A stretch of 64,000 nt of DNA from Candidatus Pyrohabitans jungbluthii. GTDB lineage: Archaea > Hydrothermarchaeota > Hydrothermarchaeia > Hydrothermarchaeales > BMS3B. How positions within the stretch are numbered: the stretch's first letter is position 1; every line of letters begins with the position of its first letter. Under the pieces are notes generated by a model. The model worked only from the letters and a program-made list of their open reading frames with translations. It was not told where the DNA came from and did not search any database. Location of the stretch: assembly GCA_002010065.2 (NCBI GenBank), contig MTMD02000007.1, positions 1 through 64,000 of the forward strand. The letters run 5' to 3'. Of the stretch, positions 1 through 64,000 are shown piece by piece. The position numbers and the translations under genes are program-made.

Positions 1-654
1 CATCCCCAGCGCCTTGCCCATGGCTATGTCGGTATCCAGGCGGTCGCCTATCAGCAGTGTCTCCTCGGGTTTCGCTTTTAGATGGCGCAGTATTAACTCT
101 CCAATTATTTTTGAAGGCTTTCCGATGAGCTTTGCCTTTTTTCCGCTCGCTGTCTCCACCGCAGCGACTATAGCGCCTGCGCCAGGGATTAGCCCCCGCT
201 CAGTAACCAGCGTGGGATCGCGATTGGTGGCGAGCAGCTCAGCGCCGCGAAGCAGGTGGTGCTGTGCCATGGCGAGCTTCTCATAGGTGAAGCGCCTGTC
301 CAACCCAACCACCACAAGTTTGCAGTCGCTCTCTCTAACGCTAATGCCCCGCCACTCAAGCTCCTTTCGCAAACCTCCTTCGCCTATCACGTAAACACCT
401 GCCCTGCGGTAGTGCTCCGCTATATACTGCGCCGCCGCGTAGGCTGAGGTGATTATCTCGCCCTCCTCCACCTCTATCCCCAGCGCAGAGAGCTTCTCCG
501 CATACTCCGCTCTGGTTTTAGTGGAGTTGTTTGTAACGAAGAGCACCTTTCCTCGCTTTCTGAGCTTGGCTATCTTCTCCTCAACGCCCGGCAATAGCTC
601 GCTACCTCGGTACACTACCCCATCTAAATCGAGCACAAAGGCTTTGAAATCCAT
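1..654 (-). CDS. HAD-superfamily class IIA phosphatase (NagD-like), C-terminus cut by window edge
   Basis: The reading frame starts at the ATG at 654 and stays open to the left edge, giving about 218 residues. The N-terminus holds the HAD nucleophile motif DLDGVVY, with the first Asp as phosphoryl acceptor, then VTNNST (motif II) and, near the edge, GKPS followed by LIGDRLDTDIAMG (motifs III/IV with acidic Mg ligands). This order and the long cap between motifs II and III are typical of class IIA HAD enzymes (NagD, p-nitrophenylphosphatase, phosphoglycolate phosphatase-like). Family members are about 260 residues, so roughly 40 residues are missing. The substrate cannot be read from sequence. 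A cytosolic sugar- or glycolate-phosphate phosphatase is likely. Confidence 0.85.
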   Translation of the reverse strand, partial: MDFKAFVLDLDGVVYRGSELLPGVEEKIAKLRKRGKVLFVTNNSTKTRAEYAEKLSALGIEVEEGEIITSAYAAAQYIAEHYRRAGVYVIGEGGLRKELEWRGISVRESDCKLVVVGLDRRFTYEKLAMAQHHLLRGAELLATNRDPTLVTERGLIPGAGAIVAAVETASGKKAKLIGKPSKIIGELILRHLKAKPEETLLIGDRLDTDIAMGKALGM

Positions 655-690
655 GCACTAAGCTTCCCGCAGAGGTTTTAAATAGCTTAC

Positions 691-1095
691 TTAGCAGTGC
701 AACTCAGCGATGTGGTACGGCTTAATGTGGCTTAGCAGCTCTATCTTAAAAACCAGCCTTTTGCCTACCAGCTCGTGGGGATGAGGAAAGCCCTTCTCGG
801 GAGGCACCTCCACAACTCGAACCTCGCCCTCGCGCATCCCTATCAATGCCTCCTCCACTCCCCGGGGAAATCTACCTGCGCCCGCGATGCTCCACCAGGG
901 TTTATACTCTTCGTTCGGGTCGTATATTCCATGGCGCTTCGCTTCAGCTTCGCTTGTGGTGAACACAGCCTTGCCATTGTAAAAAGCGGTGAGGTGCACC
1001 AGCACGTGGTCGCCTTTAGCCACAAAGCGCTCATGCTCAAGGATGGCACTCTCTCCGTCACACCCCAAGCTGCGCTTGTGGGTAACTTCGCCCAT
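691..1095 (-). CDS. FKBP-type peptidyl-prolyl isomerase-like protein
   Basis: A 134-residue protein with no signal peptide. Residues about 25-125 follow the FKBP fold signature: GDHVLVHLTAFYNGKAVFTT, then FPRGVEEALIGMREGEVRVVEVPPE, then the C-terminal LVFKIELL strand. FKBPs catalyse proline cis-trans isomerisation and act as chaperones. Compared with classical archaeal FKBPs there is no inserted IF chaperone domain, and several active-site aromatics are not obvious, so isomerase activity is uncertain. It lies downstream of the slipin gene on the same strand; a 9-bp palindrome sits about 10 bases ahead of its start codon. Confidence 0.7.
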   Translation of the reverse strand: MGEVTHKRSLGCDGESAILEHERFVAKGDHVLVHLTAFYNGKAVFTTSEAEAKRHGIYDPNEEYKPWWSIAGAGRFPRGVEEALIGMREGEVRVVEVPPEKGFPHPHELVGKRLVFKIELLSHIKPYHIAELHC

Positions 1096-1104
1096 GTGAA
1101 TTGC

Positions 1105-1126
1105 TTTTCCCAGTAACCTGGGAAAA
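1105..1126. promoter_or_regulatory. Perfect 9-bp inverted repeat between slipin and FKBP-like genes
   Basis: Arms TTTTCCCAG and CTGGGAAAA surround a TAAC loop. The element lies 10 bases ahead of the FKBP-like start (1095, minus strand) and about 28 bases past the slipin stop. It could be an operator over the transcription start, or a terminator hairpin for the upstream nfeD-slipin operon. The T-rich arm favours a structured RNA end, but no separate U-tract follows. Confidence 0.45.
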
Positions 1127-1153
1127 TATTGTTACAATGTGTTGAACACTTTA

Positions 1154-1939
1154 TTACTTGCTCTCCTCTTCCTCCTCTCTGCGCTGCTTATCCCTGTACT
1201 TCAGGAAGGGCTCCAGCAGCTCTATGGGCACAGGGAGAATAAACACGCTCGCCTTTTCGCTCGTCGCCTCACGCACCGTCTGAAGGAAGCGCAGCTGCAT
1301 CGCTCCAGGCTCGCGAGCCATAATCTGAGCCGCTTCCGCAAGCTTCTGTGCCGCCTGAAACTCGCCCTGCGCTGAGATTATCTTTGCCCTTCTCTCTCGC
1401 TCCGCCTCAGCTTGAGCCGCCATGGCGCGCTGCATTGTCTGGGGTATCTCTACGTCCTTAATCTCCACCGCCGTGACCTTAACCCCCCAGGGGTCTGTCT
1501 GCTGGTCAATCACCGACTGAAGCCTTTCATTGAGCTTCTCCCTCTCGGCAAGGAGTTCGTCCAGCTCCGCCTGGCCAATAATGCTGCGCAGCGTCGTCTG
1601 AGCTATCATCGAGGTCGCCGCGAGGTAGTTCTCCACCTCAACTATGGCCCTCTCGGGGTCTATAATCCTGAAGTAGACCACCGCATTAACACGCACTGTA
1701 ACGTTATCCTTGGTGATAATCTCCTGCGATGGCACGTCCAGTGTAACGGTGCGCAGGTCCACCTTAACCATGCGGTCCACGATGGGGATGAGGAATATAA
1801 TCCCCGGACCCTTGGCTCCTATCAGCCTTCCCAACCTGAAAACCACGCCGCGCTCATACTCGCGAACCACGCGTATCGCAGAGGATAGCAGAAGAAGCGC
1901 AACTATAATAAGCGCAGGAAGGGTTACAAAGTCAACCAC
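1154..1939 (-). CDS. Slipin/stomatin-family SPFH membrane protein
   Basis: 261 residues. An N-terminal hydrophobic hairpin (about residues 5-22) is followed by an SPFH/band-7 domain ([30 protein letters not shown], residues 25-175) and a coiled coil rich in [13 protein letters not shown] (about 175-215). The tail is acidic and charged. Slipins form large oligomeric rings on the membrane and organise microdomains. The stop of the NfeD gene and this start lie directly next to each other (1940/1939), the conserved archaeal slipin-NfeD operon. In Pyrococcus the NfeD protease partner cleaves the slipin C-terminus. The family call is firm; the cellular role is inferred. Confidence 0.9.
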
Positions 1940-3211
1940 TTAACTCACCTCCTCAACTATTAAGGTAAGATTGTCCACATCCACTACTTTAACCTTTTTA
2001 TCCTTTGGTATGCTCCCATGCTTGGCAACAGCCCGCCACAGCTCGCCTCTAACAAAAACGTAGCCCTCCGGCGAGAGATTGGTCTTTGCTACGCCAACCA
2101 TGCCAAGCATGGCCTCTTTACCCGTCTTTGGCTTTCGCCTCATGGCTTTAATCGCCAAGCCGAGTGCAAAGGCGAAGAAGAGCGCTGTAAAGGCGGTTGC
2201 CGAGGCTATTAGCTTGAGGGAGATTGCCACAAAGGGCTCCTTCTCAGCGTCTATGAGCATGAGGGAGCCTAAAAGAAAGGAGATAATACCCCCTGCGGTT
2301 AGTATGCCATAGCTCGGCACCTGAGTTTCTGCTATTAAGAGAAGCACCGCAAAGAGTATCAGAGCCAAACCCGTGGCGCTAACGCTAAGCGCCTGAAAGC
2401 TCCACAGCGCCATAATTATGGCTATTACACCCACCACGCCTGGGAGTATCGCCCCTGGGTTTGAGAGCTCCATAATAATGCCGTAAATGCCTACGAGGAA
2501 GAGGATGTATGCTATGTTGGGGTCAGAAATTTTGTGCAGAAAGTTCTCCCGCATGCTCATGGGTATGCGCACAATCTCAGCGTCGCGCGTGCGAAGCACC
2601 TTAGCCTTGCCCTTAATCTCCACCTCCATGCCGTCCATGCGGGAGAGAAGATCCTCATAGTCTGCTGCCACCAGGTCTATTATCCCAAGCCCCAGCGCCT
2701 CAGAAGCGGAGAGGGATTCGCTCGTTACCACGAAGCTCTCTGCTACGCGAACATTCCTCCCCCTTAGTTCTGCCAGGCTGCGCATATAAGCGCGGGCATC
2801 GTTGACCACCTTCTCGCTCACTGCACCCTCCCCTCCCATAGCCACGGGATGCGCTGCACCGACGTTTGTGCCGGGAGACATCGCAGCCAAGTGACTTGCC
2901 ACGAGGATGAAGCTCCCCGCAGAGGCAGCCCTCGCCCCGCGTGGGTAGACGTACGCAACCACGGGTACGCGCGAATCAAGAATGTCCTGGATTATGCTCC
3001 TCATGCTGGCGTCGAGTCCGCCGGGTGTGTTCATTTCAAGGATGAGCGCCTCAGCGCCCTGCTCCTCAGCCTGCACTATGGCACGAGCTACGTAATCCTT
3101 CACCACAGGGTCTATTACCCCCTCCACCTCCACCACTATAACCTCGCCCCCCTCCGCGTGGGCAGAGTTTATAAGCAGGAAGAAGCTCAATAGTATTGCA
3201 AGTATGCGCAT
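1940..3211 (-). CDS. nfeD: NfeD membrane-bound serine protease (long form)
   Basis: 423 residues. A signal peptide (about 1-19, ending SAHA) precedes a ClpP-like domain (about 22-215) with MNTPGG and the nucleophile context AASAGS. The catalytic Ser falls at residue 97, and a Lys around 134 can complete the Ser-Lys dyad known from Pyrococcus PH1510. Four or five membrane helices follow (about 230-365), then a C-terminal OB-like NfeD domain (about 370-423). It is translated just ahead of the slipin. The domain order is complete, so this is a full-length member rather than the short NfeD form. Confidence 0.92.
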   Translation of the reverse strand: MRILAILLSFFLLINSAHAEGGEVIVVEVEGVIDPVVKDYVARAIVQAEEQGAEALILEMNTPGGLDASMRSIIQDILDSRVPVVAYVYPRGARAASAGSFILVASHLAAMSPGTNVGAAHPVAMGGEGAVSEKVVNDARAYMRSLAELRGRNVRVAESFVVTSESLSASEALGLGIIDLVAADYEDLLSRMDGMEVEIKGKAKVLRTRDAEIVRIPMSMRENFLHKISDPNIAYILFLVGIYGIIMELSNPGAILPGVVGVIAIIMALWSFQALSVSATGLALILFAVLLLIAETQVPSYGILTAGGIISFLLGSLMLIDAEKEPFVAISLKLIASATAFTALFFAFALGLAIKAMRRKPKTGKEAMLGMVGVAKTNLSPEGYVFVRGELWRAVAKHGSIPKDKKVKVVDVDNLTLIVEEVS

Positions 3212-3255
3212 ATTATAACATTGTACCCGTGGTTTAAAGTCTTTGAGGTGCTAAC

Positions 3256-4221
3256 ATGATAGAAGCTGTATGGGTTGAGAAGTATCGCCCCTCTAAGCTC
3301 GACGAGATGGTGGGGCAGCGCGAGGTGGTGGAGCGCCTAAAAGGTTATGTCGCCTCACGCAATATGCCCAACCTGCTCTTCGCGGGGCCGCCCGGCACGG
3401 GCAAGACCACCGCCGCTTTAGCTCTCGCAAGGGAATTTTTCGGTAAAAATTGGAAAGCCAACTTTCTGGAGCTCAACGCCAGCGATGAGCGCGGCATAGA
3501 CGTGGTTAGGGGCAAGATAAAGAACTTCGCTCGTACGCAGGCGATAGGCGGTGACTTCAAGATAATCTTCCTGGACGAGGCAGATGCTTTAACCAAGGAC
3601 GCGCAGCATGCGCTGCGCAGAACCATGGAGATGTACACCAGCACCTGCCGCTTCATCCTTAGCTGCAACTATTCAAGCAAGATAATTGAGCCCATTCAGT
3701 CGCGCTGCGCTTTATTCAGGTTTCGTCCCCTGAACGACGAGGATATTACCCAGGTGGTGCGTAGGATAGCCATGAAGGAGGGGCTCGACCTCACCAAAGA
3801 CGGACTGGAGGCGATACTCTACGTTGCAGAAGGAGACCTTCGCAAGGCGATAAACCTGCTGCAGTCCGCTGCAGCCTTCGGAAAGGAGATAGATGCAGAG
3901 CTTGTGTACAGGATTGTCGGCAAGGCTAGGCCGCAAGAGGTGAGGGAGATGCTGAGCATAGCCATGAAGGGAGACTTCCTCAAAGCGAGGGAGAAGCTAC
4001 GTGAATTAATGATAACCTACGGGATGAGCGGAGAAGACGTCGTAGCTCAGATGCACCGTGAGACTTTCAATCTGGACATACCCGACCGCCAGAAGGTTGA
4101 GCTGGTGGACATAATAGGAGAGTACGACTTCAGAATTAAGGAGGGTGCAAGCGAGCTTATTCAGCTTGAAGCACTCCTCGCGCAGTTCGTTGCAAGAGGG
4201 GGTGGAGAAAATAGTGTGTGA
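3256..4221 (+). CDS. rfcS: Replication factor C small subunit (clamp loader)
   Basis: 321 residues, normal length for archaeal RfcS. It has an AAA+ core with Walker A ([12 protein letters not shown], about residues 43-54), Walker B FLDEADAL, sensor LSCNYSSKI and the SRC arginine-finger motif, then a helical lid and a C-terminal oligomerisation domain. With the large subunit (not seen here) it loads PCNA onto primed DNA. The final codons overlap the start region of the next gene. The start context GAGGTGCTAACATG gives a plausible ribosome site. Confidence 0.96.
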
Positions 4222-5581
4222 AGATTATGAGCAGGAGATGCAGAGAATCCACGAGAAGGTGGGTGAGAGGTATCGCAACGTGTTTGTCACCGATGCGGAG
4301 TCGATAAACAGGCTTATACAGGAGATAAGTGCAGAGATTGGCGACGCTTCGCAGGAGGCGGTGCGCTGCTATGTGTATGAGCACCTCAGCTTGGGGAAGC
4401 TCACTCCCTTCATGATGGACGACAACCTCGAGGAGATTATGGTTGTGGGGCAGGGCTTGCCGGTGTATATCTTTGACAGGATCGCAGGAATGAAGGAGAC
4501 GGACATATTCCTCGAGGAGGATGAGGTAAAGAGGTTAATCCAACGCATCGCAAGGTACAACGGCAGAGAGGTTGATTCCCGCTCTCCTCTGCTCGACGCC
4601 CGACTTCCAGATGGCTCACGAGTTAATGCTACCCTCCATGAGGTTTCCCCACGGGGCTCCACTTTAACTATAAGAAAGTTTCGCAGGGAGCCTCTAACCA
4701 TAGTTGACCTCATAAGGTTTGGAACAATAACACCAAGGCTGGCGGCTTACCTCTGGTTAGCCGTCGAAGGCTTGCGCACAAAGCCTGCGAACATACTCAT
4801 AATAGGCGGCACAGCAAGCGGTAAAACATCCACGCTTAATGCTCTCTCCGCCTTTGTTCCGGAAAATGAGCGCATAATCAGCATTGAGGACGTTCTTGAA
4901 ATATCTCTGGTGCACAAGCACTGGATTCCTCTGGAAACACGTCCGCCGGACAGTGAGGGCAACGAGATAACCATGGATGACCTTCTCAAGAATGCGCTTC
5001 GCATGCGCCCCGATAGAATACTCGTGGGCGAGGTTCGTGGAGAGGAGGCTCTAACCCTCTTCACCGCCATGAACACAGGTCACGACGGGTGCATGGCAAC
5101 GCTTCACGCAAATTCTGCAAAGGAGACAATCTCAAGGCTCACCAGCCACCCCATGAATGTCCCCAGGATAATGATACCTGCCTTGGACATGATAGTTGCC
5201 CAGAAGAGGCAGATAGAGGGGGGCAGGTTAAAGCGCCGCGTGTTTGAGGTTCTGGAAATCTCCGGTACGGAAGGTGATAATGTACTCACCAACACCCTCT
5301 TCAAGCAGAATCCAAAAACAGGTGGGCTTGAAGAGGTGCTCATCAACGGCAGGTATATGCAACACCTCTCCTCCTTGACGAACCTAAGCCTTAAAGAGAT
5401 TGACGCCGAACTCAAGCGCCGCGAAGCTTTGCTTGAGGTGATGGCAAGGAAGAACCTAAAGATGAAGGAAATCCACGAGGTGGTGCAGCTCTACTACAGG
5501 AGCCCTGAGATGGCTGTGGAGATGCTTGAGAGGTACATTACCGAGGCGGAGACAAAGAAGAAGGGCTGGCTGGACCTCTAG
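4214..5581 (+). CDS. Type II/IV secretion-system (GspE/TadA/VirB11-like) ATPase
   Basis: About 455 residues from the GTG at 4214, which overlaps the rfcS stop by 8 bases and is preceded by GGTGGAG. An ATG at 4145 would add 23 residues but overlap rfcS by 77 bases, so GTG is preferred. The N-terminal domain is followed by the RecA-like core: [11 protein letters not shown] (Walker A), ISIEDVLE (Asp box), [10 protein letters not shown] (Walker B) and MATLHANS (His box). Such hexameric ATPases power archaeal pili, archaella or DNA uptake with a TadC-type membrane protein. No membrane partner or pilin gene is adjacent, so the machine it serves is unknown. Confidence 0.88.
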
Positions 5582-6087
5582 TCTACTACCACAATTTTGA
5601 GCACCTTCCTCTTAACAGGCACCAGCTTTTTTAACTCTACAGTAATATTGCGCTCCACCACGAATTTTTCCATCCCAACCTCCGGGAAGTTGCCATCAAC
5701 CTCGTAGATGTAGTAGCCCTCCTCTCCGTCTATGTTGGTAACGTACTCTCTCCCATTGCGCTCCTCTATCTTTATGCCAGAAACCTGTCTCAGCGCCTCG
5801 AGCACAGTGGTGCCTTTCTTTACCGCCACCTCATGCTTTTCAGCCAGCTCGTCAAAGGCAGAATAAATAGTATCCAGCTTAGCCTTGAGCACGTGCGTCT
5901 TTCCGAACCTCTGCCTCTCCACCAGCTTAGCCTCCTCGAGAATTTTCACATGCTTCGCAGCCACAGGCTTTGAGATACCCAGCTCCTTCGCCAAGCCTGA
6001 GATGTGGTACTCCCTGCGCAGGAGCAGCTTCATCATCCTTCGCCGCGTATCACTTGCCAGCGCCTTAAACATATTTTTAGCCTCCAT
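5578..6087 (-). CDS. ArsR-family winged-helix transcriptional regulator
   Basis: 169 residues. Residues about 1-80 form a winged-helix domain (KALASDTRRRMMKLLL, then YHISGLAKELGISKPVAAKHVKILEEAKLV, where the second half is the recognition helix). The C-terminal 80 residues form an extra domain with no recognised ligand motif. No cysteine metal site is visible, so metal sensing is not implied. Its stop overlaps the end of the convergent ATPase gene by 4 bases. Its promoter faces that of thyX, and a near-palindrome GTTATCC-ATCT-GGGTAAC lies just ahead of its start, which suggests autoregulation. Confidence 0.85.
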   Translation of the reverse strand: MEAKNMFKALASDTRRRMMKLLLRREYHISGLAKELGISKPVAAKHVKILEEAKLVERQRFGKTHVLKAKLDTIYSAFDELAEKHEVAVKKGTTVLEALRQVSGIKIEERNGREYVTNIDGEEGYYIYEVDGNFPEVGMEKFVVERNITVELKKLVPVKRKVLKIVVVD

Positions 6088-6097
6088 GGTAATTTTT

Positions 6098-6115
6098 GTT
6101 ATCCATCTGGGTAAC
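6098..6115. promoter_or_regulatory. Near-palindrome (candidate ArsR operator)
   Basis: GTTATCC-ATCT-GGGTAAC, 7-bp arms with one wobble position, 11 bases ahead of the arsR start codon. It lies downstream of the TATA-like sequence on the minus strand, about where transcription should begin, a repressor-like position. A related palindrome, TTACCC-TTTT-GGGTAA, is found ahead of cbiM at 8023. Binding by the neighbouring ArsR protein is inference. Confidence 0.4.
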
Positions 6116-6131
6116 TATATGGCGACAAAGG

Positions 6132-6138
6132 TATAAAA
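6132..6138. promoter_or_regulatory. Divergent TATA box for arsR and thyX
   Basis: The element TATAAAA lies 25 bases before the thyX ATG (6163), the spacing expected for a leaderless archaeal transcript. Read on the other strand the same AT-rich stretch (CTTTTTATACC) serves arsR, so the two genes probably share promoter DNA. Confidence 0.5.
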
Positions 6139-6162
6139 AGTATTAGCACAACTACCAGAATT

Positions 6163-7089
6163 ATGGACATAAGGATAGAGAATCTGCGCGTTTTTAACGG
6201 CATCGCCTTCGTCGCCCACTCGGCAAGGGTTAGCGGCGTGGGAAAGGTGCCCTGCGAGTGCGGTGGCGTCGCAAGCTGCGAGCGCTGCTCTGGTTCTGGG
6301 TTACGCGAGCCAAGCGACGAGGAAATCTTCAACATGATTTTAGAAAACGACTACTCCAGCGCTCTGGAGCATGTGGTTTTCAGCTTTGAGATTCGCGGGC
6401 TGAGCAAGGGCAACGCCGCAGAGCTTCTGGAGCATCGAATAGCTTCGCATACCGGGCGAAGCACCCGCTATCAGAGCGAGGCAGGCTTCGACTTCAACCT
6501 CCCACCCAAGGTGGAGGAGATTCTGGGGAAGCACGGCATACGCGAAGAGGAGTACAAGGAGATGGTGCTCCGCGGCGCAGCTATGCCGGAGCACCTTCCC
6601 GAGCAGGAGCGGGAGATACTCAGGCACTACGCAGAGGCGATACGCTGCTCCCAAGCTGCGTACGAGGCTCTTCTCGAGCTGGGCGCAGGCAAGGAGTCGG
6701 CACGCTACGCTACGCCATTCGCGATGCACACCGCGTACACCTACACCATAAACCTGCGCAGCCTGATAAACTTCTTTGGCTTGCGTTTATGTGTTCGCGC
6801 CTCGCCTGAGATGCGCGAGCTGGCGGCGAAGCTCTACTTGGCTGTGCGCGAAAAGTTTCCTCAAATATCGCGGGTGTGGTGCAGGGGTTATAACTACGCA
6901 GCCTGCCCAGAAAATGAGGTGCGCGACTCGCCCCAGGGTAAAGAGTGCCCCTTCAAAAATCCTAATAGCAGGGTATTCATACCCACGCGGAAGCAGATTC
7001 GCAAAGGCATAGCCCCCAAAAAATTCGACCAAGAGGCGTTTGAAAGGGTTAAGGAGGAATTGCTGCGCAGGTGGAGCGGCTATCCCTAA
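6163..7089 (+). CDS. thyX: ThyX-like flavin-dependent thymidylate synthase, divergent
   Basis: 308 residues, longer than the usual 220-260. The ThyX core is clear: SALEHVVFSFEIRGLS, then EHRIASHTGRSTRY, which aligns with the RHRxxS motif and the Ser and Arg that contact dUMP, then SLINFFGLRLCVRASPEMRELA. ThyX methylates dUMP using FAD and methylene-tetrahydropterin. Two oddities: the first Arg of RHRxxS is Glu (residue 90), and residues 31-42 carry a CxC...CxxC cysteine set near the N-terminus that resembles half a DnaJ-type zinc finger. The C-terminal part adds further cysteines (WCRGYNYAACP, ECPF). Either the enzyme keeps activity with a metal-stabilised variant fold, or it has a changed function. 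Confidence 0.8.
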   Translation: MDIRIENLRVFNGIAFVAHSARVSGVGKVPCECGGVASCERCSGSGLREPSDEEIFNMILENDYSSALEHVVFSFEIRGLSKGNAAELLEHRIASHTGRSTRYQSEAGFDFNLPPKVEEILGKHGIREEEYKEMVLRGAAMPEHLPEQEREILRHYAEAIRCSQAAYEALLELGAGKESARYATPFAMHTAYTYTINLRSLINFFGLRLCVRASPEMRELAAKLYLAVREKFPQISRVWCRGYNYAACPENEVRDSPQGKECPFKNPNSRVFIPTRKQIRKGIAPKKFDQEAFERVKEELLRRWSGYP

Positions 7090-7820
7090 GAGCCACCGTC
7101 TTCTTTCTCCACTCTGGGCAGAAGCTTGTCTTTGAAAAGCTCGAGGTACTCCCAGGCTCTTCTGGAGAATAAGCCCAAGATGAAAGCGAATCCGTAGAGG
7201 GCATAAGAGGGAGCCTGCTTTCCACCATCCTGTTTTATAAGCATCTCAGAAAGGTTCATACTAATGCCCTCGCCAACGCCAAAATTGATGCTCACCAGCA
7301 GGAAGAGCAGGGCGAGGGCTATTAAAGGTGCCTGAACAGACTTGGAGAGGTACCAGCTTATGTGGAGCTTGCTGAAATCCCTCTGCATCACGTGCTTTGA
7401 GGCAGAGTACGTCAGGTTGGTCATGACTCCGAAAAAGCTCCAGAAGGCTGCATGGATTGCCCAGTGGGAGATACTTCTGTAGATAGTGATGTAAAGAATG
7501 GCAGCCGCGCCTGTGACTATGGCGAGAGTAACTATAACCTTCCACCCGAGGCGCAGGTTTATCTCTCTTGCCTTTTCCAGGGCATCTATGGAGAGGAGTC
7601 TCAGCTCTCTGGAGATGTCCAGAGCTTTCATTAAGTCGGCTTTGCTCTTACTTTCCTCGTAGACAAGCACAGCCTCTTCAAGCTCCTTAAACTTCTCGTG
7701 GGCTTTCTTTATAAGCTCCTCAGCCTCAGGGCTCTTTCCCTCCCACCTCTCAGCTTCGAGGATGTTCCTCTTGGCTATCTCGTAATCCTCCTTAACCTTC
7801 GCCTCCAGCTCCAAATCCAT
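7086..7820 (-). CDS. Uncharacterised membrane protein with N-terminal coiled coil
   Basis: 244 residues. The first ~95 residues are charged and helical (EAKVKEDYEIAKRNILEAER and similar heptads), predicted coiled coil in the cytosol. Four hydrophobic segments follow: about 98-117 (VIVTLAIVTGAAAILYITIY), 122-140, 163-185 and 205-222. The tail is short and acidic. No family was recognised. It converges with thyX (4-base overlap) and its start faces the cbiM leader. Confidence 0.7.
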   Translation of the reverse strand: MDLELEAKVKEDYEIAKRNILEAERWEGKSPEAEELIKKAHEKFKELEEAVLVYEESKSKADLMKALDISRELRLLSIDALEKAREINLRLGWKVIVTLAIVTGAAAILYITIYRSISHWAIHAAFWSFFGVMTNLTYSASKHVMQRDFSKLHISWYLSKSVQAPLIALALLFLLVSINFGVGEGISMNLSEMLIKQDGGKQAPSYALYGFAFILGLFSRRAWEYLELFKDKLLPRVEKEDGGS

Positions 7821-7867
7821 GCTTTATTCCCCACCCGACCGGCATAACCTCAATTTCCAGGAGAACG

Positions 7868-7898
7868 TCTGCATCTGCCCGAAAAAGGCGTATGCAGA
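7868..7898. repeat. Hairpin in the 280-bp gap before cbiM
   Basis: Outer arms TCTGCAT and ATGCAGA (7 bp, perfect) enclose an inner GCC/GGC pair and an A-rich loop. It is followed by a TATA-like TATTTATAG. The gap 7821-8101 otherwise holds AT-rich promoter DNA with no ORF. Its role is unknown; it could belong to the leader of the minus-strand membrane protein gene. Confidence 0.35.
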
Positions 7899-8022
7899 GG
7901 TATTTATAGCCTATCTTGTTTTGTCATAGAATATAAATATATTGTTAGAATAAGTGTCCATATATCTGGCGCGTATTGAAAAACGTTTCACAAATGCAAA
8001 GTTGAAATGTAGCCTTCCTTTA

Positions 8023-8038
8023 TTACCCTTTTGGGTAA
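8023..8038. promoter_or_regulatory. Palindrome TTACCC-TTTT-GGGTAA ahead of cbiM
   Basis: A perfect 6-bp-arm inverted repeat about 22 bases upstream of the cbiM TATA-like element (8061-8069, ATATATAAG). It shares the form TTAYCC-N4-GGGTAA with the site at 6098. Being upstream of the TATA box, it could be an activator or regulator site for the metal-import operon. Confidence 0.4.
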
Positions 8039-8101
8039 CACATCGCATCTATTTCGTCAAATATATAAGTGCACCTTCCAAGGCTATACGCAGGTGATGA
8101 T

Positions 8102-8782
8102 ATGCACATAATGGAAGGATTTTTACCTTCACCATGGTGGTACCTCTGGTTTATCTTCACAATACCAGTGCTCGCTTATGGGCTAACGAAGATGCGCGTC
8201 CTTGTGGAGAAAAACCCCGACATAAAGGTGCTCCTCGCCCTTGCGGGAGCCTTTACCTTTGTGCTCTCGGCGCTTAAAATGCCTTCCGTAACCGGCTCAT
8301 GCTCACACCCCACAGGCACGGGCTTAGCGGTGGTGCTCTTTGGGCCGGCGATAACCGCGGTGCTGGCGAGCATAGTGCTGCTATTTCAGGCCCTCCTCCT
8401 TGCCCACGGTGGGCTAACCACGTGGGGCGCCAATGTGGCGAGCATGGGCATAGTTGGTCCCTTCATCGGCTACGCTGTATGGAAGCTCACCTCTAAAATG
8501 AGCACGAGGGTCAGAGTTTTTCTGGCTGCGGCGGTAGCTGACCTCGCAACCTACGTGGTCACCTCGCTACAGCTTGCCCTTGCCTTCCCCGCAAAGGAAG
8601 GAGGTGTGTTGGCAAGCTTTAAAATCTTCGCGAGTATATTCGCGGTAACCCAGGTGCCCCTGGCGATAACAGAAGGTATTGTCACAGTAATAGTGTTCAA
8701 GTACATCCTGGAGCTAAAGCGGGATGTGCTTGTAGAGCTTGGGCTGTTGAAAAAGAGCGCTGCAGGAGGTGCACGTGCATGA
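8102..8782 (+). CDS. cbiM: Cobalt/nickel ECF transporter substrate-binding membrane subunit CbiM
   Basis: 226 residues from the ATG at 8102, chosen because mature CbiM must begin Met-His; here the start reads [12 protein letters not shown]. Known CbiM/NikM proteins use the N-terminal amine and this His2 as metal ligands. A longer frame from 8069 would bury that His. GGTGATGAT lies just upstream as ribosome site. Six to seven membrane helices are visible, with the conserved [13 protein letters not shown] loop supplying further ligands. It heads cbiMNQO. The downstream CbiX favours cobalt over nickel, but this is inference. Confidence 0.95.
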
Positions 8783-9072
8783 GGCTAAGTATAGCAGCTT
8801 TCCTACTGATGCTACTCCTACCCTTCGTTGTCTTTGCGGAGAAAGAGGCAGAACCCTGGAGTGGAGCAGATGCCTTGGCAGAGCAGAAGATTGTCGAGAT
8901 TACCGGCGGCGAATATAAACCCTGGTTTTCGCCGATATGGGAGCCGCCCAGCGGTGAGATAGAGACCTTCCTTTTCTCTCTTCAAGCTGCAGCAGGAGCT
9001 GTGGTGATAGGCTACTTTGTGGGCTACTTCAGGGGCATTAAAGAAGGAATGCGCAGGGCAGAGGCGAGGTAA
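8779..9072 (+). CDS. cbiN: Cobalt transport protein CbiN
   Basis: 97 residues: an N-terminal hydrophobic segment or signal anchor (about 3-20), an outside loop with [18 protein letters not shown], typical of CbiN, and a second helix (about 70-90). CbiN is an auxiliary two-helix subunit that helps load metal into CbiM. It overlaps cbiM by 4 bases (ATGA), so translation is probably coupled. The symbol rests on motif and operon position. Confidence 0.92.
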
Positions 9073-9075
9073 GCT

Positions 9076-9867
9076 ATGCACATAGAGCATGTGCTTGAGA
9101 GTTATGCCCACTCAGGCAGGCTGAGCAGCGTCGCTCCTCAGCTTAAGCTGCTCCTTGCAGGCTCCGCTCTCGTGACGACGGTGTTTTCCACCTCACCTGT
9201 TGCGCCTATTTTTATTTTCCTGGCGATGAGCACAGCACTTCTATTACTGGCAGGCATTCCCCTCAGGGTATACCTCGCTGCACTGGCAGCGCCTGCGTCC
9301 TTCACCTTACCTGTGGTGCTCCTGATGCCCTTCTTTATAGCGAGCGGCGAACCTCTGCTCACAGTAAAGCTTTTCTCCCATACCTTCGTAGCCACCAGAG
9401 AGGGGCTGAATGAAGCCCTACTTCTAGCTTCTCGCGTGCTCGCAGGTAGCGCCTCGCTCTTTTTCATAATCTTCACAACCCCCACCGCGGCGATATTCGC
9501 GGCGATGCGCTCTTTGAGGATACCCGCGCTCTTTGTGGAGATGTGCATGCTCATATACCGCTTCCTCTTTGTGCTAATAGATGAGGCGGAGCGCATGCTT
9601 AAAGCGCAGAAGATTCGCCTGGGTTACGCCAGTTACAGGCGAAGCTTCGATTCCTTCGCCTTGCTTGCCAGCAATCTCTTCCTGCGCTCATATCTAAGGT
9701 CTGAGCATGCCTTCGCGGCCCTTGAGGCGAGGGGCTATAGGGGCAATCTTGAGTTTTCCGAGTTTGGGAGAGCAAGGCTTAACCTCTCAGGGACTCTCCT
9801 CGTGACTACCTTCTCTGCGCTGCTCGCAGCCCTTGCGTATGTTACCAGAAATCTGGAGCTGGTGTGA
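9076..9867 (+). CDS. cbiQ: ECF transporter transmembrane subunit CbiQ
   Basis: 263 residues. Five or so membrane helices lie in the first half and C-terminus. Coupling helices are marked by YRFLFVLIDEAERMLKAQKIR and AFAALEARGYRG; the latter is the Ala-Arg-Gly motif that docks into the ATPase. CbiQ links CbiM to the ATP-driven CbiO. It begins 3 bases after cbiN ends. Confidence 0.93.
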   Translation: MHIEHVLESYAHSGRLSSVAPQLKLLLAGSALVTTVFSTSPVAPIFIFLAMSTALLLLAGIPLRVYLAALAAPASFTLPVVLLMPFFIASGEPLLTVKLFSHTFVATREGLNEALLLASRVLAGSASLFFIIFTTPTAAIFAAMRSLRIPALFVEMCMLIYRFLFVLIDEAERMLKAQKIRLGYASYRRSFDSFALLASNLFLRSYLRSEHAFAALEARGYRGNLEFSEFGRARLNLSGTLLVTTFSALLAALAYVTRNLELV

Positions 9868-11171
9868 AGATGAATATCCTGGAAACTCGCGAATTGGAGT
9901 ACCAGTATCCCGATGGCACCCGTGCGCTGCGCGGGGTAAGCGTCGCCCTTAGAACCAATAACAAAATCGCCTTTGTCGGCTCAAACGGCGCTGGGAAAAG
10001 CACCCTTTTTCTCCACTTCATAGGCATCCTTCGCCCTTCTCGTGGAGAAGTGCTCTTCAGAGGCAAAACCCTGAGGTACGATAAGGCCTCTCTCCTCTCG
10101 CTAAGGCGCAGCGTTGGCATGGTTTTTCAGAATCCGGACGATCAGCTTTTTGCTCCGACGGTGGCGCAGGATGTTAGCTTTGGGCCGAAAAATCTTGGCA
10201 TGAGCGAGGCTGAAGTTGAGGCGAGGGTGAGGAGGGCACTTAAAATCGCTGGCATTGAAGAGCTTGCGGATAAGCCACCTCACCTGCTCAGTTATGGTCA
10301 GAAGAAGCGCGTAGCTATAGCCGGTGTACTCGCCATGGAGCCAGAAGTACTGATTCTGGACGAGCCACTCGCCGGTTTAGACCCTGCAGGCAAGCGCAGA
10401 TTTATTGAATTTCTGAATGATCTTGCGAAGAGGAAAACCATAGCTGTGGCCACGCATGATGTGGACTTCGCGTATGAGTGGGCAGATTATGTATATGTCC
10501 TCCATCGTGGTAAAGTGGTAGCCGAGGGCGAACCCAAGGAGGTTTTCCAGGAGGTAACGCGAGCTAACCTCTCGCCGCCAAGGGTTCTGGAGTTCTACGA
10601 AGCGCTGGCCGAGCTGGGGCTTGCAACACCAGGTATTCAGCCGAGCAACATGTTCGAGCTGGTGCGAAGCGTAGCATCACTGGGTGTGCGCGTAGCCTTG
10701 GCGGAAGACACTTTAAAAGAGGGCGAAGCGGTGAGCTTGGAGGTGGAGAAGGGCAGGATTCTGGCGAAGCCCAGCCGGGAAGGCGGCTCGAGCAGAGTTA
10801 TAAAAACGCTTGATGCGGGGGTGGTGGTCTCCGCCAATGGCAATATCCCACCTAAGGGTAAGGTGTACCTCTACCCCATTGAGAACTTCGACGCTCTTGC
10901 TTTCCAAGAGACGCTGGCTAAGCATGAAGTTGATTTTGTGGCTTCGCTGGGAAGTGAGGCGAGGCTGCTTGTAGAGCGCGAGGGGATAGAGCTTGCTCTG
11001 GAAGGCGCTGCCCTTGAGAGGTGCCTGCTCAAGGCCCTCGCTGGTTACCATGCGCTGCTCCTCATACCCCAAAGCCAGATTGAAGAAACCGTCAAAAAAA
11101 TTCGCAGCTATCTCTCTGGCTGTGCTGCGCCGGAGATTGAAATTTTAAGGGATGGTGGAAATGAAGCATAG
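9864..11171 (+). CDS. cbiO: CbiO ATPase with a C-terminal extra domain
   Basis: 435 residues against about 275-285 for normal CbiO. The ABC domain (about 1-230) shows Walker A (GSNGAGKST), the Q-loop FQNPDDQLF typical of ECF ATPases, the signature LSYGQKKR, Walker B (VLILDEPLAGLD) and the H-loop THDVDFAYEW. After the usual family end comes a ~155-residue extension (about 280-435) with the segments VALAEDTLKEGEAVSLEVEK, GVVVSANGNIPP and ALAGYHALLLIP. No family was recognised for it; it is not a second ABC domain. It overlaps cbiQ by 4 bases. Alternative start ATG at 9870. Confidence 0.92.
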   Translation: MKMNILETRELEYQYPDGTRALRGVSVALRTNNKIAFVGSNGAGKSTLFLHFIGILRPSRGEVLFRGKTLRYDKASLLSLRRSVGMVFQNPDDQLFAPTVAQDVSFGPKNLGMSEAEVEARVRRALKIAGIEELADKPPHLLSYGQKKRVAIAGVLAMEPEVLILDEPLAGLDPAGKRRFIEFLNDLAKRKTIAVATHDVDFAYEWADYVYVLHRGKVVAEGEPKEVFQEVTRANLSPPRVLEFYEALAELGLATPGIQPSNMFELVRSVASLGVRVALAEDTLKEGEAVSLEVEKGRILAKPSREGGSSRVIKTLDAGVVVSANGNIPPKGKVYLYPIENFDALAFQETLAKHEVDFVASLGSEARLLVEREGIELALEGAALERCLLKALAGYHALLLIPQSQIEETVKKIRSYLSGCAAPEIEILRDGGNEA

Positions 11172-11225
11172 CCAGTGTTTATATTATTTACATGAGTTAC
11201 CCCAGGAAAGATAGGAGGTATAGCG

Positions 11226-11636
11226 ATGAAGACCGGTGTAGTTATAGTAGGTCACGGCTCACGCCTGGCTGAGACCCGCGGGATTTATGAAACCATAGCA
11301 AGCGTTGCCCAGGCTAAGTCCGGCTACGAAGTGCGTGTTGGCTACATGAAGCACCATCGCCCCAACCTTGTTGAAGCGGTTCAGAGCCTTATCGATGAAG
11401 GCTTCAAGCGAATTGTGGTGGTGCCTCTGTTCATTGTACCCGGGTTGCATGTGCGCGACGACATCCCCATACTTTTAGGCAAGAAGCAGGGCGAGGTTCC
11501 TGAGTTTGGCTACTCCCGCGTTAACGCCCCGAGCGACGTGGAGATAATTTACGCGGAAGCGATAGGCGCGGACCCCCGCTTAGCCGAGGTTGTGCTCGAC
11601 CGCGTGGCTAAGGCGCTGAACGGCTCAGGGCAATAA
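11226..11636 (+). CDS. cbiX: Sirohydrochlorin cobaltochelatase, small archaeal form (CbiX-S)
   Basis: 136 residues, the half-size archaeal chelatase that works as a homodimer. It opens VVIVGHGSRLAE, where the His is the metal/acid-base residue, and has VPLFIVPGLHVRDDIP, which supplies a second conserved His. It inserts Co(II) into sirohydrochlorin for cobalamin; archaeal CbiX can also insert Fe(II) for siroheme, the DsrAB cofactor. AGGAGGTATAGCG precedes the start. TATA-like DNA at about 11180 suggests its own promoter after the importer operon. Confidence 0.95.
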   Translation: MKTGVVIVGHGSRLAETRGIYETIASVAQAKSGYEVRVGYMKHHRPNLVEAVQSLIDEGFKRIVVVPLFIVPGLHVRDDIPILLGKKQGEVPEFGYSRVNAPSDVEIIYAEAIGADPRLAEVVLDRVAKALNGSGQ

Positions 11637-11676
11637 AGCTTATAAGGTACGCGTGCGAGGCAAGCTTGGTTATAGC

Positions 11677-12579
11677 ATGGTAGCCCTTGTTACAGGAGGC
11701 GCAGGCTTCATAGGTTCCCACCTGGTTGAGGCTCTTCTCAGCGAAGGTTACAGCGTAGTGGTGCTCGACGACCTGAGCACCGGCAATGAGAAGAACCTCG
11801 CCAGCGTGAGGTATAAAATAACCCTCTATAGGGAAAGCATCCTCTCGCAAGACCTTAAAGGCGTTCTCCGCGACGTGGAGGTGATTTTCCACCTGGCGGC
11901 ACAGATAAATGTGCGCAGGTCAGTTGAAGACCCTACGTACGACCTAAAGGTGAACGCCCTGGGCACTCTTAACCTACTGGAGCAGGCGCGGGATGTGGAG
12001 AGGTTTATATACGCCTCTTCTGGGGGAGCAGTCTACGGAGAGCCTCGCTACTTACCGGTGGATGAGGAGCACAGCACCGACCCAATCTCGCCTTACGGCG
12101 CGAGTAAGCTCGCCGGGGAGAAGTACGTACAGCTTTACGGGTACAACTACGGGGTTAAGTATGCTATTTTAAGATATGCTAACGTTTACGGCGAGAGGCA
12201 GGACGCGAGAGGAGAGGCAGGGGTTATAGCGATATTCCTGGACAGGTTGAAGGCTGGCAGGGCTTTGACAGTCTTCGGCACAGGCGAGCAGACTCGAGAT
12301 TATATCTACGTGGGCGACGTGGTCAGGGCGAACCTCCTCGCACTAAAGCGTGAGGGTGTGTTCAACATCGCCACAGGTGTGGAGACCAGCGTTAATGAGC
12401 TGATTGAGATTATCGCCGGGGTTACTGGCATTGTGCCCGAGGTGGAGTATGCTCCTCCACGCAAAGGCGAGGTGCAAAGGATTTACCTGAGCACCACCCG
12501 CGCAAGGGAGAAACTCGGGTTTAATGCGGAGGTTTCCCTGAGAGAGGGCATCGCCAGAGTGTGGCGCAGCATGAGGTGA
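11677..12579 (+). CDS. NAD-dependent nucleotide-sugar epimerase (GalE-like, extended SDR)
   Basis: 300 residues from the ATG at 11677. The Rossmann motif VTGGAGFIGSHLVEAL lies at the very start, with DDLSTG for adenosine binding, the Ser (YASSGGAVYG) and catalytic Tyr-x3-Lys (SPYGASKLAGE), and RYANVYGERQDARGEAGVIA. This is the archaeal UDP-glucose 4-epimerase group. A frame from a GTG at 11653 exists, but a TATA-like CTTATAAG at 11639-11646 places transcription start close to 11677, so the ATG is favoured. The sugar substrate is not determined by the sequence. It probably supplies glycans for surface proteins. Confidence 0.88.
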   Translation: MVALVTGGAGFIGSHLVEALLSEGYSVVVLDDLSTGNEKNLASVRYKITLYRESILSQDLKGVLRDVEVIFHLAAQINVRRSVEDPTYDLKVNALGTLNLLEQARDVERFIYASSGGAVYGEPRYLPVDEEHSTDPISPYGASKLAGEKYVQLYGYNYGVKYAILRYANVYGERQDARGEAGVIAIFLDRLKAGRALTVFGTGEQTRDYIYVGDVVRANLLALKREGVFNIATGVETSVNELIEIIAGVTGIVPEVEYAPPRKGEVQRIYLSTTRAREKLGFNAEVSLREGIARVWRSMR

Positions 12580-12611
12580 AGTTTTATCTTTGCTGAGGGC
12601 GAGTTAGAAGT

Positions 12612-13538
12612 ATGCAGAGCTATGATGTTATCGTAGTCGGGGGCGGCCCCGCAGGGCTTAGCGCTGGGATATTCTGCGCAGAACGCGGTCTGCGCGTCGC
12701 CATCTTTGAAAGCGGAAGCTTTGGCGGCGCTCTGGCTGCGATTTACCCCAATAAGCTTGTGCTCAACTACCCCGGGTTTCCCTCCGGTATTAAAGCGAAG
12801 GAGCTGGCGGAGCTTCTGGTTAAGCAGGCTCGTGACTATGGCGTAGAGATGCGCAGGGAGCGGGTGCTGGAAATAACGCGTGAGCTAAATGTGCGCACCG
12901 AGGAGGGGGAGTATTCCGCTAAGGCAATAGTTATCGCCACGGGTACGCGCCCTAGAGAGCTGGGTATCCCGGGCGAGGCGGAGTTCAACTACGGCGACCT
13001 GGGGGTTTACTACAACGTAGCAAACATTGAAAAGTTCGCGGGCAAGCAGGTGCTTGTGGTGGGTGGTGGAGATTCTGCGGTTGAGGCGGCGGTTGAGCTT
13101 TCGCAGGTGGCGCGCGTTACACTGGTGCACCGCCGCAGCGAGTTCCGTGCGATTGCGAGAAATGTGGAAAGGCTCCGCCAGAGCAGCGTGGAGGTGCTTC
13201 TAAACACAGAGCTTGAAGAAATCGGCGGCGATGGAAAGGTAGAGTGGGTGAGGTTGCGAAGCGATGGCGAGAGCTTTACCCGCAGCGCCGAAGCAGTGGT
13301 GCTCGCCGTAGGGCACGTGCCAAACACGGAGATCTTCGCCAAGCTTGGCTTGGATTGCGACAGCGATGGCAGGATTAAGACTGACGCCGCCCAGCGCACC
13401 AGCATCACTGGAGTATACGCTGCTGGCGATATAGTCTCCGGCGTGGGGCATCTTGAGCTACTTGTAGTGGCGGTAGCTCAGGGAGCGGTGGCGGCGCACA
13501 ACATCTATATGGAGCTTTACGAGCCTTATTGGGCTTAA
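12612..13538 (+). CDS. Thioredoxin-reductase-like FAD/NAD(P) oxidoreductase without redox CxxC
   Basis: 308 residues. FAD-binding VVGGGPAGLSAGIF sits at the start, the NAD(P) motif VLVVGGGDSAVEAAVEL mid-protein, and GVYAAGDIVSG near the C-terminus: the full low-molecular-weight TrxR fold. The CxxC that normally precedes the second GxGGxxA motif is absent; the spot reads GDLGVYYNVANIEKFAGKQ. Such CxxC-less members include TrxR-like ferredoxin-NADP reductases. With many ferredoxins in a Dsr organism, a ferredoxin or other electron-carrier role is plausible. TATA-like TTTTATC lies about 28 bases upstream. Confidence 0.85.
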   Translation: MQSYDVIVVGGGPAGLSAGIFCAERGLRVAIFESGSFGGALAAIYPNKLVLNYPGFPSGIKAKELAELLVKQARDYGVEMRRERVLEITRELNVRTEEGEYSAKAIVIATGTRPRELGIPGEAEFNYGDLGVYYNVANIEKFAGKQVLVVGGGDSAVEAAVELSQVARVTLVHRRSEFRAIARNVERLRQSSVEVLLNTELEEIGGDGKVEWVRLRSDGESFTRSAEAVVLAVGHVPNTEIFAKLGLDCDSDGRIKTDAAQRTSITGVYAAGDIVSGVGHLELLVVAVAQGAVAAHNIYMELYEPYWA

Positions 13539-13626
13539 AAATTGCAGGGAGAATAAGGCCCCCCTCCCCCCAATACAGGAAGGTTGGTACAGCCACTTAA
13601 GTAATTTTTCCGAACATGTCAGGTGT

Positions 13627-14244
13627 TTAAAAATCAGGCTTTCTAATCATCTTGCTTTCAATAATCTGCAGAGTCTCGGAGAGGTAAGATTTGGAGACGT
13701 TGAGCTTCTCCGCCAGCTGGGTTAAAGTTATCCTGCGGGGGTAGCTGTAGTATCCGTACTGTATAGCTTTTTTGAGAATATACTTCTGCCTCTTGGTTAA
13801 GCCATCGGAGTAGGCTTCACCCGAGGCGTCCTTGTATATCCTGAATGGGTAGCCCACCTTTTTGAGGGAGTCGAGCAGAAAGTTCAGCGCTCTGGAGTTG
13901 GAGTACACCCTGGCGCTGACTATGCCCCGCCTTATCACTATAGGGGTGAGCATAAGAATTTCCGCGCTGGCGAAGATGTGCACCGGGAGTACGCGAATAG
14001 CGTGGATTTCGAACACCACCGCATTGCGGCTCTTTGAGTATATGGAAATGCTCTTTGTGGAACTGCTCTTCTCCACATCGCGGAGAAATTCCTGTGTATC
14101 GTCGCCATCTGCCTTTACCAGGGCGATATAGCGCCTGTAGCCCACCCAGGCGAAGCTTATTATTGTGGCGGTTACGTTGTAGCTCCGGGTTAAATCCGTC
14201 CAGCACCCCTCCGGTGTGGGAAACTGAAAGGTGTACAGGGGCAT
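13627..14244 (-). CDS. Bat-type HTH transcriptional regulator
   Basis: 205 residues. The C-terminal ~55 residues match the HTH-10 (bacterio-opsin activator) domain: GLTKRQKYILKKAIQYGYY, RRITLTQLAEKLNVSKSYLSE. The N-terminal ~140 residues form an uncharacterised sensor domain with alternating strands, without metal- or haem-binding motifs. It is divergent from the giant surface-protein operon and may regulate it; this is inference from position. Confidence 0.85.
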   Translation of the reverse strand: MPLYTFQFPTPEGCWTDLTRSYNVTATIISFAWVGYRRYIALVKADGDDTQEFLRDVEKSSSTKSISIYSKSRNAVVFEIHAIRVLPVHIFASAEILMLTPIVIRRGIVSARVYSNSRALNFLLDSLKKVGYPFRIYKDASGEAYSDGLTKRQKYILKKAIQYGYYSYPRRITLTQLAEKLNVSKSYLSETLQIIESKMIRKPDF

Positions 14245-14607
14245 GGGAGATACTATAAATTTTTGGTCATATTTATACCAAGCGGATGTGTCAGAGACTT
14301 AATGAAAACCCTGCCATGCTGGTTGCCTTACTATCGTTGAGAGGATATTTAGTGATTAACTAAAAAATATATCAACGTAGCACAACTAATTAAACTACCT
14401 ATTATCCATAATTTTTCTACTACTGAAACTATAAAGAAATTAATAATAAAATACCGCAGAAAAAAACAAGAGCTGCACTGAGATGTAGTAGAGACAAGTG
14501 TAAATTTAATTCTTGATAACACAGAAACCACACATTAGGGAAAAGTTTTTATAGGAGGATGTGAAGAAAAATAAGGAATAACTAGATATGGAAGGGGGTT
14601 TCGGGGA
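14245..14607. promoter_or_regulatory. AT-rich 363-bp regulatory gap before the surface-protein operon
   Basis: No ORF is credible here; the stretch is far more AT-rich than its surroundings. A TATA-like TTTTTATAG at 14546-14553 would start transcription near 14578, leaving about 30 bases of leader with GGAAGGGGG at 14590-14598 as a strong ribosome site before the ATG at 14608. A long AT-rich upstream region is common for highly expressed archaeal surface genes. Confidence 0.5.
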
Positions 14608-17600
14608 ATGAGCTCAAGAAAGGGGGTACTCTCTCTAATTACCTTTGGTCTGGTAATGACCATGTTGTGGGGCGCGGTAAGCGCCTACCATCTAACCGCC
14701 TCTACGAGCAAGATTCTGTACGAGAAGGCGGATTCACTGGTGATAAGTGGCACAGTGGAAACCAGTAGTTCAGTTACAGTTTACGTGGAAGTTTACAACT
14801 CCTCGGACAATCTTGTAGAAAGTGGGAATACTACAAGCGTTGCCGCGGGCAATATCTCCACTTTCTCGGTGTCCATACCTCTGGCAAACTTCTCACCGGG
14901 CAGCTATTATGCACTGGTTTACCACACACCTGGCGACAGCGTCAGGCTTGAGTTCGATGTTGTGGAGAAGATAGTGCTCTTCAAGATCCGTCTTATCAAC
15001 TCTTCTGATAGCGTCGTGATGGTTAACACCAGCACCGTAGTGACTGATGCCGGCTACCTAGGCGGTAACTTCTCCGATTTCCTTGCGGCTGGCTACGAGG
15101 TGCACTACGGCAACCGTAACGTGCTCGAAGGCGGCAAGCTTGCCCACTTTGTACTTGTGAATGAGAGTGCCCCCGATGTATTCGATACCGTATACGTGGA
15201 CGACGACCCGCGATTTGAGCTGTACAATTCTCTTGAGGACAACTCCTCTTCACCAATGGTTGAAACCCCCCTGAAGAAGGGCGATTCCGTTGGGGATTAT
15301 ATCGTCGCTGATATTGAGTTCACTTCCGGCAACAAGGTGCTCCTCGCCAAGCCGCGCTCCTCACCGATTTATACAGGCGGCGAAAAGGTGTACTTCATGG
15401 TGGTGGCGAGGGATAAGGTGGGCAACATCCTCAGCGGCGAGAGCATTAAGGTTGACCTGCGCTACTCCAACGGCACGATTATCTCCTCCACCTCCGGCGT
15501 AATTCAGAACGGCTACTTCGTCGGGAACTTCACAGCTCCCGACCTCGCCGGGACGTATTTAATAACTGTAAACAACACCCTTGGGATGGAGGTCTTCAGT
15601 GTAGAAGCCTTCAAGCTCTTCGGGAAGATTACTGATATAAACGACAATCCAACGGCGGTTTTTGCTCCCAATCCTGTAGTGAAGCTTACCGCCATAGCCA
15701 AGGACTTAAACGGCAACCTGCTCACCCTGAACAGCGCCCAGGCAAGAGTGGTGTATCCCAACGGTACGCAGACTACAGTGCAGCTCAGCCAGACTGAGCA
15801 GGGGCTATATTCGGGAGAACTAGACCTTAAGGGTGCGCCTACAGGCGACTACGGCGTAACCTTCCGCGGAAGCTATGGCTCTACCACTCAGGAGGTCTCC
15901 CTTGGCTTCACCATCGCAGAGAGCAGGGCGGAGCTTTACGCGGTGAATGTGGAGTTCTTAGACCAGGTGGATGAAGGTGGCATATTCGTGAGCGCCTTCC
16001 ACCCGCAGAAAGACGTAACCCTGCTTGCGATTCTCAGCGATGTTACGAAGGGCGGGCTAATGGCTTCTGGTCCTGAAGGGGCGGGTATCATAGACATAGA
16101 CGACCCCTCAACATCAGAGGACGAGTGCAACACCAGCGTTGAGCTGATAGAGCTTAAGGACGACCGTGAGGTTTCATACCTGGGCAACGTCACTGTGCAG
16201 ATAATGAACCTCTCCAACTTTATGAACTACCTCGCACAGTCGGGAGTTCAGCCTGGTGACGAAGGCCCGCCTAAGGAGATGCTGAGCCAGTGTATGGTGG
16301 TTATTAGCAACCTCTCCAAGCAGGGCGCCTACAGGGCTAAGGTGAGGATTACCCACAACAGCGAAAGCAGCGTCGCCGGCACGACCTTCGGGGTGCAGGA
16401 GCTCTACGCCTACGGCTCCACCGTAGATTTCAAGGGCGAAGAGTTTGGATTTAACACTCCAAACTCAACAATAAGGGTAAAGCTCCACGTGCAGGACCTG
16501 CTCACTAGAGAGTTCCTCCCGCCCGAGAGCATCATAAGCGCCAATATAGTAAGTTTAAGGCGGGAGTTCCCGAGCTTCCAAGATGTGCCAGTGAGCGATA
16601 TTGCAACCACTGTTGAGGTCAACGGGGGTGTACTCTCATTTAAGGCGCCCAACATGGAGGGCTTCTTCTCCATGAAGTTCAGGTTCAAGGCGAATGTGAG
16701 CAACAAAATTAAGGAGGGCGTGGGCAGCGCCTTCTTCATGCTCAAGAAGTACATCATCTGGGCGGAGCCCCAGTGCACAGGCGGCGGCTTTGGACCGTGT
16801 GTGTTCTCCGGCAAGGGCAACGTATCCCTCAAGGTGTACATCGCAGACAGCAGCAAAGGTTCGCTCCTCGACAGAGGCGCTACCTCCTCTGCGCTGTGCT
16901 CCACCTGCGACGGCTTGGCGGTAAAAATAAGCATGCTCAGAAACGACCAGCTGGGTAAGGAAATTCCATCCTCGGAGTTTACAATCTACGGCGGCAGCGT
17001 TACCAACGGTACGGCAACGCTCAACATAAGCTCCACCACCGGAGGTCTCACCTCCGGGTGGTACGGTGCCGACATAGAGGTGTACAATCCCGCCGATCCC
17101 AACGAGAGCTACTTCGGCTTCGGCTGGTTTGAGGTGCGAAACTTCTTCGTTGAGGTTATGCCTGTCAGCGTGGACAAAGCGACGGGCAACCTCACCGCCA
17201 GTTGGGGCTGGGAAGGCAACACCTACGCGGTTAACCAGTCGATAGCCTTTGCGGTGATACCGCGCGACCCCTTCAACTGGGGTATCCTGCCCATTCAGAA
17301 TGTGACCATCGCCAGCGTGCAGCGCGTTGATATGTGGCCGCCGGTGGAGGCGAATTACAAGCTTGTGGACATCTCCAATAAGCTGGTTTATATTGACATG
17401 GGCGGGTTTAAACAGGGTGTGAATGTGACGGTAGTAAACATCACCGGCATTGAAAAGGAGGGCTCCTACAGGGTCAACGTCAAGGTGACCACCGCAAATG
17501 GCTCCGACATAGGCACCATGTGGTTCGACGTGGCGAGCTTTCAGGTTAATGTCTACTACCGCGGCATGTATGAGTGGCCGCCCACCTTCGGAAGCAATGA

Positions 17601-20439
17601 GAACCTGACGGTGAATGTCACCGCATTTGAATTTGATGGCTCACCTCACGAGCTTAATCAGAATGAGACGCGCTTAGCCGGCTTCTTCGACATAAAGCGC
17701 GGACGCCCGCTGAAACGCAACTATACCACAGTCTGCTCAGCAAATTCGTGCAACATCAGCATAGACCTCTCTGGCTTGGAGAGCGGCGAGTACGAGGCGA
17801 GGTTGAAGATCGTCGATACGAAAGGTGCTGAGAAGGAAACGGGCGTGTGGTTCATGGTGCGCAACCTGATAATAGCAGTGCCCAGCATCGAAGAAGCATG
17901 GCTGTGGCAGAGCGATACCGCGAAGAAGGAGATAAGGCTGGACGAGTTCATAGACACAAATATATTTGGTGAACTTGTGCCACCACCGGGCAACCACTCC
18001 AGCAACTACTCGGGCTGCGTTGACAACATGATAGAAGACCCAGGATTCTTCTGGGAGCTGAACATTTCCCAGCGCCAGATGTGCTTCTTCCACAACACCA
18101 CCCACCTTTGGGTTAGCTTAAATGCGAACTTCTCCAACGCGAGCGGCTCCGCGCCGGTGGGTGGGATAATAACCGACCCGTATGGTGGCAAGTGGAAGGT
18201 GGATAACCTGAACAAGGAGAAGGTCACTCTGCGCGGCATCAATGTGCTCGCAAAGACGGGTGCATGGCTCAACGCCTCACTCTCCAAGAGCGGAATAATA
18301 AAGCTGGGCAGGATGGAGGAGCAGTGGCTGGGAGGCTGGGATCCCAGCACGGGAATGCCGCGTGGGCTCGACCTGAATGGCGATGGCTACACTAATGGCA
18401 CTGCCTACATAGCGATTGCAGACTCGGTCACAGCCGGAATCTACGACACCCTGTTCTTCTCCTTCGATGGCAACTTCACCAGCTACGGCTCCGTGAATGA
18501 CGCTCCTGCTCAGCGAACCTTCGCCAACGGCAAATTTACACTCCTCAGCATAGACCCGCGCGCCGACAGGGTGAGGATATACACCAGAAGCAAGGGCGAC
18601 TGGGCAGAGCTGGGTGACGTCCGTCTTGGCGATGTGGTAAACGTACCGGTGATGGTGACACAACCTGATGGCACTCCTGTGGAGGTGAACGTCACCATAA
18701 GGCATGTGAGGAAGGAGAGCCTCACGGGTCCGCCACAGTTCATAACCCTCTCTTCTCCTGAGACTACCAGCATAAATGGCACCGGCGAGGTGCAGTTCAA
18801 CCTAAGCAAGCACAACCTGGGTTCTGGCATATATGCCTTTGAGATAGAGGTGCAGGTTGGCGATACTGTGGAGATACTCGAGGAGTGGATGTGGCCTCGG
18901 GTAACTGTGCGCGCCTTCCTGGTGAGTAGTGACCAGGGCGCTGCCGCATACGTGGGCGAGTTCAAGCCTCTGCCAACCTACGCCTTCGACTGGAGAACCT
19001 ACGGAGGAGACATACCTCAGCTGTTTGAGGTGACAGGTGGGGTCAACTTCTCCATGGTGATGGACCATTTCTATGGCTTAGGATCTCCTTTGAGCGGTTG
19101 CACAGAGCCAAGTGATGCAGGAAGCGGTACCAACTACACCATAGAAAGCCAGTTCCTGAGAGACACCAACTCCGGCTACTACTACTATCTGACCACCGCC
19201 AACGCCAGCACGCTCTGGATAAAGAAGGGCAACTGCAACTTTACCAGCGGCGCTACCGTGAAGAGCGTGAATGAGTCCATAAACATAACCCTGAACGGCA
19301 GAACCTACATGATGAGTGTGCTCGCCGCTGACGCCAACGCGGGCGGTCAGGCGCTCGTGGTAATAGGCGTGAGGGAGGACAACCTCAATCCGAATATCCT
19401 CAACAATCCGCTGACGCAGGATGGCGGCAAGCGCTGGAACATTGTGTCCTTCAATATAGGCGGCACGACGTACAACGCAATCCTCGCGAATGCGAGCGTG
19501 GACTATCCAATGTGCGACATCTGGTGGATACCCGACTGCGCAAAGGCGGCATACTTCACCACCGATGGCAACTACTCCGCATCGCAAGAAACGCTGATAG
19601 GCGAGGAGATAATGCCGGGCAGCGAACTCTACCTCGCCAGGATAGGAGCTTCGCCATGGGACGGCATAGTTATTGCAAACTCGTCGCAGGTTGGAGTCAT
19701 GCCTGGACTCGACATAATCGTGGAAGACAACTACAATGCGACGTTCGCAGCGTTAAACGAGAGCCAGCTCAGTGTTGACCTGAACCTAGACAACGACACC
19801 AGCGATGTGTTCTACGCCGTAACCTTCGACGACTATCCGGATGGAACCGCCAAGGCGACCAGCATACTTGTAGACGATGACCTCAACATCACCCAGGACT
19901 GGTGGGGAGAGGGCTGGAATGGGTCCCTGATAATCAACCCCAAGGACTTCTACGGCAATGAGAGCGGAACCGCGGAGGTCAGGGGCAACATGCCCACCGC
20001 AATGTGGGGAGGTTCCCTAGGATTTGCACCCTGGAACGACTTCATGCCGTATGAGGAACAGCCGTGGTGGGACATAAAGATGTACAACGGCACCCACATG
20101 CTGCTGATGAAGAACAAGTGGTCCATCAAGCCAGAGGAAAACATGACCTTTGTAATCCGTGCATACGACTTCGATCAGAAGCCTATTGTGAGTGCAAACC
20201 TCACCGTTGATAAGGTTGTGATGTTCACACCTCTGGGTCCGAAAGTGCTGGAAGAGGGCACCCACTACGTCCTCAACAAAGTGCAGGATACCACAGATGC
20301 GAATGGCTATGGAATAATCACAATCGCTCCCAAAGACGGCACCTGGGAATACGGTGACTACATGGTGACCATCACCGTTACCAAGAGCGGAGGCAGCGAG
20401 AGGGTTGATATGTGGTTCCAGGTAGGAGGTGGGTGGTAA
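14608..20439 (+). CDS. Giant secreted surface protein with Ig-like repeats (S-layer candidate)
   Basis: 1943 residues. A signal peptide (about 1-26, ending AVSA) is followed by beta-rich extracellular sequence with very many N-x-S/T sequons. Repeating modules of roughly 100-150 residues resemble Ig/macroglobulin-like folds; several end with a similar strand, such as GWFEVRNFFVEV, MWFDVASFQVNV, VWFMVRNLIIAV and DMWFQV. Cysteines are few and paired (QCTGG...PCVF; CSTC). The protein ends directly after a repeat, without a membrane helix or sorting tail. The next gene, 2 bases on, carries such a tail, so the two likely form one surface assembly. S-layer function is inferred from size, signal peptide and glycosylation sites. 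Confidence 0.85.
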   Translation: MSSRKGVLSLITFGLVMTMLWGAVSAYHLTASTSKILYEKADSLVISGTVETSSSVTVYVEVYNSSDNLVESGNTTSVAAGNISTFSVSIPLANFSPGSYYALVYHTPGDSVRLEFDVVEKIVLFKIRLINSSDSVVMVNTSTVVTDAGYLGGNFSDFLAAGYEVHYGNRNVLEGGKLAHFVLVNESAPDVFDTVYVDDDPRFELYNSLEDNSSSPMVETPLKKGDSVGDYIVADIEFTSGNKVLLAKPRSSPIYTGGEKVYFMVVARDKVGNILSGESIKVDLRYSNGTIISSTSGVIQNGYFVGNFTAPDLAGTYLITVNNTLGMEVFSVEAFKLFGKITDINDNPTAVFAPNPVVKLTAIAKDLNGNLLTLNSAQARVVYPNGTQTTVQLSQTEQGLYSGELDLKGAPTGDYGVTFRGSYGSTTQEVSLGFTIAESRAELYAVNVEFLDQVDEGGIFVSAFHPQKDVTLLAILSDVTKGGLMASGPEGAGIIDIDDPSTSEDECNTSVELIELKDDREVSYLGNVTVQIMNLSNFMNYLAQSGVQPGDEGPPKEMLSQCMVVISNLSKQGAYRAKVRITHNSESSVAGTTFGVQELYAYGSTVDFKGEEFGFNTPNSTIRVKLHVQDLLTREFLPPESIISANIVSLRREFPSFQDVPVSDIATTVEVNGGVLSFKAPNMEGFFSMKFRFKANVSNKIKEGVGSAFFMLKKYIIWAEPQCTGGGFGPCVFSGKGNVSLKVYIADSSKGSLLDRGATSSALCSTCDGLAVKISMLRNDQLGKEIPSSEFTIYGGSVTNGTATLNISSTTGGLTSGWYGADIEVYNPADPNESYFGFGWFEVRNFFVEVMPVSVDKATGNLTASWGWEGNTYAVNQSIAFAVIPRDPFNWGILPIQNVTIASVQRVDMWPPVEANYKLVDISNKLVYIDMGGFKQGVNVTVVNITGIEKEGSYRVNVKVTTANGSDIGTMWFDVASFQVNVYYRGMYEWPPTFGSNENLTVNVTAFEFDGSPHELNQNETRLAGFFDIKRGRPLKRNYTTVCSANSCNISIDLSGLESGEYEARLKIVDTKGAEKETGVWFMVRNLIIAVPSIEEAWLWQSDTAKKEIRLDEFIDTNIFGELVPPPGNHSSNYSGCVDNMIEDPGFFWELNISQRQMCFFHNTTHLWVSLNANFSNASGSAPVGGIITDPYGGKWKVDNLNKEKVTLRGINVLAKTGAWLNASLSKSGIIKLGRMEEQWLGGWDPSTGMPRGLDLNGDGYTNGTAYIAIADSVTAGIYDTLFFSFDGNFTSYGSVNDAPAQRTFANGKFTLLSIDPRADRVRIYTRSKGDWAELGDVRLGDVVNVPVMVTQPDGTPVEVNVTIRHVRKESLTGPPQFITLSSPETTSINGTGEVQFNLSKHNLGSGIYAFEIEVQVGDTVEILEEWMWPRVTVRAFLVSSDQGAAAYVGEFKPLPTYAFDWRTYGGDIPQLFEVTGGVNFSMVMDHFYGLGSPLSGCTEPSDAGSGTNYTIESQFLRDTNSGYYYYLTTANASTLWIKKGNCNFTSGATVKSVNESINITLNGRTYMMSVLAADANAGGQALVVIGVREDNLNPNILNNPLTQDGGKRWNIVSFNIGGTTYNAILANASVDYPMCDIWWIPDCAKAAYFTTDGNYSASQETLIGEEIMPGSELYLARIGASPWDGIVIANSSQVGVMPGLDIIVEDNYNATFAALNESQLSVDLNLDNDTSDVFYAVTFDDYPDGTAKATSILVDDDLNITQDWWGEGWNGSLIINPKDFYGNESGTAEVRGNMPTAMWGGSLGFAPWNDFMPYEEQPWWDIKMYNGTHMLLMKNKWSIKPEENMTFVIRAYDFDQKPIVSANLTVDKVVMFTPLGPKVLEEGTHYVLNKVQDTTDANGYGIITIAPKDGTWEYGDYMVTITVTKSGGSERVDMWFQVGGGW

Positions 20440-20441
20440 AG

Positions 20442-21893
20442 ATGAGGCTTATAACATTTGCAGCGCTCCTGCTGGCGATTCTCACCATTCCCGGTGTATA
20501 CGCGGCTACTGTTACGGTGTCCCAGTCAGGTGCAGACCCGGGAACAGTGATGAAGGGGAGGTACTTCACAATTACCGTTTCCGGTTTGAGCGGTAGCGGC
20601 ACAGTCTCCTTGATAAACCTGCCCTCCGGTATAAGCGTGGAGGAGGGCACCACAAAGTCCTTCAGCTCAGGCACGAGTAGTGTTTCGTGGACCACCGCAA
20701 TAGCAAGCCAGACACTCACCGGGCAGAAGATACAGGTTAGCATAAGCACCACGGGTTCGCCCACAACCGCTGAGTCGGATGCCTTCGACATAGTGCTTCC
20801 CCCTTCGCTGGAGGCGAGCGTTACTCCCACTTCTTTCTCAGATCCAAGCGGTGATAAGAGCCTGCAGCTAACCATAAAGAACTGGGGCGAAACCACAGCT
20901 CGAGACGTGGTGGTGGCAATCTCACTGCCCTCGGGGGTGACCATTAAATCTGGAAGCGCAAGTCAGGTAATCTCAACGATACTCGGCGGCACAGGTGGAA
21001 GCGGTGAGAGCAAGGGCGTATCCTGGACTCTCAGCTTCAGCAGCAGCGTTACCAACAGCAGCATAAACATCTCCATAACGCCGTCAAATGCCGATGCCAA
21101 GAGTGTCAGCATACCTATAACTGTTACCACAACTACGACAATTACAACCCCAACAACTACTACAGGAGGAGGCGGTCCATCTGAGAAACCGAACATTAAG
21201 GAAATACCAAAGCTACTCACCGGCAAGTCCTACCTTGTGGTATTCGATGAGAAGTACGTGCCAGACATTGCAAGCATAGAGATATTCGCATCCCGAGACC
21301 AGTTTTACACCACTATTTCGGTTGACACGTATCAAGAGAAACCAAACTGGGTGGTATTCGACGACGCCCCGGGCAAAATCTACCGCTACTTCAGGATAAA
21401 GTACAGCAAGCCCAACACCTACATCGAAAAGGCTAAGATAGCCTTCAAATTAAACATCACCTGGCTCAAGGTTAACGACATAGACCCCTCGACGGTGGTC
21501 ATGTACCGCCTCAGCGACACCAAAGAGTGGGAGAAGCTTCCAACCACGCCGGAGAAGGCTGAAGGCGGTTATATATACTACACCGCAGAGACTCCAGGCT
21601 TCAGCTGGTTTGCGGTGTCAGCGCAGGAGAAGAGTGGCTTCAGGGACATATTCGCAGAGGCGGACGGTGTCAAACCCGAGCCAACGCCAGCGCCCACACC
21701 TGAGCCCGAGGAGAAGCCCGTTGTGACGCTTCCGCCGGTAGAGACCAAGCCGCCTGTGACAACGCCGAAGCCCAAGCCCACGCCAAAGGTGGAAGAGAAG
21801 AAGCCAGAGAAAAAGGGTATCTGCGGTCCCACTCTGGTTGCGGTTATAGCGGCACTTCCTGTGTTTCTGGGGAGGGGAAGGTTAAGAAATTAG
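20442..21893 (+). CDS. Surface protein with PGF-pre-PGF-like domain and CGP-CTERM-like anchor
   Basis: 483 residues from the ATG at 20442, preceded by GGAGGTGGGTGG; the stop of the giant gene is 2 bases upstream. Signal peptide about 1-20 (IPGVYA). Two beta domains follow (about 25-225), then a Thr-rich linker (about 228-248, TTTTTITTPTTTTGGGG), a PGF-pre-PGF-like domain (about 250-400, ending GFSWFAVSA), a Pro/Lys/Glu-rich wall-spanning stretch (about 415-460), and the tail GICGPTLVAVIAALPVFLGR, which matches the CGP-CTERM sorting signal style of archaea: CGP, hydrophobic helix, basic end. It is probably processed by an archaeosortase and anchors the giant partner. Confidence 0.85.
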   Translation: MRLITFAALLLAILTIPGVYAATVTVSQSGADPGTVMKGRYFTITVSGLSGSGTVSLINLPSGISVEEGTTKSFSSGTSSVSWTTAIASQTLTGQKIQVSISTTGSPTTAESDAFDIVLPPSLEASVTPTSFSDPSGDKSLQLTIKNWGETTARDVVVAISLPSGVTIKSGSASQVISTILGGTGGSGESKGVSWTLSFSSSVTNSSINISITPSNADAKSVSIPITVTTTTTITTPTTTTGGGGPSEKPNIKEIPKLLTGKSYLVVFDEKYVPDIASIEIFASRDQFYTTISVDTYQEKPNWVVFDDAPGKIYRYFRIKYSKPNTYIEKAKIAFKLNITWLKVNDIDPSTVVMYRLSDTKEWEKLPTTPEKAEGGYIYYTAETPGFSWFAVSAQEKSGFRDIFAEADGVKPEPTPAPTPEPEEKPVVTLPPVETKPPVTTPKPKPTPKVEEKKPEKKGICGPTLVAVIAALPVFLGRGRLRN

Positions 21894-21924
21894 GCCGCCC
21901 GCCCCCTTCCCATTTTTCAGGTAT

Positions 21925-23070
21925 CTAAGTTTTCTCCTCACCCAGCCAAACCACCTTCGCCTTACTCGCCATCTCCTCTGCAAGCGCGTCAACATTAAGC
22001 CCTGCCTCAGCTTTTTCTGCCCTCTCTACCGTCGCCTTTGTCACAGGCTTTAGAGGAGGACCCAGGCAGCAGTTGGCAGGGCGAATTGAAATTTCGTAGG
22101 TGCCTATTTTCTTAGCCAGAGAGATTATCTCATCCTTATCCATTCCTATCAGGGGGCGCAGCACTGGCATGGTAGCAGCCCTGGAAATCGACGCGAGGTT
22201 GGCAAGCGTCTGCGATGCCACCTGTCCAAGGCTCTCACCGGTTACCAGAGCCAGAGCCTTCTCCTGCCTTGCTACCTTCTCCGCCACACGGTACATCATG
22301 CGCTTGCACAGCACACAACCCATGCGGTAGTCTTCCACCTTCAAAAGCTGGATGAGCACGTCGCCGTAGGGTACGAGGTATGTCTTTATCGGCTCCCCCA
22401 CCCAGGTGGAAAGAGCCTTAATTGAGTCAACCGCTCGCCTTGGGGTGCGCTCATCCACGAGAGGCGTGGGGTCCATGAACAGAGCTACCACTTCAGCGCC
22501 GCGGCGCATCATCAGCCAGGCAGCGACAGGTGAATCAATACCCCCGCTAACCAGCGCGAGCACTTTACCCTGGGTCGCGTACGGTAAGCCGCCCACTCCA
22601 GCGATTACCTCGTCGAAGAGGTAGGCACGGTCGCCGCGAATTTCGATGAAAATCTCCTTCTCCGGTGCCTTGAGGTCCACCTTAGCGCCAGTCGCCTCAA
22701 CTATCTGCCTGCCGAGCTCCCTTGCCACGTCGATGCTCCTGTATGCGTGCTTCCCTTCCCTGCGCACGCGAAGGGCGAAGGTGTCTTCGCTTGAGATTCG
22801 CCTCAGCGCGTACTCCACCCCTGCCTTCATCAGCTCATCAAAATCTGCGCTCGCTACCTCAGCGAGAGAGGTTGAAGCCACGCCAAAGACGCGACTCGCC
22901 TTTACCGCGTCTTCGCGAGAGTCTGAGTGGATGAAGATTCGTCCCCACTCCCGGGTTATCTTCACCTCGCCGAGCACGCGCTTCAGATGAGCAATAAGGG
23001 CGCGCTCCATCTCCATGCGCACAGGCTTCGATTTTAACCCTATCTCGCTGTACCTGACTATTATCACCAT
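21925..23070 (-). CDS. thiI: tRNA 4-thiouridine synthase ThiI (THUMP + PP-loop)
   Basis: 381 residues. N-terminal ferredoxin-like/THUMP domains (about 1-165) are followed by the ATP-pyrophosphatase PP-loop ALVSGGIDSPVAAW (about 175) and the adenylation domain, with GCVLCKRMMYR and PANCCLGPP near the C-terminus. The rhodanese domain of E. coli ThiI is absent. The archaeal CxxC and further Cys fit the Fe-S-cluster, sulfide-using type described in methanogens. It thiolates U8 of tRNA. A sulfide-rich Dsr organism fits that mechanism; the Fe-S assignment here is inference. Confidence 0.93.
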   Translation of the reverse strand: MVIIVRYSEIGLKSKPVRMEMERALIAHLKRVLGEVKITREWGRIFIHSDSREDAVKASRVFGVASTSLAEVASADFDELMKAGVEYALRRISSEDTFALRVRREGKHAYRSIDVARELGRQIVEATGAKVDLKAPEKEIFIEIRGDRAYLFDEVIAGVGGLPYATQGKVLALVSGGIDSPVAAWLMMRRGAEVVALFMDPTPLVDERTPRRAVDSIKALSTWVGEPIKTYLVPYGDVLIQLLKVEDYRMGCVLCKRMMYRVAEKVARQEKALALVTGESLGQVASQTLANLASISRAATMPVLRPLIGMDKDEIISLAKKIGTYEISIRPANCCLGPPLKPVTKATVERAEKAEAGLNVDALAEEMASKAKVVWLGEEKT

Positions 23071-23115
23071 AACCCCAGCCGAAAGCTCAACGTTTATAAA
23101 ATATGCTCCTCGCAG

Positions 23116-23703
23116 CTATCGCTCTTCCTTTGTTGCAAGTGCAACCTGCCGCTTGTAGCTTTTTAAGCATATTGGACAGCAGAAGTAGCGCTCCACATTT
23201 CTAAACTTGTACACATGGGGCTTGGAGATTGCGCTTCCGCAGTACTCGCATGTAAGCTCAGCTTTAATCATCTCCACAGGGGGCTCGCTCTCTTTCAGAA
23301 CCCCAGTCACCACTTCCGCCTCTAGTGACTCTGCCACGCCGCGAAGTGTGTTGACAAGCCTGCCCACGTCGTCGATGTCCTTAACCAGAGCCTTGCAGAA
23401 TAAGTTCTTCTCTCCGGTTAGGGAGTAAACCTCCACCACCTCAGGCAGATCCCTGAGAAGCTCAACCGCCTCCTCGCCTGCCTTCATCCTCAACAAAACA
23501 ACCACAGGCTTCTCCAGCGCATCCCTGCTTATCTCCACAGTAAATCTGCTTATCACCCCGCTCTCCTTCAGCTTGTCTATCCTCGCCTTTACCGTGGGTC
23601 TACTGAGCCTTAGAAGCTTTGCAATCTCAGCCACAGGCATGCGCGCATCTTCCTGAAGCAGGCGGAGTATCTTCACATCGATAGCATCGAGTTTCAAAAC
23701 CAT
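23116..23703 (-). CDS. Lrp/AsnC-type regulator with C-terminal TRASH metal-binding domain (copper regulator)
   Basis: 195 residues from the ATG at 23703 (a GTG at 23706 is adjacent). An N-terminal Lrp HTH (LDAIDVKILRLLQEDARMPVAEIAK, about 3-50) and RAM-like ligand domain (about 60-140) are followed by a TRASH domain (about 155-190): CEYCGSAISKPHVYKF, then YFCCPICLKSYKR. This architecture matches archaeal copper regulators (CopT/CopR type) that control a P-type ATPase. Its neighbours here, a YHS protein, a thioredoxin and CopA, support copper sensing. Confidence 0.88.
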   Translation of the reverse strand: MVLKLDAIDVKILRLLQEDARMPVAEIAKLLRLSRPTVKARIDKLKESGVISRFTVEISRDALEKPVVVLLRMKAGEEAVELLRDLPEVVEVYSLTGEKNLFCKALVKDIDDVGRLVNTLRGVAESLEAEVVTGVLKESEPPVEMIKAELTCEYCGSAISKPHVYKFRNVERYFCCPICLKSYKRQVALATKEER

Positions 23704-23809
23704 CACCCTTTACATTATCAAATTTAAAAATCACAAGATAAATTAATTTTACAAAATGAAAACAAAAAAGTATATCTGTTTTGCCATAGATTGTTATGCG
23801 GTGGTAAAC

Positions 23810-23974
23810 ATGGCAATAGACCCTGTGTGTAAAATGGAAGTGGACGAGGCGAGCGCGAAGTGGAAGACCGAGTACAAGGGAAAGACATACTACTTCTGCG
23901 CTCCCGGATGCAAGACCGCATTCGAATCTGACCCAGAGAAGTACCTGAGTGGTGGCGGCGAGCCCCACCACTAG
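23810..23974 (+). CDS. Small YHS-domain metal-binding protein
   Basis: 54 residues from the ATG at 23810 (GGTGGTAAAC upstream); an upstream in-frame ATG at 23756 would add residues unlike the family. The entire protein is a YHS domain: MAIDPVCKMEVDE, then YKGKTYYFCAPGCKTAFESDPEKYL. Cys7 and the C-x3-C pair are the metal ligands. YHS proteins accompany copper ATPases as soluble metal carriers or chaperones. It is divergent from the TRASH regulator, an arrangement that suits direct control by it. Confidence 0.88.
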   Translation: MAIDPVCKMEVDEASAKWKTEYKGKTYYFCAPGCKTAFESDPEKYLSGGGEPHH

Positions 23975-23985
23975 TCTTTTATTTT

Positions 23986-24309
23986 TTACACAAGCTTCTC
24001 TATCGCCTCTATGAACTCCTCCCGTGAGGGAAGCGCGTCTAGCCTCTCAACTTCTTTACCAGCCTTGAAAAATACAAAAGTGGGGACGCTGGTAATTTTG
24101 GATCTCTCCACGAGCGCTGGATTCTCCTCCACATTTACGCGGAAGAAGTTGATTTTCCCGGCGTACTCCCTTGCAATCTCCTCAGCGAGGGGCTCAATCT
24201 TCTTGCACGGCGGGCAGGTAGGCAGAGAGAACCATACCATCGCAGGCTTAGCTGAGCGGAGCACCGCTTCGTCGAACTCTTCCTTGCGTATGAATCTGAA
24301 CATGCTCAT
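23986..24309 (-). CDS. Thioredoxin-family protein (CPPC active site)
   Basis: 107 residues with the thioredoxin fold and the active site WFSLPTCPPCKK (Cys32 and Cys35), a cis-Pro in KITSVPTFVFF, and KAGKEVERLDALPSREEF at the end. The CPPC site instead of CGPC shifts redox potential relative to classical thioredoxin. It lies between copA and the YHS gene, and may keep copper-handling cysteines reduced. A TATA-like element at about 24335-24343 gives it its own promoter. Confidence 0.9.
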   Translation of the reverse strand: MSMFRFIRKEEFDEAVLRSAKPAMVWFSLPTCPPCKKIEPLAEEIAREYAGKINFFRVNVEENPALVERSKITSVPTFVFFKAGKEVERLDALPSREEFIEAIEKLV

Positions 24310-24342
24310 GCTCTCAGCCTCTTGGTACGGATGGGTTTATAA

Positions 24343-24402
24343 CCGCCACTCAGCTTACGCTGAGTAGCTGGGCGGGGTTACCCGTCTCACGCGTTAGCGT
24401 GA
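24343..24402. repeat. Two tandem hairpins between copA and thioredoxin genes
   Basis: Hairpin one: ACTCAGC-TTAC-GCTGAGT (24348-24365), enclosed by CCGCC and GGCGG (24343-24347 and 24371-24375). Hairpin two: TCACGC-GTTA-GCGTGA (24387-24402). Both lie past the copA stop on the minus strand. They are possibly 3'-end structures of the copA mRNA. Similar GC hairpins recur in other gaps of the window. Confidence 0.45.
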
Positions 24403-24424
24403 TAAGGTGACGAAGAAGGCGCCC

Positions 24425-26878
24425 TTATTTTGCAACCCTCTTAATCTCTGGCACGTAGTTCTTCATCAGCAGGGAGTTGCTAACCACCGAAACGGAGCTC
24501 AGCGCCATCGCCGCAGCCGCCCACTCCGGACGGAAGACTATGCCGAAAAGAATGTAGCCCAGACCAGCGGCGAAGGGGATGAGTATGCTGTTGTAAAACA
24601 GCGCCCAGAATATATTCTGCTTTATCTTGTTCAGTGTCTTCTCGCTAAGCTGAATCGCGGCAACGACGTCGCGCAGGTCGTCTTTAATGAGCACTATCTC
24701 ACCGCTCTCTATGGCAACGTCAGTACCCGAGCCTATGGCTATGCCCACATCAGCCTGCGCAAGCGCGGGAGCGTCATTTATCCCGTCGCCCACGAAGGCT
24801 ACTACTTCTCCAGCCTGCTGGAGGCGTTTAACCTCATTGGCCTTGTCCTGGGGCAAAACCTCAGCCATAACCACATCGATACCCAGCTTCTTTGCTATAG
24901 CCTCTGCCGTACGCCGATTATCGCCAGTGATCATCGCCACCTTCTTGCCCATGCGATGGAGGTATTCAATCGTTTCGAGGGCGTGCTCCTTTATCTTATC
25001 TGCCACTGCGATTATGCCTGCTAACGTGCCGTCAATCGCAGCCAGCATCGCTGTCTTTGCCTCGCCCTCAAGCTTTTGGAGCTGCTCTTCTACCTCGGCG
25101 CTAATATCTACCCCGTGCTCCTTCATCAGCGTGCGATTGCCTATAAGCACCTCTCTGCCAGCGACCTTCGCCACGACTCCCTTTCCTGTTATAACCTCAA
25201 ACTTCTCAGCCTCGAGAAGCTCCACATTCGCTTCTTTGGCATAGTTTACAATAGCCTGAGCAAGGGGATGCTCCGAGTTCTTCTCTGCACTTGCGACTAT
25301 GCTCAAAAACTCCTTCTCGGGCATGCCGAAGGTTAGCACGTCGGTAACCTCTGGCTTGCCCTTCGTGAGTGTGCCCGTCTTGTCGAAGATTACAGTGGTA
25401 ACCTTTCTTGCCAGCTCCAGCGCTTCGCCATTGCGTATGAGTATGCCCTGCTCCGCTCCGCGTCCCATGCCGACGGTTAAAGCGGTCGGCGTCGCTAAGC
25501 CAAAGGCGCAGGGGCACGCGATTACCAGCACTGAAATGAGAGATATAAAGGCGAATAGCTCAGGTGGCATTATGCTTACGTTTCCAAAGAACCGCCAGTA
25601 TATGTAGGAGGCTATGGCTATTGTAAGCACCACCGGTATGAAATAAGCGACGATTTTGTCGGCAAGGTGCTGTATTGGGGGCTTGCTCGCCTGCGCCTCT
25701 TCCACCATCTTTATAATCTGCGCCAGAAGCGTGTCCTTGCCCACCTTTGTTGCCCTAAATTTGAGCACACCGTTCTGGTTGAGCGTTGCACCCACCACCT
25801 CGTCTCCGGGTTTTTTCAGGTTGGGGATGGGCTCGCCGGTTATCATGGACTCGTCCACGTAGCTCTCTCCCTCTATCACCACGCCGTCGACGGGTATCTT
25901 CTCCCCTGGTTTCACCACCACGAGGTCGCCAACCTCTACCTCTTCAACCGGCACCTGCATCTCCTTTCCGTCTCTAATCACCGTTGCCGTCTTCGCTTGC
26001 AGGCCTATAAGCTTCTTTATCGCCTCGCTTGTCCTACCCTTCGCTATTGTCTCAAGAAGCCTGCCCAGCATAAGGAAGCTTGCGAGGAGTACCGCCGCCT
26101 CGTAGAAAACATAACCGCTGGGGAGAAAGCCAAAGGTGGCAAATAAGCTGGATATGTAGGCAGCACCTATACCCATGGCATACATCACATCCATATTTAG
26201 TGTGCCATGGGTTAGTGAGCGATAAGCAGCTACGAATATAGGCTTTGCCACATAGTACATCACCGGCGTGGCAATTATGAACTGAAGCCAGAGAAGGTTG
26301 GGAATTTTATCAAGAGGCAGGCCCAAAAGGTCGCCATAGATAAGCAACAGCAGCACCGCACCCGCGCCGAAGCCTACGAAAACGCGCCTCTTGAGCTCCG
26401 CTATGTACTTTTCTCTGGCCTCGCGCTCAGTGTCACGGGTTTCCTCCTCGGCTAAACCGAGGTATTTGTAGCCCGTCTCCTCTATCGCGTGCCTTATGTC
26501 CTCAAGACTTAGTAAGCCGGCATCGTAGACAACGCGTGCGCTTTCTGTGCCTAGGTTGACGCTCACCTCTTTAACGCCCTCAAGCTTCTTGAGCGCCTTC
26601 TCTATCGTGGCGACGCACATGGCGCAGGTCATGCCGCCTATCCTTATAATCGCCTCCTTTGTCTCCCTCACCACTCCGTAACCAGTGTCCTCTATCGCCT
26701 TGATTATCTGCTCCAGGGACACCTTCTCAGGGTCATACTTAACCGTCGCGGTCTCTGTGCCAAGGTTCACCGCCGCCTCCTCAACGCCCTCGAGCTTCTT
26801 GAGCGCCTTCTCTATCGTGGCAACGCACATGGCGCAGGTCATGCCCGTGACCTTTATACTAGCCTCCTTAGTAGCCAT
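24425..26878 (-). CDS. copA: Copper-translocating P1B-type ATPase with two HMA domains
   Basis: 817 residues. Two N-terminal heavy-metal-associated domains carry GMTCAMC at residues 12-18 and 82-88. Eight membrane helices follow, with the copper motif [14 protein letters not shown], the actuator [10 protein letters not shown], the phosphorylation loop [12 protein letters not shown], the HP motif (SEHPLAQAI) and [17 protein letters not shown] plus the sixth-to-eighth helix pattern indicates Cu(I) export. The start at 26878 follows GGAGGATAAAAG. The two HMA domains are almost identical at DNA level over 63 bases. An upstream small ORF overlaps the start by 11 bases. Confidence 0.97.
26573..26845 (-). 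repeat. 63-base near-identical repeat within copA (two HMA domains)
   Basis: Copies at 26573-26635 and 26783-26845 differ at only two positions by eye, and encode the Cys-motif helix and loop of each HMA domain. The flanking HMA sequence is more diverged, which suggests recent duplication or gene conversion of the metal-binding loop. Confidence 0.7.
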
Positions 26879-27029
26879 CTTTTATCCTCCATTTTCCGCT
26901 GCGAAGCGCAGTTTCAATCTCCCATATCTGCGTGCGAGTGAGCCCATACTTCTGTATAATCTCATCTTCCTGCACAACCCCAGTGATAAGCTCCACCAGG
27001 TCGCGCAGCTTTAATGTAATTCTCACCAT
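26868..27029 (-). CDS. Small HTH-like protein cotranscribed with copA
   Basis: 53 residues from the ATG at 27029 ([19 protein letters not shown]...). A TATA-like GGTTTATC on the minus strand at about 27060 places transcription start near 27033, so a leaderless ATG there is favoured over the longer frame from 27053. The sequence [22 protein letters not shown] looks like a helix-turn-helix. Its end overlaps the copA start by 11 bases. No family was recognised; a role in copper control or as a leader protein is possible. Confidence 0.55.
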
Positions 27030-27239
27030 GAAAAAATATGGCGCAGCGTTCATAGATAAACCTTTTTGTTTTCAAAAAGTTAATCTGCCTCGACGATTTA
27101 TTATTCATATGAAACTTGTGGCTTAGACATCTCACAAAATAAAAATTCTGCAAAGCGACCTTTTCAAATTGAAGCGTAGTAAAGTGCGGCAAGTATTAAC
27201 GAGGTGAAGCTTCAAGGTTACAATCCCCGAGGTGGTGTT

Positions 27240-27659
27240 ATGGCTGAGCTGAGCGACGAGGAGATAAAGGAGTTGCTTCAAAATGCTAAGACCATAGCTG
27301 TGGTGGGTTTTTCAACCAATCCTGAAAAAGACGCGCATCAGGTGCCTAAAAAGCTTATGGAGCTGGGCTACCGTGTAATCCCCGTGAATCCCTTTGCTGA
27401 GGAGATTCTCGGCGAGCGGTGCTACCCCTCGCTTCGCGAGATTCCGCGCGATGTAAATGTGGATATAGTGGACGTCTTCCGCCCGGCAGAAGAAGTACCG
27501 GAGATAGTGGAGCAGGCGATAGAGATTGGAGCTAAGGCGATATGGCTCCAGCTGGGCATCTCCCACGACGAAGCGGCAAAGCGCGCGAGAGAGGCTGGGC
27601 TCAAGGTAATCCAGAACAGGTGCATAAAGATGGAGCACCTTCGCCTGCTCGGGGAGTAA
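27240..27659 (+). CDS. CoA-binding domain protein (YccU-like)
   Basis: 139 residues from the ATG at 27240, which follows GAGGTGGTGTT. A Rossmann-like CoA-binding fold: TIAVVGFSTNPEKDAHQVP, YRVIPVNPFAEEILGERCYPSL, VDIVDVFRPAEEVPEIVEQA, KAIWLQLGI and VIQNRCIKMEH. Family members bind CoA, but their reaction is unknown. It directly precedes coaBC and the CoA biosynthesis cluster, which fits a CoA-related role. Confidence 0.9.
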   Translation: MAELSDEEIKELLQNAKTIAVVGFSTNPEKDAHQVPKKLMELGYRVIPVNPFAEEILGERCYPSLREIPRDVNVDIVDVFRPAEEVPEIVEQAIEIGAKAIWLQLGISHDEAAKRAREAGLKVIQNRCIKMEHLRLLGE

Positions 27660-27700
27660 ATTGGGTAAAATATTTAATCCACGCAGGAAAAATTGCATCA

Positions 27701-28873
27701 ATGAGCGAAATACGTGGAGCAAAGAGTCGAAGACTCTGGGATAAACGCATCGCCCTGTGCGTAACCGGGAGCGCCGCCGCAATCGAGGCACCCCGCCTTG
27801 CTCGAGAGCTTCAGAGGCATGGGGCGAGGGTTAAGGCTTACATGAGTGAGGCAGCTACCAAGATTATTCATCCCTACGCCATGGAGTTCGCCACAGGGAA
27901 AAAACCCGTAACCGAGATTACAGGTGCCCTTGAGCACCTTGCAGAGTACGATTTAATCCTTATCGCGCCGGCCTCTGCTAATACAATTGCAAAGCTTGCT
28001 CACGGTATAGGTGATACTCCGCCCACGCTTCTCTGCCTATCCTCGCAGGCGAAGCTTCTTCTCGCACCAGCGATGCACCTGGCAATGCATCGCAACCAGG
28101 CTGTTAAGGAAAATCTTGAGACGCTCAAAAATCGTGGCATAGCCATCGTAGAGCCTATGATTGAAGAGGGTGCCGCCAAGATGGCGCCCATCGCTGAAAT
28201 CGCTGACTACGCCATACGTGCGCTCAGCAGCGGGGAGCTTTCTGGTAAGCACGTTGTCGTTACCGCGGGTGCAACCGAGGAAGCAATCGACGCGGTGAGG
28301 GTTATAACAAACCGCAGCTCGGGTAAAATGGGGCTCGCCTTGGCGAAGGAAGCCTTCTACCGCGGCGCAGATGTGACACTTATCGCGGGAAGGCTGAACG
28401 TGGCTCCGCCAAGATATATCCGTACAGTTAAGGCATTGAGCATAAGCGAGATGCGCGAAGCTGTGGTTGAGGCTGTAAGGGATGCGCACATCTTCATCTC
28501 AGCCGCTGCAATTGGCGACTTTGTGGTTTCAGACGAGTTTAAAGGCAAGCTGGACTCCACGCGAGAGGTCACGCTTCGCTTAAAGCCAGCGCCCAAGGTG
28601 TTAAGAGCGCTTAGAGAGGAAGGGTTATTCAAAGTCGGCTTTAAGGCGGTTTACGGCGCAACAGAGCAGGAGATGTTAAATGCGGCAAGGCAGATTCTAA
28701 AAGAGGCGAACCTCGACCTCGTCGTGGCCAACGACATTTCCCGTGGCGTATTCGGCTCTGAGGAGAATGAGGTTGTGATAGTAGCTCGTAATGGCGAAGT
28801 TGCACTGCCCCGAATGTCCAAGAGTGAGGTGGCTCAGTACATCTTTGACGAAATTGTAAAGAGGCTTAAATAA
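27701..28873 (+). CDS. coaBC: Bifunctional phosphopantothenoylcysteine decarboxylase/phosphopantothenate-cysteine ligase
   Basis: 390 residues from the ATG at 27701; a TATA-like AATATTTAA at 27669-27677 suits a leaderless transcript from here. The N-terminal CoaC flavoprotein (about 15-190) has TGSAAAIEAPRLARELQ, LIAPASANTIAKLAHGIGD and APAMHLAMHRNQ; the C-terminal CoaB (about 195-390) has VVVTAGATEEAIDAVRVITNRSSGKMG. It makes 4'-phosphopantetheine from phosphopantothenate and cysteine. The following pantoate kinase starts on its last base, so the genes form one operon. Confidence 0.95.
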   Translation: MSEIRGAKSRRLWDKRIALCVTGSAAAIEAPRLARELQRHGARVKAYMSEAATKIIHPYAMEFATGKKPVTEITGALEHLAEYDLILIAPASANTIAKLAHGIGDTPPTLLCLSSQAKLLLAPAMHLAMHRNQAVKENLETLKNRGIAIVEPMIEEGAAKMAPIAEIADYAIRALSSGELSGKHVVVTAGATEEAIDAVRVITNRSSGKMGLALAKEAFYRGADVTLIAGRLNVAPPRYIRTVKALSISEMREAVVEAVRDAHIFISAAAIGDFVVSDEFKGKLDSTREVTLRLKPAPKVLRALREEGLFKVGFKAVYGATEQEMLNAARQILKEANLDLVVANDISRGVFGSEENEVVIVARNGEVALPRMSKSEVAQYIFDEIVKRLK

Positions 28874-29745
28874 TGCGAGCGAGAGCCTTTGCTCCAGCCC
28901 ACATCACCGGCTTTTTTGAGGTTTTCCTCACCGGCGATGCCCTTACCTCGGGCTCCCGGGGCGCGGGCGTGGTGCTGAGCGAGGGCGTGGTAACAGAGGT
29001 TGAAGTCACCCCTGCAAGGGAGAGCAGGATTCACGTAGAGATTAGCGACAGAGCGTGCGAGTGTGAGGTCAGTACACATGTCGCCAGAGCTTTGCTTGGC
29101 AGATGCTCAGGTAATTACGAGGTTCGCATTACACATAAAATCAGCGTACCCCAAAGGCAGGGCTTTGGTACAAGTGGCGCGGGAGCGCTGAGCACAGCGA
29201 TAGCTCTGAACGAGGCGCTCAATCTCGAGCTCAGCGCAACAGCACTTGCACAGGTGGCGCATCGCGCTGAGGTGGAGTGTCGCACAGGTTTGGGCGACAT
29301 AATAGCCCAGTTTACCGGCGGGCTGGTGGTGCGCACCCGCGCTGGCGCTCCCGGCATAGGTGAGGTTGAGAAGTTTTACTCCAACGCCCGCGTGGCTGTT
29401 TTTCTTGTGGGCAAAGGTATAGAAACAAAGAAAGTGCTCTCGTCTCCTGAGGCTTTATCCAGGATAAACCGCGCGGGCAGAGAATGCGTGGAAGAGCTTC
29501 TTAGAGATCCAAGCCTGCAGCGCTTCGTCTCTCTTTCAAAAAAATTCGCCCTTGCAACGGGGCTCGCGAAGGGGAAGGTCGCGAAAGCAATACTTGAGCT
29601 TGAGGAGCATGGCATCGACGCTGGTATGGCAATGCTGGGCGAGGCGGTCTTTGTTATTTCTGAAAAACCAGAGGAGGTCGTTAACCTTCTGGATTACCCC
29701 TGTATAACTGCAAGAGTAGACAACTGCGGGGCGAGGCTGCTATGA
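28873..29745 (+). CDS. Pantoate kinase (archaeal CoA pathway)
   Basis: 290 residues of the GHMP kinase superfamily: APAHITGFFEV near the start, then the ATP loop PQRQGFGTSGAGALSTAIAL and GLGDIIAQFTGGLVVR. This is the archaeal pantoate kinase (COG1829), which phosphorylates pantoate before condensation with beta-alanine, the reverse of the bacterial order. Linkage with coaBC and the phosphopantoate ligase at 30326 confirms the assignment. Confidence 0.93.
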   Translation: MRARAFAPAHITGFFEVFLTGDALTSGSRGAGVVLSEGVVTEVEVTPARESRIHVEISDRACECEVSTHVARALLGRCSGNYEVRITHKISVPQRQGFGTSGAGALSTAIALNEALNLELSATALAQVAHRAEVECRTGLGDIIAQFTGGLVVRTRAGAPGIGEVEKFYSNARVAVFLVGKGIETKKVLSSPEALSRINRAGRECVEELLRDPSLQRFVSLSKKFALATGLAKGKVAKAILELEEHGIDAGMAMLGEAVFVISEKPEEVVNLLDYPCITARVDNCGARLL

Positions 29746-30329
29746 AGCTGCTCCAGAGCATAAGGAACACATTTCTGGCAGGACTCATTGTATTCATACC
29801 GCTCGTTGCCACGGTGTATGTGCTGTGGTTTGGGTTTGATTTCTTGGACAGCCTTCTCCGCCCCGTGCTGAAACGCGTACTCGGCGTATATCTCCCAGGC
29901 TTCGGCCTGGTTGCGACGCTGCTCTTAATCTTTGCTCTCGGCGCATTGGCAAGGCTCACCCTGGGAAAGCGCGTAGTCGCGGCGCTTGAACAGGCGATAA
30001 TGCGTATCCCTCTGGTAAAGACGGTGTACGCCACGGTGAAGCATGCGAGCGAGGCGCTGATAGACAACAAGGCGAGCGGCTTCAAGGGTGTAGTGCTGGT
30101 GGAGTACCCGAGGCGGGGATGCTACGTAATCGGCTTTACCACGGGCGCGAACATAGAGGAAGTGCAGGAGAAGATAAAGGAAAAGGTGATCAATGTGTTC
30201 ATTCCCACCGCGCCTAACCCCACCTCGGGCATGGTGATAATAGTGCCAGAAGATGAGGTGATACCCCTGAAGATGACCGTGGAGGAGGGACTCAAGCTGA
30301 TAGTCTCTGGAGGTTTTGTGAGAAAATGA
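29742..30329 (+). CDS. DUF502 membrane protein
   Basis: 195 residues. Two N-terminal membrane helices (about 10-32, FLAGLIVFIPLVATVYVLWF, and 50-72, GFGLVATLLLIFALGALARL) are followed by IPLVKTVYATVKHASEAL and a soluble beta domain with PTAPNPTSGMVIIVPEDEV, all conserved in DUF502 proteins. The function of the family is not known. It overlaps both neighbours by 4 bases inside the CoA operon, possibly by coupling alone. Confidence 0.9.
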   Translation: MKLLQSIRNTFLAGLIVFIPLVATVYVLWFGFDFLDSLLRPVLKRVLGVYLPGFGLVATLLLIFALGALARLTLGKRVVAALEQAIMRIPLVKTVYATVKHASEALIDNKASGFKGVVLVEYPRRGCYVIGFTTGANIEEVQEKIKEKVINVFIPTAPNPTSGMVIIVPEDEVIPLKMTVEEGLKLIVSGGFVRK

Positions 30330-31072
30330 GCGTACCTCGCGACCATCCGCGCTACCATTCGCTTATGCAGCGGGAGAAGCTTGCAAGGGGATATGAGCAG
30401 GGGATTACTGTAATAGAGGGGCTTATCGCTCATGGCAGGGGCGAAGCCTTCGACTACCTCATAGGCGAAGCCACCGCTGAGCCAGCTAAAAGAGCGATTC
30501 GCGCAGCCGCGGCAACGCTGCTACTCGCCTCTATGCCAGTGATTTCAGTGAACGGCAACACCGCTGCGCTTTGCCCCGCGCAGCTTGTTCACCTCGCGAG
30601 GGTAGCGAATGCAAAGCTGGAGGTGAACCTCTTCTACCGCTCTCGCGAGAGGGCGCGCAGAATCGCTGCTGTGCTTAAGCAAGCGGGCGCTGAGGAAGTG
30701 CTTGGGGTGGAGCCTGAGGCAGAGATTCCAAACCTGAGCAGTGAGCGCAGGCTGGTGGCGAAGCGGGGCATCTACTCAGCGGACGTTGTGCTTCTCGCAA
30801 TAGAGGATGGTGACCGTACCGAGGCTCTGGTTGAGATGGGGAAGAGGGTTATAGCCATAGATTTAAATCCCCTCTCCAGAACGGCGCAGCGTGCAAGCAT
30901 AACCATAGTGGACGAGGTTACGCGTGCACTTCCATTGCTTACCCAGGAGGTGGAGAAGCTGCGCGGTCTCAGCAAGGCGCAACTCGAGGAACTCGCAAGC
31001 TTTGACAACCGCGCTAACTTAAAGGCTATGCTTAGACACATTACCCAGCGCCTCTCTGAGCTTGAGCCGTAG
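30326..31072 (+). CDS. 4-phosphopantoate-beta-alanine ligase (archaeal phosphopantothenate synthetase)
   Basis: 248 residues matching COG1701: DHPRYHSLMQREKLARGYEQGI, VISVNGNTAALCP, VEPEAEIPNLSSERRLV and VIAIDLNPLSRTAQRASITIVDE. With ATP it joins 4-phosphopantoate to beta-alanine, giving 4'-phosphopantothenate for CoaBC. With the pantoate kinase and CoaBC the late precursor path to phosphopantetheine is encoded in one operon. Confidence 0.95.
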   Translation: MSVPRDHPRYHSLMQREKLARGYEQGITVIEGLIAHGRGEAFDYLIGEATAEPAKRAIRAAAATLLLASMPVISVNGNTAALCPAQLVHLARVANAKLEVNLFYRSRERARRIAAVLKQAGAEEVLGVEPEAEIPNLSSERRLVAKRGIYSADVVLLAIEDGDRTEALVEMGKRVIAIDLNPLSRTAQRASITIVDEVTRALPLLTQEVEKLRGLSKAQLEELASFDNRANLKAMLRHITQRLSELEP

Positions 31073-31114
31073 CATGATGTCTTTTATAAACGTTATCTAT
31101 CTTGCAAAGAAAAA

Positions 31115-32692
31115 ATGGATGAGCTTCTCGCACTCGCAGCTAAGGGCGAGGGAGGCAATGTAGAGTTTAAAGAGTACCTCTCGCGCAAAGTGCACCTCTC
31201 CCGAGATAGGAGGCAGAGCTTGGCCTCGCAGCTGAAGTACCGCGCAAATAACGGCTCGGGTAGGGCGGTTTACCTTCTCGGGGTGAGCGACTCAGGCGAA
31301 GTTGTGGGGCTTACGCAGGAGAGGCTGGAGGAGAGCCTTGAGGTGCTCGAATGCATAGCACGAGACGTTGGCTTCGCCATAACAGAGAAGAAGATTTACA
31401 GCATGGACTCCCGCTACGCTGCGATGCTCACCCTGGAGCGGGCTCGTCTGGAGAAGGAGCACCTGCTTATAGCCACTGCCGGACATGTGGACCATGGGAA
31501 GTCCACCCTGGTGGGTACCCTCGTTTCTGGTGAGCACGATGACGGCTCCGGCAGGACGAGGCGCTATCTGGATACGCAGAAGCACGAGATTGAGCGCGGC
31601 TTAAGCGCAGATTTAAGCTACGCCGTCTATGGGTTTACCAGCGGAGGCGAGGTTATTCGCCTCAGAAACCCGCTGAGCAGAGAGGAGCGCGCAGGCGTGG
31701 TTGCGCGAGCTTCCAAGCTTGTGAGCTTTGTCGACACCGTTGGACATGAGCCCTGGCTGCGCACTACAATAAGAGGCATAGTGGGGCAGAAGTTGGATTA
31801 CGGCCTGCTGGTTATCGCCGCTGACGACGGCATAACCCACATAACCAAGGAGCACCTAGGCATAATGCTGGCGATGGATTTGCCGGTGATCATCGCCATA
31901 ACCAAGGCAGACAGGGCGAAAAACTTGGGAAAGCTTCAGAGCGATATCTCTTCGCTCCTCGCTCTCGTAGGGAGGGTTGCAAAGTTTATCTCCTCACCTC
32001 GGGACATAGCCGAGCTGGGCAACTTCTGGCAAAGCAAGGTACTCGTGCCCGTGGTGGTTACCTCTGCGAAGACCGGAGAGGGACTGGAAATTCTTGACAG
32101 GCTTTTCTACTACCTTCCCAAGAGGGCTTCTCAGCGAGAGCGCGAGGCGGAGTTCATGATGTACATAGACAAAATTTACAGCGTCGCGGGCGTGGGCACA
32201 GTGGTGAGCGGGAGTGTGAAGCGCGGTATGGTCACGCGCGGGCAGACTCTGTATTTAGGTCCTGACGAAAAAGGGGAGTTTCACAGGGTGAAGGGTTCTT
32301 CAATTGAGATACATCATCTCAGCGTCGAAAGCGCAGAGGTTGGCGAGGTGGTGGGTATTGCGATAAAGGGCACCAAGATTAAACCGCGACGCGGCATGGT
32401 CTTAACCTCACGCAAGGATTTGTACGCAGTCAAGAGCTTCCTCGCAGACGTGGTGGTGCTGAACCACCCCACCAGGATAGCTCACGGATATGAGCCTGTG
32501 ATTCACCTTGAGACGATTTCAGAGGCGGTGGTACTCGAGCCTCTGGAGCGGGAGTTCCTCGCCGCAGGGGATAGAGGAAAGGTTAAGGTGACATTTAAAT
32601 ATGCGCCGCACTTCGTGGAACGGGGGCAGCGCTTTGTTTTCCGCGAAGGGAGAAGCAAGGGCATCGGTGTGGTGACTGAAATTGTGGCGTAG
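31115..32692 (+). CDS. GTPBP1/2-like translational GTPase
   Basis: 525 residues. A ~110-residue N-terminal extension with NVEFKEYL is followed by a G domain: ATAGHVDHGKSTLVG (G1, about 123-137), FVDTVGHEPWLRTT (G3) and ITKAD (G4). Then come elongation-factor beta barrels (VGTVVSGSVKRG) and the C-terminal barrel FVERGQRFVFREGRSKGIG. The archaeal members of this EF-Tu relative (COG5258) are of unknown role; human GTPBP1 acts in ribosome stalling and mRNA decay. A TATA-like TTTTATAAACG about 27-33 bases upstream suits a leaderless start. Confidence 0.9.
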   Translation: MDELLALAAKGEGGNVEFKEYLSRKVHLSRDRRQSLASQLKYRANNGSGRAVYLLGVSDSGEVVGLTQERLEESLEVLECIARDVGFAITEKKIYSMDSRYAAMLTLERARLEKEHLLIATAGHVDHGKSTLVGTLVSGEHDDGSGRTRRYLDTQKHEIERGLSADLSYAVYGFTSGGEVIRLRNPLSREERAGVVARASKLVSFVDTVGHEPWLRTTIRGIVGQKLDYGLLVIAADDGITHITKEHLGIMLAMDLPVIIAITKADRAKNLGKLQSDISSLLALVGRVAKFISSPRDIAELGNFWQSKVLVPVVVTSAKTGEGLEILDRLFYYLPKRASQREREAEFMMYIDKIYSVAGVGTVVSGSVKRGMVTRGQTLYLGPDEKGEFHRVKGSSIEIHHLSVESAEVGEVVGIAIKGTKIKPRRGMVLTSRKDLYAVKSFLADVVVLNHPTRIAHGYEPVIHLETISEAVVLEPLEREFLAAGDRGKVKVTFKYAPHFVERGQRFVFREGRSKGIGVVTEIVA

Positions 32693-32694
32693 GG

Positions 32695-33204
32695 ATGAGG
32701 ATGAGGCTTATCGTATACCACGCTAAGCAATGCTCGCCAAAGAAGTGCACAGCTTTAAAGCTCTCCCGTTTTGCGCTGGTCAAGCTGGTGCACAGCGCAA
32801 AGGCAATCCCACGAAATGCGATTGTGCTCAACCCCTTTGCCGCTAAGCCTCTCTCGCCAGCTGAGGATGCAAATGCCACAACCTTGGTGGCGCTGGATTG
32901 CTCCTGGGAGCATGCCAAGGAGGTTTTCCGCAGCTATCGCAGCAGAGCCAGGCATCGCTCTTTGCCCCTGCTGGTAGCCGCTAATCCCGTGAACTACGGA
33001 AAAATCGCCAAGCTAAGCACCGTCGAAGCTTTAGCTGCGGCGCTCTACATCCTGGGCGAGCGGGAGCATGCGGAGAAGCTGCTTTCAAAATTTAACTGGG
33101 GGCACAGTTTCCTTGAGCTCAACCGTAGCCTGCTGGAAGACTACGCCAGCGCTTCAAGCATGGAAGCTTTGCTTGAGGTGCAGCGGGAATACTTCGGCGT
33201 CTAA
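32695..33204 (+). CDS. tsr3: Tsr3-like rRNA aminocarboxypropyltransferase (DUF367)
   Basis: 169 residues (or 167 from the second ATG). Matches the Tsr3/DUF367 group: HAKQCSPKKCTALKL, AIPRNAIVLNPFAAKPLSPAED, LVALDCSWEHAKE, RHRSLPLLVAANPVNYGK and LSTVEALAAALYILGE. These proteins transfer the aminocarboxypropyl group from SAM to a small-subunit rRNA uridine. It begins 2 bases after the GTPase stop and is probably in its operon. Confidence 0.92.
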   Translation: MRMRLIVYHAKQCSPKKCTALKLSRFALVKLVHSAKAIPRNAIVLNPFAAKPLSPAEDANATTLVALDCSWEHAKEVFRSYRSRARHRSLPLLVAANPVNYGKIAKLSTVEALAAALYILGEREHAEKLLSKFNWGHSFLELNRSLLEDYASASSMEALLEVQREYFGV

Positions 33205-33323
33205 GCTTCGCCGGCTAACCTCGCCTTGAAGGGTCCGGAGAATATCTTCAGGTTGAGAATCTCCTCCTCGGTTATGATTGAAGGGTCGTGAGGTAATAGA
33301 TACGCTGCACGTCTTTCCAACAT
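33201..33323 (-). CDS. Possible 40-residue protein in the tsr3-DUF169 gap
   Basis: A minus-strand frame from the ATG at 33323, overlapping the tsr3 stop, reads [20 protein letters not shown] and continues for another 20 residues to EA. Its composition looks protein-like (alternating charged and hydrophobic, no bias), and no other gene explains this 203-bp gap. There is no clear ribosome site, only TATA-like CTTTATC about 18 bases upstream. Low certainty. Confidence 0.35.
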
Positions 33324-33407
33324 TATCAGAGGCGATAAAGATTGCCGCTCAATCCTTCCGAAGGGATGTAACCAAGATGAGCCGTTGTGTGGAGTGATGG
33401 GTACTTT

Positions 33408-34313
33408 TTATTTTTTCTTAACCTTTGCGGCAAGCTCTTCAATAAGCTCTTTCAAACCCTTCCCCGAGCTTATGTCGAAACCTTCGCCGTCCTTGAAGGT
33501 TGCATAGAGGTCTGTCCACGCGCCGCGCTTTCTCGCCTGGAAGGGTGGAGTTACCTCAACCTCACCTTTAACAGGGAAGTGGATTGTTACATAGCTTATC
33601 TTACCGTTAATGTCCTTGTTCAGGTAGATGCGCACATTTTGCGAGTCAACCCTTCCAAAGAAGTAGTCTATGCCCCGCTCAAAGCCAAGCTCAGAGAACA
33701 CCTGGATTACTCGCGGCGGAAGGTCGCTGGTCTTGCACCCGCAAAGCGCTCCGCAGCTCTTTTCGAGAGCTTTAACTTTAGTCTCGAGCTCCTTGAAGAC
33801 CTCCAGAGGCGCGCCCAAGATAACCTCGCTGTCCTTGTAGTCAGCGAACATTCTGGCGCCGCCGCACAGGAAGGTTACATTTGCCTTCCCGCTCTTAAGC
33901 GGCTCTGCAATAACCTCACCGCACACGGCAATTTCGCCGGCGAACTTCGCTTCGATGCCGTGGAGAAGTGCCGCCGCCTCCATCACTTGGCGCGGGGTGG
34001 CTATCATCAGAACCACATCCGGGTCTGGAATCTCCTCCACGGGCGCGATGAGCACCGCCTTGGTTTCAGCGGGCTGTATCCTCGGCTGGATGTCTATGAA
34101 CATGGGCTCCTGAAAGCCCAGAGCGATCAGCGACTGGTGGCACTCCTCATCCTCGGCGCGCATGAGTATCGTCTCACCCAACGCGGCGCGCCTAACAAAC
34201 TCGCAGAATTTTCCGGGCTTCGCCGGCGTGGGATAACCTTCTGGAATCTCCTTAAACAGCTTCACACCCACAAGGCGATACTTGCTACCGAAATAGGCGC
34301 GTATGCTCTCCAT
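33408..34313 (-). CDS. DUF169 family protein
   Basis: 301 residues with the DUF169 pattern (COG2043): VGVKLFKEIPEGYP, CEFVRRAALGETILMRAEDEECHQS, VLMIATPRQVMEAAALLHG and CGEVIAEPLKSGKANVTFLCGGAR. Two cysteine clusters are notable: CGALCGCK near residue 190 and the single Cys in CGEVI. The family is common in methanogens and sulfate reducers, but no reaction is established. It is last in the threonine-synthase/MoaD/E1/TusA operon, 2-3 bases after the TusA-like gene, so it may act on the sulfur or redox cofactor handled there. Confidence 0.88.
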   Translation of the reverse strand: MESIRAYFGSKYRLVGVKLFKEIPEGYPTPAKPGKFCEFVRRAALGETILMRAEDEECHQSLIALGFQEPMFIDIQPRIQPAETKAVLIAPVEEIPDPDVVLMIATPRQVMEAAALLHGIEAKFAGEIAVCGEVIAEPLKSGKANVTFLCGGARMFADYKDSEVILGAPLEVFKELETKVKALEKSCGALCGCKTSDLPPRVIQVFSELGFERGIDYFFGRVDSQNVRIYLNKDINGKISYVTIHFPVKGEVEVTPPFQARKRGAWTDLYATFKDGEGFDISSGKGLKELIEELAAKVKKK

Positions 34314-34315
34314 GG

Positions 34316-34561
34316 CTAATCCTCGAAAGCGGGAATCTCTATATAAATTTCGTATGTTCTTTCTGCCACCTGCTTAACCTCTAGAACCTTGTATCCCTTG
34401 CCCTCCTGAGCCAGGCTGCGCGGTATACTCTCCACCGCCGGCGGATAGTCCACTATCACCTTGAGCTTCCCGCCGCCCGAGTAGCCTATCTCCTCAGCTT
34501 TAATCTTGGTGTACACAAAGGTATCAGGGCACTTCTCGCCGCGAAGGTCTAAAGTCTCCAT
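34316..34561 (-). CDS. TusA/SirA-family sulfur carrier-like protein
   Basis: 81 residues from the ATG at 34561, which overlaps the preceding stop as TGATG. TusA signature near the N-terminus: TLDLRGEKCPDTFVYTKIKAE, with the conserved Cys-Pro (Cys about residue 10) that carries persulfide sulfur. The usual CPxP becomes CPDT. The rest fits the small alpha/beta fold ending in ERTYEIYIEIPAFED. TusA proteins relay sulfur in tRNA thiolation or in dissimilatory sulfur metabolism. Its location after an E1 enzyme and MoaD-like carrier favours a persulfide donor role. Confidence 0.88.
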   Translation of the reverse strand: METLDLRGEKCPDTFVYTKIKAEEIGYSGGGKLKVIVDYPPAVESIPRSLAQEGKGYKVLEVKQVAERTYEIYIEIPAFED

Positions 34562-35385
34562 CACTCATCACCCTCCGTCACACCGGAAGCTTCACTTCCG
34601 GGTAACACTGTGCATACATCTTCTACGGGTTTGGGAATAAAGTGCTCTCCACATGCGGTGCAGTCGTCTCGCTTCGCCACTCTAACCTTCTCAAAGCGCA
34701 TCTCGTCCACATTTATTATCAGCAGCTGATTCTTCAGTCCAATCTCCAGTCCAGCGAGGTAACGTATCGCCTCACTCGCCTGTATGGCACCGACGATGCC
34801 CACGACAGAGCCCAGAATACCTGCTTCTCTGCAGGTGGGTATCATGCCCGCGGGTGGCGGCTCGGGGAATACGCATCTAAAGCATGCGGTCTCGCCGGGG
34901 ATTATGCTCATCGCCCTGCCCTCGTACATCAGCGCGGCGCCGTGAAAGAGAGGCACGCGGTTAACCACGGCGGCGTCGTTAACAGCGTAGCGCACAGCGA
35001 AGTTGTCTGTTCCGTCGACGATGGCGTCATAGCCCTTGAGCAGCTCAAAGGCATTGTCGTAGGTTACCTTCTCGTTTATCCCCTCTATCTTAATCTCCGG
35101 GTTTATCTCACTTAGCCGCTTTGCCGCCATCTCCGCCTTGGGTTTGCCAACATCCTCGGGGGTGTAGAGGAACTGCCTGTTCAGGTTGCTCATCTCTATG
35201 CGGTCAAAATCGAAGATGTGAATCTCGCCCACGCCAGCCAGAGTGAGGTAAGTCGAAACCGGGCAGCCCAGTCCACCTGCCCCGGTTACAGCTACTTTGG
35301 CCTTCTTAAGCCTAGACTGCTCCTTGGTACCGAAGTCCGGAAGGATGAGCTGCCTTGAATAGCGCTTTATCTCATTCAGATTCAT
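34561..35385 (-). CDS. E1-like adenylyltransferase (MoeB/ThiF/HesA family)
   Basis: 274 residues. ATP-binding VAVTGAGGLGCPVSTYL, then RIEMSNLNRQFLY, then GTDNFAVRYAVNDA, with CFRC and CTACGEHF forming the zinc knuckle and PTCREAGILGSVVG holding the candidate catalytic Cys. MoeB/ThiF enzymes adenylate the C-terminal Gly-Gly of a ubiquitin-like sulfur carrier so it can become a thiocarboxylate. A matching MoaD-like protein ending in GG lies two genes upstream. The C-terminal 20 residues are unconserved and overlap a GC hairpin in DNA. Confidence 0.93.
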   Translation of the reverse strand: MNLNEIKRYSRQLILPDFGTKEQSRLKKAKVAVTGAGGLGCPVSTYLTLAGVGEIHIFDFDRIEMSNLNRQFLYTPEDVGKPKAEMAAKRLSEINPEIKIEGINEKVTYDNAFELLKGYDAIVDGTDNFAVRYAVNDAAVVNRVPLFHGAALMYEGRAMSIIPGETACFRCVFPEPPPAGMIPTCREAGILGSVVGIVGAIQASEAIRYLAGLEIGLKNQLLIINVDEMRFEKVRVAKRDDCTACGEHFIPKPVEDVCTVLPGSEASGVTEGDE

Positions 35386-35842
35386 GCTCTCGACTCTCCT
35401 TCAGGTAATCTTTAATCTCCCTGACGAACTGGTTGCCCAGCTCTTCAATGCGGAGCTCAAACTCCTCGCCCAGCGTGTCGCCCCTGCCTATGCCGGGGCA
35501 CTCGTCGGCGCAGCGAAGCTTGAGTACCAGCTCGTCCGCGTAAATTATCCCATCGAACAGGAAGGGATACATCTGGCAAGAGAGGGGCTTCACCCCAAGC
35601 TCATGAAGCTCACAGCTCAGATCCTCGCGCAGGAAGATGCATTTTCCAGCCTTGCCCTTGAGGCGGAAGAGCCCCTTCTCAGGCTTGAGCTCTGCGAACT
35701 CCTCCGGTGCTTTGCCTGTTGCACGGGAGATTCGCTCAACTCCTCGCGAGGTGACCACTCTGCCCTCAACGCAGCACTTGGCTCCGCACTCGCGGTAAAC
35801 GCAGGAGAAGCGCTCCACTTTGTGCGGCGAGTATATTATCAC
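35372..35842 (-). CDS. YkgJ-like Cys-cluster (zinc/iron-chelating) protein
   Basis: 156 residues. Cysteines spaced as in the YkgJ/UPF0153 family: FSCVYRECGAKCC at the N-terminus, CIFLREDLSCELHELGVKPLSCQMYPF in the middle, and LKLRCADECPGIG. The eight-Cys set is proposed to bind zinc or an Fe-S cluster; the function is not established. It overlaps the E1 gene start by 14 bases, implying coupled translation in the sulfur-carrier operon. A role in metal or redox modification is possible. Confidence 0.85.
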   Translation of the reverse strand: MIIYSPHKVERFSCVYRECGAKCCVEGRVVTSRGVERISRATGKAPEEFAELKPEKGLFRLKGKAGKCIFLREDLSCELHELGVKPLSCQMYPFLFDGIIYADELVLKLRCADECPGIGRGDTLGEEFELRIEELGNQFVREIKDYLKESREHESE

Positions 35843-35845
35843 CGC

Positions 35846-36115
35846 TCAGCCTCCAGAGACCGCGGGTAAGATGCTTATAACGTCATCCTCGGCGACCTCT
35901 GTGTCTAAGCCTTTCTTGAAGCGCACATCCTCGTTGTTGTGGAAGATGTTTATAAACTGCTTTATCTCGCCGTTCTCAATTATGCGCTCCTTGAAGCCAG
36001 GCTTCGCTTTGTCTATGTTTTCTATAATCTCGCGTATCGTTTTGCCGCTCGCCTGTATTTCGGGCTTACCATCGCTGAACTTTCTAAGGGGGGTAGCAAG
36101 CCTAACTGTTACCAT
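35846..36115 (-). CDS. MoaD/ThiS-family ubiquitin-like sulfur carrier
   Basis: 89 residues with a beta-grasp fold: VTVRLATPLRKFSDGK, IREIIENIDKAKPGFKERII, INIFHNNEDVRFKKGLDTEV and DDVISILPAVSGG. It ends exactly in Gly-Gly, so no protease trimming is needed before adenylation. The insert FHNNEDVRF is the usual loop before the last strands. It overlaps the threonine-synthase-like gene by 7 bases and lies two genes before the E1 enzyme. It is probably a thiocarboxylate sulfur donor. No other molybdopterin gene is nearby. Confidence 0.92.
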   Translation of the reverse strand: MVTVRLATPLRKFSDGKPEIQASGKTIREIIENIDKAKPGFKERIIENGEIKQFINIFHNNEDVRFKKGLDTEVAEDDVISILPAVSGG

Positions 36116-37356
36116 GCGACCACCTCCTTCTCGAGCTTCTTTTCTACTAACTCGCGAAATGCGTCGAGATCAGGCTTTATAACAGGCGGCTTTGTTAAGT
36201 AGTTCGCAAGAACGTCCTGCGTCTTTAAGCCATTGCCTGTGATGTACGCAACAACACTCTCATCGCGGTCGATTTCTCCCGCCTCAACCAGCTTTTTAAG
36301 CGTGGCTATCACAACACCGCCCGCGGTTTCTGTGAATATACCCTCTGTCTTTGCGAGAAGCTTTATCCCCTCGATGATCTCGGGATCGCTGGCAGCGCCG
36401 GCTGTGCCTCCGCTCTCCTTAATCACCTTTACTGCATAGTAGCCGTCCGCTGGATTGCCTATGGCAAGGCTCTTCTCTATCGTATTCGGCTTCACGGGCT
36501 TAATGGGCTCGCCGGTGCGGAACGCCGTGGTTACAGGCGAACATCCCTCGCTCTGGGCTGCGGTAATGCGCGTGTCTGCGCTGTCTATTAAGCCTAGAGT
36601 CTCAAACTCCTTCAAGCCTTTGTATATCTTTGTGAGCAGCGAACCACTGGCTACGGGGATAATCGCCCGCTCTGGAGCGCGCCACCCAAGCTGCTCCGCA
36701 ACCTCGTATCCTAGGGTTTTTGAGCCCTCTGAGTAGAATGGCCTCAAGTTTATGTTCACAAAGCCCCAATTATAGTAGCCTGCGATCTCAGTGCACAGGC
36801 GATTGACATCGTCGTAGTTGCCCTCCACGCTTATAAGGTTGGGGTCGTAGGCAAGGGTCTGGATTATCTTCCCGAGGTTGAGGTTCGCTGGTATGAAGAT
36901 ATAGCAGTTCAGCTTCGCCTTAGCAGCGTGCGCTGCCACGCTGTTCGCCAGGTTACCTGTGGAGGCGCAGCCCACCGTATCGAAGCCAAACTCTATCGCC
37001 TTGCTCACCGCCACGCTCACAACGCGGTCCTTGAATGAGAATGTGGGGTTAACTGAGTCGTTCTTTATGTAAAGCTCCTTTAAGCCGAGAGCTTCCGCTA
37101 AATTATCAGCGCGGTGAAGCGGTGTGAAGCCTGCCTGCAGGTCAACGATGCTCGAATCACTCTCCACAGGCAGGAGTTCGCGGTAGCGCCACAGCGTGGG
37201 TGCACGCTTCTCAATCTTCTCTTTGCTCAGCTTCTCCTTTATCGCCTCGTAGTCGTACTCTACCTCAAGCGGACCAAAGCACTCCTCGCAGATGCTTATC
37301 GCCTCTACGGGGTAGCGCTTTCCACAGTTCCTGCACTTTAGGCTAATGACCGTCAT
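36109..37356 (-). CDS. Threonine synthase-family PLP enzyme linked to a sulfur carrier
   Basis: 415 residues from the ATG at 37356, preceded by GGAAGGTG. An N-terminal zinc-ribbon-like segment (LKCRNCGK, CEECF, residues 7-27) precedes the fold-type II PLP core. The Schiff-base Lys is about residue 109 in NPTFSFKDR, followed by CASTGNLANSVAAHAA and TAGAASDPEII. Sequence is nearest threonine synthase, which makes Thr from O-phosphohomoserine. The operon partners (MoaD, E1, TusA) are unexpected for that reaction. By analogy with CysM/CysO, the enzyme could put carrier-bound sulfur onto an activated serine or homoserine. Threonine synthase remains the default call. Confidence 0.85.
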   Translation of the reverse strand: MTVISLKCRNCGKRYPVEAISICEECFGPLEVEYDYEAIKEKLSKEKIEKRAPTLWRYRELLPVESDSSIVDLQAGFTPLHRADNLAEALGLKELYIKNDSVNPTFSFKDRVVSVAVSKAIEFGFDTVGCASTGNLANSVAAHAAKAKLNCYIFIPANLNLGKIIQTLAYDPNLISVEGNYDDVNRLCTEIAGYYNWGFVNINLRPFYSEGSKTLGYEVAEQLGWRAPERAIIPVASGSLLTKIYKGLKEFETLGLIDSADTRITAAQSEGCSPVTTAFRTGEPIKPVKPNTIEKSLAIGNPADGYYAVKVIKESGGTAGAASDPEIIEGIKLLAKTEGIFTETAGGVVIATLKKLVEAGEIDRDESVVAYITGNGLKTQDVLANYLTKPPVIKPDLDAFRELVEKKLEKEVVAW

Positions 37357-37412
37357 GGTATCACCTTCCAGAATACAGATATGTAACAATATATATAATT
37401 TTCGGTAAAACT

Positions 37413-37429
37413 TATTACCAAAAGTAATA
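37413..37429. promoter_or_regulatory. Palindrome TATTAC-CAAAA-GTAATA upstream of the sulfur-carrier operon
   Basis: A perfect 6-bp-arm inverted repeat about 15-25 bases upstream of the minus-strand TATA-like stretch (ATTATATATAT, 37389-37400) that serves the threonine-synthase-family gene. It is placed as a regulator binding site. The regulator is unknown. Confidence 0.4.
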
Positions 37430-37463
37430 TTAAAAAATAGAGAAAATAGAAAAGCTCCCAGCT

Positions 37464-37649
37464 TCAGCAGGAGCTATGCGAGATTGCACCCTCTGGACAC
37501 GCCTCTACGCAGGCGCAGCACTCCACGCAGTCGTCGGCGTTCACCACTACGCTCTTGCCGTCGTTCAGCTCATAAACCGACGAGGGGCAGGTGTCAACAC
37601 AGGTTCCACAGCCGACGCACTTTGCTTCGTCAACGCTTATGTCTACCAT
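37464..37649 (-). CDS. 2[4Fe-4S] ferredoxin
   Basis: 61 residues from the ATG at 37649, 8 bases after GGAGG-containing sequence; an in-frame TTG at 37658 would leave no spacing. Two cluster motifs: CVGCGTCVDTCP and CVECCACVEACP. The second is CxxCxxC with one extra Cys. It carries low-potential electrons and lies close to dsrAB, so it may supply or accept their electrons. Confidence 0.92.
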   Translation of the reverse strand: MVDISVDEAKCVGCGTCVDTCPSSVYELNDGKSVVVNADDCVECCACVEACPEGAISHSSC

Positions 37650-37821
37650 TCTCTTCAACCTCCGACTTTTCAGGGTTATCGCTGCTTATTTAAACTTTTT
37701 GGTGACCTCGCAGAGCACGAGGCACTTAAGCCCAGAGGTTTAACAAGTTAAAACTGAACATAACAAAATTTAAATATGTTAAGCTAAAGCTATGCTTGGA
37801 AAACTAAAAGGAGGCTAAGTA

Positions 37822-38028
37822 ATGGCGAACATAGAGGTTGATCTCGACGCGTGTGTGGGTTGTGGCACCTGCGAGTCTCTCTGCCCAAGCACCTTCCAGC
37901 TTCAGGACGGCAAGAGCTACGTGATTGGTGACGGCTCAGACTGCGACCTGGAAGAAGTAGTAAACAGCTGCCCGACCAGCGCAATAACTGTCGAGGGCAT
38001 AGGTTCTGCTGAGAGAAAGCAGGTGTAA
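37822..38028 (+). CDS. Single-cluster [4Fe-4S] ferredoxin
   Basis: 68 residues. A cluster motif CVGCGTC in the first 20 residues, then the final cluster Cys in SCPTSAI. Cys21 in ESLCP and the Cys in GSDCD could form the disulfide known from Pyrococcus ferredoxin. It begins with AGGAGG about 10 bases upstream and converges with dsrB. A TATA-like AAATATG lies in the AT-rich gap before it. It is a likely electron carrier for the sulfite reductase or other oxidoreductases. Confidence 0.9.
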   Translation: MANIEVDLDACVGCGTCESLCPSTFQLQDGKSYVIGDGSDCDLEEVVNSCPTSAITVEGIGSAERKQV

Positions 38029-38148
38029 ATACCCCTCCACCTTTTTTAAATTTTAAAACTTACAAAATTTTATTCTGCTTTTATCAAAATTGGTTATTTA
38101 AAAAGTATCTAAATTTTAAACACAAAAAAAGACAAAAGGGGGAGGGCT

Positions 38149-39261
38149 TTAGGAGAACTTCTTCATCTCCTTGCCCTTCACGCGAGCGCCGGCGTTCATG
38201 TCGCGGATGTTGAAGATGTAGTCGTCGATGTGCTTGTGGGTGAACTCCAAGCCAGTGCGTTCGAAGAACTCCGTCCAGCCGATGCGCTCTATCCACTCAC
38301 CCATGCGCTCGTCCGGCTTGGCATCGCTGGCCCAGGCGTCGATTATCTTCTTAACTGTCTCCACAACCTCTGGCCAGCGTGGCGGGTTGTTGGGTATGAA
38401 AGGCACCGCGAGGCGCGAGAAGGCGGGACCTCCTCTGGTGTTGGAGATCTTGCCACCCACCCAGATTGAAACGCCGTCGTTCTTGGGGTCAGCCAGTGGT
38501 GTGCCTGGGCAGAGACCATAGCAGATACCGCAGTACATACACTTCTCGCCGTCTATGCTAATGCTCCTTATGGTGGTGCCGTCCTCCTTCTTTATCATCT
38601 TGGGCTTTATTGCATAGGTTGGGCACGCGGCGATCATGCTGGGAATCTCGCACGCCTTGCTAACCACTTCGTCAATAACCGTCGGTGGGCGGCGGTGAAC
38701 GCCTAGGATAGCGATATCCGAGCAGTGCACTGCACCGCACATGTTAAGGCAGCCTGAGACAGCTATTGTGAGGCGCGTGGGAAGCTTCTCGCTCACGAAG
38801 TAGTCGTATAGCTCGTCCATGAGCACCTTCTGAAGACCTGGTGAGTCAGTTGCAGGTGTGTGGCAGTGCACCCAGCCGGTGCATGCTACGATACTGCGCA
38901 CAGTCCTGCCGGTACCACCTACTGGGAATCCCAGCTCCGCAAGTTCCTTCTTCAGGGGCTCCACGTTATCTTTATTGTCCAGGATGAACTCAACGCTGTG
39001 CCTAGAGGTAAAGCGCAGGTAGCCGTTGGCATACTTGTCAGCAAGGTCGCACAGCTTGAGCACAGTCTCGCTAGCGATAAACTTGGGCTGCCCGGCGCGG
39101 ACAGTGTAGGCTTCCTCACCGCTCTCGCTTACGTGCTTGTAAACCCCTGGCTCAAGCTCCTCGTGGTACTTCCACTTGCCGTAATTGCGCTGCACCACAG
39201 GGGGGAGCATCTCCTTATAATCTGGTGGACCAAAATCCAGCTCATCAAAGGAAAGCGCCAT
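38149..39261 (-). CDS. dsrB: Dissimilatory sulfite reductase beta subunit
   Basis: 370 residues, normal length. N-terminal FTSRHSVEFILDNKDNV, then the siroheme/Fe-S region CTGWVHCHTPATDSPG and SGCLNMCGAVHCSDIAILGVHRR, and a ferredoxin domain with CMYCGICYGLCPGTPLADPKNDG. These are the conserved DsrB motifs, with all cluster cysteines present. With DsrA it reduces sulfite by six electrons at a siroheme-[4Fe-4S] site. It starts 13 bases after dsrA, with GGAGGTGAAAG ahead of its ATG. The small dsrD gene, usually downstream of dsrB in sulfate reducers, is missing here. Confidence 0.97.
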   Translation of the reverse strand: MALSFDELDFGPPDYKEMLPPVVQRNYGKWKYHEELEPGVYKHVSESGEEAYTVRAGQPKFIASETVLKLCDLADKYANGYLRFTSRHSVEFILDNKDNVEPLKKELAELGFPVGGTGRTVRSIVACTGWVHCHTPATDSPGLQKVLMDELYDYFVSEKLPTRLTIAVSGCLNMCGAVHCSDIAILGVHRRPPTVIDEVVSKACEIPSMIAACPTYAIKPKMIKKEDGTTIRSISIDGEKCMYCGICYGLCPGTPLADPKNDGVSIWVGGKISNTRGGPAFSRLAVPFIPNNPPRWPEVVETVKKIIDAWASDAKPDERMGEWIERIGWTEFFERTGLEFTHKHIDDYIFNIRDMNAGARVKGKEMKKFS

Positions 39262-39274
39262 CTTCTTTCACCTC

Positions 39275-40444
39275 CTACTCCTCATCCACCTGTACTTCGC
39301 CCGGGAAGTAGAACCAGAACGGGTTGTTCCTGGGCGCCTTCACCATCGTTGGCAGTGGGTCAAGTCCCACTTCGTGGAGGAACTTGCCAGCGCCTATGCG
39401 GTATATGGTTTCGCCGATTCTCTCCTTCGCTCTGCCGTTCTCATCCCACCAGTCGAGAAGCTTGTACATCAGCTCTTTAAGCTCAGTGTACGGAGGCTCC
39501 AGCTTCATGAAGGGTATCAGCGTCCACGCCAAGAAGGCACCGTAGCGACCTCTCGCACGTCCGCCAACGAGTATCGTGGCACCCCTGTCGTCTCCTGGGG
39601 AGAGTGCCTTGGGCATCTTCTGCAGGCAGTACATGCAGCGCACGCACTCGTCGTTGTTTATCTTGAGCTCATTACCATCCCAGCTCATCGCATTTGTGGG
39701 ACAGTTTTTAACTATGTACTCCACATCCACCTTGCCACTCTTGGCGTAGTTCCTTACTTCCTCCTGATCTATCTTGATGTCATCGCGCCAAGTACCCATT
39801 ATAACGAAGTCTGCTCTGGGAACACCTGCAACGCAATCGGTGGGGCAGCCGGAGATCTTCACCTTGAACTTGTACGGGAAGCGCGGGCGGTGCATGTCGT
39901 TGAGGATCTCTTCGTCGGTCATCAGAGTGTGGTATATATCGTTGGTGTCTATGCACGCCATTTCACAGCGCGCGGGGCCGATACAGTTGCTCGCAGTACG
40001 GAAGTCGCCAGCGCTTCCTCCAATGTCCCAGTGCTCCTTCGCTGCCTCGTCGAAGAAGGGTTCAATGTTCTCAGTTGGTATGCCCACAACCTGCAGGTCT
40101 CCAGTGGCGCCGTGGAAGTTCATCAAACCAGAGCCGTACTTGTTCCACAGTTCAACAAGCTTGCGCAGCTTCTTTGTGCTGTAGAACCACCCGGCGGGCT
40201 GGATGAACCTTATTGTGTGGGCATCTGCGAGGATGTCACGCCTGTCAGAGACCCTGCCAATAACACCAGCGTCGTAGCCGGGAACACCCACCATGCCGCC
40301 ATGGGTCCAGTGGGTCATTTTGTCTTCGTAGTTCAGCTCATAGAGCTTGAGCAGCCCAGTGTAGCCCGTCTTTTTAATCTCTTTGACTATACTGGGCCAT
40401 GGCCCCTTTTCAAGCTCGTCCAGAAGAGGGGTTTCCGATGCCAC
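39275..40444 (-). CDS. dsrA: Dissimilatory sulfite reductase alpha subunit
   Basis: 389 residues from a GTG at 40444 (GGAGGTGAAATGAG upstream). It has WTHGGMVGVPGYDAGVIGRVSD near the start, the siroheme set NCIGPARCEMAC and ISGCPTDCVAG, and a ferredoxin domain with CVRCMYCLQKMPKAL, in which the fourth ligand position differs from CxxCxxCxxxCP. The catalytic sulfite-binding pattern and both ligand sets are kept. It is the first gene of dsrAB. The TATA-like stretch at 40514-40528 on the minus strand gives about 45 bases of leader. Confidence 0.97.
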   Translation of the reverse strand: MASETPLLDELEKGPWPSIVKEIKKTGYTGLLKLYELNYEDKMTHWTHGGMVGVPGYDAGVIGRVSDRRDILADAHTIRFIQPAGWFYSTKKLRKLVELWNKYGSGLMNFHGATGDLQVVGIPTENIEPFFDEAAKEHWDIGGSAGDFRTASNCIGPARCEMACIDTNDIYHTLMTDEEILNDMHRPRFPYKFKVKISGCPTDCVAGVPRADFVIMGTWRDDIKIDQEEVRNYAKSGKVDVEYIVKNCPTNAMSWDGNELKINNDECVRCMYCLQKMPKALSPGDDRGATILVGGRARGRYGAFLAWTLIPFMKLEPPYTELKELMYKLLDWWDENGRAKERIGETIYRIGAGKFLHEVGLDPLPTMVKAPRNNPFWFYFPGEVQVDEE

Positions 40445-40560
40445 CTCATTTCACCTCCTGCCTTAGTTACAACAAAATCTACCTACGCCTAGCGAATTGA
40501 ATTAAAGTTTTTTTGGTATATATAATTTTTCATTAAAGTGACCAGTCTGTGCAAAGTTGC

Positions 40561-40614
40561 CCACAACCGTGCACAATTTTACCTCGTTAGGCTACGCTGC
40601 GCCTATGGTTGTGG
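40561..40614 (+). promoter_or_regulatory. Structured leader ahead of the HemA-like operon
   Basis: Outer arms CCACAACC (40561-40568) and GGTTGTGG (40607-40614) and inner arms TAGGC (40588-40592) and GCCTA (40601-40605) can stack on the 3' side with one bulge base. The stem ends 4 bases before the ATG at 40619. If transcribed, it would sit on the start region and could act as a control element. No known riboswitch class was recognised. Confidence 0.4.
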
Positions 40615-40618
40615 TTTT

Positions 40619-41161
40619 ATGGACAAGGAGGAATTTCTGGAGAGGTTCTACCTCGACGAGGAGGAGAGGCACAAGCGTGCGGAGCGCATAAGCAAGGGGA
40701 TGGTGCGCTACGAGCGCAAGAAGAACGCCATTTTCACCTTTAAAGACAGCGTTGCCAAAATCGACCTCTGCGAGGTGTGCAGGCATCCCAAGGGCGTGAC
40801 CTATACCCTGTGCGAGGTTGTGCCGAGCTTTGAAAATGTGGACGTTGGCGAGATGCTCGTCGAGGCGAGGGAGAAGGCAGAGGTGTTCTGCAAGAGCGAG
40901 GGCACCAGGGGGCAGTGCATAATCAACATAGTGATACCCCCGGAGCCTAAGATGATTATGGAGCTTGGTGAGCACCTCGACGAGATGACAAAGCTTGGAA
41001 ACTTCGCTGTTACCGTGTACGACACGAAGAGCGGGAAGATGGGAATGCTTGTGATAGATGAGAGCTTCCTTTCAGAGCTGCGCGAGGACCCCGATTACAA
41101 GGGGATGAGCGACGCCGAGATATTCACGAATTTTATGATGAACTACGCTGAGCTACTATGA
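40619..41161 (+). CDS. Uncharacterised cysteine-containing protein, divergent from dsrAB
   Basis: 180 residues from the ATG at 40619. The frame extends upstream to 40538, but those residues overlap the structured leader. Family not recognised. The N-terminal ~45 residues are charged and helical; then DLCEVCRHPKGVTYTLCEVV carries three Cys. The middle reads FCKSEGTRGQCIINIVIPPEPKM, and the C-terminal part is alpha/beta (NFAVTVYDTKSGKMGMLVIDESFL). It is the first gene of an operon with the HemA-like protein, 4-base overlap (ATGA). Its position suggests a tetrapyrrole- or sulfite-related role; unproven. Confidence 0.7.
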   Translation: MDKEEFLERFYLDEEERHKRAERISKGMVRYERKKNAIFTFKDSVAKIDLCEVCRHPKGVTYTLCEVVPSFENVDVGEMLVEAREKAEVFCKSEGTRGQCIINIVIPPEPKMIMELGEHLDEMTKLGNFAVTVYDTKSGKMGMLVIDESFLSELREDPDYKGMSDAEIFTNFMMNYAELL

Positions 41162-42135
41162 CGCTGCTTTGCTTATCTCTGCACCACATAAAAACGAGCT
41201 ATAAGAACTTCTCCCGGGTTAGGTTTTCCTCTCCCTCGAGCTTTTATGAGGCCACTCAGAGCTTTGGCGAGCGAGTGTTATTCCAGACTGGCACCAGGGT
41301 TGAGGTATACACTACTGGCGATTCAACATCTGCGATGCTGAAGGTGCTATCACAACACAGTGGCATCGCAGAGGAGGAACTCTCAAAGCTGTTCATGGTT
41401 TACAGTGCCTCCGACGCAGCGGAGCATCTTTTCAGACTTGCGTGCTGCATTGAGTCTCGCGTGCTGGGCGAAACCTATATCCCCTGGCAGGTGGAGGCGG
41501 CGCTTGAGCAAGCTAAAGCGGCAGGTGCCGCTGGCGAGGTGCTTGAAAAGCTTTTCGGCGCATCGCTGCAGGCAAGCAGGAGGGCAATAGAGGAGACGGG
41601 CATAGCCAAAGGCGACCTCCACATCAGGGCACTGGAGGCGCTTCGTGCAGCGACAGAGCTTAAAGGAAAAAAGGTGCTCCTGTACGGCGCAGGTTTAACC
41701 GGCAGAAGGGTTGCAAAGCTGGCTAAGCAGCATGGCGCAAGCATCGCCGTACTAAACCGCAACTACGACATAGCGCAGCGATGTGCACATGAGATTGGCG
41801 CTGAGGCGCTTAATTATGAGGAGCGCAATGACGCGCTGAGGGATGCCGACATCCTGGTATGCGCCACTCTCGCCTCGCACTACCGCGTTACCCCGGAGCT
41901 TCTCGCTAAGCTTGAGCGGGAGAAGCGCCTTGTGATTCTTGATGTCTCACCCTTCAGAAACGTCTCGCCAGAGGTGGCGAAGCTTGGCTTTGTCACCCTT
42001 GTTAACGGCGGGGTAGCGAAGGCTGCGGAGGAGAACCTCAAGGCGATGAGGGTAGAGGTTCCCAAAGTGGAGGGGATAGTGGCTGAGGAGCTGGCCAAGC
42101 TCAGGGCTGAGCTTCCTGAGCTTTTTGAGGTGTGA
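41158..42135 (+). CDS. Glutamyl-tRNA reductase-like protein lacking the catalytic cysteine
   Basis: 325 residues, shorter than the 400-plus of most GluTRs. The N-terminal catalytic region is FQTGTRVEVY where active GluTR has a TCNRVEVY pattern; the nucleophilic Cys is Gly45 (GGC at 41290-41292). The middle part matches the fold (LFRLACCIESRVLGETYIPWQVEAALEQAK), and a Rossmann motif (VLLYGAGLTGRRVAKL) and NAD(P) region follow. The dimerisation helix is shortened. GluTR makes glutamate semialdehyde for tetrapyrroles; without the Cys, no thioester can form. It may be a regulator, a changed enzyme or a decaying copy. A true hemA should exist elsewhere. Confidence 0.8.
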   Translation: MTLLCLSLHHIKTSYKNFSRVRFSSPSSFYEATQSFGERVLFQTGTRVEVYTTGDSTSAMLKVLSQHSGIAEEELSKLFMVYSASDAAEHLFRLACCIESRVLGETYIPWQVEAALEQAKAAGAAGEVLEKLFGASLQASRRAIEETGIAKGDLHIRALEALRAATELKGKKVLLYGAGLTGRRVAKLAKQHGASIAVLNRNYDIAQRCAHEIGAEALNYEERNDALRDADILVCATLASHYRVTPELLAKLEREKRLVILDVSPFRNVSPEVAKLGFVTLVNGGVAKAAEENLKAMRVEVPKVEGIVAEELAKLRAELPELFEV

Positions 42136-42138
42136 ACC

Positions 42139-42336
42139 ATGCCCTACATAGCGCTTGAGCTTGGCGACGAGGATTTGGAGCATGCGAAGCTGGTGCTTGG
42201 CGAAGCATGCGAGAGCTGCGAGGTTAATATAGATGGCAGAGTGGAGAAAGGGATACTGCTGTCAAAGAAGACCCCTAAAAATCTTTACGCCCTCCTCGCG
42301 ATATACATGCAGAACCGCGTGGACTGGAGGCGGTGA
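42139..42336 (+). CDS. Uncharacterised 65-residue protein (first of a pair)
   Basis: 65 residues, 3 bases after the HemA-like stop, so the same operon. It opens PYIALELGDEDLEHAKLVLG and has Cys residues in EACESCEVN. It resembles the next gene in length and in its first ~20 residues. No family was recognised. Small alpha/beta fold likely. Confidence 0.65.
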   Translation: MPYIALELGDEDLEHAKLVLGEACESCEVNIDGRVEKGILLSKKTPKNLYALLAIYMQNRVDWRR

Positions 42337-42337
42337 G

Positions 42338-42535
42338 ATGGGCTACGTGCTCCTCGAAGTCAGCGACGAAGCCTTCGCAGCCATAGAGGCGCTGTTAAAG
42401 GGAAGCTTCCGAAAGCTCAGCGTGGAGTGCTCCTCCTTCAAAGAAGGTGAAGAGGTTCTGGTTTTCGAGGAAAGGCTGAGCTCTGGCGACTACCACCTGC
42501 TCCAGTCGATACTGGTGCAGGATTTGGAGTGGTAG
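42338..42535 (+). CDS. Uncharacterised 65-residue protein (second of a pair)
   Basis: 65 residues from the ATG at 42338, preceded by GGAGGCGGTGAG. It opens GYVLLEVSDEAFAAIEALLKG, similar in pattern to the start of the preceding protein. A single Cys lies mid-protein. It converges with the radical SAM gene (stops one base apart). Function unknown. Confidence 0.65.
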   Translation: MGYVLLEVSDEAFAAIEALLKGSFRKLSVECSSFKEGEEVLVFEERLSSGDYHLLQSILVQDLEW

Positions 42536-42536
42536 G

Positions 42537-43745
42537 CTAACTCACGCGTCTCGAAAAATTCGTAACCCTCAGCTCATTCAGTATTGCCTCTTTATTCACA
42601 TCGGGAAGCTCAATTCTGCCCGGCACGTAGGCGCAGTAGGGGTCCTCCGCAAGGTAGTCCCCGGTTACAGCGTAAGCGCGAGAGCGCGAGCCCCTGCATA
42701 TGTCGTTGAACTCGCACACTCTGCACTTACCCTTAAGCTTCGTTGCGTCGTGGAGCTCTTTCAGCACCTCTGAGCTGGAGTATATCCCTTCCAGCGTATC
42801 CTCTCTCACGTTGCCAAGCGTTACGGGCATGAAGCTGCTCGGGTAAACTTCACCCTTGTGCGCCACGAATATTCCCTTTCCAAACACCTTCTTGTCTTTG
42901 GGCTTATAGCCGCTGCCCTTTACCTCAACCTCAGGAAGCTCAACATCGCGGGTTAGCTGCTCCAGCTTTTGCCTTAGATGCCCGTATAGCGCGCCCTGCA
43001 TCAGTGCGCTTTCGTCGAGCATGCCCTCTTCAACCATGCGGCGCATAACCGCAACCCGGCGATAGGGCTCACTCCCTGCGATGGCATTCACGGTGATAAG
43101 CGGTAAACGCATGACGTCGTAGACGAAGTTGAAGACATCCTCGTACTCCTCCGGCGAAAGCGCAAGCTCTTCCGTCGCTCTGCCTGTGGGGATGAGCATG
43201 TACAGGTACCAGCCTATTGCGCCCAGTCTCTTCGCGAGAAACATAATCTCGGGCAGCTCGCGCACATTGTGCCTGGTAACCGTCGTTAGGAGGCGGAAAG
43301 GCAAACGCAGCTCTCGCATTATCTCCGTAGCTTTAACCAGCCTTTCGAAGGTTCCCGGCACGCCTCTAAAAGCGTCGTGCTGCTCTGGTGTAGCCCCGTC
43401 GATGCTTATTGCCACTGTATCGCAGCCCGCCTCCTTGAGCTTCTCTATGTTCTTCCTGTTCAGCAGGGGCGTGGTGCTGGGCGCTATCGTAACCGTGAGC
43501 CCGACGTCTTTGGCGTAGCGTATTAGGTCAAAGATATCCTCCCGCCTCAAAGCGTTGCCACCGGTGATGCGCAGTATTGGATACGGCTTGCCAAAAGCGA
43601 CAATCTGGTCAATAAAGGCGTAGCTTTCCTCTGTAGTAAGCTCCCGCGGGTCTCGTTCTGTGCGCGCACTCGCCTTGCAGTGCTTGCAGCGCAACCCGCA
43701 GGCTATTGTAGACTCCCACATCACAGAAACTGGCTTGAGATGCAT
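42537..43745 (-). CDS. Radical SAM/SPASM enzyme, AhbD/NirJ-like (tetrapyrrole-type)
   Basis: 402 residues from the ATG at 43745 (GGTAGGGGG upstream); a longer frame from 43883 would overlap the thermosome gene. The radical SAM motif CGLRCKHC is at residues 16-23, with GGNALRREDIFDLI and the SAM region. The C-terminal SPASM-like set is KCRVCEFNDICRGSRSRAYAVTGDYLAEDPYCAYVPG, with Cys ligands for auxiliary clusters. This pattern is shared by AhbC/AhbD and NirJ, which modify siroheme-derived tetrapyrroles. Closeness to dsrAB and the HemA-like operon supports a haem/siroheme role, but related radical SAM peptidases have similar motifs. Confidence 0.85.
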   Translation of the reverse strand: MHLKPVSVMWESTIACGLRCKHCKASARTERDPRELTTEESYAFIDQIVAFGKPYPILRITGGNALRREDIFDLIRYAKDVGLTVTIAPSTTPLLNRKNIEKLKEAGCDTVAISIDGATPEQHDAFRGVPGTFERLVKATEIMRELRLPFRLLTTVTRHNVRELPEIMFLAKRLGAIGWYLYMLIPTGRATEELALSPEEYEDVFNFVYDVMRLPLITVNAIAGSEPYRRVAVMRRMVEEGMLDESALMQGALYGHLRQKLEQLTRDVELPEVEVKGSGYKPKDKKVFGKGIFVAHKGEVYPSSFMPVTLGNVREDTLEGIYSSSEVLKELHDATKLKGKCRVCEFNDICRGSRSRAYAVTGDYLAEDPYCAYVPGRIELPDVNKEAILNELRVTNFSRRVS

Positions 43746-43833
43746 CCCCCTACCACAGAAGCATAACAAGGTAAAGCAGTAGCAAGAATCAGCCGGGAAA
43801 CAAAAATCAGAAGGAGAAAAAGGGAGAGAGAGT

Positions 43834-45477
43834 TTACTCCTCGTCGCCGCCGGCGCCGCCTTCGTCGCCTTTCTTGGTCTCACCGCTGGCAGCGATGACG
43901 TCGTCGATGCGGAGTATCATCACCGCAACCTCGCTGGCGCTGTCTATCGCCTGGCTCTTCACAGAGAGCGGCTCCACTATGCCCTCGCTGTACATGTCTT
44001 TCACTTCACCCTCGTACACGTCCAAGCCGAAGCGGTAGCCTTTGTCCTCCTTCTCGTGCTTGGCGCGCAGGGCGACGACCATGTCTATTGGATCAAGACC
44101 TGCGTTCTCTGCAAGCGCGCGCGGAATCACCTCAAGCGCGTCTGCGAAGGCCTCAATTGCAAGCTGCTCCCTGCCGCCGACGGTCTTGGCATAGTCGCGC
44201 AGGCGCAGGGCAAGCTCTATCTCGGGTGCACCGCCACCAGCTAAGACCTTGCCGTCGCGTATGGCAGCGGGCACAACGCCCAGGCAGTCCTCAAGGGCGC
44301 GCTCCACCTCATCGACGATGTGCTCAGTGCCGCCGCGTATGAGTATCGTCACGCTCTTGGGATCCTTGCACTCGCGCACAAACACCATCTCATCGTCGCC
44401 TATCTTGACCTCCTCGACGATGCCCGCATAGCCAAGGTCCTTCTCGCTCAGGTCGTCGATGTTGGTCACTATGGTAGCGCCTGTAGCCTTCGCCAGCTTC
44501 TCCATGTCGCTCTTCTTCACCCTGCGTACGGCGAAGATGCCTTCCTTGGCAAGGTAGTGCTGCGCCAAGTCGTCGATACCCTTCTGGCAGAAGAGCACAT
44601 TCGCCCCGCTCGCCTTAATCTTCTCCACCATCTCCTTAAGCATGCGCTCCTCTTCGTCGATGAAAGCCTTGAGCTGGTTCGGGTCGGTGATGCGTATCTC
44701 GGCGTCGAACTCGGTCTTCTCAATCTCCAGCGGGGCGTTTATCAGCGCAATCTTGGCGTCCTTCACCTTGCGCGGCATTCCTGGATGCACGCGCTCCTTG
44801 TCTATAACTATGCCGTTGATGAGCTCAGTATCCTCAACGGCGCCGCCCTCCTTCTTCTCAAGCTTTATGTCGTCGGTGTCTATGATGTACTTGCCATTCT
44901 CCTTCTCAGCCACGGCGCGCACTGCCTTAACCACGAGGTCTGCGAGGTACTCCTTCGCCAGCTCTGCACCCTTGCCGGTCATCGATGTCATGGCTATCTT
45001 CTTCAGAAACTCGTCGTCGTTCACGTCTATGCTCTCTGCGATCTCCTGGAGAATCTCCTGGGCTTTCTCGGCTGCCATGCGGTAGCCATTGGCGATTATC
45101 GTGGGATGTACATCCTGGTCAAGAAGCTCCTCGGCGTTCTTCAGAAGCTCGCCCGCGAGTACGACCGCCGTTGTGGTGCCGTCGCCGACCTCGTTCTCCT
45201 GAGTCTTCGCCACCTCCACCATCATCTTCGCGGTGGGGTGCTCCACGTCCATCTCTTTAAGTATGGTGGCGCCGTCGTTGGTTACGACAACGTCGCCTAT
45301 CGTATCTACCAGCATCTTATCCATGCCCTTGGGACCCAGCGTTGACTTCACCGCCTCGGCAATGACGCGCGCCACCATTATGTTGGTGCGCTGCGCGTCC
45401 CTGCCGCGGGTGCGGGTAGTTCCCTCCTTCAGTATCAACACAGGCGTACCTCCAAGCTGGGAAGGTGCTGCTGCCAT
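43834..45477 (-). CDS. Thermosome (group II chaperonin) subunit
   Basis: 547 residues, full length. ATP-binding [37 protein letters not shown] near the N-terminus, a complete apical domain with the helical protrusion region, and [20 protein letters not shown] near the C-terminus. The tail [11 protein letters not shown] is Gly/Glu-rich, as usual. It assembles into the 16- or 18-mer folding chamber. GGAGG at 45486-45490 and a TATA-like CTTATAAG at 45508 precede it. It is the only subunit in the window; others may exist. Confidence 0.97.
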
Positions 45478-45496
45478 CTTCTTCCACCTCCTTTAA

Positions 45497-45830
45497 ATTC
45501 TCCTCCTTATAAGCTATAACCGCGAAAATTCTTGTCAACCATTATGAGAGCGATGTTTTGCCTGGCGATTAGATTATCACCAGTTACCGTGGTAAAAAAT
45601 TTTAGTAACTATTGGTTAGGAAAGTAGGGGCGCGTCCCTTTTATGAGGGGGTTTATAAGGTGGTTTATACAAGGTGAATAACCCAAACTCTGGTGGTAGG
45701 GGAAAGTACTCCACCCGAAGCAAGGGAGCCGGAGTACCCCATTTCATCCTTTATTTTTACGCTGGGTTTATGGTCTGTGTTCGGGTGGCTCATGGGGTAT
45801 GTAGCGAGCATTGCCCTCAAAGGTGATAGC
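45497..45830. other. Gene-poor 334-bp stretch with a possible small RNA
   Basis: No convincing ORF. A TATA-like GTTTATAAGG at about 45651 could start a transcript near 45680. GTACTCC (45706-45712) and GGAGTAC (45731-45737) form a 7-bp stem, extended by GGGG/CCC with an AAA bulge, followed by the T-rich TTTATTTTTA at about 45750. This looks like a short structured RNA with a terminator, but no known RNA family was recognised. Confidence 0.35.
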
Positions 45831-45835
45831 TATGA

Positions 45836-46030
45836 GTGAGATTTTTGACCTTTCCTAGGTGGATTCGCCCTGCCCAAGAGGATGAGCCGGAGATTACAGC
45901 TATAGCTGAGTTCACAAAGGATTTAAAGAGCATTCAGGGCAAAGTCACAGCCTACATCTGCAAGGACTACGCCTGTAGCGAGCCCACCACTAGTGTAGAG
46001 GAGATGTTGGAGAGGCTGAGGCGTGGGTGA
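45836..46030 (+). pseudogene. C-terminal remnant of a DUF255 (YyaL-like) protein
   Basis: The frame gives 64 residues ending GKVTAYICKDYACSEPTTSVEEMLERL. The segment resembles the very C-terminus of thioredoxin-like DUF255 proteins (about 650-700 residues), which end with a CxxxxC pair and PTTxPEEL. The rest of the gene is absent. A nearby ATG at 45831 with GGTGATAGCT gives only 8 codons in another frame. The remnant is followed by the HicAB locus, so a deletion has probably removed the main part. Confidence 0.6.
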
Positions 46031-46048
46031 AATACGTTTATGTAGTGT

Positions 46049-46288
46049 TTACTTTCTCTTTTTCAGCAGCCTCTTAAATTCCTCAACAGTTAAATCGGCA
46101 TCTCTGATAATACTTTTAACCAACTTTGGGTGGAGAATTTTTCCGGAATGGTATGGTACTGTAATTCGCACACCTTTATCATTCTTGTAAATCTTATGAC
46201 TCCCACTCTGCCTCACAAGGTAAAAACCTACCTTTTCGATTACCTTTATAACGTCTCTGGCGGTCACCCTCGGAAGCTTTTCACTCAT
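46049..46288 (-). CDS. hicA: HicA mRNA interferase toxin
   Basis: 79 residues of the dsRBD-like HicA fold: VTARDVIKVIEKVGFYLVRQ, then SGSHKIYKNDKGVRITVPYHSGKILHPKLVKSII. The His in GSHKIY is the catalytic residue. HicA cleaves mRNA until bound by HicB. Start overlaps the hicB stop by 4 bases; the antitoxin is first in the operon, the reverse of the common bacterial order. Confidence 0.92.
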   Translation of the reverse strand: MSEKLPRVTARDVIKVIEKVGFYLVRQSGSHKIYKNDKGVRITVPYHSGKILHPKLVKSIIRDADLTVEEFKRLLKKRK

Positions 46289-46509
46289 ACTGTAACTTCC
46301 ACCGCTGCCAGGTTTATCATCTCAACTCTGGGTATCTCCTCCCCCTCTTCCAGCCTATCTTTAATATGAAGCTTTATTGCATCTTTAATGTTCTCCAAAA
46401 CCTCCTCATAGGTATCCCCCTGTGTATAACACCCCTGCAACTCAGGACAATAAGCAAAGTAACCATTTTCGTCCTTCTCTATCACTACAGACACTCTATA
46501 GACAGTCAT
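46285..46509 (-). CDS. hicB: HicB antitoxin (short form)
   Basis: 74 residues: VSVVIEKDENGYFAYCPELQGCYTQGDTYEEVLENIKDAIKLHI, the partial RNase-H-like HicB domain, with no DNA-binding domain at the C-terminus. It neutralises HicA; without its own HTH it may not repress transcription directly. It is cotranscribed with hicA. Confidence 0.92.
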   Translation of the reverse strand: MTVYRVSVVIEKDENGYFAYCPELQGCYTQGDTYEEVLENIKDAIKLHIKDRLEEGEEIPRVEMINLAAVEVTV

Positions 46510-46640
46510 CCTTATTCCACCTCATTAATATCCGTCAAGCTAACATGATAAGGGTTTGGTCAGCTTCTTAGGAGAGCTTCCAAACATCAGTAACAAAACC
46601 TTTTTATCCTCTCGCCTCGAAGCTACCTGCGGTGATAGTT

Positions 46641-47906
46641 ATGGAAGGCTCACGCATTCCTGGCTTCTACAAGCTTCCGCCACAGCAGAGGCTGGAGAAG
46701 GTCAAGAGTTTCGCCTCCCTGGGCGAGGAGGAGGTTGAGGCTATCGCAAGGCACGGCTCGCTTACCATTGAACAGGCAGACCGCATGATTGAGAACGTCA
46801 TAGGCACCTTTGAGCTTCCCCTTGGCATAGCTACCAACTTTCTGATAGACGGAAAGGACTACCTCATACCCATGGCTATAGAGGAGCCCAGCGTGGTAGC
46901 TGCGGCAAGCAACGCCGCAAAAATGGCGCGCCCCGGCGGAGGCTTTGTAACCAATGCCACGCCGCCAATAATGATAGGGCAGGTGCAGCTTTGCGGTGTA
47001 GATGACCCCTATGCCGCGAGGATGGAAATCCTCACCATTAAGGATGAGATAATAGCAAAGGCAAATGAGCAGGATCCAATACTGGTAAAGCTGGGCGGTG
47101 GATGCAAGGACATCGAAGTTAGAGTGGTTGAGTCTAAGCAGGGGCCGATGGTTGTAACCCATCTCCTAGTGGACTGCCGCGATGCAATGGGGGCAAACGC
47201 GGTGAACACCATGGCAGAAGCGGTGGCTCCGCTGATAGAGCGCGCCACCGGGGGCAAGGTTTACCTGCGCATAATCTCCAACCTGGCGACTTTCCGCCTG
47301 GCTCGTGCAAAGGCGGTTTTCAAGGCAGAGGCGATAGGCGGCGAAGAGGTGGTAGAAGGCGTGCTCAATGCCTACGCCTTCGCGGAGGCGGACCCCTTCC
47401 GCTGTGCCACCCACAATAAGGGGATAATGAACGGGGTTACCGCCGTGGTGCTCGCCACGGGCAATGATACTCGCGCTGTAGAAGCTGGGGCGCATGCGTA
47501 CGCTGCGCTTAGAGGCTACAAGCCCCTGACCACCTACGAGAAGAACCGCGATGGCGACCTGGTGGCGACGATTGAGCTCCCTGTGGCGGTGGGTTTGGTT
47601 GGCGGTGCTACAGCTTCGCATCCCGTTGCAAAGGCGTGCATTAAAATTCTCGGAGTTAAGAGTGCTGAAGAGCTTGCCCGTGTAATCGCCGCGGTTGGGC
47701 TGGCGCAGAACTTCGCTGCTCTGCGCGCTCTGGCAACGGAAGGGATACAGCGGGGGCACATGGAGCTTCATGCTCGCAATATTGCGGCAATGGCAGGCGC
47801 TAAAGGCGAGGAGATAGACGCCGTAGCCGAGGTGCTCGTGAGGGAGCGCAAGATACGCGTTGACCGCGCAAAGGAGGTGCTGGAGGAGATAAGGAAGAAG
47901 GGATAA
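46641..47906 (+). CDS. Hydroxymethylglutaryl-CoA reductase, class II
   Basis: 421 residues from the ATG at 46641 (GGTGAT upstream; a GTG at 46632 is also possible given a TATA-like TTTTTATCC at 46601). Motifs: [14 protein letters not shown] with the catalytic Glu, [16 protein letters not shown] with the catalytic Asp, and GLVGGAT near the cofactor site. This is the bacterial-type class II enzyme, also found in Archaeoglobus. It reduces HMG-CoA to mevalonate for archaeal lipids. A degradative role is conceivable but unlikely in an archaeon. Confidence 0.95.
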
Positions 47907-48090
47907 CATCCCCTCGTTCCACCTCGCATAGCGAGGGTAACAGTGGAAGGGTCCCTATATTAGAATCTATAGTTGCAGGAGGTCTCGCAACTCTCGCAGA
48001 GAGTTGCTTCGGTCTCCCTCGCGAATGCTCAGGAAACAATAGGAACCCGCTGGTGGTTCCTATATGTAAAACCCCTTTTACTCGTTAGTT
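47907..48090. repeat. Cluster of hairpins after HMG-CoA reductase
   Basis: Four inverted repeats in 184 bp: TTCCAC/GTGGAA (47917-47922, 47943-47948) around CCTCGC-ATA-GCGAGG (47922-47936); GCAACTCTC-GCA-GAGAGTTGC (47987-48007); TAGGAACC and GGTTCCTA (48040-48047, 48055-48062). No ORF. It could be a structured RNA, termination signals, or remains of mobile palindromes. A TATA-like element for the next gene is not obvious. Confidence 0.5.
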
Positions 48091-48630
48091 ATGGCTCAGA
48101 AAACCATGAACCTTGAAATTCTTCAGCAGAAGTGGCTTGCGACAATGGACATGCTGGTTGAGCTTAACCGCGAGAAATTCCGCTCACCGAAAGCGAGTGA
48201 GCTTTTGAGGCATGCAAGAAGCATGATAAACGAAGCCTCGCTGAATCGCGCAGCTGACGAGAGTTTTCTGGTAAAGGTGGAGCGTTTGCTGGAAGAAGCG
48301 CAGCGTGAAATCTTTGTTGCCGCGCAACCTCTGGGCGATGAGTTTCTACTGCGCTGGAGCAGCACTTTTGACCGCATCGACGCTGGGGAGCGCTACGGGG
48401 AGTACAGTTTTGGCGTTACTCGCTTTTATCCACATCTGCCCAGGGCGAGGAAGTGGGTGAGGATTAAGCAGCCTTCTAACCTAACCCCGCGGAGGCTTCT
48501 GGAAATTTCCCACAGCTGCGATGTGAAGATAAAGCGTCACGGGAAGGATCACCTTGTAATAGTGGGTGAAGGCGAAGCGCTCAAGCGCGCCCTCGCTGAA
48601 GTTGCACCCTACATCAAGGGCGAGAAGTAG
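48091..48630 (+). CDS. Uncharacterised archaeal protein (possibly DUF2096-like)
   Basis: 179 residues. N-terminal ~85 residues are helical (LQQKWLATMDMLVELNREKF, then SELLRHARSMINEA and VERLLEEAQREIFV); the C-terminus is alpha/beta (RKWVRIKQPSNLTPRRLLEI, DVKIKRHGKDHLVIVGEGEALKRALAEV). The overall pattern resembles DUF2096 proteins of methanogens, but this is from memory of the pattern only. It is followed by an amidohydrolase 1 base after its stop. Confidence 0.6.
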   Translation: MAQKTMNLEILQQKWLATMDMLVELNREKFRSPKASELLRHARSMINEASLNRAADESFLVKVERLLEEAQREIFVAAQPLGDEFLLRWSSTFDRIDAGERYGEYSFGVTRFYPHLPRARKWVRIKQPSNLTPRRLLEISHSCDVKIKRHGKDHLVIVGEGEALKRALAEVAPYIKGEK

Positions 48631-48631
48631 A

Positions 48632-49477
48632 ATGATAATCGACGCTCACACTCACTTCTCAACCGCAAAAGAGCTAAGCGCTCTTGAGAGGGAAGCGGCG
48701 AGGGAGTATCTCTTAGCCACTGGCATAGAGGTTTCCCGCTACGGCAGTGTGGAGGAGCTTCTTGAGGCGATGAAAAAGCACGGCATAGCCAAGGCTGTGC
48801 TAATGCCACTGGCAACCTCAACTTCGCTGCGTGAGGCAGAGAAGCTAAACAACTTCGTAGCCAAGGTGGCGAGGGAAAGCGAGGCTATAATCCCCTTTGC
48901 ATCCGTGAATCCAAATTGCGAGGATGCAGTGGAAGAGCTAGACCGCGCCGTGGCTGAGCTTCGCTTACGAGGGGTGAAGCTTAATCCAAACCTGCAGGGC
49001 TTTACCTTTGACCAAGATGAGGTTTGGACGCTTTTCGAAGCTATAGAACAGCTTCGCGTCCCTGCGTTTATCCACTCTGGCTTCACCGTTGGCATGGGGA
49101 AGAACAACTTTTCGCCGGAAGAAGCGAACGAGCTCATCGCAAGCTTCCCCCGCGTAACCTTCATCTTTGCCCACATGGCGAGACATAAAAGCAGGGAGGA
49201 CGCGCCCAGCGTCATACCTGAGCCCAACGTTTACTTGGAGACCTCTCACGCCCCAGCGGAGGTTATCCTCAAGGCGATAGAAACCTTCGGCGTGGATAAG
49301 CTCCTCTTCGGTTCAGACTTCAAGTACAACTTCTACCCCAGCTATGAGATTGAGAAAATCGCCTCTCTGCTCATTAGCGAGGAGGAAAAGAGGAGCATAT
49401 TCTACGCCAACGCAGCTAGGCTCTTCGGAGTGGAGAAAAAGAATGGCTTGCTCTCGTCTCTGCTGAAAAGGCGTTAG
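48632..49477 (+). CDS. Amidohydrolase-superfamily protein
   Basis: 281 residues from the ATG at 48632. Metal site IDAHTHFS at the N-terminus, FIHSG (mid), FIFAHMAR and the Asp in LFGSDFKYNFYPSYE complete the TIM-barrel amidohydrolase 2 pattern. Substrate not evident. It overlaps the stop of the convergent prenyl synthase by 4 bases. Confidence 0.88.
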   Translation: MIIDAHTHFSTAKELSALEREAAREYLLATGIEVSRYGSVEELLEAMKKHGIAKAVLMPLATSTSLREAEKLNNFVAKVARESEAIIPFASVNPNCEDAVEELDRAVAELRLRGVKLNPNLQGFTFDQDEVWTLFEAIEQLRVPAFIHSGFTVGMGKNNFSPEEANELIASFPRVTFIFAHMARHKSREDAPSVIPEPNVYLETSHAPAEVILKAIETFGVDKLLFGSDFKYNFYPSYEIEKIASLLISEEEKRSIFYANAARLFGVEKKNGLLSSLLKRR

Positions 49478-50499
49478 TACTTTCTCCTTATTAGGAACTC
49501 TGCCAGCACCTCTATCTTTTCTATAGCTTCGTTTTTTATCCCAGTGGCGCGAAGCTCCTTCAAAGCTTCGCTCTCGTACTTCTCTGCCATCTCTGTGGTG
49601 TACTCTCTCGCACCTGTGCTTTCAAGAATCTCGAGCACCCTAGCTACGTCCTCCTGATTGAGCTTCTCCTTGGCGTAGGTCTCGGTAAGAATCTCCTTCT
49701 CTTCCCGCGATGCCCTCTCAAAAGCGTAGATCACAGGTAGGGTCTTCTTCTTGTTGCGGATGTCGCTCGCCTTGGGCTTGCCAGTCTTCTCCTCCCATAT
49801 GCCTATGATGTCGTCTATTATCTGGAAGGCTATGCCTATCTTCCGTCCAAAGTTTTTGAAATGCTGTATAACCTCCTCATCTCGCGTTGCGAGCATAGCC
49901 CCTATGTGGGTGCTCGCTTCAATAAGCGCGGCTGTCTTTCGGGATATCATGTCCAGGTAGCTCTCCACGTCTATGTCCATGCGCTCCTCAAAGCTCATGT
50001 CCAAGTACTGCCCCTCGCACAGCTCCATTATTGTTCTATTCAGTATGGCGAGCACATCCACTATCTTTTCATCCGTAACATTGTAATCGCGCAGGCGAAG
50101 CGCGGCTAAGTTGGCAAGAACGTGCATCCCATCGCCCGCGTTTATCGCATGGGGTATGCCGAAGAGCTTCCATAGCGTGGGCCGATGCCTGCGCTCCTCG
50201 TCCATGTCCTCAATGTCGTCGTGGATGAGGGAGAAGTTGTGTATCAGCTCAATCGCCGCCGCCGCAGGCAGCGCCTTGGTATAAACCCCTGCCAGAGCCT
50301 TATATGTGAGCAGGCACAGCGTTGGCCTGAAGCGCTTCCCGCGGTACTGCTTCGCAGGTTTCAGCGACTCGTCCAGCCAGCCCAGGTGGTATTCCATCAT
50401 CTCGTAAAGCCTGCGAGGCTCGCTGCGCTGGAGAAAAACCGCCCTTATCTCATTGTCAATCATCTCAATGTGCTCGGCAAGAATATCTTCTGCGCGCAT
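49474..50499 (-). CDS. Isoprenyl diphosphate synthase (geranylgeranyl-type)
   Basis: 341 residues from the ATG at 50499 (GGTGTGGCA before it); a longer frame from 50571 is less likely. First Asp-rich motif IHDDIEDMDEERRHRP, second FQIIDDIIGIWEEKTGKP, and GKRFRPTL near the start identify a trans-prenyltransferase. In archaea these make GGPP, the lipid side-chain precursor; HMG-CoA reductase lies upstream. The chain length cannot be fixed from sequence. The long N-terminal ~45 residues before GKRFRP are normal for the family. Confidence 0.92.
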   Translation of the reverse strand: MRAEDILAEHIEMIDNEIRAVFLQRSEPRRLYEMMEYHLGWLDESLKPAKQYRGKRFRPTLCLLTYKALAGVYTKALPAAAAIELIHNFSLIHDDIEDMDEERRHRPTLWKLFGIPHAINAGDGMHVLANLAALRLRDYNVTDEKIVDVLAILNRTIMELCEGQYLDMSFEERMDIDVESYLDMISRKTAALIEASTHIGAMLATRDEEVIQHFKNFGRKIGIAFQIIDDIIGIWEEKTGKPKASDIRNKKKTLPVIYAFERASREEKEILTETYAKEKLNQEDVARVLEILESTGAREYTTEMAEKYESEALKELRATGIKNEAIEKIEVLAEFLIRRKY

Positions 50500-50556
50500 T
50501 GCCACACCTTCAAAAGCTTGCTTAGCTTTGGTCTTGGAGAATAAAAATGTTTCTAT

Positions 50557-50810
50557 ATAGGGGCGCCGCACCCGCCCCTATCACCCCATCCTCACCAAAT
50601 AGGACACCTTCCCCGCTTCGTCACCCGGAACAGAACGTTCCGGGCAACCCCTATTACCCCACTCTCACCATAGCAAGAGCAACTCAGCTAACTGATTTCA
50701 CTTTTCCGGTGCTCTCGGAAAAGGGAGATAAGGGTAGGAGGAAGAGGTAATACCACCCTTACCCCCCAGGTGAAAACCTTTATACCCGCTGAAAGGGAAA
50801 ATAAAAGGAG
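50557..50810. other. Repeat-rich segment before orc1/cdc6 (candidate replication origin)
   Basis: 254 bp without an ORF. Inverted repeats: ATAGGGGC/GCCCCTAT (50557-50564, 50574-50581); CCCGGAAC/GTTCCGGG (50624-50631, 50637-50644); TTTTCCG/CGGAAAA (50702-50708, 50716-50722); TAAGGGT/ACCCTTA (50729-50735, 50755-50761). Direct repeats at 50575-50602 and 50648-50673 match at about 23 of 28 positions. Archaeal origins often lie directly upstream of orc1/cdc6 and carry ORB inverted repeats. The match to an ORB consensus is not exact, and there is no long AT-rich unwinding element, so origin status is a hypothesis. Confidence 0.4.
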
Positions 50811-51944
50811 ATGTGCCCGAGAAGCTTTAAGGACCTGCTCTCCGCTGAGGAAAGCCTCTTCCGCAGTCCGGAGGTATTCGACCCGGATTACGTGCCGGAG
50901 GAGTACCTCCACCGTGGGGAGCAGATGCAGAGCATAGCTCAGTGCATAAAGCCAGCGCTACGTGGAGAGCGCCCTCTCAATGCGCTGATTTACGGCCCGC
51001 CTGCGACGGGCAAAACCACTGCGATGCGCAAGCTCTTTGAAGAGCTTGAGGACATACCCGAAGCAACGCGAATCGCAAGGGTGCATATAAACTGCCAGAT
51101 AAACGCGACGAAGTTTGGCATCTTTTCTCTAATCCACAAAGCGGTGGTGGGACATCTCCCCCCCGAGACAGGGGTGCCCTTCTCAAGGGTTTACGAAGCT
51201 ATTTTTAGAAAATTGCGCCGTGAGAATAAGGTTCTGCTTGTGGTGCTGGACGACATGGACCACTTATTCTACGACCGCTACGCAAACGAGATACTCTACG
51301 ACATACTGCGCGCCCATGAAGTTTTTCCGGGAGCTAAGACTGGGATATTCAGCATCGTTAGCAGCACCGAGTTTCTTTACAAGCTCGACGACCGCGTGCG
51401 CTCAATGTTCCGCCCGCAGGAGATATACTTCCCGCCCTACAGCGCAGGCGAGATGTATGACATACTTAAGCGCAGAGCTGAGCTGGGCTTCTTCGCAGGG
51501 GTTATAAGCGACGAGCTCGTGGAGAAAATTGCAACCTATGCGTATGAGCACGGGGATTTGAGGCTCGGTATAGAGCTTCTCAGAGTGAGTGCCCATATAG
51601 CAGAGTACCACGCCTCGCGGAAGATTACAGAAGAGCATGTTGAGGAGGCGTATGCAAAGTCTCGCGTAGCCACGCTTCGCTCTCTGGTGGAGCCCCTCTC
51701 GAAGGAGGATAAGCTGCTTTTGAAGCTTCTGTGCGAGGCGGAGCAGGGTATAACCTCCGGCAAGTTGTACGAGCGCTTTTCCAAAGCTTCCGGGCTGAGC
51801 TACACCAAGTTCTACCGCATTCTCACGAAGCTGGAGGAGCTTCGCCTGGTAGACACAAAGGTTGCGAGCGGTGATAAGCGCGGGCGAAGCAGGGAGATAT
51901 TCCTGCGCCATCCACGGGAGGAGCTTTTGAAGGTGCTCCCATGA
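50811..51944 (+). CDS. Orc1/Cdc6 origin-binding initiator
   Basis: 377 residues. AAA+ Walker A ([17 protein letters not shown]), Walker B ([14 protein letters not shown]), sensor-1 [18 protein letters not shown], and a C-terminal winged helix ([35 protein letters not shown]). Archaeal Orc1/Cdc6 binds origin repeats and loads MCM. The ATG at 50811 lies 25-30 bases after the TATA-like CCTTTATACCC, leaderless. The repeats directly upstream are consistent with origin linkage. Overlaps trm56 by 4 bases. Confidence 0.93.
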
Positions 51945-52474
51945 GGGTAGTGGTTCTGCGCCTGGGACACAGGCAGGAACGCGATAAGCGCGTGACCACC
52001 CACGTGGGCTTAGTGGCGAGAGCCTTTGGGGCGGACGGGATGATACTCACCACACAGGATGAGAAGGTGGTGGAGAGTATATGCAAGGTTGTGGAGAACT
52101 GGGGGGGCGATTTCTTCGTTGAGGTAGAGCAAGAATGGCGCAGGTTCATCAAAGAATGGAAGGGCATAACGGTGCACCTCACCATGTACGGTGAGCACGT
52201 CGATGACAGAATCGCTGAGATTCGCTCATCGGGTAAGGACGTTCTCGTGGTGGTGGGCGCTGAAAAGGTGCCGGCAGAGGTCTTCAAGCTGGTGGACTAC
52301 AACATAGCTATAGGGCACCAGCCCCACAGCGAGGTGGCAGCGCTTGCGGTATTCCTCGACAGGTACTTCTCTGGCAGAGAGCTTCACAGGGAGTTTCAAG
52401 GTAAGCTGAAGGTGGTGCCCTCACGGCGAGGGAAGCGCGTTGTCGAGCAGGTTTCCGGTTCTGCGGAGCAATAG
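51941..52474 (+). CDS. tRNA (cytidine-56-2'-O)-methyltransferase Trm56
   Basis: 177 residues of the SPOUT fold as in archaeal Trm56: [72 protein letters not shown] and [21 protein letters not shown]. The trefoil-knot C-terminal part binds SAM. It 2'-O-methylates C56 in the T-loop, an archaeal-specific tRNA mark; Pyrobaculum uses a guide RNA instead. It overlaps orc1/cdc6 by 4 bases and the ATP-grasp gene by about 35. Confidence 0.93.
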
Positions 52475-53618
52475 GGAAACGAAGGGTGAGCGCCTTCTTA
52501 TCGTGGGAGTGCACACCCGCCCTGCGGTAGCCTCGGCGAAGCGCTCAGGCTACGGCGTCGCAAGCGCAGATTATTTTGGCGATATTGATTTAAAGAGGCT
52601 GGCGGATGAGTCTCGCTCCATAGTTAAGCAGAAGCCCTACTGCTCCAACGGCAGGCTGGCTGAGAACTACTCCGACGAGAAGCTTCTTGCCCTTGCGCAA
52701 CGCTTGGAAGGCGACAGGATAATTCTGACCTCCACGCTACCTTTGCGAAGCAGAAAGATCGCCGGAATCTCTGGCGTAAGGGCAAAGAAGCTTAAAGACA
52801 AGGCGTACCAGCTTAAAAAGGTGAAAAAGCTCAACATAGCACTGCCAGAGACGAGGGTGGTTGAGAGCAGGGAAGAGGCGGTGCAGGCGGCGGAAGAGAT
52901 TGGTTTTCCCGTGGTGGTTAAACCAGCGCTCGGCGCAGGAGGCGAGGGGGTTGTGCTGGCGCGTTCTCCGCGTGAGATTCCAGAAATTTACGAGCGCTTC
53001 CTGGTGCAGGAGTACATTCAAGGCAGGGCGATAAGCGTCTCAACCCTTTCTTACCGCAATGAAAGCGTGGCTATCTCCACCAGCGTTCAGATTCTTGGCT
53101 CCAGACTAGCGAAAGCCAGAGGTTTCAGATACTGCGGAAGCCTTGCGCCTTACTCAAGCGATGATCGCCTCTTAAGCATTGCCGAGGAGATTTCCTGCCT
53201 CTTTAACCTTCGTGGCTGGAACGGTATAGACTTTGTGGAGGCAAAGGGTGAGTACTACTTCATTGAACTCAACCCGCGCTTTCAAGGCACTCTCGACGTT
53301 GTGGAGCGTGCATATGGATTGGCCATAGTGGAGGCCCACCTTGCAGCTTGCGATGGCGAGCTACCCGGGCAGCGTCCTGAGGCGAATAGCTTTGCCGCGA
53401 GGCTAACGCTTTTCGCTAGCGAGAAGTGCATAGTGAGGGGCAACCTTCTGAAGCTGTGCAGCGACGTGCCCGCGAGAAATGCGATAATCGAGGCGGGCGA
53501 GCCTGTAACCACGGTGCTGAGCTCTGGCAAAAGCAGGAGCGAGGCGCTGCAGAGGGTTAAGAAGAAGGCGAGGCAGGTGTACTCCCGCTACCTCTTTAGC
53601 GTGCCCGAAGCTTTTTAA
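52440..53618 (+). CDS. ATP-grasp carboligase-like protein
   Basis: 392 residues from a TTG at 52440 (GAGGGAAGCG upstream), start uncertain, since this overlaps trm56 by 35 bases. A pre-ATP-grasp domain ([20 protein letters not shown]) precedes the ATP-grasp fold: [32 protein letters not shown] and the Mg-binding [18 protein letters not shown]. It resembles the archaeal carboligase group (COG2232). The substrate is unknown. Carboxylate-amine ligation is expected from fold alone. Confidence 0.85.
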
Positions 53619-53636
53619 ACCACTGCCGCAAAAGCT

Positions 53637-54710
53637 ATGCGTAGAATGAGCGACCTGGCGGAGATGAGGAAGGAGATAGACGAAATAGACGCCCAGCTTC
53701 TAGAGTTACTCAGGCGCAGGATTCGGGTTGCAGAGCAGGTTGGCAAGTACAAGCTCGCCAAGGGGATGCGCATCGAAGACCCGGAGCGGGAGAAGCAGGT
53801 GCTCTCGCGAGCACTTGCAAACGCCGGTGAGCTTAGCCGCGAGTTTGTGCGCGACATCTTTGAGCGGATTATCCTGGAGAGCAAGCGTGCCCAGCGGCAG
53901 GGCAAAATAGCCATACTCGGACCGAGAGGTACATTCTCCGAGGAAGCGGCGCTCAGGTTCATGAAGTCCCCGCATTTAGTGCTCGCCCGCGACATCGAGG
54001 AGATATTCGATCTTGTTGAAAGGGGAGAGGTGGAGTTTGGTGTCTTACCTGTGGAGAACTCCCTCGAGGGCAGCGTCGCCCTCGCCATGGAACTGCTCGT
54101 CAAGAGGAATGCTAAGGTTTATGCGGAGGTGATTCTGGACATAAACCACCACCTGCTCGCGTTGCCGGGGGTTAAACTGGGTGAGATACGCAAGATAATC
54201 TCCCATCCTCAGGCACTGGCGCAGTGCAAAGGCTTCATCTCGAGCTTAGCGGTGGCTACAGCCAACTATCCGAGCACTGCCGACGCTGCACGGGAAATTA
54301 AAGAGAAGCAGCTTCGCGACGTGGCTGCTATCGCTCCGCTGGCAGCGGCAAAGCTCTACGGCTTAGAGGTGCTCAAGGAGAAGATTCAGGATATAGACCA
54401 CAACCAGACGCGCTTCTTCATCCTTGCCAAGAAGGACCACGCGCCCACGGGCAGGGACAAAACCTCTATTATCCTCAGCCTTAAGGACAAGCCGGGCGCC
54501 CTGTATGAGATACTTGAGGCCTTTGCCAAGGCGAAGGTGAACCTCACAAAGATAGAGTCTCGCCCCTCTCGTCGCGCTCTTGGCGATTATATATTCTTTA
54601 TAGACTTTGAAGGGCATCGCAGCGAGGAGAGAATAAAACGTGTGCTTGAGGAGATAGAGAAACGGGCGTCCTTCCTGAAGATACTGGGGAGTTATCCTTC
54701 GGGAGGTTAG
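53637..54710 (+). CDS. pheA: Fused chorismate mutase/prephenate dehydratase (PheA)
   Basis: 357 residues. Chorismate mutase domain (about 1-80: LAEMRKEIDEIDAQLLELLRRR), prephenate dehydratase (about 90-270: IAILGPRGTFSEEAALRF, FGVLPVENSLEGSV, ISHPQALAQCKGFI and DHNQTRFFILAKK) and an ACT regulatory domain (about 278-355: LKDKPGALYEILEAF, ESRPSRRALGDYIFFIDFEG). It converts chorismate to phenylpyruvate, feedback regulated by Phe through ACT. All three domains are intact. A TATA-like TTTTTAAACC about 25 bases upstream suits the ATG at 53637. Confidence 0.96.
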   Translation: MRRMSDLAEMRKEIDEIDAQLLELLRRRIRVAEQVGKYKLAKGMRIEDPEREKQVLSRALANAGELSREFVRDIFERIILESKRAQRQGKIAILGPRGTFSEEAALRFMKSPHLVLARDIEEIFDLVERGEVEFGVLPVENSLEGSVALAMELLVKRNAKVYAEVILDINHHLLALPGVKLGEIRKIISHPQALAQCKGFISSLAVATANYPSTADAAREIKEKQLRDVAAIAPLAAAKLYGLEVLKEKIQDIDHNQTRFFILAKKDHAPTGRDKTSIILSLKDKPGALYEILEAFAKAKVNLTKIESRPSRRALGDYIFFIDFEGHRSEERIKRVLEEIEKRASFLKILGSYPSGG

Positions 54711-54740
54711 GGATGCCGTGCGCTCGCCGTAGGTGAGGAG

Positions 54741-55700
54741 ATGAGCTTTCTGGGCATGGACCACGGCACGCGGGAGGTGCGCTTCTACATCCTTCCCGAG
54801 AATGTGGGCTTTTCTGTACCCCGCAGCAAAGCTGCGCGCGAGGGCGTGCTACGCGAGATTGAGCGCAGGGTTGAGCTGGCGAAGATAGAGCTTGCGGCGA
54901 TAACCTACTCCATGGGCGATGCGCTAACGGCGATCACCCGCATAGATAAGGTTGAGAACCGCGGAGTGCTCCCAGGAGGCGGCGCTGGCGAGCATGTTGG
55001 CGGGGGCACCCGCGCCTACGATGAGCTTGCGGCGAGCGGGATTAAGGCGGTGGTTATACCCGGGCTCCACCGCGGCTTAGCCAGCTTAGACGAGCGCATG
55101 CGCGCGCTTTACTCCCACATGGCGAGCGCGGAGAAGGTGAGCATAGCCTACGATGCCTATCTGAGGGTAAAGCGCGAGCTTGGCGCGGAGAACTTTATTG
55201 TGAGCGACATAAGCTCCAATACTGTGAGCGTGGCTGTGAAGTCTGGGAGGATAGTCGGTGCTATTGACGCCTGCCTAGGTGCGATAGGCATGTTCCACGG
55301 TCCCCTTGACTTAGAGGCGATCCGCCGCATTGATAAAGGTGAGGTTACCGCAGGCGAAGCCTTTTCCCGCGCGGGTGTTGTGAAGATATACCCCTTTTCA
55401 GATCTCAGGGAGATTCTTGAACCCAAAAACGAAAGAGCGAGGCTCGCCTTGAATGCTCTCGTGCTGAGCGTGGAGATGGAGATTCGCTCCCTCACGGCGC
55501 TGGTGGAGCCTCAGGCGATAGTAATAACCGGCGGTGCAGGTGTTCACGAGGCGGTGTTTTCGAGGCTCGCGGAGAGGCTGCGCAAACTCGCGCCGGTGCT
55601 GCGCATAGACGAGTATAGTGCAGCAAGGGGGAGTGCCGAGATTGCAAGGGCGGTTTACGAAGGCGAGAGGGAGATTCTGGGTATAGGGGTGGAGGTTTGA
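54741..55700 (+). CDS. Methanogenesis-marker-12-like ASKHA-fold protein
   Basis: 319 residues. N-terminal GMDHGTREVRF is the phosphate-1 motif of sugar/acetate kinase-like ATPases; SDISSNTVSVAV and GAIDACLGAIGMFHGPLD follow, and IVITGGAGVHEAVFSRL is the adenosine motif. LPGGGAGEHVGGGT and VVIPGLHRG are as in methanogenesis marker protein 12 (TIGR03281) by memory of the family. The reaction is unknown; marker 12 is generally found in methanogens and relatives. Its presence next to pheA in a dsrAB genome is notable. Confidence 0.75.
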   Translation: MSFLGMDHGTREVRFYILPENVGFSVPRSKAAREGVLREIERRVELAKIELAAITYSMGDALTAITRIDKVENRGVLPGGGAGEHVGGGTRAYDELAASGIKAVVIPGLHRGLASLDERMRALYSHMASAEKVSIAYDAYLRVKRELGAENFIVSDISSNTVSVAVKSGRIVGAIDACLGAIGMFHGPLDLEAIRRIDKGEVTAGEAFSRAGVVKIYPFSDLREILEPKNERARLALNALVLSVEMEIRSLTALVEPQAIVITGGAGVHEAVFSRLAERLRKLAPVLRIDEYSAARGSAEIARAVYEGEREILGIGVEV

Positions 55701-55747
55701 GTAAGCAGCAGGTAGTTTTTTAAGCTTTGAATAGCATTTGCACTCTT

Positions 55748-55950
55748 GTGAGCAGATTCAGAATTTTCAAAACAGAAGAATTCGACAAGGACTATGCTAA
55801 ACTGGACAAATCAGAACAAAAACGCGTGGATAAGATTCTCAAGCAGTTGATGGAGAGGGGCGACGAAGTAGGTAAACCTTTAGCAGGACTCTCATTTTTC
55901 AGGGAAAAGAAGTTTAATGGTAAGCGCTTATATTACTTAGTATACCACTC
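55748..55950 (+). pseudogene. Truncated RelE-family toxin
   Basis: From a GTG at 55748, about 65 residues match RelE/ParE toxins: SRFRIFKTEEFDKDYAKLDKSEQKRVDKILKQL, LAGLSFFREKKFNGKRLYYLVYHS. After that the frame continues into unrelated Ser-rich sequence (hydrophobic, antisense to the next small ORF) to 56089. The last strand and catalytic Arg/Tyr of RelE are missing, so this copy is probably dead. Confidence 0.65.
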
Positions 55951-56061
55951 ACTAATCCTTCCCTGCTTTATGTCTTCAAGGCTTCTTTTTATCTTCTCTA
56001 CGAGCTCCCAGTCTATCTCTGTCCTCTCTTTAAGTTCCTCATATTCCTTCTTTGTTTGCAT
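55933..56061 (-). CDS. Antitoxin-like short ORF at the RelE break
   Basis: 42 residues on the minus strand starting MQTKKEYEELKERTEIDWEL and ending KRSLEDIKQGRISEWYTK. The end LEDIKQGRISEW is the kind of tail seen in archaeal antitoxins paired with RelE/ParE. Its stop lies 17 bases from the point where RelE homology ends, on the opposite strand, so an inversion or insertion probably joined two TA fragments. It also follows vapC on the same strand. It is not certain that it is expressed. Confidence 0.45.
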   Translation of the reverse strand: MQTKKEYEELKERTEIDWELVEKIKRSLEDIKQGRISEWYTK

Positions 56062-56069
56062 GCCCACAG

Positions 56070-56456
56070 CTACCAGCTTCTCACCTTAAGCCCTTTAATT
56101 CTGCTGAAGTGCTTCACATTTCTTGTAATCAGCGTGAGGTCATACGTTGCCACCGTCGCTGCAATCATCACATCCCTCACATCTAGGCTGAGCCCCTCCT
56201 TCTTCAGGGTTGCAAAGATTTCCCCCGCCCTCTCAGCGCAGGCATCGTCGAAGGTGAGGATGTGAAACTTGGACAGCAGATTTTTAGCCTCTCTGACGGC
56301 TCTCCCGCCGGTGTAATATGCGCCGGCGTAGAGCTCGAAGGCATTTATGACGGTGGTGAACCTCACCCTCTCCCTGTCCAGCTCCTCAATCACCGGCACA
56401 GCACTCTTATCCCCCCTGAGCACCGCCACGAGGAAGTCGGTATCCACGCACTTCAA
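56070..56456 (-). CDS. vapC: VapC PIN-domain toxin
   Basis: 128 residues. PIN motifs: CVDTDFLVAVLRGD with the first Asp, VINAFELYAGAY with Glu, DVRDVMIAATVATYDLTLIT with Asp, and TRNVKHFSRIKGL near the end. These acidic residues bind Mg for RNA cleavage. It starts 4 bases inside vapB. All four catalytic acids are present. Confidence 0.93.
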   Translation of the reverse strand: MKCVDTDFLVAVLRGDKSAVPVIEELDRERVRFTTVINAFELYAGAYYTGGRAVREAKNLLSKFHILTFDDACAERAGEIFATLKKEGLSLDVRDVMIAATVATYDLTLITRNVKHFSRIKGLKVRSW

Positions 56457-56659
56457 GGCATAGCCTCCGTGTACTTCTTCCAGGCTTTCCTGAGGTCTTT
56501 CATAACCTCCTCATCTATACTGCACCTGCCAAAGCTGTCCATAATCCTGCCCTCCTTTGCAACAAGCCGCTTGATGACGTCGGAGAAACTCTCGTCTCTC
56601 CTCTTCACACTCTTCAGGAGGTTGTAGCTCTCCTCCGTAATAGTAATGGTCTTTGCCAT
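56453..56659 (-). CDS. vapB: VapB-type antitoxin
   Basis: 68 residues of the archaeal VapB type (DUF217-like): KTITITEESYNLLKSVKRRDESFSDVIKRLVAKEGRIMDSFG. It has a ribbon-helix-helix start for DNA binding and a C-terminal tail that wraps the toxin. The operon order, antitoxin first, is standard. Confidence 0.9.
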   Translation of the reverse strand: MAKTITITEESYNLLKSVKRRDESFSDVIKRLVAKEGRIMDSFGRCSIDEEVMKDLRKAWKKYTEAMP

Positions 56660-56745
56660 GTATGTTTAAACTTATGTTCACATCTTAAAACTCGAAACCC
56701 CACAAACTTTTTTATTCTACACCCTGAATTTAGCATGGTGGTGTG

Positions 56746-57888
56746 ATGTACAAAATCGCTGTGATACCCGGTGATGGAGTCGGGCCTGAGGTGATGCAGG
56801 AAGGTATAAAGGTTCTTGAGGCGGCTGGAGAAGTGGCTAATATAGACTTCGAGTGGGTTCGCTACCCCTTCGGCGCGGAGCATTACCTTGCCACTGGAGA
56901 GATTCTCGGCGAGGATGCGCTGAAGGAAATCTCCGGCTGCGATGCAATTTACCTCGCGGCCGTGGGTGACCCGCGCGTTAAGCCGGGCATCCTGGAGCAG
57001 GGCATCCTGCTGAAGCTGCGCTTCTACTTCGACCAGTATGTGAACCTGCGCCCCGTGAAGCTTTACCCCGGCATCCCTACGCCGCTGAAGGATAAGAAGC
57101 CCGAGGACATAAACTTCTTTGTGGTGAGGGAGAACACAGAAGACTTCTACGTTGGCGTGGGTGCGAGGGTGACTTCGCCAAAGCAAAGGGAAGAGCTTGA
57201 AGTTAAGCGCGAGCTGTACGAACTCAAATTTGGGGTGGATATAACAAAGGAGAGAAGCGAGGAGGTAGCCTTTCAGATAGGCGTGATCTCCCGCGAGGGT
57301 GCGGAGCGCGTGATTCGCTACGCCTTCGAGCTGGCGAAGCGTCAGGGCATGCACAGGGTGACAAGCGTGGACAAGGCGAATGTGCTCACCCACGTTTACT
57401 CCCTGTGGCGGGAGGTGTTTGAAGAGGTGGCGAAAGGTTACGCTGAGATGGAAACGGAGTTTAACTACGTGGATGCGATAACCATGTACTTCCTCACTAT
57501 GCCGGAGCATTTTCAGGTTATCGTGACCCCCAACATGTTCGGGGACATAATCACCGATCTGGGTGCGCAGATTCAGGGGGGCATAGGCCTAGCACCCAGC
57601 GGGAATATAAATCCTGACGGAGTGAGCATGTTTGAGCCGGTGCACGGCTCTGCGCCCAATCTGAAGGGCAAAGGGTTAGCGAACCCTGTGGCTCAGATAC
57701 TTGCAGGAGCGCTCATGCTCCAGGAACTCGGCGAGGCTGAGGCTTCACGCCTGGTTGAGCAGGCGGTGGCAGAGACGCTGCGCTCAGGCGTGCGCACACC
57801 CGACATAGGTGGCAGCGCCTCAACAGCGCAGGTGGGCTCGGCGATAGCGGCGAAGGTGAAAGAGCTGGCTGAGAATGGAGGAGATTGA
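56746..57888 (+). CDS. Isopropylmalate/isocitrate-dehydrogenase family enzyme
   Basis: 380 residues from the ATG at 56746 (GGTGGTG upstream; a GTG at 56743 is adjacent). [33 protein letters not shown] and [30 protein letters not shown] plus [23 protein letters not shown] define the beta-decarboxylating dehydrogenase family. The [12 protein letters not shown] segment is closer to tartrate/D-malate dehydrogenases and some IPM dehydrogenases than to isocitrate dehydrogenase. Likely 3-isopropylmalate dehydrogenase in leucine synthesis, but no other leu gene is adjacent. Confidence 0.85.
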
Positions 57889-58786
57889 GAAGCGAGTGGT
57901 GGAGTTTCTCAGGCAGCATGGCGTAGCCCTAGGAAAGGAGCTTTACGAGAGCCTGGGCATAGACTCCTTTCTGCTGTGGCGCACCTGCATGCTGAGCAGA
58001 CGCATAGTAACCAGGCGAGTGGGAAGGCGCTACCTCCGCCTGGATAGGCGCGTCGAGGGCTACGCTAGGCTTTCGCCTTCGATTCAGCGGGAATTTCTTA
58101 CCTACACCGTCGTCGGACTAAAGGAGCAGGAGCGCGAGGTAGCGGCGAGGGCAGCGCAGCTTGAGAGGGAAATCGCGGAGATAAGCGCGCAGAAGCTAAG
58201 GTTAGCGAAGCGTGTGGTTGAGGAGGCGATTGAGAGACTTGGCAGCGAGAGAGTGGCGCTTCTCAGCAAAGCGTGCTTTGTAATAGGAGGCGACGTGCCC
58301 TTGGGAATGGCGCACGCAGACCCTCGCCCGGAACGCAGCACCGGTGAGCTTGTGGCGGGCTCCGACTTAGACCTGGTGGTCATCCTCGGCGATGAGGTTA
58401 GCCATGAGATTGAGGAAAAGCTGGACAGCGCGCTCTTTGAGATAAAGCACCGCCTGCTTGCGATGCCCCGCAAGGAGGAGCTTGACTACCTGATTAAAAG
58501 GTGGAGCAGGGTGAAGGAGCAGCTCAGCTTCGCAAGCTTCGAGGATATGGTGGCGTGCAAGATACTCGACGAGGCGAAGCTTCTCGCGGGTAGCAAAGAA
58601 ATGCTCTCAAGGCTCAGGGAGGAAATGCGCCAGCGTAGTGTGGTTGCGAAGCTTCGCGAACTCGAGAGGCGAGCACAGGAGTATCGCAGATGGAGCGAGG
58701 AGGTGCTCCTCGCAACGCCTCAGCCAGAGGAAGAGCTTCTGCTGCGCACCTTCACCACTACCATAGAGGCGAGTGAGATTTTCTAG
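57875..58786 (+). CDS. HTH-plus-nucleotidyltransferase-like protein
   Basis: 303 residues. N-terminal ~60 residues look like a winged helix (VVEFLRQHGVALGKELYES, LGIDSFLLWRTCMLSRRIVTRRVGRRYL), then a coiled coil (about 85-125), then a nucleotidyltransferase signature GELVAGSDLDLVVILGD (about 150-166) with Asp residues in the right spacing. The C-terminal helical part has VACKILDEAKLLAGSKEML. No exact family was recognised; it resembles nucleotidyltransferases linked to stress or TA functions. It overlaps the dehydrogenase gene by 14 bases. Confidence 0.65.
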   Translation: MEEIEKRVVEFLRQHGVALGKELYESLGIDSFLLWRTCMLSRRIVTRRVGRRYLRLDRRVEGYARLSPSIQREFLTYTVVGLKEQEREVAARAAQLEREIAEISAQKLRLAKRVVEEAIERLGSERVALLSKACFVIGGDVPLGMAHADPRPERSTGELVAGSDLDLVVILGDEVSHEIEEKLDSALFEIKHRLLAMPRKEELDYLIKRWSRVKEQLSFASFEDMVACKILDEAKLLAGSKEMLSRLREEMRQRSVVAKLRELERRAQEYRRWSEEVLLATPQPEEELLLRTFTTTIEASEIF

Positions 58787-58822
58787 GCGAACCCTTTTAT
58801 TGCCAGAATCCTAACTAAAAAC

Positions 58823-60520
58823 ATGCCTAAAATCCGCGTGCTCAGCGAGAGCATTGCAAGCAAAATCGCCGCTGGGGAGGTGGTGGAGCGTCCCGCAAGC
58901 GTTGTCAAGGAGCTGGTGGAGAACAGCCTGGACGCGAGCGCTACCCGCATAGCTGTGGAGATTCGCGATGGAGGCAAGAGCTACATCCGCGTTAGCGACG
59001 ACGGCTTTGGGATGAGTCGCGAGGATGCGCGCCTAGCCTTCGAAAGGCATGCGACGAGCAAAATTTCCAGCTTCGAAGACCTCTACGCCGTTCGTAGCCT
59101 GGGCTTCCGTGGCGAGGCGTTGCCCAGCATAGCGAGCGTGGCAAAGGTTACTATGGAGACCAGGGAGAAGCACAGCCTCGAGGGTACCCGCGTAGTGGTT
59201 GAAGGCGGGAAGGTGCTCAGCCTTGAAGCCTGGGGCTGTCCCCCAGGCACGAGTGTTGTGGTGGAGAGACTATTCTTCAACACTCCGGCGAGGCGAAAGT
59301 TTCTCAAAAGCGATGCCACAGAGGCGAGAGAGATTGTCGCGGTGCTTACGCGCTACGTGCTCGCCTTTCCGGAGGTACACTTCGAGTTTTTCAAAGACGG
59401 AAGGCGCAGTTTAGTTGCGCCTAAGGGTAGCCTTAGAGACAGGCTGGCGCTGCTCTTTGGTAAAGAGGCAGTGATGCAGATGCGGGAGGTGGAGGCTGAG
59501 AAAGACGGCTACCGCATCTCTGGTTTTGTATCGCTGCCTTCGCTGAGCAGAGCCTCGCGGGGGGAGCAGTACCTCTTCGTCAACCGCCGCTTCGTCAAAA
59601 GCAGGCTGCTCAACATTGCCCTGGATGAAGCATACCATACCCTTCTGCCCAGGCATCGCTATCCCCTCGCCTTCATCTTCCTCGAGCTTGACCCTGCGCA
59701 GGTGGACGTGAATGTGCACCCTGCAAAAATCGAGGTGAAGTTTAAAGAGGAGGAGAAGCTTCGCCAGCTCTTAGTGGAGGCGATTCGTGAGGCGCTGCTC
59801 ACACCTGCGAAGGCACAGGTGATGCCCCAGAGGCAGCTCAGCCTCCAAGTTGAGCGCGCTCCCGCGGAAAGCGTGGTGAGGGAGGCGAAGGCTGATTACG
59901 CCTTGCAGCTTCATCAAAGCGAGCCAAACTACACCCTTTTTTTCAGGCAGCTTAAACCCCTCGCCCAGCTCCACAACACCTACATCCTCGCGGAAAGCAG
60001 CGAGGGTTTAGTGCTAATAGACCAGCATGCGGCTCATGAGCGGGTGCTCTTTGAGAGGTTCAGGGCACAGCTTGAAGAGGCAAAGCTGGAGAAGCAGGAG
60101 CTACTCTCGCCGGCGCTTATTGAGCTTTCCCCCCGCGAGGCTGCGATACTCGAGGAAAACCTCGAGCTGATCTCGGAGCTGGGCTTCGAAATTGAGAGCT
60201 TCGGGGAGAGGAGCTACCTTGTTAAGGCGGTACCCCTTTTCCTGGGCAGGGCGGTGGAGAAGGAGGAGATTTACGAGATAATCCACTCACTGATAGAGGC
60301 GGGGAGCATAAGGCAGCGGGAGCAGCGCAGGGAGGAGATGATATACCGCGTTGCCTGCAAGAAGGCTGTGAAGGCCGGAGATTACCTGACAATGGATGAT
60401 ATGCTCGCGCTACTTGCCCACCTCAGCAGAACTTCTCAACCCACCACCTGCCCCCATGGAAGGCCGACAATGATCACCCTGGACTTAAAGGAGATTGAGA
60501 GGAGGTTTAAGCGGAGCTAG
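58823..60520 (+). CDS. mutL: DNA mismatch repair protein MutL
   Basis: 565 residues. An N-terminal GHKL ATPase (SIASKIAAGEVVERPASVVKELVENSLDA, residues about 8-36; DDGFGMSRED; GFRGEALPSIASV) is followed by the transducer domain and a C-terminal domain with DQHAAHERVLFE, the endonuclease metal motif (DQHAx2Ex4E), plus ACKKAVKAGD and CPHGRPT. So it is the nicking type of MutL. MutL is rare in archaea and usually paired with MutS, which is not in this window. Horizontal origin from bacteria is likely. Promoter-like CCTTTTATTGCC about 30 bases upstream. Confidence 0.95.
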   Translation: MPKIRVLSESIASKIAAGEVVERPASVVKELVENSLDASATRIAVEIRDGGKSYIRVSDDGFGMSREDARLAFERHATSKISSFEDLYAVRSLGFRGEALPSIASVAKVTMETREKHSLEGTRVVVEGGKVLSLEAWGCPPGTSVVVERLFFNTPARRKFLKSDATEAREIVAVLTRYVLAFPEVHFEFFKDGRRSLVAPKGSLRDRLALLFGKEAVMQMREVEAEKDGYRISGFVSLPSLSRASRGEQYLFVNRRFVKSRLLNIALDEAYHTLLPRHRYPLAFIFLELDPAQVDVNVHPAKIEVKFKEEEKLRQLLVEAIREALLTPAKAQVMPQRQLSLQVERAPAESVVREAKADYALQLHQSEPNYTLFFRQLKPLAQLHNTYILAESSEGLVLIDQHAAHERVLFERFRAQLEEAKLEKQELLSPALIELSPREAAILEENLELISELGFEIESFGERSYLVKAVPLFLGRAVEKEEIYEIIHSLIEAGSIRQREQRREEMIYRVACKKAVKAGDYLTMDDMLALLAHLSRTSQPTTCPHGRPTMITLDLKEIERRFKRS

Positions 60521-60700
60521 TAATACTTTTATTTAGTGTGCTCCGGGTCTTGGTAGCTGTTCCCGGGAGAAGGATTTCAAGCTCATCTCCCTTTTCATCC
60601 AGATCAAACACCATGTTCTCTGCCACCAGCTCATATTTTTCCACCCTTTCGCAGGCGCAGGTAGAGGGCGCCTATCTTCTTGACCTTGGCTACCCAAAAC
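60507..60700 (-). pseudogene. Frameshifted DUF2283-like remnant
   Basis: On the minus strand, one frame reads GALYLRLRKGG and the next frame (one base shifted) reads VEKYELVAENMVFDLDEKGD then ELEILLPGTATKTR. Joined, these resemble the small DUF2283 proteins (ALYIRL...VxVDxDexGxvxGIEIL). The shift falls at a GGG run in the middle (near 60641). The frame runs into the mutL C-terminal codons. Family identity is by pattern only. Confidence 0.5.
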
Positions 60701-60731
60701 TTTTAATAACATCTGGCAGAGATAATACTTA

Positions 60732-60950
60732 ATGAAGCTAAGAATAGGAACCTCTGGCGAAATGGCTCACAATGTTGGCTACATACCTCTCATTTTATCT
60801 GTAGCAGAGAGTTTGGAGAAGTTTCCGGGTAACGCAAGGGTTTTCGAGGTAAAGAAGGAGTACACATGGAGGATTATGAGTATAGAGGGGGACTACAGAT
60901 ATTTGACGGCTTTCCAGCTCCAGAATAGCAACCTACGGCGGAAAAATGCT
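60732..60950 (+). other. Open frame of uncertain status
   Basis: A frame from the ATG at 60732, with a TATA-like TTTTAATAA 25-30 bases upstream, starts MKLRIGTSGEMAHNVGYIPL and continues to 61202. The first ~75 residues look protein-like; later residues are antisense to the small protein on the other strand and lose protein character. It may be a fragment of a truncated gene. Confidence 0.3.
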
Positions 60951-61116
60951 TTTCCTCTTCTTCGCTGTAGACCATTTTCGTCTCTTCATCCTCGTCTTTC
61001 AGTATCTCTTCGAGCACAAAGTTCACAAATTCCTCCACTGAAGCAAATTCTTTGCTGTCTTCAACACGTTTCTTTATCTCTCCATATATCTTATCTTTTA
61101 TCTCGATTTTCACCAC
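60874..61116 (-). CDS. Small archaeal protein with truncated C-terminus
   Basis: 80 residues from a GTG at 61116 (GAGGTGGTAAA before it). VKIEIKDKIYGEIKKRVEDS and ASVEEFVNFVLEEILKDEDEET followed by VYSEEEEKHF match a small archaeal helical family often found as a separate gene or C-terminal tail near phosphodiesterase/sulfatase-like genes. The usual ending, which I recall as close to ERLRxLGYL, is replaced by an unrelated Cys/Ser/Pro-rich tail (GCYSGAGKPSNICSPP). The first ~58 residues seem genuine, the tail is probably a product of a frameshift or deletion. Confidence 0.5.
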   Translation of the reverse strand: MVKIEIKDKIYGEIKKRVEDSKEFASVEEFVNFVLEEILKDEDEETKMVYSEEEEKHFSAVGCYSGAGKPSNICSPPLYS

Positions 61117-61251
61117 TTTACCACCTCAAATTATTTATCCTTTTTCAACTTTACTTCTTAACTTCGCATTTTCATAGCCTCTATTTGAAGCCAGATATAT
61201 AAAGAATGATTTAATCAAATACTATTAGCTGTGTTTGATCGGAATTAATGA

Positions 61252-62616
61252 CTATAAACTTATCTTGATTATGATGCTCTTTATCTCTTTCTTTATCTTC
61301 TTCATCAGCTCCCTGTCATAGTCATCTATTTCTAGTATTTCTTTAAATATAATTCTTATACCCTCCCTTCTTATATATTTATATCTAAGTAAGAATCCGA
61401 TAAGGCCGTTTATAATGAAAGCTAATGCGAATCCATATAAACCGCCGAGTAATATTAAAATGATACCTAAAAGAAGGAAAGTCATCGTACTTATGGCATA
61501 TATTATGAAGAGATACTTTTGTGCTCTTAGACCAAAAAACAATGGGCGCATAGTCAAATTAAGTGCGTAAACTAAAGAAATGAAAATCAATATCTGAAAT
61601 ATCCTTGCTGATTCTGAATAAGAACTGCCAAAGAATATATTGAATGCAAAAGGAGAAAGTATTATGGAGAGTGTAATAATTGGTAGAGAAAACCATATTG
61701 AATATTTAATGCTTTTGTTAATTATCTTGTTTATTCTTTCAATATTTTTAATCTCTTTGGAGATAACAGGCATCAGTACATTCTCAAGAGGAGAAAATAA
61801 AAAAATTGTATACCTAACTGCTTTTCTAGCAACGTTAAATATCGCAACTGCTTCAACACCAAGGAAAAACTGGATTAACCATGGTTGGATGTTATCGGTT
61901 AATTTTTTAAGTGGCCGTATCCCAATTGCCCATTTCCCATGAGATGTCACAGTTTTCAAGAAAAAGTTTTCTTTTGGTCTTGAAATTGAAAAATAACCTT
62001 TTATTATTCTGAGATAATTAGGAAAAATTAAAAGAAGAGAGGTAAATGATGAGAGAGGATACGCAAGCATTACACCATAGAGACCAAGTTCTAAGTGATA
62101 GCCAAATAATATAACATAGATAAGTTTAAAGAAACTTTCTCCCACATTTAAAGAAAAAATAGACTTAAAATCAAGATGAGAATTGAAAGTAGTTAGGAAT
62201 ATATTCTTCCCAGCAGTTGTGATTATTAAAAATGCAGATATCTTGACTAGTTCGCTAACTATCTCTGAGTATCTCTGCTCGAAATATGTATTTGACAAAA
62301 ATATGATCACGAATAAGAAAAAACCAGAAAAAATCTCAACTTGAGAATAGTGGTAAAGAAGTGATTTTACCTTATCATAGCGCTTGGCTCCCCTTTCCCT
62401 TGATGCATCTGCTGTTATAACCCCTCCTATACCAGGGTCAAGTAAAGTGCCTGCAATGCTTATAGCGGAAGAAGCGAGGACTATCAGGCCATATTCAAAT
62501 CTTCCAAGTATCCTGACAATTACTATGAAACTCAGAAGACCAAAAATTCCTGTAATTATATTTGCTAGGCTTATTAGTGCTGTTCCTTCTGCAATTTTAC
62601 GAGCTAAGGATGTCAT
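61252..62616 (-). CDS. Flippase (polysaccharide export, MATE/MOP superfamily)
   Basis: 454 residues with 12-14 hydrophobic helices. N-terminal NIITGIFGLLSFIVIVRILGRFEYGLIVLASS matches the Wzx/RfbX polysaccharide flippase start. The C-terminal tail is Lys/Ile-rich and basic. It probably moves lipid-linked sugars for glycosylation or capsule. Sequence is AT-rich, with AAA, ATT and TTT codons dominating, unlike the mutL neighbourhood, which suggests recent acquisition. Confidence 0.88.
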   Translation of the reverse strand: MTSLARKIAEGTALISLANIITGIFGLLSFIVIVRILGRFEYGLIVLASSAISIAGTLLDPGIGGVITADASRERGAKRYDKVKSLLYHYSQVEIFSGFFLFVIIFLSNTYFEQRYSEIVSELVKISAFLIITTAGKNIFLTTFNSHLDFKSIFSLNVGESFFKLIYVILFGYHLELGLYGVMLAYPLSSFTSLLLIFPNYLRIIKGYFSISRPKENFFLKTVTSHGKWAIGIRPLKKLTDNIQPWLIQFFLGVEAVAIFNVARKAVRYTIFLFSPLENVLMPVISKEIKNIERINKIINKSIKYSIWFSLPIITLSIILSPFAFNIFFGSSYSESARIFQILIFISLVYALNLTMRPLFFGLRAQKYLFIIYAISTMTFLLLGIILILLGGLYGFALAFIINGLIGFLLRYKYIRREGIRIIFKEILEIDDYDRELMKKIKKEIKSIIIKISL

Positions 62617-62679
62617 GATTTTTGATTAGAAAGTATAGATATTAAAATCTATTCTTAGGTAGCCCCCTAGCTACTCTTT

Positions 62680-64000
62680 TTACTTTTTGTTTAATTTTTC
62701 CAATGTTTTTAATTCTCTAATTTTTCGCCTGATTCTTTCTTTTTCAGTATATTCTTGATATTTTATTGGCATTTTAGCATATTTGCTATCCCCATTAAAA
62801 ATATCCTTTAATACTCTTCCGTCCATGTCCTTTGGGATAGGTATGTCGAATAAATGTAAAACTGTTGGAGCAATATCTGTAATTTCAATTTCTCCTAATT
62901 TCTTTCCCTTTTTAATATCATGACCATAGGCGATAAAAATACCTTCTCTTGCTTTTTCGTGACGCCCTATGATTTTAGTTTCCTTTCTTTTATTAAATAT
63001 GTTTTTGGATAAGGAAGTGGTAGTATTAAAATATTCTGAGGCTAAATATACAATATCTGGAATATGAGAAATATATCTTCCATCAAACACTTCTTCTCTT
63101 TTCCATACATTTTCTAAAACTCTTTTTCCATCTTTGTTAAGATGCTTTAGTTTACTAATTATCTCTTCTCTTATCTTTTCATAATCCTGATCTTGACGCA
63201 GATTCTTTTTAATTATCTTTATTCCCAATGGATTAGCGCCGTAAGCTATTGCTATTGTATCGTTATGATTTACACCCCATGGAAAATATATATTTTCTTT
63301 TTTTTGAGTTAAACTCTTTTCATACCAATTATCTAAAATTAATTTATTAACCAATTTATTTATATTATATTTTAGAGATTTAAAATGCTTCAATAAAATC
63401 CTTCCGACACGATATTTTGCAAATGAATAGGCTTTATATGTTAACCACTGTCGAAGTCTATTTCCTTTTAATTTAAGGTATCCCTGATCCAATAACCATG
63501 AATTAACATTAAACTCATATATTGCAGGTCCATGGAATCCATGATCAGATATTATGAAAATCTCCATATTTTGGAAGTTTTTAATGATGTCACTTAAAAT
63601 TTTATCGACTTCTTTAAAAAAATCCAAAATAATATCTTTATAATTCCAATACCAATGTTGAATCGAATCTGTTTCTTCAATCCAGTATATTATGAAATCA
63701 TATTTACGTTCCTTTGTAAGATTTTTGAATATCTTATATCTTCGCCACATTCTTTGAACATAAAGGGAAAATAACCTTTCATCAAAAATTTTTTCTTTCC
63801 ATAATTTTTTAAGCTCTTCGTTCTCTAAATGAAACCCTTTAACTTTATTTTTTAAATCCGGTGGATATGTGTATTCACTATCTTCAGAAGGCGGCAATCC
63901 AGAAATCATAATTCCATTTATTTTTTTAGGCGGATATGTCATTCGCAAGTTAATAATCATCGATTTATATCCATATTCACCTAGTATATCCCAAATAGCT
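62680..64000 (-). CDS. Alkaline phosphatase-superfamily (type I phosphodiesterase) protein, N-terminus cut by window edge
   Basis: The frame is open to the right edge; the ATG at 63960 is internal because 13 upstream codons continue in frame (AIWDILGEYGYKS) and fit the family. At least 439 residues. MTYPPKKINGIMISGLPPSE, FIIYWIEETDSIQHWYWN, FIISDHGFHGPAIYEFN (metal ligands Asp and His), WGVNHNDTIAIAYG and EITDIAPTVLHLFDIPIPKDMDGRVL are typical of archaeal phosphodiesterase/nucleotide pyrophosphatase-like proteins. The nucleophile would lie beyond the edge. The gene is AT-rich and adjoins the flippase, so a role in surface polymer metabolism is plausible. Confidence 0.87.
   Translation of the reverse strand, partial: AIWDILGEYGYKSMIINLRMTYPPKKINGIMISGLPPSEDSEYTYPPDLKNKVKGFHLENEELKKLWKEKIFDERLFSLYVQRMWRRYKIFKNLTKERKYDFIIYWIEETDSIQHWYWNYKDIILDFFKEVDKILSDIIKNFQNMEIFIISDHGFHGPAIYEFNVNSWLLDQGYLKLKGNRLRQWLTYKAYSFAKYRVGRILLKHFKSLKYNINKLVNKLILDNWYEKSLTQKKENIYFPWGVNHNDTIAIAYGANPLGIKIIKKNLRQDQDYEKIREEIISKLKHLNKDGKRVLENVWKREEVFDGRYISHIPDIVYLASEYFNTTTSLSKNIFNKRKETKIIGRHEKAREGIFIAYGHDIKKGKKLGEIEITDIAPTVLHLFDIPIPKDMDGRVLKDIFNGDSKYAKMPIKYQEYTEKERIRRKIRELKTLEKLNKK

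Follow-up and report, generated by a model that had tools for sequence, protein, structure and literature searches.

A conserved archaeal operon predicted to link a threonine-synthase-family enzyme to its own sulfur carrier machinery for homocysteine synthesis

In Mycobacterium tuberculosis, the CysO/CysM/Mec+ system delivers sulfur from the thiocarboxylate of a ubiquitin-like carrier to a fold-type II PLP enzyme, and a JAMM protease takes part. A carrier-dependent route to homocysteine is formed by HcyS/HcyD/HcyF of Wolinella. Operons of class 4e combine genes for ThiS, JAB, E1, SirA and sulfite reductase (Iyer et al. 2006, PMC1779556). The closest described system is the MetM/MetO homocysteine synthase reported in Streptomyces albulus (Hasebe et al. 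2024, Appl Environ Microbiol e01247-24, as cited in PMC12172450). A SAM riboswitch is reported to control metM of S. albulus. According to the accessible text of PMC12172450, homologues of MetM/MetO occur in cyanobacteria. The same text describes a purified ThrC of Microcystis, a member of the enzyme clade analyzed below, which forms threonine from O-phosphohomoserine and also deaminates threonine; the reaction with sulfide gave just an unidentified peak close to methionine, and the available text describes no test with a carrier.

We analyzed a locus within a window of 64,000 nucleotides from the genome of a deep-sea archaeon, a Candidatus Hydrothermarchaeota. As originally predicted, six close-set genes occupy positions 33408-37356 of the minus strand, and their families were verified by Pfam and NCBIfam matches. 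The operon and its upstream neighbors are:

36109..37356, minus strand: ThrC2, a threonine-synthase-family PLP enzyme and candidate MetM-type homocysteine synthase (PALP, 1e-69; thrC also above cut-off; clade and motifs)
35846..36115, minus strand: MoaD/ThiS-family sulfur carrier of 89 aa, MetO-like, with a Gly-Gly end (ThiS, 2.5e-13)
35372..35842, minus strand: CxxCxxCC (YkgJ-like, PF03692) protein (CxxCxxCC, 5e-7; Cys motifs)
34561..35385, minus strand: MoeB/ThiF-type E1 without a rhodanese domain (ThiF, 1.6e-83; motifs)
34316..34564, minus strand: TusA-family persulfide carrier (TusA, 1.6e-15; conserved Cys-Pro)
33408..34313, minus strand: long-form DUF169 protein of 301 aa (DUF169, 4.6e-32)
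37464..37658, minus strand: 2[4Fe-4S]-type ferredoxin 5′ of ThrC2, operon membership uncertain (family match)
38149..39261, minus strand: dsrB, dissimilatory sulfite reductase beta, neighbor (family match)
39275..40444, minus strand: dsrA, dissimilatory sulfite reductase alpha, neighbor (family match)

All five junctions overlap or are at most 4 bases wide, as had been claimed: ThrC2/MoaD, YkgJ/E1 and E1/TusA overlap by 7, 14 and 4 nt, and gaps of 3 and 2 nt separate MoaD/YkgJ and TusA/DUF169. The order of the six genes is kept across Hydrothermarchaeia, with all six present in at least 12 genomes, and the grouping is therefore not due to chance.

With S. albulus MetM/MetO, as described in the accessible text of PMC12172450, the locus shares a threonine-synthase-family PLP enzyme followed directly by a carrier gene and, by prediction here, O-phosphohomoserine as substrate. 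It differs in that the archaeal operon adds the E1, TusA, YkgJ-like and long DUF169 genes, and in sister families SepCysS. The carrier thiocarboxylate feeding a fold-type II PLP enzyme, which we infer for this operon, is common to CysO/CysM/Mec+; here, however, the PLP enzyme belongs to the ThrC family instead of CysM, the JAMM protein is encoded outside the operon, and the predicted product is homocysteine. Wolinella HcyS/HcyD/HcyF and the class 4e operons (PMC1779556) likewise tie a carrier, a rhodanese-less E1 and SirA/TusA to sulfur assimilation, but for class 4e an O-acetylhomoserine sulfhydrylase is named, and that paper makes no mention of threonine synthase. We propose, with a probability of roughly 0.75, that the operon encodes a MetM/MetO-type carrier-dependent homocysteine synthase system with its own charging machinery.

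The dsrB and dsrA genes (38149-40444) lie directly upstream of the operon on the same strand, separated from it by two small ferredoxin genes, of which the one at 37464..37658 could possibly supply electrons to the operon. TusA proteins work in Dsr-type pathways elsewhere, so that this neighborhood would also suit an operon serving dissimilatory sulfur metabolism through TusA. The dsrAB genes, however, adjoin the operon in the host genus only, and no role in Dsr pathways is known for a PLP amino-acid enzyme or an E1-carrier pair. Because all six genes are retained in sister families without adjacent dsrAB, we set the link to dissimilatory sulfite reduction aside as very improbable.

The enzyme itself scores as thrC and not as cysM. 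In a phylogeny against genuine ThrC proteins, a check suggested with the original prediction, ThrC2 falls into a separate clade with 100/100 support, which is spread over about ten bacterial phyla and includes the MetM-type enzyme of the actinobacterium Nonomuraea with its adjoining MoaD; this protein, in place of S. albulus MetM, served as the MetM reference. Among plasmids, a search for MetM yielded one actinobacterial representative. Diagnostic motifs of ThrC2 are NPTFSFKDRV, STGNLA, FVNINLRPFYSEGSKT, ASGSLLTKI and SLAIGNPADG. The canonical motifs TGSFKDRG, ASTGNTSAS, NPxRLEGQKT and GNxGN are all four altered in ThrC2 and retained in ThrC1, a second thrC of the host genome (TIGR00260, 378 bits) encoded beside a TIGR02535 "proposed homoserine kinase". 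The prediction had named the lack of such a second thrC as an argument against itself, and one was found. Together with a homoserine dehydrogenase, which is encoded as well, these genes supply both the substrate and threonine. With ThrC1 encoded separately, ThrC2 is not the housekeeping threonine synthase.

Linkage to the carrier, which could have turned out to be rare, extends across many phyla: a same-strand MoaD gene is located no more than 3 kb downstream of ThrC2 in 76 of 76 loci and is directly adjacent in 57. One observation to the contrary comes from genome G020, in which no MoaD adjoins ThrC2. In Myxococcota/Deltaproteobacteria, the ThrC2 loci contain sulfite reductase, TusA, MoaD, NIL, CysK, JAMM and E1 genes. 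This constant linkage, together with SAM riboswitches (see below), the altered PLP-phosphate and substrate loops and the separate presence of ThrC1 and IlvA-type genes, makes it improbable that ThrC2 acts as an additional threonine synthase or as a threonine deaminase with incidental neighbors, although it exceeds the TIGR00260 cut-off and the Microcystis member of the clade shows both activities in vitro, as far as the accessible text of PMC12172450 reports.

Homocysteine is the precursor of methionine, and SAM riboswitches respond to methionine supply. Just 5′ of the ThrC2 gene or its operon, the SAM riboswitch RF00162 is present in 21 of 45 bacterial loci, corresponding to 21 of 33 outside the cyanobacteria; none was detected in the 12 cyanobacterial loci. 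It is also absent from the archaeal window between positions 33000 and 41000, a further difference from S. albulus. The riboswitch is a regulatory feature that is not required for MetM/MetO chemistry. The host genome contains neither MetB/C/Y/Z nor HcyBio and no full-length Cys_Met_Meta_PP protein; partial PF01053 matches, which reach no more than 35 bits over about 110-150 residues, were discounted as cross-matches of aminotransferases. HcyBio is present in genome G021, which lacks ThrC2; against the proposed reading, genome G015 carries both. No MetE, MetH or BHMT family member was found in any of the 23 genomes. This leaves a gap after homocysteine, which likewise counts against the proposed route.

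The original prediction left the product open between cysteine and homocysteine. The homocysteine half of it stands as far the likelier one, because SepRS and SepCysS, both present in the host genome, cover cysteine and because SAM riboswitches control the bacterial orthologues. The same observations speak against the idea that ThrC2 is a carrier-dependent cysteine synthase acting on O-phosphoserine, like mycobacterial CysM with CysO. The absence of CysK/CysM from the host genome and the presence of a carrier, an E1 and a JAMM protein in trans, the parts of the CysO route, are in its favor. Nevertheless, we give it only a slim chance: a separate CysK is frequent in bacterial ThrC2 clusters, and ThrC2 belongs to the threonine synthase and not the CysK family.

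The carrier ends in SILPAVSGG and thus, as noted originally, already exposes Gly-Gly. The E1 shows an ATP loop GAGGLG, two CxxC pairs and a TCREAG cysteine motif, and the YkgJ-like protein has the invariant Cys motifs ECxAxCC, C, CxLH, CxMYPF and CPG. Its structure model was set aside (pLDDT 51), and a structure search returned no sequence-related solved structure for it or for DUF169. A JAMM protease had been reported as not seen; this is correct for the gene cluster, and the genome encodes a JAMM/Prok-JAB protein with intact motif outside the operon (G000:C8:100872-101213, G000 being the host genome). Five ThiS-family carriers are encoded in the host genome, a Thi4 gene is located within the operon in genome G013, and genes of the same cluster lie close by in genome G044 and an Elusimicrobium. 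The E1-MoaD-TusA relay could accordingly be a general sulfur supply that has ThrC2 as one client among several and also, or mainly, serves thiamine (Thi4) or tRNA thiolation. We see little likelihood in this, since this carrier subtype is constantly paired with ThrC2, Thi4 occurs in few loci, and the other host carriers could serve tRNA thiolation.

For carrier-dependent homocysteine synthesis, gene content, gene order, orthology, absent alternatives, bacterial riboswitch control and DUF169-SepCysS adjacency are read directly from sequence. We infer from them every chemical step in the host as well as the roles of YkgJ and DUF169. The E1 would adenylate the Gly-Gly end of the carrier, and TusA-borne persulfide sulfur would convert it to the thiocarboxylate; sulfide or persulfide may be handled by the YkgJ protein. 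ThrC2 would take O-phosphohomoserine from the threonine pathway, eliminate the phosphate and place the carrier sulfur onto the gamma carbon, yielding homocysteine; the JAMM protein in trans may free a carrier-homocysteine adduct. Long DUF169 probably hands relay sulfur to SepCysS for Cys-tRNA. The chemistry proposed originally, an E1-loaded carrier whose sulfur a PLP enzyme transfers to an activated amino acid, is consistent with all findings and has genomic support.

Long DUF169 is distinguished by seven invariant cysteines and an extra C-terminal part. In 11 genomes its gene lies immediately next to SepCysS, and in several of these SepCysS is part of the operon; in the own genus of the host, SepCysS lies outside the operon. 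An iterated SepCysS profile drifted to cysteine desulfurases in bacteria, and only archaeal full-length matches were counted. SepCysS of these archaea retains three cysteines in common with canonical SepCysS. The structure model of DUF169 is moderate (pLDDT 72, several cysteine regions of low confidence) and matches type III secretion chaperone folds (SycT, E 1.7e-4), probably with its C-terminal part; covering only ~110 residues, this match was rejected as a functional clue. DUF169 occasionally adjoins SepRS (PMC8762117). A tie of DUF169 to tRNA-dependent cysteine synthesis is common to those systems, but here it is the long form, which abuts SepCysS and belongs to a MoaD-E1-TusA operon. That the operon runs on into SepCysS in sister archaea suggests one sulfur-delivery machine for both sulfur amino acids. 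We tentatively consider, with the odds somewhat against it, that one E1-charged, TusA-fed carrier feeds both homocysteine synthesis by the MetM-type enzyme and Cys-tRNA synthesis by SepCysS, with long DUF169 as adapter.

Taken together, the enzyme-carrier pair is already known and matches Streptomyces MetM/MetO (2024). What is new is that the archaea have a dedicated set of E1, TusA, YkgJ and DUF169, and that this set is linked to tRNA-dependent cysteine synthesis. The MetM/MetO route is thereby extended to archaea and about ten bacterial phyla, and the annotation of a large clade of "threonine synthases", including the "moonlighting" protein of Microcystis, is corrected to probable homocysteine synthases. 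The route would account for how homocysteine is made in an archaeal class whose genomes mostly carry none of the other homocysteine synthases that were sought. To our knowledge, the sulfur donor of SepCysS is unsettled, and the relay is a concrete candidate; if this holds true, a physiological donor of sulfur to a SepCysS would be identified, and aminoacyl-tRNA synthesis would include a carrier-dependent step.

The six minus-strand genes of the original prediction are present at their predicted place, and family-model matches uphold all six family assignments. They and other features of the window are listed here.

33408-37356, minus strand: operon encoding ThrC2 (threonine-synthase-family PLP enzyme), a MoaD/ThiS carrier, YkgJ (CxxCxxCC), a MoeB/ThiF-type E1, TusA and DUF169
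38149-40444, minus strand: dsrB and dsrA plus two small ferredoxins, immediately upstream of the operon
14608-20439: very long open reading frame (1943 aa) whose N-terminus resembles a signal sequence; a probable surface protein
58823-60520: MutL-like mismatch repair protein (from its N-terminal sequence), uncommon in archaea

The operon junctions measure, in order, -7, +3, -14, -4 and +2 nt. By its motifs the E1 is intact (GAGGLG, two CxxC, TCREAG) and it lacks a rhodanese domain; the carrier ends in PAVSGG. In sulfur-assimilation operons, rhodanese-less E1 proteins co-occur with SirA/TusA (Iyer et al. 2006, PMC1779556), and the domain composition read from the sequence fits sulfur donation by a separate TusA. 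A scan of the window for RNA elements gave none near the operon, and structure models contributed no functional evidence. The dsrB/dsrA-ferredoxin neighborhood is kept within the genus; in sister families it does not lie beside the operon.

ThrC2 is distinct from the housekeeping threonine synthase. The genome (1.99 Mb, 99.95% complete) encodes a homoserine dehydrogenase and six PALP proteins, whose identities were assigned from model scores and neighbors: an IlvA-type threonine ammonia-lyase, ThrC2, two TrpB proteins, a cysteate-synthase-like protein adjoining a sulfopyruvate-decarboxylase-like gene (this and the TrpB pair named from sequence and neighbors, not from a model), and ThrC1 (TIGR00260, 378 bits). 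The last answers whether a second thrC exists; it lies directly upstream of an ApgM-like gene whose product scores as TIGR02535, "proposed homoserine kinase". CysK and CysM are absent among the six. Relatives also carry the ThrC1/ThrC2 pair; within the class, ThrC2 orthologues show 66-98% identity and ThrC1 ∼45%. The proposed comparison with genuine ThrC, a maximum-likelihood tree of 62 rows, placed the ThrC2 proteins of Hydrothermarchaeia together with those of bacteria and of two other archaea in a single clade separate from ThrC1-type proteins (support 100/100). This clade includes a protein of the actinobacterium Nonomuraea that is 52.7% identical and whose gene is directly followed by a MoaD gene. 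Five motif regions tell the two types apart, and the solved structures nearest to ThrC2 are ordinary threonine synthases.

Motif regions distinguishing ThrC1 from the ThrC2 clade
NPTGSFKDRG in ThrC1; NPT[F/L/W/Y/H]SFKDR[V/P] in the ThrC2 clade
ASTGNTSAS; STGNLA
NSxNPxRLEGQKT; N[IV]N[LIVM]RPYYxEGSKT
GNxGN (PLP-phosphate loop); [AG]SGSL or close variants
RIGxPVN; AIGNPADG

The suggested gene-neighborhood survey confirmed linkage to the carrier. Among 80 loci (one genome per species), 76 had sufficient downstream sequence, and in all 76 a MoaD gene follows ThrC2 on the same strand at a distance of up to 3 kb, in 57 of them within 200 nt. All six genes occur together in at least 12 Hydrothermarchaeia genomes. 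The gene order in Deltaproteobacteria/Myxococcota is ThrC2, siroheme sulfite reductase, TusA, MoaD, NIL domain, CysK, JAMM and E1; a Mariprofundaceae locus encodes a sulfite reductase-TusA fusion, and in another archaeon (G024) a MoaD-E1 fusion (L035:6374-7699) directly follows ThrC2. Shortly upstream of ThrC2 in the relative G013 lie two genes for siroheme sulfite reductase and one for an FrhB-like, F420-dependent protein (L028:2431-5443). Thi4-cluster genes in or near ThrC2-MoaD loci (L028:8121-8921, family confirmed by Pfam Thi4; L050:6842-7633; L036:3-689) hint that the relay may also supply thiamine thiazole synthesis.

As to the product, 21 of the 45 bacterial loci scanned have a same-strand SAM riboswitch (RF00162) shortly before ThrC2 or at the head of its operon (batches of 5/12, 9/13, 7/9 and, for cyanobacteria, 0/11; 21/33 outside cyanobacteria); these loci are not independent samples of phyla. 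These riboswitches tie the ThrC2 gene to methionine supply. The genome contains neither HcyBio nor a full-length Cys_Met_Meta_PP enzyme, the other homocysteine-synthase families searched; G013 has one of the latter, and G021, a class relative lacking ThrC2, has HcyBio. SepRS (749 bits) and SepCysS are present and cover cysteine. On these grounds homocysteine is the best-supported product of the two originally considered, cysteine being already provided for, and we give synthesis via the MetM route a probability of about three in four. Neither MetE/Mes (PF01717, above cut-off) nor MetH/BHMT (PF02574) was found in this genome and 22 relatives; in control searches Methanosarcina acetivorans was likewise without a match to either.

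Hasebe and colleagues reportedly identified the thiocarboxylate of MetO, the Streptomyces carrier, as sulfur donor, and are said to have noted the MetM/MetO route in other bacteria and archaea. As cited in a 2025 paper, MetM of Streptomyces is a homocysteine synthase that uses O-phosphohomoserine as its substrate, and cyanobacteria have homologues of it (Hasebe et al. 2024, in PMC12172450). The same paper describes a Microcystis ThrC with 51.6% identity to MetM, adjoined by a metO-like gene annotated as sulfur carrier, that has threonine synthase and deaminase activity, apparently without the carrier (PMC12172450). This activity is the main counter-evidence to the homocysteine reading. A cyanobacterial clade labelled threonine synthase (L047, L073, L083, L086 and others) shows MetM-type motifs and adjacent MoaD genes, and the Microcystis "moonlighting threonine synthase" probably belongs to it.

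For homocysteine synthesis, TusA persulfide (or sulfide, with YkgJ) and E1 would generate the carrier thiocarboxylate; a role of YkgJ in this loading is a guess. By analogy with the established reactions of threonine synthase and cystathionine gamma-synthase, ThrC2 is predicted to perform a gamma addition of the carrier sulfur to a beta,gamma-unsaturated intermediate derived from O-phosphohomoserine. A JAMM protease, originally reported as not seen, is indeed missing from the operon, but one copy with an intact HSHP...S..D motif is encoded elsewhere and may release homocysteine in trans; JAMM matches occur in 22 of the 23 genomes.

DUF169 would serve SepCysS. In several sister families SepCysS is the next gene after the operon (the G016 copy scores 352 bits against TIGR02539), and a long-form DUF169 directly abuts it (short overlap or gap up to about 10 nt, some pairs at contig ends) in ten Hydrothermarchaeia genomes (G005, G007, G010, G012-G017, G020) and also in an archaeon of a different lineage, G044. 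The G044 set is shuffled: DUF169-SepCysS occupies one contig end, and a second contig carries MoaD, E1, TusA and ThrC2 and ends in the rest of SepCysS; overlapping sequence suggests that the two join. G020 has SepCysS-DUF169 in reverse order and no MoaD beside ThrC2. In the genus itself SepCysS lies outside the operon (C10:47483-48613 in the present genome), retaining the cysteine pair and the third cysteine common to canonical SepCysS. SepCysS-linked DUF169 proteins mostly have 301-342 residues, with seven cysteines invariant in the aligned set; matches elsewhere fall within frames of about 235-275 residues. DUF169 was previously recorded as an occasional SepRS neighbor (PMC8762117), and a limited literature search found no paper on a persulfide or other sulfur donor of SepCysS. 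That a shared sulfur relay also reaches SepCysS is a tentative idea, somewhat less probable than its opposite.

The operon is real, conserved and largely explained: it represents a recently discovered route in a self-contained archaeal form. Unlike MetM/MetO, the enzyme-carrier pair of Hydrothermarchaeia is accompanied by YkgJ, E1, TusA and DUF169, and what is new here are these extra parts and the link to tRNA-dependent cysteine synthesis.

Follow-up and report, generated by a model that had tools for sequence, protein, structure and literature searches.

A conserved cysteine-less paralogue of glutamyl-tRNA reductase is linked to dsrAB in Hydrothermarchaeota

Glutamyl-tRNA reductase (GluTR) traps glutamate as a cysteine thioester, which is then reduced with NADPH (PMC7242693; PMC6399207). 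The DsrAB proteins of Hydrothermarchaeota and EX4484-52 form a 'transitional archaeal' type in published trees (PMC12948486). We analysed a stretch of 64,000 nucleotides (the window) from a Hydrothermarchaeota MAG near Ca. Pyrohabitans, in which a GluTR paralogue, here named HemAp, is encoded next to dsrAB; the hosts of HemAp are deep-sea archaea. HemAp shares the GlutR_N and NADP-binding domains with GluTR (HemA, TIGR01035; 1GPJ of Methanopyrus kandleri), as well as the substrate-site Arg, Ser and Glu and, in most members, the His and the GxGxxG motif. It differs from GluTR in that the catalytic Cys is lost, the adjacent Asn is replaced by Thr, the dimerisation domain is gone and the score falls below the TIGR01035 cut-off, and also in its own CATLASH and SPF signatures and its linkage to dsrAB. 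In HemAp, the enzyme family responsible for the first step of C5 tetrapyrrole synthesis has a conserved, non-canonical member, tied to one of the most ancient enzymes of respiration. Automatic annotation would probably label it hemA, misleadingly.

A second HemA that lacks the catalytic Cys, with QTASR or QTQSR in its place, was observed in ammonia-oxidising archaea (L122:6500-7576, L124, L125 and L126, from genomes G264, G066, G024 and G314), and amoA was present in all 11 of the tested genomes bearing it. Like HemAp, this protein is a Cys-less GluTR paralogue, mostly shortened, whose genome also encodes a canonical HemA; unlike HemAp, it falls in a separate clade, sister to the canonical HemA of its own group, and carries neither CATLASH nor SPF. 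Judging from these sequence relationships, the loss of Cys in the ammonia oxidisers is independent of that in HemAp, which shows that copies of this kind have arisen more than once.

Table 1. Features of the HemAp locus, with positions in the window.
Feature	Position	Strand	Basis or remark
Small 4Fe-4S ferredoxin	37822..38028	+	Recurs beside dsrB or HemAp in relatives
dsrB	38149..39261	-	TIGR02066, 485.6 bits (cut-off 341.5)
dsrA	39275..40444	-	TIGR02064, 478.5 bits (cut-off 392.85); CX5C and CX3C motifs visible
Inverted repeat TGTGCA-N16-TGCACA, possible operator	40548..40575	.	Divergent intergenic region between dsrA and CysP-HemAp
'CysP', 180 aa, no assigned family	40619..41161	+	Invariant C-x2-C-x-H-P
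HemAp, Cys-less GluTR paralogue, 325 aa	41158..42135	+	ORF translation, family searches
TGTR codons ACT GGC ACC AGG	41287..41298	+	GGC occupies the catalytic-Cys position of GluTR
Family signature CATLASH, residues 235-241	41860..41880	+	Alignment of HemAp members
Family signature SPF, residues 264-266	41947..41955	+	Alignment of HemAp members
65-aa protein 1	42139..42336	+	Pyrohabitans-type genomes only
65-aa protein 2	42338..42535	+	Pyrohabitans-type genomes only
AhbD-like radical SAM/SPASM protein, TIGR04053	42537..43745	-	413.4 bits (cut-off 395); start codon inferred

The sequence-only reading of this DNA had described an open reading frame of 325 residues with TGTR at the active site, in which Cys is changed to Gly and Asn to Thr, and all of this is seen in the sequence. 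The motif CAG ACT GGC ACC AGG encodes QTGTR, compared with QTCNR in normal GluTR, with GGC as codon 45 (41290-41292) and ACC as codon 46 (41293-41295); the conserved VLGExQILGQ of GluTR is likewise altered, to VLGETYIPWQ, and the protein ends upstream of the C-terminal dimerisation domain. With the catalytic Cys missing, HemAp cannot use the known thioester route, as that reading had argued. Both domains of the GluTR fold were recovered in searches: Pfam matches comprised GlutR_N (E=1.8e-25) and a Rossmann domain, and the M. kandleri GluTR 1GPJ matched over nearly the full length (E=7.6e-52; profile residues 3-317). TIGR01035 also matched (E=1.4e-57), but at 195.5 bits, below its cut-off of 209.55. 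The HemAp of the window carries the NADP motif GxGxxG, and the precorrin-2 dehydrogenase (SirC/Met8p) family was not among its best 25 NCBIfam or 13 Pfam matches. An AlphaFold model made from three sequences was poor (pLDDT 56), and therefore no cleft geometry could be read from it; its Rossmann part, which alone resembles solved folds, is closest to 1GPJ (Z 15.6).

HemAp was searched for in 61 and then 394 archaeal genomes; coverage of bacteria consisted of one peptide-pattern scan of genome contigs, whose matches were two close archaeal relatives. The scores split cleanly, with mostly complete HemAp at 232-464 bits, fragments on broken contigs scoring below that range, and canonical GluTR at about 200 bits or less. 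Of the 23 genomes in the class, 17 carry HemAp, as does one genome from another phylum (G044), which may belong to EX4484-52, a phylum given the same DsrAB type in PMC12948486. In the phylogenetic tree all HemAp proteins formed a single clade (support 100/100), separate from all canonical HemA. Among 15 aligned members the catalytic position is occupied by Gly, Asn, Ser or Ala, never by Cys, and the next Asn is always Thr; Cys is present in 25 of 25 aligned canonical HemA sequences. The absence of Cys is conserved among relatives. Arg47, Ser100 and Glu105, which correspond to known substrate-site residues of GluTR, are invariant across HemAp, and further (near-)invariant residues are specific to it: HH 9-10, Tyr15, Phe18, FY 29-30, CATLASH and SPF. 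His90 and GxGxxG are kept in all aligned members (13 of 15) except G020 and G022, in which GxGxxG is gone and Tyr replaces His90 while the other invariant residues are retained. Most members also have an Arg that could contact NADP.

The nearest relatives are encoded on a contig of Ca. Pyrohabitans JdFR-17 (94 % identity) and in another MAG (78 %). The possibility of a sequencing error, raised with the original claim, is ruled out by these and a third relative, since TGTR recurs in separate MAGs whose proteins are 94, 78 and 71 % identical and none has Cys. Values of dN/dS were 0.15-0.22 for HemAp and 0.07-0.19 for canonical HemA, and the relatives together with these values rule out a pseudogene. 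HemAp is a coherent, conserved family under purifying selection. No description of a Cys-less GluTR paralogue or of a dsr-linked hemA was found in the literature, within incomplete coverage of subscription papers; what sets this GluTR paralogue apart is its altered active site and its new genetic setting.

An intact copy of hemA is present in the same genome, as the sequence-only reading had suggested looking for. It is the sole other HemAp homologue there, encodes 444 residues with QTCNR, and lies on contig C8 with a SirC-like gene on one side and hemB on the other. Canonical hemA likewise adjoins SirC, and usually hemB, in the remaining carriers that were examined. HemAp as the only hemA of the genome is thereby ruled out, and, given the normal enzyme, HemAp is unlikely to form ALA. 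Nor does it appear to fill a gap in siroheme synthesis: all named siroheme steps checked are present, and since both SirC and a CfbA/CbiX-type chelatase (the latter within the window) are encoded, there is no missing step for HemAp to supply. The chelatase gene follows cobalt transporter genes (CbiM, CbiQ and CbiO-like) at 8069-11636. CobB-type genes, considered in case HemAp replaces DsrN, are widespread in the class independently of dsrAB and were not found in G044. In Pyrohabitans-type genomes, the search for AhbC (TIGR04546) yielded AhbD-like proteins only.

The neighbours reported for HemAp are indeed there, with some corrections (Table 1). The stop codon of CysP overlaps the HemAp start as ATGA, and dsrAB is transcribed divergently from this CysP-HemAp operon. 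CysP occurs in just 9 of the 394 archaeal genomes; its AlphaFold model (pLDDT 69) gave weak nuclease-like (PD-(D/E)XK-type) matches with Z up to 8.7. The two 65-residue proteins, which have no detectable similarity to each other, were seen in Pyrohabitans-type genomes only. The exact inverted repeat occurs once in the window, within a leader that is conserved in four genomes of the Pyrohabitans type, and G012 and G017 contain similar GTGCA/GCACAACC pieces. The 5' leader of the locus folds better than shuffled sequences in two of four genomes, and an Rfam scan of the locus gave no matches.

Linkage of HemAp to dsrAB extends well beyond the window. HemAp is divergent from dsrAB or within a few kb of it in nine genomes of five families (G000, G001, G002, G003, G011, G012, G015, G017 and G044), and is not next to it in five (G005, G006, G007, G020 and G021). 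Among the 23 genomes of the class, classical dsrAB was found in 15 of 17 HemAp carriers (G011 counted by a dsrB fragment and G008 by a dsrB-type match only) and in none of the six non-carriers (Fisher p=2.8e-4, shared descent ignored). The two carriers without dsrAB are incomplete genomes (62 and 88 % complete). One non-carrier, G016, has only a divergent dsr (327 bits, below cut-off), and G012 has both dsr types, with HemAp adjoining the classical one. In G004, a 93 % complete genome from the genus of the window's MAG, HemAp, dsrAB, CysP and the radical-SAM gene are all missing together. HemAp is absent from seven further archaeal genomes with dsrA, which fall in three families and include Archaeoglobales-type archaea; the link is therefore to one branch of DsrAB. 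A role connected with DsrAB or siroheme, which had been proposed from this one locus, gains support from linkage and from a shared distribution that spans families and extends to one other phylum. Distance correlations, from seven genomes and thus too few, were equal for HemAp-DsrA and HemAp-HemA (0.67) and 0.76 for HemAp and the radical-SAM protein.

The AhbD-like radical-SAM gene downstream shows almost the same pattern. Its product resembles AhbD/NirJ-type proteins in scoring over the TIGR04053 cut-off, with AhbD haem b synthase as the second-best model; it was rejected as AhbD itself, for which a better candidate exists on contig C2 of G000 (464 bits, cut-off 500). Close orthologues (>400 bits) were found in G000, G001, G002, G003, G005, G006, G010, G011, G012, G015, G020, G021 and G044, with a fragment in G008, and in no HemAp-less genome of the class; none was found in the HemAp carriers G007 (96 % complete), G009, G017 and G022. 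Its position is next to HemAp or close by in seven genomes (G000, G001, G003, G010, G011, G015 and G044). HemAp-less archaea with dsrAB can have TIGR04053 proteins too, and the partner is therefore broader in range than HemAp. In G044 both HemAp and the radical-SAM gene lie less than 4 kb from dsrAB, and their products are 58 and 75 % identical, respectively, to those of G011, whereas the canonical HemA of G044 is merely 45-50 % identical to those of the class. These identities fit a transfer of HemAp and the radical-SAM gene as a set. A NirJ1/AhbC-like radical-SAM gene, distinct from TIGR04053, lies directly ahead of dsrAB in G020 (L145:7117-10557).

Since HemAp is conserved and comes and goes with dsrAB, it was probably recruited for finishing or handling the DsrAB cofactor. 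We tentatively propose, at somewhat less than even confidence, that HemAp is a neofunctionalised GluTR whose cleft binds a carboxylate-bearing tetrapyrrole and which finishes or delivers the cofactor of this branch's DsrAB; ligand, partner and any chemistry are inferred. HemAp retains the GluTR cleft that separates the catalytic from the nucleotide-binding domain; it cannot form a glutamyl thioester there, and the cleft would bind siroheme, a siroheme precursor or a siroheme side chain. From the dsrAB linkage and the AhbD-like partner, the likeliest ligand is siroheme or one of its precursors that bear propionate and acetate side chains, which HemAp, probably together with the radical-SAM protein, would finish or deliver to DsrAB. 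The alignment places the new invariant stretches after Rossmann strands, and the ends of these strands are predicted to point into this cleft. A re-used binding cleft is the simplest reading of HemAp, and the loss of GxGxxG in G020 and G022 makes binding a likelier common function than redox. The kinship of the radical-SAM partner to the tetrapyrrole-modifying AhbD/NirJ also speaks in favour. Counted against it are the already complete siroheme steps, the motif loss in G020 and G022, the five genomes in which HemAp and dsrAB are not adjacent, the occurrence of dsrAB archaea and of TIGR04053 without HemAp, and the lack of the partner in G007. Should HemAp act on the cofactor of DsrAB, siroheme in this archaeal branch would pass through a further maturation step. 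A bolder form, which we consider doubtful, would make HemAp and TIGR04053 a DsrAB-specific cofactor-finishing module for making or inserting an undescribed derivative of siroheme in DsrAB of the transitional archaeal type, with HemAp as a GluTR-fold tetrapyrrole-side-chain enzyme or chaperone passing between phyla with dsrAB.

The main rival to a role with the cofactor is a regulatory pseudoenzyme that binds HemA, HemL or Glu-tRNA and tunes ALA supply to the amount of siroheme that DsrAB expression demands; it would thereby directly link sulfite respiration to ALA supply. Loss of catalysis with retention of the substrate-site residues, tolerance of NADP motif loss in two members and the independent Cys-less HemA of ammonia oxidisers would all suit such a protein. 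However, simple heterodimers with HemA are unlikely once the dimerisation domain is gone, the strongest new invariants (CATLASH and SPF) would be superfluous for a mere decoy, and the co-occurring partner is an AhbD-like protein rather than an ALA-pathway gene; we regard regulation as possible but unlikely. Improbable, in our estimate, is an oxidoreductase that would use NADP(H) to act on the ring of a tetrapyrrole or on one of its carboxylates, which develops the suggestion of a porphyrin dehydrogenase or sensor in the sequence-only reading. The prevalence of GxGxxG and the likeness of the Rossmann part to 1GPJ are what it would predict, but the precorrin-2 dehydrogenase step is already supplied by SirC, with CfbA/CbiX also present, and the absence of the glycine motif from two distant members speaks against an obligatory redox reaction. 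A Glu-tRNA-dependent transferase, whose Cys-less cleft hands the glutamyl group directly to an acceptor, would make use of the invariant Arg47, Ser100 and Glu105 but has no known acceptor, and we consider it very improbable. Finally, the chance that HemAp is a decaying hemA duplicate or a sequencing error is negligible: it has fewer residues than GluTR and a higher rate of evolution than canonical HemA (dN/dS 0.165 versus 0.068 for G000-G003), but the Cys-less family is conserved over many family-level groups, under purifying selection and with invariant residues of its own.

Two further observations concern dsrAB itself. Between G000 and G001 (L034), dS was 0.62 for dsrA compared with 0.16-0.21 for hemA and HemAp, a difference that suggests an exchange of dsrAB among closely related lineages. 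Adjoining dsrB, at 34564-37389 of the window, are genes for an E1-like protein, a small MoaD/ThiS-like protein and a threonine-synthase-like protein (the latter two assigned by reading the sequence), which also occur together in G003 and possibly serve thiocarboxylate-dependent sulfur assimilation.
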